DNA from: a virus | Strand: one strand, 5' to 3' | Length of the DNA: 22,597 nt | Virus record (IMG/VR): IMGVR_UViG_3300035670_001321 | Location: 1 to 22,597 of that record | Shown: positions 1-22,597 of the stretch, in pieces | Layout of the letters: every line of letters starts with the position of its first letter | Position numbering within the stretch: the first letter of the stretch is position 1 | Program-made: the position numbers and the translations under genes | Notes under the pieces: model-generated | Seen by the model: only the letters and a program-made list of their open reading frames with translations | Told to the model about the DNA's origin: nothing | Databases searched by the model: none

Positions 1-876
1 AAGCAGACGCTGAGTGCCATTAGTCGAGATGGCTACGTTGTTTGCCGAAGGTAGATAGACCCCATTGCTAGGCACCGTGCTGCCAGTAGGCACGAACGCC
101 GCTGCGCTGCTGTTGCCGGTGGTGATTGTTGGCTGATTGAACTCCCAACTGTCGGAGGTATCGCTCCAGGTAATCGTCTTATCGGTGGCGCCTTTCAGCG
201 TGATACCGCCGCCGTCTGCTGTGGTGTCGGTGGGCGTATCCACCACCGCCAGCTCGATGTTCTTGTCCTTGACCAGTAGGGTCTCGGTGTCGATTGTCGT
301 CGTGGTGCCGTTGACGGTTAGATCGCCCTCGATGGTTACGTTTGCATCGAACGTGGCATCACTGGTTACATCCAGCGTGCCAGGTACGTCAACATTGCTA
401 GTCCACTCAACACCAGTACCAGCGGCATCGGTCTGCAGCAGTTGACGCGCTGCACCATCCGCCAGCTTGCTAACAGCAATCTCAGCATTAGCGGCGATGT
501 CTGCGTCAACGATGCTGGCATTGCCAGTCACCACCACCGTGCCCGACTGATCCGGCAGCGTGATCGTGCGGTCTGCCGTTGGATCTGTAACCGCCAACGT
601 GGTTTCAAAACCATCAGCGGTGCTGCCCTCAAAGGTCAGCGTGCCAGTACTGCCAATCTCCAGATTCCCGAGCACCGTGCCGCCGGTGACGATGGAGGGG
701 AAATAAGCCAGGCTGGTCCAAGCGGTGCTGCCGTTACCGACCTTGATCTTCTTAGTGTCGGTCTCCAGTCCCAGCTCGTTGTTCAGCAGCACTGGGTTGA
801 CGGATGCCCAGTTGGCGGCTGTATCACCACGCAGTTGGATCTTGACCTGAACTGTGGTCGGAGTTGGGGTAACCAT
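1..876 (-). CDS. Tail fibre protein, N-terminal part (runs off the window)
   Basis: An open frame of 292 codons starts at ATG 876 and reaches base 1 without a stop, so the C-terminus lies outside the window. Residues about 10-55 form the module found at the start of many phage fibres (QLRGDTAANW, ELGLETDTKKIKVGNGSTAW), which probably attaches or trimerises the fibre. Residues about 95-115 carry DPTADRTITLPDQSGTVV, a strand motif common in fibre shafts. A later stretch with LTVNGTTTTIDTETLLVKDK resembles the shaft-to-head modules of phage fibres. The ATG overlaps the TGA of the gene before it (TGATG), with AGGC just upstream. It should be the distal adhesin that contacts the host cell surface; the receptor-binding end is not visible. 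Confidence 0.85.
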   Translation of the reverse strand, partial: MVTPTPTTVQVKIQLRGDTAANWASVNPVLLNNELGLETDTKKIKVGNGSTAWTSLAYFPSIVTGGTVLGNLEIGSTGTLTFEGSTADGFETTLAVTDPTADRTITLPDQSGTVVVTGNASIVDADIAANAEIAVSKLADGAARQLLQTDAAGTGVEWTSNVDVPGTLDVTSDATFDANVTIEGDLTVNGTTTTIDTETLLVKDKNIELAVVDTPTDTTADGGGITLKGATDKTITWSDTSDSWEFNQPTITTGNSSAAAFVPTGSTVPSNGVYLPSANNVAISTNGTQRLL

Positions 877-1391
877 CAGCCTGCGCCGCCGCCGTTTAAG
901 TAAAGGGTTGGAGTAGGAGTTGCATCCTCCCCATTAAGGATAAATGGGGCGTAACCGTTAAAGGCAAATGACGTGAACGCCGTCGTCGCAGGCGCTGTTG
1001 CCCCACCGCCGTTCAGGATGTAAAGCAGGATCGCGCCAAGCGAGATACGGAGCTGTACTGTCGCGTTGTAGTAGAGCCCCTGGTGGTCTTCCTGCGGCGG
1101 TGCGGCGTAGCGGTACAGGGCGTTGGCGTCTACAGCAGTCAGACCGCCCCAAATGGAAGCCGGGACGTTGAAGTAGCCGTGCGTGCCAGACTGTTGGTAG
1201 AAGTGGCTGCGTAAGCTGTCGATTTGTGCCTGCGACAGTCCGACGTAGTTGATGTTGAGGGTATGACCGCTGACGCGCTGGCTGTGGCGGAAGCGGACTG
1301 GTACGCGATCCTGCGTTGCCGTCTCGCTGACGTTCAGTTGCCCCAGGTCGAAGCTGATCGAGTTGGGGATTAGCGCGGGATAGTCAGCCAT
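876..1391 (-). CDS. Minor tail protein, paralogue of the adjacent upstream gene
   Basis: The 171-residue product opens with MADYPALIPN and matches the 129-residue neighbour at spaced positions: PAL.PN near the N-terminus, GLS then a SH(F/Y) pair around residues 50-65, and a (Y/W).Y...PQ.D block near residues 95-105 followed by an alternating strand. The two are therefore probably tandem paralogues. From about residue 120 it has a tail of its own, rich in Gly, Ala, Thr and Pro, with three loose copies of (I/Y)LNG(G/E)(G/D)A. It lies between the tail tip gene and the fibre gene, so a role in joining the fibre to the tip is likely but inferred. Start at ATG 1391, two bases after the preceding stop; its TGA overlaps the fibre ATG. 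Confidence 0.7.
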   Translation of the reverse strand: MADYPALIPNSISFDLGQLNVSETATQDRVPVRFRHSQRVSGHTLNINYVGLSQAQIDSLRSHFYQQSGTHGYFNVPASIWGGLTAVDANALYRYAAPPQEDHQGLYYNATVQLRISLGAILLYILNGGGATAPATTAFTSFAFNGYAPFILNGEDATPTPTLYLNGGGAG

Positions 1392-1393
1392 CG

Positions 1394-1783
1394 TTAGAAG
1401 ACGTAGCCGGGAGTGCTAGCCCACTGGGGTGTGGCTTCCAGCTCCACGGTAGTCGTGACAACGCCGGGGCTGTAATCAGTCTGCGGCGCAGAAACGTAAG
1501 TCCAGAGATAGTTTGTTGGGACTGTGATACTGGAGCCCAGCAGTGTGGTGTTTGTGTCGAGATCAAACGGCGTGAAATTGCCGTGGTTCATGTAGTGACT
1601 GACGATTGCGTAGTGGTCCGTCGTTGATAGCCCGGTGAAGGTAAGGCGCAGGGTGTAAGCGGTGGAGGCGTTGGTGTGGAGCACACTGAGTTCGTCGCCG
1701 TCGAGCGTGCCAATCGGTGTGGCAGCCTTCTGACCTGGAATGAAGGTCCGGGCGTTTGGATTTAGCGCGGGGAAGGTAGCCAT
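1394..1783 (-). CDS. Minor tail protein (tip-fibre region)
   Basis: A 129-residue protein beginning MATFPALNPNARTF. Short phage tail proteins with a similar opening lie near the tip in several siphoviruses, but I cannot assign a named family with confidence. It is rich in Thr, Ser and beta-branched residues, suggesting a beta fold, and has no signal peptide or membrane segment. It shares spaced motifs with the next gene (876-1391), consistent with duplication. The start ATG at 1783 lies two bases past the tip gene's stop, so the two are translationally coupled. Function is inferred from position: a tip or fibre-adaptor subunit. Confidence 0.7.
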   Translation of the reverse strand: MATFPALNPNARTFIPGQKAATPIGTLDGDELSVLHTNASTAYTLRLTFTGLSTTDHYAIVSHYMNHGNFTPFDLDTNTTLLGSSITVPTNYLWTYVSAPQTDYSPGVVTTTVELEATPQWASTPGYVF

Positions 1784-1785
1784 GG

Positions 1786-4203
1786 TCAGGTGATAGAGAT
1801 GTTTGAATATCCCGTGTAATAAACCCCTGGTATTGGCAAGTAACCTTCGTAGACTTCGCCATCAAAATCGCTTTCTACTACGGTAGTTGAAGACCACACG
1901 CCAAGGCTATTTAGTGTTTGATAGGCAAGAATCGGTATGCTTGTTGGATTTGCGGACGGATTACAGGTATATGTCAAAACAGCCAAGTCTCCCCATACCC
2001 TAATCCCATGCGCGGTGACAGATATAATGTTTGGCTTTGGTGTCTGCCCTTCTCCGTAAGACCATGGGCCTTCAAGCTCTGTATCGCAGTCAATCGTTTT
2101 CGATGAGATTGGCAGCTGCCCTGGGTCAGGCAGTCCAACCCTAATATCTAGCTGAGCCGATACGTTATAAGTCCTTAGTCCGCCAATCACCTGTCCACCA
2201 TCTCCAACCGCCGGCGTCGTTCCACCCGGCAGTTCATCGCCGTACCCATCCGGCGAGCCAGGGTCCACGCAGCGGTGCGTGAACTCAAACGCAGTTGCAG
2301 TATCAAATAAATACTCGTTGAATATCTCAAATCGCACTTCACAGTCGCCTACGATAGAAGTACCGATTGCCACTGGCTCTTCTTGCAGCCTGATGCCAGT
2401 GTCGTAGTTAATCGCGTACATCTTCACCTCAGCTTGGCAGCAAGGCGGGGTGTAACCCACTTCATCCCCAGGTAAGAGGGGACGGGTTGCAGGGACACCA
2501 GTTGGGTAATTGATTGTGCCGGTTCCACCGGGTGTGTCAGTGTCAAACGGATCGTTTGCGTTATTACCTGTCGGACTTCCGCTAGGCGGGAATCCAGTTG
2601 TCGGCGTACCGCCTGGGAATACGGGCCGATCTGTAGGTGTACCTTCTGCAGCAGGTTGCGGAAGATCCACGTCGGTGTCAGGCTCGTCAGGATTATTCTC
2701 GCCAACATCAGTCGGCAGTGGATCATCATTGCCTTCGTTGTCGGGATCGTCGCAGGTGTAATCGTTGCGTCCTACGTCGTACAGATACCCTGTACCTTCT
2801 GCACCAGCGACGTACAAAGCGAGGATGCTGCGTCCCTGCGAGTCAATCGGGAAGTGCATCAGATCCAGCTCGACTACGCCAGATACGGTCTTGTTGATCT
2901 TCTCGACCTCGTACAGATAATCGTGGAAGGTGACAAGACCCGGATCTGTTTCACGGCGCAACTGCACCCGCACAATGTCGCCTAACACCAGTGTGGTGTT
3001 AAACGAGTCGGGTTTGACCTTGATGCGCAGCGAGTGGGTGACGTATTTGCGGCGGGCGACTTCATACGCGCCAACCTTAACGGCGTGATCTTCCCAAGTG
3101 CAGAACTGGCTCATGTCGAACTGCTCGTAGGGTCCGTCTACCGCCTCGCCGTCGATGCGGACTTCAGTGGTGCGGATGAAGCCGATATCGTTCGGAGGCT
3201 GCTGGCGCCAGATCATCTGGGCGCAGATCGGTTTGCGCTCAGTCAGCGGGATGTACTCGATCTGGAAACCATCAGGCAACAAGTGCTCCTCGGTGAAGCC
3301 ATAGACCCAGCTGATGACGCCGGTGTTGATGGTGTAGTTGCCGTTGATTGGTAGCCGGGGGCGGAATCCTTTTTTGCCGTTCTTGTCGCTGACGCGCAGC
3401 AGGAAGAATCCTGCCATCCGCTGCATCCAGTCTTCGAGGTTGCTGGAGTCTGCAATTACGCCGTCCCAATAGAACTTGTTGGTAGCGGTGAAGTTAGCGG
3501 CGAGCGTCATCGCCGTTGTGTCGATTAGCAGCTCTGGGACGCGACTTGTTTTGCGGATCAGGTAGATCGCCAGATCCAGCATGTTATTGCTGGAGTCAGT
3601 GGTGCCCTCGATCAGGCGCGGCACCTTGATGCCGTTGCGGACGAAAACATGAACTTGACGGTTCCAGGTATCGTCACCTTCTAGGTAGGTATTTTGATAC
3701 CAGAGGGTTGTCATATCCTCGTATGTACCATCGTTCGTGCCACAGTAATTAGGGCATGTCCAAATGGTCGGATAGTCGATGTAGTTCCCCGGCGCGTACA
3801 AAGCGCCTGCATTGGCGCCGTAGTACACAACTGCTGTGCCTTTTTTGCAGGCACGTTGGTAAACATCTTCAACACGAATCTGCCCTAACTCGCCTTGGCT
3901 GAGCACCATGTTCATGGTGACAACTAGCGTTGTTGGATTAGCGCCGAAACCGTCTTCGTAGCGAGCTTTTGTTGCTCCTGGGCTAATAAATACGCCGCCG
4001 TGATCTTCTGCCGTACCAACTACATCGACATACTTACCGAACACAATCGGCACAGGTTGCCCCAGTTCAATCGCCTTTTGCTGGGTATCAAGGTTGCTGG
4101 CGCTATTGCCTTCTGCGGCTTTTTTGTCGAGCGGCGGCTTCAGTAGACCCGTTTGGTACGGCAGAAGCTGCAGTGGATCGCTGATGCGGAGCTTGATTGT
4201 CAT
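1786..4203 (-). CDS. Tail tip / host-specificity protein (J-like)
   Basis: An 805-residue protein with the N-terminal signature of the lambda gpJ/tip attachment class: GQPVPIVFGKYVDVVG at about residues 48-63, followed by a region that would form the hub ring. Residues about 215-470 contain the phage tail-tip domains (RKTSRVPELLIDT, WDGVIADSSNLEDWMQRMAGFF). At about residues 485-590 there is an acidic, Pro/Gly/Thr-rich linker with many Asp, Pro and Asn. The last 200 residues are a separate beta-rich region containing CCQAEV and several Cys. It should close the tail tube at the tip and take part in host recognition. Its ATG overlaps the preceding stop (ATGA). It is shorter than lambda gpJ (over 1100 residues). 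Base composition is patchy: the middle is more GC-rich than both ends. Confidence 0.85.
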   Translation of the reverse strand: MTIKLRISDPLQLLPYQTGLLKPPLDKKAAEGNSASNLDTQQKAIELGQPVPIVFGKYVDVVGTAEDHGGVFISPGATKARYEDGFGANPTTLVVTMNMVLSQGELGQIRVEDVYQRACKKGTAVVYYGANAGALYAPGNYIDYPTIWTCPNYCGTNDGTYEDMTTLWYQNTYLEGDDTWNRQVHVFVRNGIKVPRLIEGTTDSSNNMLDLAIYLIRKTSRVPELLIDTTAMTLAANFTATNKFYWDGVIADSSNLEDWMQRMAGFFLLRVSDKNGKKGFRPRLPINGNYTINTGVISWVYGFTEEHLLPDGFQIEYIPLTERKPICAQMIWRQQPPNDIGFIRTTEVRIDGEAVDGPYEQFDMSQFCTWEDHAVKVGAYEVARRKYVTHSLRIKVKPDSFNTTLVLGDIVRVQLRRETDPGLVTFHDYLYEVEKINKTVSGVVELDLMHFPIDSQGRSILALYVAGAEGTGYLYDVGRNDYTCDDPDNEGNDDPLPTDVGENNPDEPDTDVDLPQPAAEGTPTDRPVFPGGTPTTGFPPSGSPTGNNANDPFDTDTPGGTGTINYPTGVPATRPLLPGDEVGYTPPCCQAEVKMYAINYDTGIRLQEEPVAIGTSIVGDCEVRFEIFNEYLFDTATAFEFTHRCVDPGSPDGYGDELPGGTTPAVGDGGQVIGGLRTYNVSAQLDIRVGLPDPGQLPISSKTIDCDTELEGPWSYGEGQTPKPNIISVTAHGIRVWGDLAVLTYTCNPSANPTSIPILAYQTLNSLGVWSSTTVVESDFDGEVYEGYLPIPGVYYTGYSNISIT

Positions 4204-4664
4204 AGCTTGATTGGATTGCCGACCAGGCGTGAGCTAAACGAACGCGGCGGCACCTGTGCTCCAACTGGTGCAAGGCTAGAGCCAATGCTCACATCCAGCT
4301 CGGTGAACGAGCCACCGATGCCGATGACTTCGCCGATAAACGTACCGATCAAAAGCTGCCCGGCTTGCGGCACTGCCTGCGAGAGGCGGCTATCGAACTC
4401 GTACATCTTCAGCTCGCACAGCCAGTTTTTGTCCAGTGCGTTTTGCAGGGCGTTGACGGCGATGTACGTTGCTGGAATTGTGACGGTGATGCCAGCTTCA
4501 GCTTGCGTCGCAGTGCCAACCATCGCGTTCAGCACAAACGGGTGGTAGTTCCAAGATGCGGTTTCCCAGGTAACGGTCTGGTTGAAGTAGAAGTTTTGCC
4601 ACCGGTAGTAGGTGGTGGATTCGTTGAACAGGCGGAGGTATTGGGATTGGGCGCGGTTTGCCAT
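4200..4664 (-). CDS. Distal tail / baseplate-hub-type minor tail protein
   Basis: A 154-residue protein placed between the tape measure and the tail tip, where siphoviruses and gene transfer agents carry their small distal tail proteins. It begins MANRAQSQYLRLFN and is rich in aromatic residues early (YYRWQNFYF, WETASWNY), then has strand-like repeats ending in SRLVGNPIKL. No catalytic motif is visible. The start ATG overlaps the tape measure stop (TGATG), and AGGGTG lies about 8 nt upstream as a ribosome binding site. Its TGA overlaps the tip gene's ATG. The assignment as a distal tail or hub subunit rests on position and size more than on recognised sequence. Confidence 0.65.
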   Translation of the reverse strand: MANRAQSQYLRLFNESTTYYRWQNFYFNQTVTWETASWNYHPFVLNAMVGTATQAEAGITVTIPATYIAVNALQNALDKNWLCELKMYEFDSRLSQAVPQAGQLLIGTFIGEVIGIGGSFTELDVSIGSSLAPVGAQVPPRSFSSRLVGNPIKL

Positions 4665-7600
4665 CAGTTCACACCCTGGAAGCGGCGACCGCCTGTGCTG
4701 CGTGCGTTGTTAAACACCGTAGCAGCGAAGTCCTGGAGGATGTTCTCCAAGTCGCCAAGGCGGACATATTTTTCGCCGTTTTCTTGCTGGAGCACAGGTC
4801 CGGTCTGCAGGTTGATCGTGGGCAGTGTGTCGATGATTGCCATGCCAGGGCCGCCGCCCGGTTGCATCGAGAGGCCGCTGGCGAGTGGGGCGGTAAGAGG
4901 GATTGGGGCAGTAGATGGGGTTTTGGTGATTGGATTAGCCGGTGTTTCTGTAGAAACTGCAGGTGCTCCAGCTGCTTTTTGCTGGAGCACATAGTCTCTG
5001 AACGCGATGCGGGCGATTGCGTCGCGGGCACGCTGCAAAATGTCCGCTTGGATGCTGGCGATGCCTTTTGTAGCGGCAAAACGCTCTGCTTCTTTCCAGA
5101 TCTTTTCGGCTTGTGCTTTGAGTCCTGGATCTTGGATAGCTCCAGTGTTTCCCATCGCGCCAAACGGTGCGCCCGCACCTCCCGCTCCCAATGCTGTAGC
5201 TGCTCTTGAAATACCTCCCATGGCGCCGGCGGCGCGTTCCATGCTTCCGGCAAACTGGCCGGCGGACTGAGCGGCGCCAGTCGTTTCTTTCTTTAGTTTT
5301 GCAGCGTCAACGGCTGCCTTGAAGACAGCATCGGCTGCTTTCCATTGCCACTTAGCGACTTGTCCGGCGGTGTTGAGATTGTCCTTGGCAATACGAAGGG
5401 CGGATTCTTGTGCGCGAAGGGCGTCAAAGTGGGCGCGTGTAACGACCCCCTCAGCTTGGGCAATCGCTACAACAGCTTTGAGTTCTTCGTACTTGAGTTG
5501 GACGGTACGGTAAGCAACATCAGCGCGTGCCAGTTCGGCTTGGATGTTGGCGCGAGTCGCCTCAAGCTGAACGCGGGCGTTTTCGACTTCCAGTTTGTAG
5601 ATCTGTTCGATGATTGAGCGGCGTTTTTCTGTGTTTGTGGTGCGTTCCAGTTCGCGTTCGAGGCTCTGAATTTCGATATTGTTGATCGTTTGAGTAGCTT
5701 GGCTGATGGCACTGAGTAACGTGGCGCGGTTGTTAATCGCGTTTGTCTGCTCTTCAATCTTCCGTGTAGTTTCTGCGTTAGTACGGGCGTATTCTTCAGC
5801 GTAGGCATTAACGACTGCCTGTGCTCTTTCTATATCTGTTGTGTGATTAAGTTGTTCTAGCTTCAGACCGGCTATTTGAGTTTCTACGCGGGCTTGAATT
5901 TGGGCGCTTTGGAGATTTAGTTGTGCGTTCTGTAGTTGCTCAATGTCGGCATTATTCTGTTTGTACTTTTCTTCTGTAACAGCTAACTCACTAGCGGCTC
6001 GTTGGACAGCAGCCTGGGACGCTGCAACACTTGCCTGGTATTCAGCTTGGGCTTGCTGTTTGCGTAGGTTAGCGATTTGGTTTATATATCCGGTCTGCTG
6101 ATTAAGCGACATGGAGAATTGCTGTTCCTGCTGCAGTCGTTCGATTGCAATTTGAAGGCGTTGCGATTCGCTAGAAAGAAGGGTTTGGTTGTTTCGGGCT
6201 TGGGCCTGCTGTAAATCCCCAACCATTTGTAATTTTGCGATTGCCTCACCGTCCAGTAATTTCTGCTGGGCTTTTTCGGTGGTAATCCCGGCTTCTTGCA
6301 GTTTTTGTTCCGCCGTGGCTTCGGCAATCTGAATCTTGAGATTGCGCTGTTGTTCTGTAAGCTTGCTACCTTCTGCGTATATTTGACGAATTTCATTCTC
6401 TTTATCGGCTTGGATTTGAGCCGCCTTAGAGCGGAAATCCGATTCAATTTGGCTCGCACGCGCGATTCGGTTTGTTCCTTCAAGACGTTGGCTTTCAATA
6501 TCAAGTAGTTGTTTCTTAAGTTGTATATTCCGCACTCCAGCGTCAATTTCAGCCTCTGCGGCAGCTCGCAATTCTTCGGTTTGCTCACTGGCTGCCTTAG
6601 TGAGTTCTCGTACACGGTCAAGGGCTTTTTGGCCACCGACGAGTTTTATTGCCCACTCGGTGATACCTTTTAGTAATTGCCCAACGCCGGATACAACTAC
6701 GTTAATGCCTTTAGCAATTAATCCAACAACATTGAGTATGCCCGACAAAGCTGCAACAAAGGGGGCAGATAGGCTCGCCAGCAATGAATTGACTGGCGAC
6801 ATCATATTGTCGAATGAATTTTTCAGTAGGTTCGCTGCGTTAGCGGCGTCGGCTGTGCTGCTGCCTAGTGCGCCAGTTTGAGCTGCGACTTGTTTGGTGG
6901 CCATCGCACGGGCTTGCTCGTACTGGCCGGCCTCCAGAAGTAGGCGATTTTGGTTTTCGAATTCGGCTGTTACAAGTAGCGATGTTTCACGCAACGCTTT
7001 AGCGTCTAAAGCGCTTAGAGCTTTACCCAATTCTTGCGTGGCACGTATTGCTTGACCGAAAATCTGGTCCAGCTTCTGGCCGACGGCGGATAGGCCGATG
7101 CTGAGCGCCATGCCGAGTGGTCCGCCCATTGCACCGCCAGCAAGACCGCCAACAGCGCCACCGATCATCGCGCCAGGGCCACCCCCGAATAGAGCAGGGA
7201 AGCCGCCGCCGATGATGGCGTCCGCCATGCCGGGACGTGAAACAGCGCCTTGAATTCCGCGCAGCCCAGGCGCTGCTAAGCGAGGCACGCCCTCAGGAAG
7301 ATTTAGTCCGCCGCCCAGTGCCTGCGGAAGGCGTGGACCTTGTACACCAACGCCTGCTTCTGTACCAGCGGCGATTTCGCCGCCAGCAAGCATCATCAAA
7401 CCTCGTGCGGCCAGAGCTGTTTCCTGGATTTTCTGTAATTGTTTTTCGTACTGCGAAGCACGAATTGTTGCGTCAATCCATGCGTTCGATAGGTTTTTTA
7501 CTTCTGCTGATTGTTTATTAAATCCCCCCTGTTCTGTTTTTACGTTCTCCAGTACGGTACGGAATACACGAGCCTGCTGCGTTACGCCATTAAGCGTATT

Positions 7601-7825
7601 TGAGAATTGAGCAACTCCGTTTGTTGCGTCACGAGCGAATTTTTTTATGGGTTCAAATGCTTGTCGCAGTTCATCCCCTAACTTTCCTGCTCCGGGGGAG
7701 AGAAGATTAAAGTTTTTGTTTAGGTCTTTTGTTAGGTCGTTTAATTCTGCTACTGCATCGCTAACGCGATTAAGGCGACTGGTGCCGACTACGTTTAGGT
7801 TTACTACCGCGTCGTAACTGGCCAC
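4664..7825 (-). CDS. Tail tape measure protein
   Basis: At 1053 residues this is the longest gene here, directly after the G/GT chaperone pair, as expected of the tape measure. It sets tail length and is ejected ahead of the DNA. Residues 1-140 are helical; about 200-250 form a Gly/Ala-rich hydrophobic stretch with repeated GGxxGG steps; about 340-400 form a second hydrophobic region (PFVAALSGILNVVGLIAKG) likely to meet or cross the membrane. Residues about 400-860 are nearly continuous Gln/Glu/Ala/Lys-rich coiled coil. The C-terminus is Pro/Ala/Gly-rich. If length scales at about 1.5 angstrom per residue, the tail would be near 150-160 nm. The start is GTG at 7825 with AAGG 7 nt upstream. 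No lysozyme or peptidase motif is seen. Interior segments look more AT-rich than the ends. Confidence 0.92.
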   Translation of the reverse strand: MASYDAVVNLNVVGTSRLNRVSDAVAELNDLTKDLNKNFNLLSPGAGKLGDELRQAFEPIKKFARDATNGVAQFSNTLNGVTQQARVFRTVLENVKTEQGGFNKQSAEVKNLSNAWIDATIRASQYEKQLQKIQETALAARGLMMLAGGEIAAGTEAGVGVQGPRLPQALGGGLNLPEGVPRLAAPGLRGIQGAVSRPGMADAIIGGGFPALFGGGPGAMIGGAVGGLAGGAMGGPLGMALSIGLSAVGQKLDQIFGQAIRATQELGKALSALDAKALRETSLLVTAEFENQNRLLLEAGQYEQARAMATKQVAAQTGALGSSTADAANAANLLKNSFDNMMSPVNSLLASLSAPFVAALSGILNVVGLIAKGINVVVSGVGQLLKGITEWAIKLVGGQKALDRVRELTKAASEQTEELRAAAEAEIDAGVRNIQLKKQLLDIESQRLEGTNRIARASQIESDFRSKAAQIQADKENEIRQIYAEGSKLTEQQRNLKIQIAEATAEQKLQEAGITTEKAQQKLLDGEAIAKLQMVGDLQQAQARNNQTLLSSESQRLQIAIERLQQEQQFSMSLNQQTGYINQIANLRKQQAQAEYQASVAASQAAVQRAASELAVTEEKYKQNNADIEQLQNAQLNLQSAQIQARVETQIAGLKLEQLNHTTDIERAQAVVNAYAEEYARTNAETTRKIEEQTNAINNRATLLSAISQATQTINNIEIQSLERELERTTNTEKRRSIIEQIYKLEVENARVQLEATRANIQAELARADVAYRTVQLKYEELKAVVAIAQAEGVVTRAHFDALRAQESALRIAKDNLNTAGQVAKWQWKAADAVFKAAVDAAKLKKETTGAAQSAGQFAGSMERAAGAMGGISRAATALGAGGAGAPFGAMGNTGAIQDPGLKAQAEKIWKEAERFAATKGIASIQADILQRARDAIARIAFRDYVLQQKAAGAPAVSTETPANPITKTPSTAPIPLTAPLASGLSMQPGGGPGMAIIDTLPTINLQTGPVLQQENGEKYVRLGDLENILQDFAATVFNNARSTGGRRFQGVN

Positions 7826-7848
7826 AGCGTTGCCTTGTTCGTTTTACC

Positions 7849-7854
7849 AGTGTA
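7849..7854 (-). promoter_or_regulatory. Putative -10 element (TACACT) for the tape measure unit
   Basis: TACACT lies 24 nt before the GTG start of the tape measure gene, immediately after the oligo-T tract of the terminator at 7861-7884. No TTGACA-like -35 box is seen at the usual spacing. The same hexamer occurs at a similar distance before five other minus-strand genes. Confidence 0.45.
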
Positions 7855-7860
7855 GACGGC

Positions 7861-7884
7861 AAAAAGCCGCCGGCTAGCGGCGGC
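7861..7884 (-). terminator. Intrinsic terminator after the tail assembly chaperone genes
   Basis: Read on the minus strand this is a perfect 7-bp GC stem (GCCGCCG/CGGCGGC) with a 5-nt loop followed by TTTTT. The TAG stop of the frameshifted chaperone product (7874-7876) lies in the loop and adjoining stem, so a ribosome finishing GT would sit on the hairpin. Confidence 0.85.
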
Positions 7885-8408
7885 GTTTGGCGGACTCGTA
7901 GGCTTTGCGTTCCTGCTCGGCGCGGACGTTCAGGTAAGCGCTCCAGCCGATCAGTTCCATGTCAGTCATGCGGGAGCGGAGTTCGCTCAGCGTCATGCCC
8001 AACTCCTTGGCGACGTAAAACTGGAGGAAGACGTAGCTGTCCTTCTCCAGCTCGCGCTCAAGCGCTTTTGTTGTCGAGCTGGTCCGAGTCGTCGGTCAGA
8101 ATCGCCAGCATCAGGGACTGGAGATCCTTGTCCTTGACTTCGTTTTTCAGCACGTCGATCTCGCCGATCTTGAACATCTTTTGGCCGGTCTCGTCGCAAG
8201 CCTTGGCGATCAGCAGTTGCAGTGCGAAGGCGGTAGCGTCGTCGGACTTGGCTTGCTTTTGGGCGCGTTCGCGCTCGGCCATGGTCAGCGGAGTCACCCA
8301 CATCTCAAAGATGCTTCCGTCACTCAATTCCACTTCTTTTTTCGAGGGCTCCAGGTTCGCTGCCTTGCGCAGACGATCCAGGGCGCTCAATGCAGTTGGG
8401 GCGGGCAT
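7874..8408 (-). CDS. Tail assembly chaperone, frameshifted long form (GT-type)
   Basis: The short chaperone frame stops at 8058. The +1 frame then stays open for 63 codons to TAG at 7874 and encodes a coherent protein: ALERELEKD, then YVFLQFYVAKELGM, SELRSRMTDMELIGWSAYL, and the basic end KRRR. This resembles the T domain of siphovirus GT chaperones (an acidic/helical segment, then a W.AY motif). The frame has only a 40-codon ATG-initiated piece of its own, so expression as a fusion is expected. A +1 slip on AAAA (8066-8069) moves the Lys tRNA from AAA to AAA and gives a 177-residue product. Many siphoviruses need a fixed ratio of G to GT to load the tape measure. The fusion, its direction and its frequency are inferred. 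Confidence 0.75.
8058..8408 (-). CDS. Tail assembly chaperone, short form (G-type)
   Basis: A 116-residue product between the tail tube and tape measure genes, the canonical place of the lambda G homologue. Residues 1-60 contain EVELSDGSIFEMWVTPLTMAER, a pattern common in small tail chaperones; the rest is helical and acidic toward the end (LTDDSDQLDNKSA). Starts at ATG 8408 with a weak AGG about 10 nt upstream. It sits alone between two terminators, with its own TACACT element 25 nt upstream. Near its end is the AAAA slip site. The product is expected to coat the tape measure before tube polymerisation and not to enter the virion. Confidence 0.85.
   Translation of the reverse strand: MPAPTALSALDRLRKAANLEPSKKEVELSDGSIFEMWVTPLTMAERERAQKQAKSDDATAFALQLLIAKACDETGQKMFKIGEIDVLKNEVKDKDLQSLMLAILTDDSDQLDNKSA
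8066..8069 (-). other. Putative +1 ribosomal frameshift site (AAAA)
   Basis: In the short frame the codons are AAC AAA AGC GCT TGA. A Lys tRNA on AAA (8069-8067) can re-pair perfectly with AAA one base downstream (8068-8066) and continue GCG CTT GAG into the T frame. The short-form stop follows two codons later. No lambda-like GGGAAAG heptamer is present, and a -1 shift would not reach this frame. I saw no obvious downstream pseudoknot by eye. Confidence 0.65.
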
Positions 8409-8432
8409 AAATACGCAGCCTGTTACGGCAAT

Positions 8433-8438
8433 AGTGTA
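8433..8438 (-). promoter_or_regulatory. Putative -10 element (TACACT) for the chaperone unit
   Basis: TACACT preceded by CCGC lies 25 nt before the chaperone ATG and just after the terminator at 8451-8481. No convincing -35 hexamer; the T-rich tract of the terminator occupies that region. Confidence 0.45.
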
Positions 8439-8450
8439 GCGGACTAGAAA

Positions 8451-8481
8451 AGAAAAACCCCAGCCCGGTTAGGGACTGGGG
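8451..8481 (-). terminator. Intrinsic terminator after the tail tube gene
   Basis: Minus strand: CCCCAGTCCC, a short loop TAACC, then GGGCTGGGG, pairing over nine bases with one bulged base, followed by TTTTTCTTTT. It starts about 30 nt after the tail tube stop. Confidence 0.85.
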
Positions 8482-8510
8482 GTTGCTGAACTGACTGCTG
8501 TAGCAGCGTA

Positions 8511-9278
8511 TCAGGACTTGGTGAGGTCGAAGGTGGGGGTGTCGCTGGGACGGAAGGCGATTTCCACGCTCTGGCCGTCGTCGGGGTTCACGGTGAGGCT
8601 GGCCGAGGTCAGGATCACGGGAACGGTGATGGAGCGGCTCAGGGTGTCGTCCACAGAACCGCCGCTCACCACGCGGTCGATGTACAGCTTCATCGTGGCG
8701 CCCACCTGCTGGCGCTGCAGCACGTCCTCCACCATGCGATTCGACAGGTTGGTGTCGTCGTCGGTGGTGTACACAGTGGCGGAACCGGAGCCGTCGGCGA
8801 AGCCAGTGATGTAGCTACGGAAGGGCGCGTACTGGCCCAAGGTTTGGCCGATGGTGGTTACGTCAATCTCCGAGCGGGTGATCTCGAAGCTCCACTCGCG
8901 CACGGAGCCCACAGCGGCGGGGGCGGAGTATGCAACCTTGAAGGCGTTGGGGGCAACAGCAGTGCCCGTATCGGTGATCGCAACCGAAGCACCGCCCAGA
9001 GTGGCGGAAACGGTCAGTGCGCCAGTGGCAGCGGTGTAGCCGATGACGTAGTAAACGGTGCCTGCGGTCAGTCCGGCGGGCAGGGTGCCGGTACCAGCAG
9101 CGCCGGTTTCGGTGTTGACAACGCTGAACTTCACGGGGTCGCCGACCTTGAGGTTCAGGTACGTGTCGATGGTGATGACATCGGTAGTGTCATTCACATC
9201 GGCTGTGCCGAAAGTGGCGGTGGTTCCAGCAGGGGAGTAGTAGAGGGCGCCGGAGGTGCCCGACAGGACGGTGGCCAT
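8511..9278 (-). CDS. Major tail tube protein
   Basis: A 255-residue protein placed between the tail terminator gene and the chaperones. Residues about 120-255 look like the tube-fold core: SVREWSFEITRSEIDVTTIG, the YITGFADGSGSATVY strand pair, and an ending close to LTVNPDDGQSVEIAFRPS, all typical of siphovirus tube subunits. Residues about 27-112 hold an apparent additional domain: a copy of the phage structural repeat with GDPVKF and LPAGLTAGTVYYVIG followed by LTVSATLGGASVAI, likely exposed on the tube surface. Starts at ATG 9278 with TAGG 9 nt upstream. The 76-nt leader contains a 5-bp GC hairpin and a weak TGTATT element (9325-9330). The gene is followed by a terminator. High expression is expected for a many-copy virion subunit. 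Confidence 0.85.
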   Translation of the reverse strand: MATVLSGTSGALYYSPAGTTATFGTADVNDTTDVITIDTYLNLKVGDPVKFSVVNTETGAAGTGTLPAGLTAGTVYYVIGYTAATGALTVSATLGGASVAITDTGTAVAPNAFKVAYSAPAAVGSVREWSFEITRSEIDVTTIGQTLGQYAPFRSYITGFADGSGSATVYTTDDDTNLSNRMVEDVLQRQQVGATMKLYIDRVVSGGSVDDTLSRSITVPVILTSASLTVNPDDGQSVEIAFRPSDTPTFDLTKS

Positions 9279-9354
9279 CGGTAGTTACCTAGGGGTGAAC
9301 AATGTTGCGGGCACAGCCCGGCTTAATACAGGTTAGCGCCAGTGCAGTTGGTTA

Positions 9355-9822
9355 TTAAGAGAGAACTTGCGCCTGAAATCCTGCTTCGATTCGTGAAATA
9401 AAGAACGGTGTAAATGCTCGTCGGGATTGTTGGTCCGGTGTTGTACCACCGAAGTTAGGGCTAAAAGTGGGGCCTTCGATGGATCCGGTGCGGGCATACA
9501 CGCCGGTGGTCGGTTTTGGTGTGGCGTTGATTGTTTGTAGTGCTGTGGTGGCGACGTTCACCAGTGTTTGGTTGCGGGCAGGGCCGCGATCTTTTGGGGT
9601 GTACGTGCGAATAACAATTACGCCACGGATGCGGTCGGGATTGTCCGACAGCGTTAGCTCGGTTGTAAGTCCGAACTGGATGTTGACGTGGACGAATTCT
9701 TCGGCGCTGTCGGCGTCGTCGTTCATCACGTTGTCGAAGTACACCGGCACAGGTGGCGTCAGGTTGTTGTACGCCGTCAGCAGCGGCGATTCAAAAATGG
9801 CGCGGACAGCTTGGTAGTTCAT
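9355..9822 (-). CDS. Tail terminator protein (DUF4128-like)
   Basis: A 155-residue product beginning MNYQAVRAIFESPLLTAYNN. The central part (PVYFDNVMND, then EFVHVNIQFGLTTELTL and RIRGVIVIRTYTPKDRG) fits the phage DUF4128/tail terminator pattern. The C-terminal half ends with FTPFFISRIEAGFQ. It caps the tube at the head end when the right length is reached. I chose ATG 9822 over in-frame codons further upstream because it follows the previous stop by two bases and has GAGG 9 nt upstream; longer versions would overlap the gp10-like gene deeply. Position just before the tube gene supports the call. Confidence 0.75.
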   Translation of the reverse strand: MNYQAVRAIFESPLLTAYNNLTPPVPVYFDNVMNDDADSAEEFVHVNIQFGLTTELTLSDNPDRIRGVIVIRTYTPKDRGPARNQTLVNVATTALQTINATPKPTTGVYARTGSIEGPTFSPNFGGTTPDQQSRRAFTPFFISRIEAGFQAQVLS

Positions 9823-9824
9823 GT

Positions 9825-10340
9825 TCAGAAACCTCGTGCTGTACCAAAGCCGGCACGGAATCCTCGTGCTAGGTCCGCCTGTAGCTGACCAGCTGCATTG
9901 TATCGAGCCCACCAATCAAGAGGAGCTGTCGAGGTGTTTCCGCCAGAACCACTCAATTCACCACGTCGTCCTCCTTCAGGACGAGAGCCATACTTTTGAG
10001 TTTTGACCGCTTGCTGCCGCCTAAATACCTCAGGTACATAAGGCACTAAATCCATAGCCTCAGCTGCATAATCTGATCCATTTTTTATCTCGTACCAAGT
10101 TCCGGCTTGGAAACGCGCCAGTGGTACATTTCGACGTGTGTACGTATAAATACGTCCAGAACCACGGGGTCCTCCGGCGGGAAGCCCTCGAGGTAATGCG
10201 TACCAGGCAGAGGAAAACTTACCTGTGTAAGCAGGGCCGGCTTTAGCTAACCCGTTCATTATTTCAACCGCAGCTGATTGCGCAGCTCTGCGCGTGGCAT
10301 CCTTTATATCTTTAACGAGAAACTTAATGTCGCGTCCCAT
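9825..10340 (-). CDS. Tail completion / neck protein (HK97 gp10-like)
   Basis: A 171-residue basic protein. The first 60 residues (KFLVKDIKDATRRAAQSAAV, then AKAGPAYTGKFSSAWYALP) match the HK97 gp10-like pattern, in which a helix is followed by a P.YTG.(L/F)..SW element. The C-terminus is rich in Arg and Gly. ATG 10340 overlaps the previous TAA (TAATG) and has GAGG about 8 nt upstream, so I prefer it to the longer frame reaching 10400. It likely bridges head connector and tail. This gene looks more AT-rich than those on either side, possibly reflecting module exchange. Confidence 0.7.
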   Translation of the reverse strand: MGRDIKFLVKDIKDATRRAAQSAAVEIMNGLAKAGPAYTGKFSSAWYALPRGLPAGGPRGSGRIYTYTRRNVPLARFQAGTWYEIKNGSDYAAEAMDLVPYVPEVFRRQQAVKTQKYGSRPEGGRRGELSGSGGNTSTAPLDWWARYNAAGQLQADLARGFRAGFGTARGF

Positions 10341-10717
10341 TACTGGGGCCTCAGGAGGATGGTGTGGACGACGGGGTTTTCGCCACGGGAGGTTTTGCAC
10401 ATGATGATGCGCCCGGTTTTGGTACTGCCGTTCTGGCTGTACTGGATGCGGTCGCGGACGCTTGGAACGTATGTACCAAGCTCGGCGTTGCCGATGATTA
10501 CTTTTAGGTCGGAAGTTTGGTAGGCGCCCTCAAATTCTTCAGGCTTGGCCTCGAAGATCAAAGCACGAACAGTCAAACTGGTATCCGCTCCAGAGACTTC
10601 GCCGGTAGTGGCGTTATACGTGGGGGCGGCGTTTGCTTTTAGGTAGGTAACATTCTGGCCCCAGTCGGCAAGTAGCTGGGCCGGAATAGCAGCAAAAGTT
10701 GTATCGACGAGGCTCAT
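10340..10717 (-). CDS. Head closure / head-tail joining protein
   Basis: A 125-residue beta-rich protein (LTVRALIFEAKPEEFEGAYQ, LKVIIGNAELGTYVPSVRDR, GRIIMCKTSRGENPVVHTIL). It resembles small head-closure proteins (the gpFII/gp16 type) in size, strand pattern and position between the connector and gp10-like genes. It would seal the portal-connector after packaging and provide the tail docking surface. Start ATG 10717 is two bases from the previous stop, with GAGGGG 5 nt upstream, one of the best ribosome binding sites in the window. Confidence 0.65.
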   Translation of the reverse strand: MSLVDTTFAAIPAQLLADWGQNVTYLKANAAPTYNATTGEVSGADTSLTVRALIFEAKPEEFEGAYQTSDLKVIIGNAELGTYVPSVRDRIQYSQNGSTKTGRIIMCKTSRGENPVVHTILLRPQ

Positions 10718-10718
10718 G

Positions 10719-11249
10719 TCATCCCCTCACGATGCGTACTTGATAGCCGCCCGAGCCGCCAAGTGTGTAAGCACCCAGGTATGACTGGAGCCAGGGGTAG
10801 ACATCGAAGATGTTGTTGACCGTTCCAGTGGCTTGGGTGGTCTTGTTGTATTTGACTTTGAGGTCGCCCAAGGCGACTTCGTCGTAGAGGCCGGTGGTGC
10901 CTGTGTTGCCGGTGACGGCGTCGGTGTCGTTGGCGAGGGCGCGGGCTAATTCATAGGTGGCGTATTTAATCTCGACCGGGATGACACTGCACACCAGCTC
11001 GACTTGATCGACGTGGTAATTGTTGCGCGGCCACTTCAATGCTTGGTCGTTATCGCAGCGGTCGCCGTAAAAATTCAAACTGTCGATCCAGCGGGTTGCT
11101 GAAATCAAGGAGCGGTTCTTTTGGTCGTCGGTTTTGTCGTCCCAGGTGGAAGAGTCGGGGACAGTCTCGAAGTAGGCGTCAGCTTCCGCCAGCGTGACGT
11201 AGGAATTCGCCGACGCGCTGCTCAAAGTAGCGTTGATGACGGCGGCCAC
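10719..11249 (-). CDS. Head-tail connector protein (DnaT-like / gp6-type)
   Basis: A 176-residue protein starting AAVINATLSSASANSYVTLA, with DAYFETVP and RSLISATRWIDSL: the helical pattern of connector proteins that databases label as a DnaT-like domain. Trp-Pro-Arg (residues about 73-75) in LKWPRNN and a following helix EIKYATYELARALAND are typical. It probably forms the ring directly beneath the portal. The first gene of a unit bounded by terminators, with TACACT 26 nt before its GTG start (11249). No strong ribosome binding site is seen. The C-terminus ends GGYQVRIVRG. Confidence 0.72.
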   Translation of the reverse strand: MAAVINATLSSASANSYVTLAEADAYFETVPDSSTWDDKTDDQKNRSLISATRWIDSLNFYGDRCDNDQALKWPRNNYHVDQVELVCSVIPVEIKYATYELARALANDTDAVTGNTGTTGLYDEVALGDLKVKYNKTTQATGTVNNIFDVYPWLQSYLGAYTLGGSGGYQVRIVRG

Positions 11250-11274
11250 AAGTAACTACTAACGCTTTTGTCTC

Positions 11275-11280
11275 AGTGTA
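11275..11280 (-). promoter_or_regulatory. Putative -10 element (TACACT) for the connector-tail tube unit
   Basis: GCCGCTACACTGAG lies 26 nt before the GTG of the connector gene and eight bases after the T-run of the capsid terminator. No -35 consensus is visible. Confidence 0.45.
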
Positions 11281-11288
11281 GCGGCAAT

Positions 11289-11315
11289 AAAAAAGCCCCA
11301 CCCGGAGGTGGGGCT
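11289..11315 (-). terminator. Intrinsic terminator after the major capsid gene
   Basis: Minus strand: a perfect 9-bp stem AGCCCCACC/GGTGGGGCT with a TCCG tetraloop, followed by TTTTTTATT, beginning 20 nt after the capsid stop. Among the strongest terminators in the window. Confidence 0.92.
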
Positions 11316-11334
11316 GACTGGTAGCTCGCGCTTA

Positions 11335-12420
11335 TCAGGAAGGGATAGCGGAGGTGTCCAGCGGGGTGTTCACGATGATCTCGACCATGGGGATCAGGTC
11401 GATGTCGTAGGTAGCGGTCCAGTTGCCGGCGGTGGCAAGGGCTGCGTTGGTCGGGTTGTCCGAAGCGGAACCCCACTTGGTGCCCATCACGTGATAGGCG
11501 CTGTGGTAATCCACCGAGAGGACATCCTGCTTCGATAGCACGTTGCGGTCTGCCTCGATGCGCAGGTCCTGCTGCACACCCTCAAGGATGGTGCCCGACT
11601 TAGTCAGGAAGCAGCGGAACTCGCTCACGTGGGTGGCGGTGCCAGGACGCACAGTGTTCACTGCGGGGTCCATGATCACGCGCATACCGGCGAACTCGCC
11701 GATGCTGCGTGCGCCGACGCCCACGCCGCCACCGCCCCAGGTCACGGCGCCAGAGGCGGCCAGTGCTGCGGTGGAGAAGGTCAGAAGGCCCACCTGATAC
11801 AGGTAGAAGCCCACCGAGGGGTGCACCACGAGGGTGTCGAGCTCGTCGCCGCGCTCACCGAGGAGGGCGCGACCACGTGCCACGGTGGCAGCAGTCAGGA
11901 AGTTGGCTTCGGCTTGACCAGAGGTGGCGCCAACAGCAACGTCCAGAGAGTGGCCGCTCAGAGCGGTGCCGAATAGACCGGCCAGCTGGCTGAACAGACG
12001 GGCGCTGTTCAGTTTGTTGATCGCATCAGCAAGCTGGTTGCGGATGTGCAGCATGGGGTCTTCCCCAGCGGCGAGCATTGCAACGTCGTCCACTGCATAC
12101 GCGAAGCCGCGATGGCAGATGGTTGCGATCTGGGTGGCAGTACCGATCTTCTGGGGGGTCAGATAACCAGCGGTGCTGGTGCCCCAGGTGGCGGTGCCGT
12201 CCATGATCTCCTCGGTGGGAGACACGGGGTTGAACTCCGGCACTTGGATGCGGGTGCCGCCTTCGCGGGCATCCAGCAGGGAGTTGCGAACAACGGCGCC
12301 GCTCTTCAGGAAGAGGCTGCGCTCCTTGATCGCCTCAGACACGTAGGTGCTGAGATTATTGCGCTTGACGATGTCCGCGAGAAGGACACCGCCCGAATAG
12401 TTCTGAAATGGTGCGGCCAC
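11335..12420 (-). CDS. Major capsid protein
   Basis: A 361-residue protein following the scaffold gene. The N-terminal region (YVSEAIKERSLFLKSGAVVRN, interior residues) and later IRIEADRNVLSKQD and YHSAYHVMGTKW are typical of phage coat proteins of the HK97-fold group. Residues 230-250 form a Gly/Val-rich loop (WGGGGVGVGARS). No protease domain is seen, so maturation may not involve cleavage, as the scaffold is encoded separately. Start is GTG 12420 with GGAG 8 nt upstream. It is followed by a strong terminator. Codon use is strongly GC-biased at third positions, as expected for the most abundant virion protein. Confidence 0.88.
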   Translation of the reverse strand: MAAPFQNYSGGVLLADIVKRNNLSTYVSEAIKERSLFLKSGAVVRNSLLDAREGGTRIQVPEFNPVSPTEEIMDGTATWGTSTAGYLTPQKIGTATQIATICHRGFAYAVDDVAMLAAGEDPMLHIRNQLADAINKLNSARLFSQLAGLFGTALSGHSLDVAVGATSGQAEANFLTAATVARGRALLGERGDELDTLVVHPSVGFYLYQVGLLTFSTAALAASGAVTWGGGGVGVGARSIGEFAGMRVIMDPAVNTVRPGTATHVSEFRCFLTKSGTILEGVQQDLRIEADRNVLSKQDVLSVDYHSAYHVMGTKWGSASDNPTNAALATAGNWTATYDIDLIPMVEIIVNTPLDTSAIPS

Positions 12421-12489
12421 TTCAAGATCTCCAGGTTGGTGGGTGGGGGTTCAAGTCACAGACCTGAGTTGGGGGTGTCCCACGGGGAC

Positions 12490-13212
12490 TTACCGGCCCG
12501 CTTCTCTCTTCAGCACGGCTGCGAGATCAGGGTCGGAGGCTTCCAAGGCCATTTGCCTCGTTAAGTTAATACTACCTTCCTTCCATGGGTTAGCCATTCC
12601 AGGGGCAATCGTGGAATTAGGTGTCGGTTTGGCACCCATTCCGGCGGCACTGCTTGGTTTGAAATGGTGCTCGAATCCCGAGCCGGGATTCTTTAGGTTG
12701 GCAAGGTAGGTGTTGATGTCCTGCTCGACGCCGCCGTTGAGGACAACGACACTGCCGCTGTCGTTTTTACGCAGGTTGTTTTGCAACAACTGGAGCATTT
12801 GCTCTGCGTTAATTGCTCCAGCCTGGCTGATTGCCGAGAGAGCAGTTGTTTTTACGGCGGCCTGCTCGTTGGATGTACGCAGGTCCTCCAGCTGGCGTTG
12901 GAGGTCGGCGATGACTTGGTCTTTTTCTTGGGCGGTTTTGTTGGCTTCCTCCCACAGGTCTTTCCATTGGCCTTGGTCTTCCAGCGTTTTCTTGCGCTGG
13001 TCGTCCTGCTTCTTGTAGACCTCGTCGAGTTTGGCCTTGATGCCTTGGAATTTTTCCTCGGCTTCAACGGCTTGTGCTTTCAACGCAGCAAGCTGACTTT
13101 CGTATTCCGCCTTGAGGGCGGCTGAATTGTCAGGTTGGGGAGCGGTGTCGGCTCCAGCCACGGGCTGGGCAGGAGTCACCACGGGTGTCTCCTGGATGAC
13201 TTGCTCTTCCAT
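12490..13212 (-). CDS. Capsid scaffolding protein
   Basis: A 240-residue acidic protein directly before the capsid gene. Residues 1-30 are Pro/Gln/Ala-rich and disordered. Residues about 30-118 form a long coiled coil (EYESQLAALKAQAVEAEEKF, then WKDLWEEANKTAQEKDQVI). The C-terminal part ends in NPWKEGSINLTRQMALEA and a helical capsid-binding tail, as in other phage scaffolds. It should direct shell assembly and then leave the head. Starts at ATG 13212, two bases after the previous stop. No Ser protease motif is seen. Confidence 0.85.
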   Translation of the reverse strand: MEEQVIQETPVVTPAQPVAGADTAPQPDNSAALKAEYESQLAALKAQAVEAEEKFQGIKAKLDEVYKKQDDQRKKTLEDQGQWKDLWEEANKTAQEKDQVIADLQRQLEDLRTSNEQAAVKTTALSAISQAGAINAEQMLQLLQNNLRKNDSGSVVVLNGGVEQDINTYLANLKNPGSGFEHHFKPSSAAGMGAKPTPNSTIAPGMANPWKEGSINLTRQMALEASDPDLAAVLKREAGR

Positions 13213-13214
13213 AC

Positions 13215-13400
13215 TCAGAACTCGTATTCAGCGGTTTGGGAAATGGTTTCTTCAGCCTTGGTGCGACGCTTTGGCTTGGGAGGTTGGGCAGGTTCTGCAG
13301 GTGCAGACGGGCCACGTCCGACATAAGCGTCGGTCAGATCCACAAGTTGCCACTTGTAGGTGCCGTCCGGTTGCAGAACTTTGTCAAGCGATTGAGCCAT
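13215..13400 (-). CDS. Small unassigned protein between portal and scaffold
   Basis: A 61-residue protein with a structured start (MAQSLDKVLQPDGTYKWQLV) and a Pro/Lys/Arg-rich end. I chose ATG 13400 because upstream in-frame codons would overlap the portal C-terminus. The motif of a short beta hairpin plus a basic Pro-rich tail is seen in small head-region proteins, but I do not recognise a family. The leader contains a 7-bp inverted repeat (13414-13435) and a TACACC hexamer 7 nt before ATG. It may be a minor capsid or scaffold helper; this is a guess from position. Confidence 0.6.
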   Translation of the reverse strand: MAQSLDKVLQPDGTYKWQLVDLTDAYVGRGPSAPAEPAQPPKPKRRTKAEETISQTAEYEF

Positions 13401-13413
13401 GACAAAGGTGTAA

Positions 13414-13435
13414 GTGCAGTTGCACTCTACTGCAC
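13414..13435. repeat. Inverted repeat in the portal-downstream spacer
   Basis: GTGCAGT and ACTGCAC, seven perfect pairs, are separated by eight bases in the 34-nt spacer after the portal stop. No T-run follows. It may stabilise RNA or be an operator; no function is shown. Confidence 0.45.
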
Positions 13436-14865
13436 TACACAGATTCAGATGCGCCCGAAAGAATCTCGCCCTGGACCAAGATCTGGCGGAACTCATCACG
13501 ATCCAGCACGCCTTGGCCGAATAGTGCAGTAAGCGCGGTGATGTCTTGGCCGATCAGGCGGTCAATATCGAAGTCGCGGCTGATGCTGACCTCGGGTGGT
13601 TCCAGTTGCAGGTAGCTGGCGGCAAGATCGAAGCTGCGCTGCAGGTTCTGCTCCAGGTCCATGGAGACCATCGAGAGCATTGAGTTGGTGTCTACGCGGT
13701 CCAGGCGGCGGGCGTCGGCAGATTCGGCGACGAATTTCTGCTGGCTCAGCGTGCTAATGCCGAGCGTTGCCATCTGTTGCTGCAGTTCGCGGATTTCGTT
13801 GGTTTGGGCTTCAAATGCGTTGGCCGCAGGCTCCACGTAGTAGATCTTGTTGCCCGGTTGGGTGGCGATGCCGTAGTTCACGCTTACCGCCATGTCCTTG
13901 GTCTGGTCGTCCCAGCCCTCTAAAACCAGCATCGGCTGGGAGGCGATGTGGAGGCTATGGATCAGGTCGGCTTGGCGCTGGAAGTGCGCCAGGTTGAGGT
14001 AGGCGATGTCGAGCAGCGGCGGCTTGCTCACCATCGTGTCCATCTTGTTGGAGTACAGCGTCACGAGAGGGATCTCGCCCAAGCTGTAGGCCCCAGACTC
14101 GACTAACTCGTAGTCAGAGGTACTGGTGGTGGCATCAAAAGCGTTTGGATAGGGGAAGCCGCCGACTTGTTGTTTTTTGGTTTCGGTCTGGCGGTAGATG
14201 CGGTAGCGACCTGGTTCGATAACGCGTACTTGGTCATATACCTGTTCGCCGAATTCGCCGTCGGGCAGGACAGCTTTTTCAGCGATACGGACTTGGATCA
14301 GGTTGCCGTAGTTGACTTCGCGGTCTAAGCGCCAGCCGTAGATGTTGGCTGGATCTACTTCGATCCAGTAGGGGCGGCGGCCCAGGGCGCGTTCTTCCGC
14401 AAGGCTGCGGGCGTCTGTCGGCGCTGGGAAATCAACCAGTGTGTGGCAGTGGCCGTAGGTCAGTGCGCAGATCAGGCTGCGGCGGGCGTATTCATCCAGG
14501 TCAGAGCCGCAGCCGTCGACGTTCTTCGAGAAAACTTCAGTCCAGTACGAGTCGCCAGTTAGCGTGATCGGCTTGCGCAGGATCAGACCGGCGGCGGCAC
14601 GAATCAAACGCTGCGTGTAAGGCGAAAACACTGCCCGGTTCACGCGGGCTAGATACGCGCTGTAGTCCTCGCGGGGTTCCAGGGGGAGGAAGGCTTCGCT
14701 GTTCTCGCGGAGATACTCGGTGCCGAGTGTCACCGCTTTCATGATTTCCCAGCCCTTCATCTGGTCCATCACGGCGGCGGTGCGCGTGAAGGGATTGTCA
14801 GAACCACCCATGTAGGTGGAGCTGACGAGGTGGGTGCGGATGCGGCCGGGAACTGAGTAAGTCAT
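13435..14865 (-). CDS. Portal protein (DUF4055-type)
   Basis: A 476-residue protein with the features of the DUF4055 portal group: an N-terminal AVMDQMKGWEIMKAVTLG, YLARVNRAVFSPYTQRLIRA and GLILRKPITL, a conserved RPYWIEVDPANIYGWR at about residues 165-180, and a C-terminal helical part (TLGISTLSQQKFVAESADAR, then MVSMDLEQNLQRSFDLAASY). It forms the dodecameric ring at one capsid vertex, is the docking point for terminase, and is the DNA channel. Starts at ATG 14865, five bases beyond the previous gene. The C-terminal tail (GEILSGASES) is polar. Length is normal for this family. Confidence 0.88.
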   Translation of the reverse strand: MTYSVPGRIRTHLVSSTYMGGSDNPFTRTAAVMDQMKGWEIMKAVTLGTEYLRENSEAFLPLEPREDYSAYLARVNRAVFSPYTQRLIRAAAGLILRKPITLTGDSYWTEVFSKNVDGCGSDLDEYARRSLICALTYGHCHTLVDFPAPTDARSLAEERALGRRPYWIEVDPANIYGWRLDREVNYGNLIQVRIAEKAVLPDGEFGEQVYDQVRVIEPGRYRIYRQTETKKQQVGGFPYPNAFDATTSTSDYELVESGAYSLGEIPLVTLYSNKMDTMVSKPPLLDIAYLNLAHFQRQADLIHSLHIASQPMLVLEGWDDQTKDMAVSVNYGIATQPGNKIYYVEPAANAFEAQTNEIRELQQQMATLGISTLSQQKFVAESADARRLDRVDTNSMLSMVSMDLEQNLQRSFDLAASYLQLEPPEVSISRDFDIDRLIGQDITALTALFGQGVLDRDEFRQILVQGEILSGASESV

Positions 14866-14869
14866 TTAG

Positions 14870-15142
14870 TCACCATTTTTCGCGGTTTGCCCAGTAGGCA
14901 GCCGACATTTTTCCCTTTTTAATGTTAGCCGCGTGCCTAGCCTTGAACGCCTCGCGGCGTTTGCGGTCCGCTTCGCTTTCGCCGGCTTTCTTGGGGGATC
15001 CAGAGACACCCTGCTGGCCGAAGCGGATTAGTTTTACTTGGTCGCCTTCCTTTGCGAGGACTACGTGTGATTTAGTGGGGTGTTTTGGGGTGCGTTTGGG
15101 TTTGTTGTAGCCTTCGAATTTCTCGCCGCGATACTCAATCAT
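14870..15142 (-). CDS. Small basic conserved phage protein next to portal
   Basis: A 90-residue Lys/Arg-rich protein. Visible blocks are GEKFEGYNKPKRTPKHPTKS, then VKLIRFGQQGVSGSP and FKARHAANIKKGKMSAAYWA, ending in NREKW. Proteins with this pattern are common in phage head regions, but I do not know a function. Start: an ATGATG pair at 15145/15142 overlaps the preceding gene; I prefer 15142 because GGAGG is then 6 nt upstream, whereas it is only 3 nt before the first ATG. The open frame reaching 15304 is a shadow of the upstream gene. Its charge suggests nucleic acid contact, but this is inference. Confidence 0.75.
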   Translation of the reverse strand: MIEYRGEKFEGYNKPKRTPKHPTKSHVVLAKEGDQVKLIRFGQQGVSGSPKKAGESEADRKRREAFKARHAANIKKGKMSAAYWANREKW

Positions 15143-15332
15143 CATCTTCCTCCTCGTCGTCGGGGTCGTTGATTGGCACCAGCACTTCGATGCCTTGGGC
15201 CAACATTGACACAAATCCACCCAAAATTTCGGGGTTTTGGGGGGATTTGAAGACGAATGTGGCGTGTGTGAGGCCGTCTTCAGCGTCGATTTCGATGTGA
15301 ACACAGCCTCCGTTTACTGTTTGGATTGCCAT
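15135..15332 (-). CDS. Small acidic protein of unknown function
   Basis: A 65-residue protein: strand-rich first half (IQTVNGGCVHIEIDAEDG, ATFVFKS), then a hydrophobic segment (GGFVSMLAQGIEVLVPI), and an end made almost entirely of Asp and Glu (DPDDEEEDDD). The ATG abuts the previous stop (TAA ATG). The GAG-GAA-GAT codons that encode its acidic end also provide the ribosome binding site for the next gene. I do not recognise a family. Confidence 0.65.
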   Translation of the reverse strand: MAIQTVNGGCVHIEIDAEDGLTHATFVFKSPQNPEILGGFVSMLAQGIEVLVPINDPDDEEEDDD

Positions 15333-15683
15333 TTAGCCCTTATAGCAGACGCCGATTGCAGGCATCACGCTTGGTGTGCCAGAGTCGATTTGCTCGATGC
15401 GGATGCGGACGCGAGATGCAACTTTACCGGTGTAGCTATAGACGTAAGCGCCAGCGGAATTGATGGTTTTGCTGGTGTCGAGTAGAAACCACGTACTTGA
15501 TCCTTGGGCGGCGCTTTCTAAGGCCAGTTTGAAGACGGCAGAACCAGTGACTTCGACGGCGAAGGCGTATTCGCCGGTGTGGCCGGGGGCCTCAAAGTAG
15601 TCGTTGAGGGCGGTCATCTCGGCGCCGAAGTGCTCCACGGTGTTCGTGTAGCGTTTGATGGCGGTGGTTGCGACGGCGGCCAT
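15333..15683 (-). CDS. Unassigned protein, possibly a head decoration or minor structural subunit
   Basis: A 116-residue beta-rich protein (YAFAVEVTGSAVFKLALE, STWFLLDTSKTINSAGAYVY, KVASRVRIRIEQI) without charge clusters or membrane segments. The strand pattern resembles small beta-sandwich decoration proteins, but I have no family match. ATG 15683 begins two bases after the previous gene's stop. It belongs to a run of five small genes between the large terminase and portal. Confidence 0.65.
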   Translation of the reverse strand: MAAVATTAIKRYTNTVEHFGAEMTALNDYFEAPGHTGEYAFAVEVTGSAVFKLALESAAQGSSTWFLLDTSKTINSAGAYVYSYTGKVASRVRIRIEQIDSGTPSVMPAIGVCYKG

Positions 15684-15685
15684 GG

Positions 15686-15847
15686 TTATTTACGCGGTTT
15701 TTTCGCAGTTTTGGCTGCTTTCTTGAAGTCTGCCGCAGTTGGGGCACCCTTGCTGCCGGGTTTGCGCATCTTTTCGCCCGAGCCAGCCTCGATGCGCTTG
15801 CGTTTTGCATTGATGTTGTCGTACAAGCCCTTTTTCTTGGCGGCCAT
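15686..15847 (-). CDS. 53-residue basic conserved phage protein
   Basis: A very basic protein (MAAKKKGLYDNINAKRKRIE, AGSGEKMRKPGSKGAPTA) ending in Lys/Ala repeats. This pattern recurs in phage head modules and near DUF6496-type genes, with no known function that I can state. The ATG overlaps the stop of the previous gene (TAATG), so translation is coupled. Too short to have been called by a simple length cutoff, but codon structure and overlaps support it. Confidence 0.75.
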   Translation of the reverse strand: MAAKKKGLYDNINAKRKRIEAGSGEKMRKPGSKGAPTAADFKKAAKTAKKPRK

Positions 15848-16029
15848 TACTTTTTGCCTCCCTTTTTAGTGGGTTTTTTGCGGGTTTTGCCGGCTTCGGA
15901 TAGTGCAATGGCGATTGCTTGCTTCCGATTTGTCACCTTCTGGCCTGAACTGGACTTAAGCGTGCCAGCAGAGTATTCGGACATGACCTTTTCGACCTTT
16001 TCCTGGGCCTTTGTTGGTTTTTTGGCCAT
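15847..16029 (-). CDS. DUF6496-like small basic protein
   Basis: A 60-residue Lys-rich protein with the family pattern KVEKVMSEYSAGTLKSSSGQ, KVTNRKQAIAIALSEAG and a basic C-terminus (RKKPTKKGGKK). DUF6496 members are frequent in phages; function is unknown. ATG 16029 lies 20 nt downstream of a TACACT element. The same frame is open upstream to 16425, but that part lies inside the large terminase gene and is a shadow. No strong ribosome binding site. Confidence 0.8.
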   Translation of the reverse strand: MAKKPTKAQEKVEKVMSEYSAGTLKSSSGQKVTNRKQAIAIALSEAGKTRKKPTKKGGKK

Positions 16030-16048
16030 GGCACGAGGGCTTTGTACC

Positions 16049-16054
16049 AGTGTA
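16049..16054 (-). promoter_or_regulatory. Putative -10 element (TACACT) after the large terminase gene
   Basis: CCTTACACTGG, 20 nt before the ATG of the DUF6496-like gene and only eight bases past the large terminase stop. Would start a transcript for the head genes. No -35 or preceding terminator seen here. Confidence 0.4.
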
Positions 16055-16061
16055 AGGCGGG

Positions 16062-17312
16062 TTAGTAGAGGCGATAGTTGGTTTGGCCCATGCTGCCCGC
16101 TTTGGCGAGGTTGAATTGTTGTAGGCACAAATACCCAAAGGCATCGAAGGCGTGGTCGACGCCAAGGTTTTTGTTGGGGAGGCCAGTGCCGGGAGCGTAG
16201 GTGAGGGTGCGGAGGGACTTGATTAGTTCCTTGCAGCGGGGGTGGATGTAGGTGCGGCGGGTTCCAGTTGCATCGAGGAGGGCGGTGTTGACGGCGGTAA
16301 TCTTGTCGCGGATTTTCCAGGGGGCTTTGGGGCTGGAGACGCTGAAGCCGCTGCGGCGGAGGATGTTGTGGTCGGTGAGGCCCACGCCGCTGGTTTTGCG
16401 GGCGCCGCCGGTGGGGTCCGGGCAAGCTATGACACGGCGGTCCACGCCGAAACGGCGGGTGACTTCCTCGGCAAAGTCCCAGGTGGTTGCTCCACCTGTG
16501 AGCATGATTTCGTCGAAGACGTAGAGAGTGTCGTCTTTGCGGACGGCGCAGATGCCGGACATGGGATCCACGTTGAAGTCCACCCCAAGGAGGAGTGGAA
16601 GTATTGAAATATCGGTTGCTTCGGTGGAGATGTTTTCGTCGCCGAAGGAAATTGCCACCAAGCCGCTGAGGTTCTCGAAGCTGGCCTCGAATTCTTGGCG
16701 GAAGGTGCGGGCGTCGAGTTGACCTCGGGCTGCTTCAATCTCTTCTGGTGGGACGTTGTCGCCCTCAATCGTCGTGAATTGCCAGCGGCTCCAGTTCTCG
16801 TCGCCGCTATCCGCGTATTGCCAGAGTTCGTAGAACCAGCTAGCCGTGCCGTCCGGGGTGGAGATGAATAATGCCCAGCCTTGTTTGTCGGCGAGGGCGG
16901 GGCGGATCACCTCGAACCAGACTTCGCTGGACATAAACGCGGCTTCGTCGAGAACCACGCCAGCCAGGCTGCGGCCTCGGAGGGCCATTGCGTTTTCAGT
17001 GCCCTTCAGTTCGATGGTTGAGCCGTTCACCAGCTCGATCTTGAGGTCCGTCTCGTTTTTGCTCTTGATCCAGGCTTTCGGGACCAGCTTTTTCATCACC
17101 TTCCAGGCAATGTCTTTCGCCATCCGGTATGTAGGGGCGGCATAGAAAAAGGTTTCGCCCGGCCTTTCTATCGCCCCACGCAATAACTCGATACATGACA
17201 GGTAGCTCTTGCCGAATCGACGGCCCGCTACCAGCACTCTGAAGCGTTTTCGGCTGGAAAATACCTCACCTTGGGCGTAGCGAAGGGCGAGTGCTCCAGC
17301 AGATTCGGGCAT
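16062..17312 (-). CDS. terL: Terminase large subunit
   Basis: A 416-residue packaging motor. ATPase: Walker A GRRFGKS at residues 30-36, a Q-motif-like region before it, Walker B VVLDEA at 119-124, and the coupling motif STPDG at 151-155. Nuclease: GVDFNVD with D245/D249 and a C-terminal VDHAFDAFGY with D386/D390, the acidic residues that bind metal in RNase H-fold terminases. It drives ATP-dependent DNA translocation through the portal and cuts concatemers. Start at ATG 17312 has no clear ribosome binding site; a TACACT element lies 22 nt upstream. Unusually, it is separated from the small subunit gene by a lipoprotein gene and a repeat-rich spacer. Confidence 0.95.
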   Translation of the reverse strand: MPESAGALALRYAQGEVFSSRKRFRVLVAGRRFGKSYLSCIELLRGAIERPGETFFYAAPTYRMAKDIAWKVMKKLVPKAWIKSKNETDLKIELVNGSTIELKGTENAMALRGRSLAGVVLDEAAFMSSEVWFEVIRPALADKQGWALFISTPDGTASWFYELWQYADSGDENWSRWQFTTIEGDNVPPEEIEAARGQLDARTFRQEFEASFENLSGLVAISFGDENISTEATDISILPLLLGVDFNVDPMSGICAVRKDDTLYVFDEIMLTGGATTWDFAEEVTRRFGVDRRVIACPDPTGGARKTSGVGLTDHNILRRSGFSVSSPKAPWKIRDKITAVNTALLDATGTRRTYIHPRCKELIKSLRTLTYAPGTGLPNKNLGVDHAFDAFGYLCLQQFNLAKAGSMGQTNYRLY

Positions 17313-17334
17313 TTTTATTTGGGGGGTACCTTCT

Positions 17335-17340
17335 AGTGTA
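17335..17340 (-). promoter_or_regulatory. Putative -10 element (TACACT) for the large terminase gene
   Basis: CAATACACTAG lies 22 nt before the large terminase ATG. TTGCGA occurs upstream but at 9-nt spacing, too close for a normal -35 box. Confidence 0.45.
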
Positions 17341-17350
17341 TTGCAGGAAT

Positions 17351-17463
17351 CGCAACCCCTCCCCCGTGTGTAACAGAGGAAGGAATTGCGAATGTATCAG
17401 TAAGGTCCCTACGCCCAGCCCCGCGCGTCAGGATCCGCAACCCTCCCCCCACAACGGTAACGT
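17351..17463. repeat. C-rich direct repeats in the terminase spacer
   Basis: CGCAACCCCTCCCCC (17351-17365) recurs as CGCAACCCTCCCCCC (17436-17450), each followed within a few bases by GTAAC. Centres are 85 bp apart. The segment contains no open frame I would call. Such repeats beside terminase genes may be packaging-recognition sites, but position between the two subunits is unusual and nothing here proves it. Confidence 0.5.
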
Positions 17464-17475
17464 GATACTGTATAA

Positions 17476-17513
17476 CAACAGTAGGCCGTAACGGTGAAGC
17501 CGGCCTACTGTTG
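17476..17513. repeat. Perfect 13-bp inverted repeat between lipoprotein and large terminase genes
   Basis: CAACAGTAGGCCG (17476-17488) and CGGCCTACTGTTG (17501-17513) pair perfectly around a 12-nt loop. On the minus strand it starts 15 nt after the lipoprotein stop and is followed by TTATACAG, a poor T-run. It could be a terminator, a binding site for terminase, or a regulatory operator. Confidence 0.8.
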
Positions 17514-17528
17514 CGGTGTTGTGCCGCG

Positions 17529-17675
17529 CTAACGGCCCAGCACAACAAGCCGGCATTCGGCGGCGGATCGCCCGGCAGACTCACAGCGTGCCAGCTGGTT
17601 TGCATTGTCGGCGCCCATAGCTAGGACGCCGCAAGCGGTGAGCAGGGCGGCCAGGGTAAGGAGGCGGGATGACAT
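17529..17675 (-). CDS. Small lipoprotein-like protein
   Basis: A 48-residue protein with a classic short lipoprotein signal: basic start (MSSRLLTLAALL), hydrophobic core and lipobox L-T-A-C (Cys 15). The mature part is about 34 residues with two more Cys (QLARCESAGRSAAECRLVV). I chose ATG 17675 because it places Arg and the hydrophobic core at the N-terminus; an in-frame GTG at 17711 would add 12 residues. No ribosome binding site is clear. It lies between the terminase genes. Small phage lipoproteins include Rz1 spanins and superinfection-exclusion proteins such as Cor; it lacks the Pro-rich body of Rz1, so exclusion is the more attractive guess, unproven. Confidence 0.6.
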   Translation of the reverse strand: MSSRLLTLAALLTACGVLAMGADNANQLARCESAGRSAAECRLVVLGR

Positions 17676-17726
17676 GGGGAAGCGTGGTGAGCTTACCCGC
17701 CATTGTATCACAGAATCGCCGGTCGC

Positions 17727-18185
17727 CTAGCCCTGGCGCTTGTCTTCCACCACGATATTCAGCTGCGGTGCAGCGGCAGCCTGCGCTTCCGGTGCGACCT
17801 CGCCCACCACTGCACCAAGGTCCCGCATCAGCAGCTGAGCGCTGCCGATCTGGCCCTTCCGGATTGCTGCGTCGATTGCGCGGAGTCGCATCCCTTGGAG
17901 ACGTGAGACTATCGACTCGCGATCTCGCTTCCAATCATCCTCGTTCCACTTTTTAACCGCTTCCCAGTCTCTCCAGGCCGTAGCTTCAGCTATAGACTCA
18001 CGATCAGCGTGATCTAGCACCAGCTGGCGAACAGGCAGGCCAGTTAATTGCCGCTTGTAAAGTCTCTTCTGCCTCTCTTCAATAACGGCATTAGGATTCC
18101 GCTTCCCATAGGGTCGTTGCTTATTCTCTACAGTTTCCGCCGTAACTTCCGGCGCTTTGTTGATAGCTTCCGGATTGTCCGACAT
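17727..18185 (-). CDS. terS: Terminase small subunit
   Basis: A 152-residue protein upstream of the large subunit. The N-terminal 40 residues are polar and disordered. Residues about 38-75 carry RQKRLYKRQLTGLPVRQLVL with a following helix (ESIAEATAWRDWEAVKKW), a helix-turn-helix-like DNA-binding unit. Residues about 85-125 form an oligomerisation-type helix region (LQGMRLRAIDAAIRKGQIGS). It recognises the packaging site and regulates the large subunit. ATG 18185 has AAGGA 8 nt upstream, a strong ribosome binding site. Sequence recognition is moderate; position and size support the call. Confidence 0.72.
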   Translation of the reverse strand: MSDNPEAINKAPEVTAETVENKQRPYGKRNPNAVIEERQKRLYKRQLTGLPVRQLVLDHADRESIAEATAWRDWEAVKKWNEDDWKRDRESIVSRLQGMRLRAIDAAIRKGQIGSAQLLMRDLGAVVGEVAPEAQAAAAPQLNIVVEDKRQG

Positions 18186-18212
18186 TGTTAGAATCCTTGG
18201 TCGTTTGGTTCA

Positions 18213-18218
18213 ATACTA
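18213..18218 (-). promoter_or_regulatory. Putative -10 element (TAGTAT) for the small terminase gene
   Basis: TAGTAT lies 28 nt before the small terminase ATG and 22 bases after the terminator T-run at 18240. It is a variant of the TACACT pattern. No -35 seen. Confidence 0.35.
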
Positions 18219-18239
18219 GCGCCACCACTGCGGCACAAT

Positions 18240-18263
18240 AAAAAAGCACCGCCGAAGCGGTGC
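18240..18263 (-). terminator. Intrinsic terminator after the 234-residue gene
   Basis: Minus strand: GCACCGC, tetraloop TTCG, GCGGTGC, then TTTTTTATT: a perfect 7-bp stem with a stable UUCG loop and good T-run, ending before the small terminase promoter region. Confidence 0.92.
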
Positions 18264-18286
18264 GGACTGAGCGAAGCGAGAGCCGC

Positions 18287-18991
18287 TCAAACGCTGCGCA
18301 CAACGTGCCAGCTGCTGGGAGTCTCGCGGATCAAGCTGTAACCGTCATAGCTCAGATCACGCCAAGCGCCGGCCCAGTCAATATTGCTGATGGGCCAGGG
18401 CATGTCAGCCGGTATAGCGCCAATCTCATCCGCCAGTGTTTGAGCGTAGTCTGCGCCAGCCTGTTCTTCGCTGTAACCGTCAGCCGTGCCGCAGTAGGAA
18501 TCACACAGCTGCTCAGCTTCAATGCCGTGATCGTCAAAAGCCTGGATCAGCTCAGCCGTGCCAGCTGAATCCTCGCAGTCGATACCGCGCTCCTCCAATG
18601 CCTCGGCCCAATCCTCTGAGAGCCAGAAGCCGAAACAAGCGCCGTCGCCTTCTGAAGCGCCGAAGTAGAAGCCGGTAGGTGCCAGATCCTGCAGGGCTTC
18701 TGTCAGATCCTCCAGGGCTACATCAATCCACTGATGCTCGGCTTCTGTGATCTCAGCACAAGGCTGGGAGAACTGCCCATCAAGTGCTCGGGCAATGGTG
18801 GGTGAAGTGTTCAGTGCTGCTAGGAGTTCTATCCCCTTGATGCTGCAGCTGCCAAAAGTAGCCTCTGGCTTGTGCTGAATCAGCTGTTCCACTGCGGACC
18901 AGTAGGAGCAGAGCAGATCCTGCGGACGCAGCGTGTCAGTGCTGACGATCCAGGGGAAGGATGCCAGCTGTTCGGGTGTGTAGCGGGTCAT
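18287..18991 (-). CDS. Acidic protein with possible ArdA-like C-terminal region
   Basis: A 234-residue acidic protein. The C-terminal part (ADYAQTLADEIGAI, then PISNIDWAGAWRDLSYDGYS) resembles the terminal unit of ArdA-type antirestriction proteins, in which an acidic helix is followed by IDWE..AR.L; sequence similarity is modest. The N-terminal half (CSYWSAVEQLIQHKPEATFG) is unassigned. High net negative charge is consistent with a DNA mimic. Starts at ATG 18991 with AGG 8 nt upstream. Promoter TTGACG-N18-TACACT precedes it and a strong terminator follows, so it is an independent unit. If antirestriction, it would be expected early in infection, but no timing is shown. Confidence 0.55.
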   Translation of the reverse strand: MTRYTPEQLASFPWIVSTDTLRPQDLLCSYWSAVEQLIQHKPEATFGSCSIKGIELLAALNTSPTIARALDGQFSQPCAEITEAEHQWIDVALEDLTEALQDLAPTGFYFGASEGDGACFGFWLSEDWAEALEERGIDCEDSAGTAELIQAFDDHGIEAEQLCDSYCGTADGYSEEQAGADYAQTLADEIGAIPADMPWPISNIDWAGAWRDLSYDGYSLIRETPSSWHVVRSV

Positions 18992-19023
18992 GTAGTGAGC
19001 CTATGGGTTGGGTCTCGTGTGTG

Positions 19024-19053
19024 AGTGTAGAACCGGATCCGGCCCGGCGTCAA
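19024..19053 (-). promoter_or_regulatory. Sigma70-type promoter TTGACG-N18-TACACT
   Basis: Minus strand: -35 TTGACG (19048-19053), 18-nt spacer and -10 TACACT (19024-19029), 33 nt before the ATG of the gene at 18991. The best bipartite promoter seen in the window; the -35 overlaps the TGA stop of the previous gene (19050-19052). Confidence 0.75.
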
Positions 19054-19490
19054 GCCAAGGCAGGAACCAAATTAAGGTGCGAGTCCACATCGTCGCGCCA
19101 CAGCATACCGGCAGAACCGCCGGTGCCAGTAGCACGCCAACGGCTCCAGCAGAACTGAGCGTAGGCTTCCGCATCGGTGAAGCGGCCGAAAGTCTCGTGA
19201 CTCTCCCAATACTTGACCGAGCAACCATTGAAGCGTTCGAAACAAGACGGCGAGGCGCCATCAGGCCACACGCTCCAGCTGTAGACAATCAGCCGGACCC
19301 GGTAGCCGTCGTCTAGCTCCCGCACAATCTCCATCTCTGCCGCGAGCCCCATATAGTCATGCTGGCTCCAGGGATGCTGATAAATCGAAGTGCTGGCGCC
19401 CTCGGGGTAGCCGTACTGATTCTCGTACTGCAGCAGCAGAAAGTCGTCCGGCTGAGCAGGTGCGGGGTGGATCCAGAGATCGCGTGCCAT
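19050..19490 (-). CDS. Unassigned 146-residue protein rich in aromatic residues
   Basis: The protein begins MARDLWIHPAPAQPDDFLLL and contains many Trp, Tyr and His (YQHPWSQHDYMG, VKYWESHETFGRF, WSRWRATG). The alternation of strands and acidic loops suggests a small globular soluble fold. I recognise no family; it has no signal peptide or membrane segment. It starts at ATG 19490 without a clear ribosome binding site and faces the plus-strand genes across a 140-nt divergent region. Its stop overlaps the -35 box of the following gene's promoter, so the two are likely separate units. Accessory, function unknown. Confidence 0.65.
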   Translation of the reverse strand: MARDLWIHPAPAQPDDFLLLQYENQYGYPEGASTSIYQHPWSQHDYMGLAAEMEIVRELDDGYRVRLIVYSWSVWPDGASPSCFERFNGCSVKYWESHETFGRFTDAEAYAQFCWSRWRATGTGGSAGMLWRDDVDSHLNLVPALA

Positions 19491-19630
19491 GGGTGGGCGT
19501 ATCAGTGATCAGCCCCAAGCATGGCACACGTCCCAGCCGTCACCCCCTCTTACTGTTACACCTCTTAACGTGGCTGGCCGGGGTGGCTGGCGGTGTTAAT
19601 GTCGCAGGGTACAACCCCTAGCCTTCACCA
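19491..19630. promoter_or_regulatory. Divergent intergenic region with possible plus-strand promoter
   Basis: Holds TACAAC (19610-19615) 15 nt before the plus-strand ATG, a possible -10 element, without a clear -35. GTGGCTGGC occurs twice, 13 bases apart (19570 and 19583), perhaps an operator. No minus-strand promoter stands out. No gene is visible in it. Confidence 0.4.
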
Positions 19631-20068
19631 ATGGCAAATGGAGAGTGGGCAACACAACGGGAACGAAAGCGTTCCAGGGAAGCGGAGCGGGAAGCTGCCC
19701 GCCGTCTCAAGATCGAGTGGCAAGACAAGCTATGGCTGGCACAGAACCACCCCTGCGGTGACGAAGTGCTGGCATGGCTGAGTGAGAACCGGGCGGAAGC
19801 CAGCAAGATAGGTTCCAGCCGCTGGCATCTTGAAACGCTGCCGGACTTGCATCAGCGCCAGCAGCAGTTGCGCCAGGCTGCTGCGTTCCAGGAAGTGCTG
19901 GATCGTGCCAAGGTCAGCACCCAAACTCTGACTGTTGAGGCGGTGCTAGCGGCTGGCGGTTTTCCACAGAATCCACAAGTTCAGCTTGCGGAAAAACAAA
20001 AGGCGCCGCGCACCAACAAAGGGAAGCGCCAGCCATCACGCAAACCTCACGCAAACCTCACCAAGTGA
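19631..20068 (+). CDS. Unassigned basic coiled-coil protein, plus strand
   Basis: A 145-residue protein. Residues 8-35 are a highly charged helix (RERKRSREAEREAARRL, then WQDKLW). A middle part contains HPCGDEVLAWLSEN and a second helix (LHQRQQQLRQAAAFQEVLDR). The C-terminus is basic and Lys/Pro/Asn-rich (KAPRTNKGKRQPSRKPHANL). The charge pattern suggests nucleic-acid or protein-complex binding, but no family is recognised. It opposes every neighbour and forms a two-gene unit with the next gene (GTG start overlaps its TGA). A plus-strand terminator-like hairpin lies after the pair. These may be accessory or regulatory genes expressed apart from the structural operon. Confidence 0.65.
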   Translation: MANGEWATQRERKRSREAEREAARRLKIEWQDKLWLAQNHPCGDEVLAWLSENRAEASKIGSSRWHLETLPDLHQRQQQLRQAAAFQEVLDRAKVSTQTLTVEAVLAAGGFPQNPQVQLAEKQKAPRTNKGKRQPSRKPHANLTK

Positions 20069-20226
20069 AAAACCTCTACCGCCTGCAGTTCAAAGCACCC
20101 GGCCAACACTGGCAGGATCACACCAGCGCACCAGCAACCACAGAATCAGAAGCCTGGGAAAAGCTCGCGGCGTGGGAGCGATATTGCCCAAACGAAAGGT
20201 GGCGCTGGGTTCGCCCGGTTGACTGA
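20065..20226 (+). CDS. Small 53-residue protein, plus strand
   Basis: Starts at GTG 20065, overlapping the previous stop (GTGA), so translation is coupled. The protein reads VKNLYRLQFKAPGQHWQD, then SEAWEKLAAWERYCPNERWR, and ends RPVD. It is Trp-rich with a strand-then-helix pattern, like small phage proteins that bind and inhibit a host factor or contact DNA. No family is recognised. Too short for a default length cutoff, but the overlap and coherent amino acid composition support it. Confidence 0.6.
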   Translation: MKNLYRLQFKAPGQHWQDHTSAPATTESEAWEKLAAWERYCPNERWRWVRPVD

Positions 20227-20240
20227 TACGTTCCAGTCCG

Positions 20241-20402
20241 TCACCGCTTGCCGCCTGGGATCGCCCTCAGGCGGCTTTGTAGCGTCTCACCGCTAGGCTC
20301 CCGGTCGGGCACCAGCAGCACCAGCGCCCGCAGTGCCAGCCCTACCCCGATCAGTACCAGTGCCGTAGCGATGAGACTCATTGGACCCGGCTGAGACAGC
20401 AT
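20241..20402 (-). CDS. Small membrane protein (46-53 residues)
   Basis: Minus-strand frame with one hydrophobic segment: SLIATALVLIGVGLALRALV, followed by a charged C-terminus (PDREPSGETLQSRLRAIPGG). ATG 20402 gives 53 residues and ATG 20381 gives 46; neither has a good ribosome binding site. The single transmembrane helix with a short cytoplasmic tail would be compatible with a holin-like or membrane accessory protein, but no endolysin gene lies nearby and I do not assign a function. Its 3' end carries the hairpin that appears to terminate the opposing plus-strand genes, which slightly weakens the case for it being coding. Confidence 0.5.
   Translation of the reverse strand: MLSQPGPMSLIATALVLIGVGLALRALVLLVPDREPSGETLQSRLRAIPGGKR
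20250..20280 (+). terminator. Terminator-like hairpin after the plus-strand gene pair
   Basis: GCCGCCTG (20250-20257) and CAGGCGGC (20268-20275) form a perfect 8-bp stem around a 10-nt loop, followed by TTTGT. Begins 24 nt after the stop of the second plus-strand gene. Confidence 0.65.
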
Positions 20403-20420
20403 GAAAGGGCCAAACAGGAC

Positions 20421-20562
20421 ATGAATGGCCCCGGCAGGCTCTCACCGTTCCAGTCTGGCTATGAATGCGGCTTGTGAATGTTAAACATGAATGAAAGCTA
20501 GGCTTCGGCTTGGAGCTGTGAATGGAGCTGATCAAAGTAAAGCCCCACCCTGGCCATGAATG
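20421..20562. repeat. Cluster of six RTGAATG heptamers
   Basis: ATGAATG at 20421, 20461, 20487 and 20556, and GTGAATG at 20474 and 20518. Two consecutive intervals are exactly 13 bases. The cluster spans the spacer after the exonuclease and its last codons. It may be a binding array (iteron-like) or a replication-linked site; function is unknown. Confidence 0.5.
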
Positions 20563-21382
20563 ACTTTTCGGCCTCTTCTAGCTCGCTAAGTGTCATCCAG
20601 TGAACATTAGGTTTGCCGCAGCGGCGGGCTAAAACCACAGCTGCTCCAGTGGGTTTCAAGCCTGTTAGGTGTTTCAGTCCCAGTGAATAGGCTCCACACT
20701 GGTCGATATAGGTGTGGCCAGGAGGTAAACGTTCCAGTCCTTCATCGTCTGTTTTAGTCTTTCTGGATACGCTAGTTTTCCAATCCATTAACACTAATTC
20801 GTTGTTTTTTACGCCTACTAGTGCATCGCAAGTCCCCGCAAATCCTGCGGGGTGGTGAATAGAAAATTCCGAGGCGAAAATTTCAGTAACGTTCTCAGAG
20901 ATCCAGTCGCAAAGGCCACGTGCATAACCGGCAGCGCTCCAGCCAACCCTGGGTACGTTCGGTCTGACGCGGTTGATGGCCCACTTGGTTATGGGCGCTG
21001 GAATCCTGGCCAGCCCTTGTTCGTCCCAGTGGATGGAGTTGCGTTTGTTTGCGGTGGAACGTGCCAGTTGTTGGGCGGTCTTGAGGAGATACTCAGCCTG
21101 TGAATGGGCCATGTTGCCGCGTGTTGCGGCAATGTTGCGCTGGCAGCTTGCCTCAACAGGTCCCAGGCGGGCTTCCCAGCGTTCCAGTCCGGTTTTGTCG
21201 CTTGTTTCCTTTAGGATGTGTGTAACAGAAGTGTAGACGTTCCCTTTTTCGTCCCTGTAGACGCGATGGGGTCCCGAATTGTCCTGTTCCAGCCTCCATT
21301 TCCTTAGTCCAGCTAAGGTGTCTTGCGTGTTAGAAGGCATTAAAGGTACTACTTCCCTTTTAGATTCTACCAAGGGTGTCAA
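20498..21382 (-). CDS. PD-(D/E)XK exonuclease, Cas4/RecB-like
   Basis: A 294-residue protein with the complete motif set of the RecB/Cas4 nuclease family: RGNMAH with His 93, a helix with Glu 172 (ASEFSI), GTCD with Asp 186, MDWKT with Asp 200 and Lys 202, and QCGAY with Gln 228 and Tyr 232. Such enzymes resect DNA ends for recombination or repair; the ssDNA-binding gene nearby fits this. No Fe-S Cys cluster is apparent, unlike Cas4 proper. Start is uncertain: TTG 21382 has GGAG 6 nt upstream and overlaps the endonuclease gene by 23 nt; ATG 21340 begins at MPSNTQDTLAG with GGGA about 13 nt upstream. Its C-terminal codons lie within the RTGAATG repeat cluster. Confidence 0.85.
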   Translation of the reverse strand: MTPLVESKREVVPLMPSNTQDTLAGLRKWRLEQDNSGPHRVYRDEKGNVYTSVTHILKETSDKTGLERWEARLGPVEASCQRNIAATRGNMAHSQAEYLLKTAQQLARSTANKRNSIHWDEQGLARIPAPITKWAINRVRPNVPRVGWSAAGYARGLCDWISENVTEIFASEFSIHHPAGFAGTCDALVGVKNNELVLMDWKTSVSRKTKTDDEGLERLPPGHTYIDQCGAYSLGLKHLTGLKPTGAAVVLARRCGKPNVHWMTLSELEEAEKSFMARVGLYFDQLHSQLQAEA

Positions 21383-21899
21383 GGTTTTCTCCGGGTGATG
21401 CGAGCTCCCCGAAATACAAGGCGGCAGCCTTTGCGTAAGCTTTAGCTGCTTCCTCTGTAGTAGGAAAACACCCCAGGTTCAAAAGTTTGCCGTTTACTCG
21501 AATACGGGCTTGGTAACTAGCACACCGGGGAAGTTTTCTTACTCCCTTAATACCTAGTGTATTGTTTTTGTACACACTAGTGTTGCGCGGCTGTTCACCA
21601 GCGTCTACCAAACGCAAGTTAAAAGGGCAGTTGTTTGTCCTGTTGCGGTCAATGTGATCAACTTCTTTTGTCCCAGGGTCTTTACCTGTAACCCACGCCC
21701 AAACAAGACGATGGGCGTAATACTGGTTTTTGTTATACATCCCGAAAATGTAACCTTTGGTAGAAACAACACCAAAGAGTCCGCGTTTGGAAATTACGCC
21801 TTTGCGCTGACGGCGTATAAGTCTGCCGTCCCAGAGGCTCAATTCAAATGCCTCCCACAGCTCTTCCGCAGCCGGTAGGGGCTTGTAAGCTTTCGCCAT
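21360..21899 (-). CDS. HNH homing-type endonuclease with AP2 DNA-binding domain
   Basis: A 179-residue protein. Residues about 60-95 carry the HNH core: YYAHRLVW with His 63, VDHIDRNRTNN with Asp 81-His 82, and PFNLR with Asn 94. Residues about 114-165 form an AP2-type domain (LGIKGVRKLPRCASYQARIR, then FPTTEEAAKAYAKAA). It cuts DNA at a specific target and is typical of free-standing homing endonucleases in phage genomes. ATG 21899 has AGGA 7 nt upstream. The region is more AT-rich than the structural genes, in keeping with recent arrival. It stands between the ssDNA-binding and exonuclease genes, so may have inserted into an existing operon. No intron boundaries are seen. Confidence 0.92.
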   Translation of the reverse strand: MAKAYKPLPAAEELWEAFELSLWDGRLIRRQRKGVISKRGLFGVVSTKGYIFGMYNKNQYYAHRLVWAWVTGKDPGTKEVDHIDRNRTNNCPFNLRLVDAGEQPRNTSVYKNNTLGIKGVRKLPRCASYQARIRVNGKLLNLGCFPTTEEAAKAYAKAAALYFGELASPGENLDTLGRI

Positions 21900-21922
21900 C
21901 GCCTATTCCTGGTAGGTGGTCG

Positions 21923-21952
21923 GGGGCAGGGTGTTGCAAGCACCGCTGCCCC
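21923..21952 (-). other. Strong RNA hairpin in the ssDNA-binding / HNH spacer
   Basis: Minus strand: GGGGCAG-C-GGTG, loop CTTGCAA, CACC-CTGCCCC: eleven base pairs with one bulge. No T-run follows. It could block read-through, protect the 3' end of the upstream mRNA, or hold down HNH expression. Confidence 0.55.
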
Positions 21953-21965
21953 ACCATTTTACCTA

Positions 21966-22547
21966 TCAGGCGGGCTTAAACGGGTTGGCACCTGTGAGTA
22001 AGCGCGAAATATCAAATCCCTCAGACTTCGCCTCGATCCAGGCTGCATCTAGGTGCTCTTGTGAACCCTTTTTGCGCGGTACAGGACGAACGTTGTACTC
22101 GGTGGTAAGACCGCTACCTTTTTTGCTGATAGTTAGATCCCAATCAAGCAAATTTTGGTAGTCTTCCATTTGAGAGATTTGATCAATCTCTTTGAGAATG
22201 GACTTCTGAGTGATTTGCAAAACCTGTACTTTGCCTGACTCGTATGAATAAACGGGTACGGCAATCGCAAATTTTACGTCTGCTGTTCCTGGACCTCCAC
22301 GGCCTTCTCGTGGCTCAAAGTCGCCCATTTCAGCCACGACATCTTCGTATGTAGGTTCGTATGAAAAGCGGAAGGGCTTATTGGCGCCGTTGGCAGCGCC
22401 CCAGGCTTCGTAGAACTCCAGAGGTTCGTCAGTGAGTAGGGCGAAGCGGACGGAGCCACCATCAGGGAGTTTGCTGAGGCTCAGGTAGCCGCCACCGCTG
22501 TTGCCGCCGTTGACGTTTGCAGATGCGGATTTTGAAAGGAAAGCCAT
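21966..22547 (-). CDS. Probable single-stranded DNA-binding protein
   Basis: A 193-residue protein. The N-terminus is Ser/Asn/Gly-rich and disordered, followed by LSLSKLPDGGSVRFALLTDE. The core has PVYSYESGKVQVLQITQKSI with a later DWDLTISKKGSG then TEYNVRPVPRK, the strand pattern seen in phage ssDNA-binding proteins of the gp32/OB-fold type. The C-terminal tail is not strongly acidic, unlike many SSBs, so the call is moderate. It is adjacent to the exonuclease and fits a replication-recombination role. ATG 22547 has no clear ribosome binding site. A possible TACTGT -10 element (22592-22597) sits at the window edge. Confidence 0.6.
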   Translation of the reverse strand: MAFLSKSASANVNGGNSGGGYLSLSKLPDGGSVRFALLTDEPLEFYEAWGAANGANKPFRFSYEPTYEDVVAEMGDFEPREGRGGPGTADVKFAIAVPVYSYESGKVQVLQITQKSILKEIDQISQMEDYQNLLDWDLTISKKGSGLTTEYNVRPVPRKKGSQEHLDAAWIEAKSEGFDISRLLTGANPFKPA

Positions 22548-22597
22548 GGTTTAGGTGTTTGGTGTGGTCGGCAGGAGTGCCAACGCCTTACACAGTA

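Follow-up and report, generated by a model that had tools for sequence, protein, structure and literature searches.

A conserved, precisely spaced DNA element was identified upstream of the gene for the terminase large subunit (terL) in the window, that is, the whole stretch of DNA analyzed, a 22.6-kb virus record whose main genes lie on the minus strand. The comparison of related sequences shows that the element is genuine and shared by a large group of phages, in which it would control the terminase/late module. The conserved unit, as judged from the alignments, comprises G1, the core, G2 and the leader (17320–17450, about 130 nt). Read on the minus strand, in the direction of TerL, the order is G1, approximately 25 variable nucleotides, the core, a pyrimidine tract, G2, the leader and the terL ATG (Table 1); G2 and G1 carry the same motif in the same orientation. 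The core consensus has also been given as GGGAACCTACTGAYAYAT.

Table 1. Features of the terminase region of the window (all on the minus strand).
Feature	Positions	Strand	Description	Evidence
terL	16062–17312	−	terminase large subunit, 416 aa	phrog_2, E = 1.1e-46; Pfam Terminase_6N, E = 8.7e-17
Leader	17320–17346	−	conserved, upstream of terL ATG	kept in relatives retrieved with the TerL protein, no DNA pattern being used
G2	17344–17365	−	G-rich repeat 2, GGGGGAGGGGTTGCGATTCCTG	
Pyrimidine tract	17366–17389	−	tract and TGTTACACA stretch, core to G2	
Core	17390–17411	−	TAGGGACCTTACTGATACATTC, consensus AGGGAACCTACTGAYAYAT	
G1	17429–17450	−	G-rich repeat 1, GGGGGGAGGGTTGCGGATCCTG	
Inverted repeat	17476–17513	−	perfect, 13 bp, 12-nt loop; terminator-like 3' hairpin, not conserved	
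Small ORF	17529–17711	−	60 codons, lipobox-like LTAC; variable cargo position	
HTH protein	17727–18185	−	putative terminase small subunit, 152 aa	linkage to TerL and structure model

The gene downstream of the element is clearly TerL, as indicated by its family matches. The segment between its start (17312, minus strand) and the stop of the small ORF (17529) spans 216 nt and, as the first-pass annotation had described, is non-coding and holds two C-rich direct repeats 85 bp apart and a perfect 13-bp inverted repeat (arms 17476–17488 and 17501–17513), with the small ORF and its lipobox-like motif adjoining. The repeat copies, C-rich on the plus strand and G-rich on the minus strand, are GGGGGAGGGGTT at 17354–17365 and GGGGGGAGGGTT at 17439–17450. 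The 12-mer pattern of the repeats, with two mismatches allowed, gave 10 matches in the window against 7.6 expected; thus, it is not rare there, and the pair is significant only through its relatives. In these relatives, the G repeats are kept, whereas the inverted repeat and the lipoprotein ORF proved to be private or variable neighbors. An 11-nt piece of the inverted-repeat arm was found in 12 other loci, never with its partner arm, so that the inverted repeat is private to the window. Lying behind the lipoprotein ORF and having no good T-run, it may be a 3'-end hairpin. At the cargo position upstream of the element, the small ORFs of other loci differ from that of the window. Farther upstream in the window, an ORF at 18287–18991 gave a weak match to the anti-restriction protein family phrog_2059 (E = 0.0041).

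A comparison among relatives had been called for beforehand, with lack of conservation of the repeats named as one half of the refuting evidence; the repeats are conserved, so this half fails. G1, the core, G2 and the leader, or a rearranged form of them, precede terL in most of the 80 TerL relatives with enough upstream sequence. Among loci found by the TerL protein alone, a G-run lies 37–41 nt before the core in 131 of 149 (distances of 37, 38, 39 and 40 nt in 1, 16, 97 and 17 loci, respectively; 16 of the initial 165 loci had too little flank and were left out), and in the control, the G-run/core pair gave 2 chance matches in 1.51 Mb. It should be noted that the core definition of this count overlooks most class-C loci (2 of 11), while a looser one finds 11 of 12. 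In class A, which has the gene order of the window, 97 of the 100 loci measured have 38–40 nt from the end of the first G-run to the AACC of the core (four of the 104 had no core or flank); the window's own distance is 37 nt in the class-A register. In 16 columns of the core, the mean pairwise identity over 118 non-redundant loci was 0.905; for comparison, 56 four-fold sites in terL gave 0.609 and the G1–core spacer 0.413. The second half of the core is A/T-rich (TGATACAT, AAATATAT, ATAAATAT), its composition being kept and its letters not. In the pattern-derived sets, the search pattern biases how conserved the G2 leader looks; the pattern contains neither G1 nor the core. A blastn search of the segment or the inverted repeat against the phage collection gave no match, and the G motif was absent from the fetched stretches of S-2L, LP.2, HTVC111P, HTVC026P and Vibrio 1.157.O. 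A genome-wide repeat family was rejected, as the other occurrences of the G motif in full contigs resembled chance or coding matches; the palindrome CTGTANTAC, considered as a genome-wide operator, had few and patternless matches.

G1 and the core form a rigid unit. A second unit, G2, sits close to the first co-directional terminase gene in most of the loci read. An insert at the core–G2 junction was present in 38 of the 157 typed class-A loci; the core–G2 distance is thus not fixed, and G2 must act separately or loosely. The insert is a small secreted-protein-like ORF with a CPFGTY motif in L006, L013, L034, L069 and L073, and an HNH-like gene occupies this place in L035.

The segment had been placed between the two terminase subunits, which stands for the TerL side and is a good, though putative, assignment for the side of the small subunit (TerS). 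The HTH ORF had no convincing match in Pfam, PHROG or NCBIfam, and its structure model (HTH at residues 33–63, long helix at 67–109, pLDDT 75.8) found no significant match in PDB with Foldseek and none above the background of other HTH proteins; weak matches were obtained in BFVD, some of them called terminase small subunit. A relative of the HTH protein lies near TerL, upstream, inverted upstream or downstream, in 137 of the 165 TerL loci, and 15 of the 28 loci without a match are short-flanked. From this linkage and the modest structure model, the HTH protein is treated as a putative TerS.

The element lies ahead of the terminase genes and is co-oriented with TerL in all four gene orders, and on this ground its role is well supported as being tied to the terminase/late module. 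The order of the window (A) is TerS–cargo–element–TerL. Order B, element–TerS–TerL, was assigned by script to 15 loci, all with a G1–core spacing of 38–40 nt; order C, element–TerL–TerS, comprises 13 loci, with this spacing in 11 of the 12 tested (L471, counted as having TerS downstream, reads as element–TerS–TerL). In order D, G1 and the core are followed by an opposite-strand TerS, G2 and TerL; the spacing was found in 24 of the 28 loci with flank out of 32, a few alternative core spellings having been added after the class-D sequences were read. These class counts come from a strict pattern, and some elements that can be recognized by eye escape it. A third G motif occurs in a few class-D loci. 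An inverted TerS stands between the core and G2 in L062, L065, L426, L428 and others, and a GATAATAACC-like motif in the TerS–TerL gap of such loci may belong to the promoter of TerS itself.

The N-terminal HTH of TerS occurs in two types with about 30–40% identity between them, which shuffle independently of terL (terL distances of 0.151 and 0.152). The element is the same with type 1 (91 loci) and type 2 (66 loci): the distance between G1–core sequences was 0.2996 within and 0.3015 between types (partial r 0.009, permutation 0.296), and the G2 stretch showed a weak but not nil association with the TerS type (r 0.023, permutation 0.046). This test covered 157 of 169 unique loci, 12 having no TerS match.

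Out of 177 loci, 23 have a terminator-like hairpin in the 200 nt preceding the core, against 1.2 expected from shuffles, and none has one between the core and terL. Thus, the terL promoter probably lies inside the segment, unless antitermination acts, and on account of the upstream hairpins the regulatory switch for the large subunit is the better half of what the first-pass annotation had proposed. In 14 of 176 loci, a GC hairpin with a T-run overlaps G1, and some G1–core spacers are themselves terminators. A palindrome, TGAGAATCATTCTCA, which we take to be Fur-box-like, lies upstream of G1 and after the cargo gene in L004, L030 and L032.

With moderate confidence, the element is read as the control region of the terminase/late operon, acting as double-stranded DNA. 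It would be a late promoter whose repeats bind a protein, and it may overlap a packaging site. A DNA-binding protein would sit on G1, and on G2; bound to G1, at the fixed distance of about 39 bp from the core, it would recruit RNA polymerase or a phage factor to the core or position it there, and transcription of the terminase and head/tail genes would start after the upstream replication/TerS/cargo transcript stops. The promoter activity, the binding protein and the overlap with a packaging start are putative. Three results favor transcription control, namely, the upstream hairpins, the independence of TerS type and the A/T-rich core half that is kept. Against a promoter, many class-A cores (CTGACATAT, CTGACACAT) have no good −10, the conserved stretch of about 130 nt exceeds what a promoter needs, and in class D a transcript from the core would cross the inverted TerS antisense. 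The variable core–G2 distance and the weak link of the G2 stretch to TerS type also count against it. A scan of positions 16900–18400 of the window for sigma-70 −35/−10 sites gave 0 sites, promoters for other factors being outside its reach.

It is possible, although rather doubtful, that the element is instead a packaging-initiation site (pac or cos), where terminase would bind G1 and G2 and cut at or near the core. One core per genome fits this reading (the core 15-mer GGRAACCTRCTGRYA occurs exactly once in 17 of the 18 larger records and is absent from the other), as do the direct repeats about 85 bp apart around the core and the fact that the element stays with the terminase genes in TerL orientation in four orders, even with TerS inverted. 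According to PMC6316719, the pac of SPP1 contains direct repeats and covers late promoters. The SPP1-type arrangement of a core ahead of the terminase genes with direct repeats on either side was found here as well. That the element is the same for both TerS HTH types argues against packaging; however, the SF6 TerS HTH is reported as non-sequence-specific (PMC4737164), which would fit the lack of covariation. Genes inserted between the core and G2 also count against it, and contig ends do not pile up at the element (4, 2, 2, 3, 3, 2, 3, 0, 3 and 2 per 100 nt upstream of the leader in 200 contigs, with 36 of 236 matches left out for a contig end of unknown position). The latter argument is weak because these are metagenome assemblies; several near-complete contigs run through the element, and such assemblies do not decide cos. 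On the G003 map, the breakpoints of the circular contigs G002 and G003 and of the near-complete G019 all fall in the DNA polymerase gene, no more than about 200 nt apart. Fixed genome ends in that gene were not supported, the shared break of contigs from different metagenomes being possibly an assembler effect. An unlikely reading is a late promoter and packaging start in one, set by TerL or some other conserved factor and not by TerS; if it were true, the DNA-binding domains, place and strand of TerS would be swapped around one constant site, and the choice of packaging site would be uncoupled from the usual recognition subunit.

Very unlikely is a replication origin, in which the direct repeats and the A/T-rich second half of the core would serve as initiator sites and an unwinding element, as in the SPP1 origins described as direct repeats with an A/T-rich element (PMC6316719). 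Against this, the recognized replication genes lie elsewhere, and the cumulative GC skew shows no shared turning point at the element: it peaks near the terL start of G003 and G006 but not of G002 or G007. We would hardly expect a structured RNA in the terL transcript, either a 5' UTR switch or a packaging RNA: the 216-nt strand of the window folds well (z −3.7), and a long core–G2 hairpin is formed in the window, L004 and L032 (z −4.9 to −6.8), but the mean z over 72 sequences is −0.34 with differing folds, genes are inserted between the hairpin arms, and the window has no Rfam match. At 17344–17389 of the window, the pyrimidine tract and G2 make up a long, nearly perfect hairpin, seen in the window's subclade only; an RNA hairpin of G2 with this tract was rejected as a general feature, being strong only in that subclade, and a tRNA or Rfam element was not supported in the window.

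The phage group is mostly uncultured and known here almost only from metagenomes; the best TerL identity in the phage collection was 43%, with no close isolate in it. A Prochlorococcus single-cell genome (L426) and a cyanobacterial MAG (L427) contain TerL relatives at 81–82% identity, as do MAGs labelled with other phyla; the hosts are likely, though not proven, to be picocyanobacteria. In G003, the replication genes extend leftward and the late genes rightward from terL, an arrangement that speaks for the control-region reading. No paper listed in searches of the open PMC library describes the element in its title or abstract, which is not proof of its being unpublished. The element provides a searchable cis-element (a G-run, 38–40 nt, then GAACCT and an A/T-rich box) by which the beginning of the late module can be recognized in unannotated sequence. 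It also raises a question open to testing, namely, why the site is constant while the adjoining small terminase is exchanged, moved and inverted.

Lambda-type cos (cosQ–cosN–cosB) is a multi-part site with repeated protein-binding boxes near the terminase genes. The element is alike in being a multi-part site near these genes, but here no fixed ends were seen and one of the two halves varies in its spacing. Phage late promoters that have an activator site upstream carry a box at a fixed distance from an A/T-rich core. The element shares this fixed box-to-core distance ahead of the late operon, whereas no sigma-70 −10/−35 was found here, a second copy of the box lies downstream, and the activator is putative. 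For the freshwater cyanosiphovirus S-LBS1, headful packaging is reported on the basis of PhageTerm (PMC6157547). In SPP1, TerS binds pacL and pacR and TerL cuts pacC. This pac overlaps the late promoters PL1/PL2 (PMC6316719); the SPP1 site is both promoter and packaging start, roles that are both putative here. Like the SPP1/SF6 pac region (PMC6316719, PMC4737164), the element stands in front of the terminase genes, and its direct repeats lie on both sides of a central stretch. The likeness is one of layout and not of compared DNA sequence. Unlike the SPP1/SF6 site, the element described here stays in place when TerS moves behind TerL, inverts or changes its HTH type.
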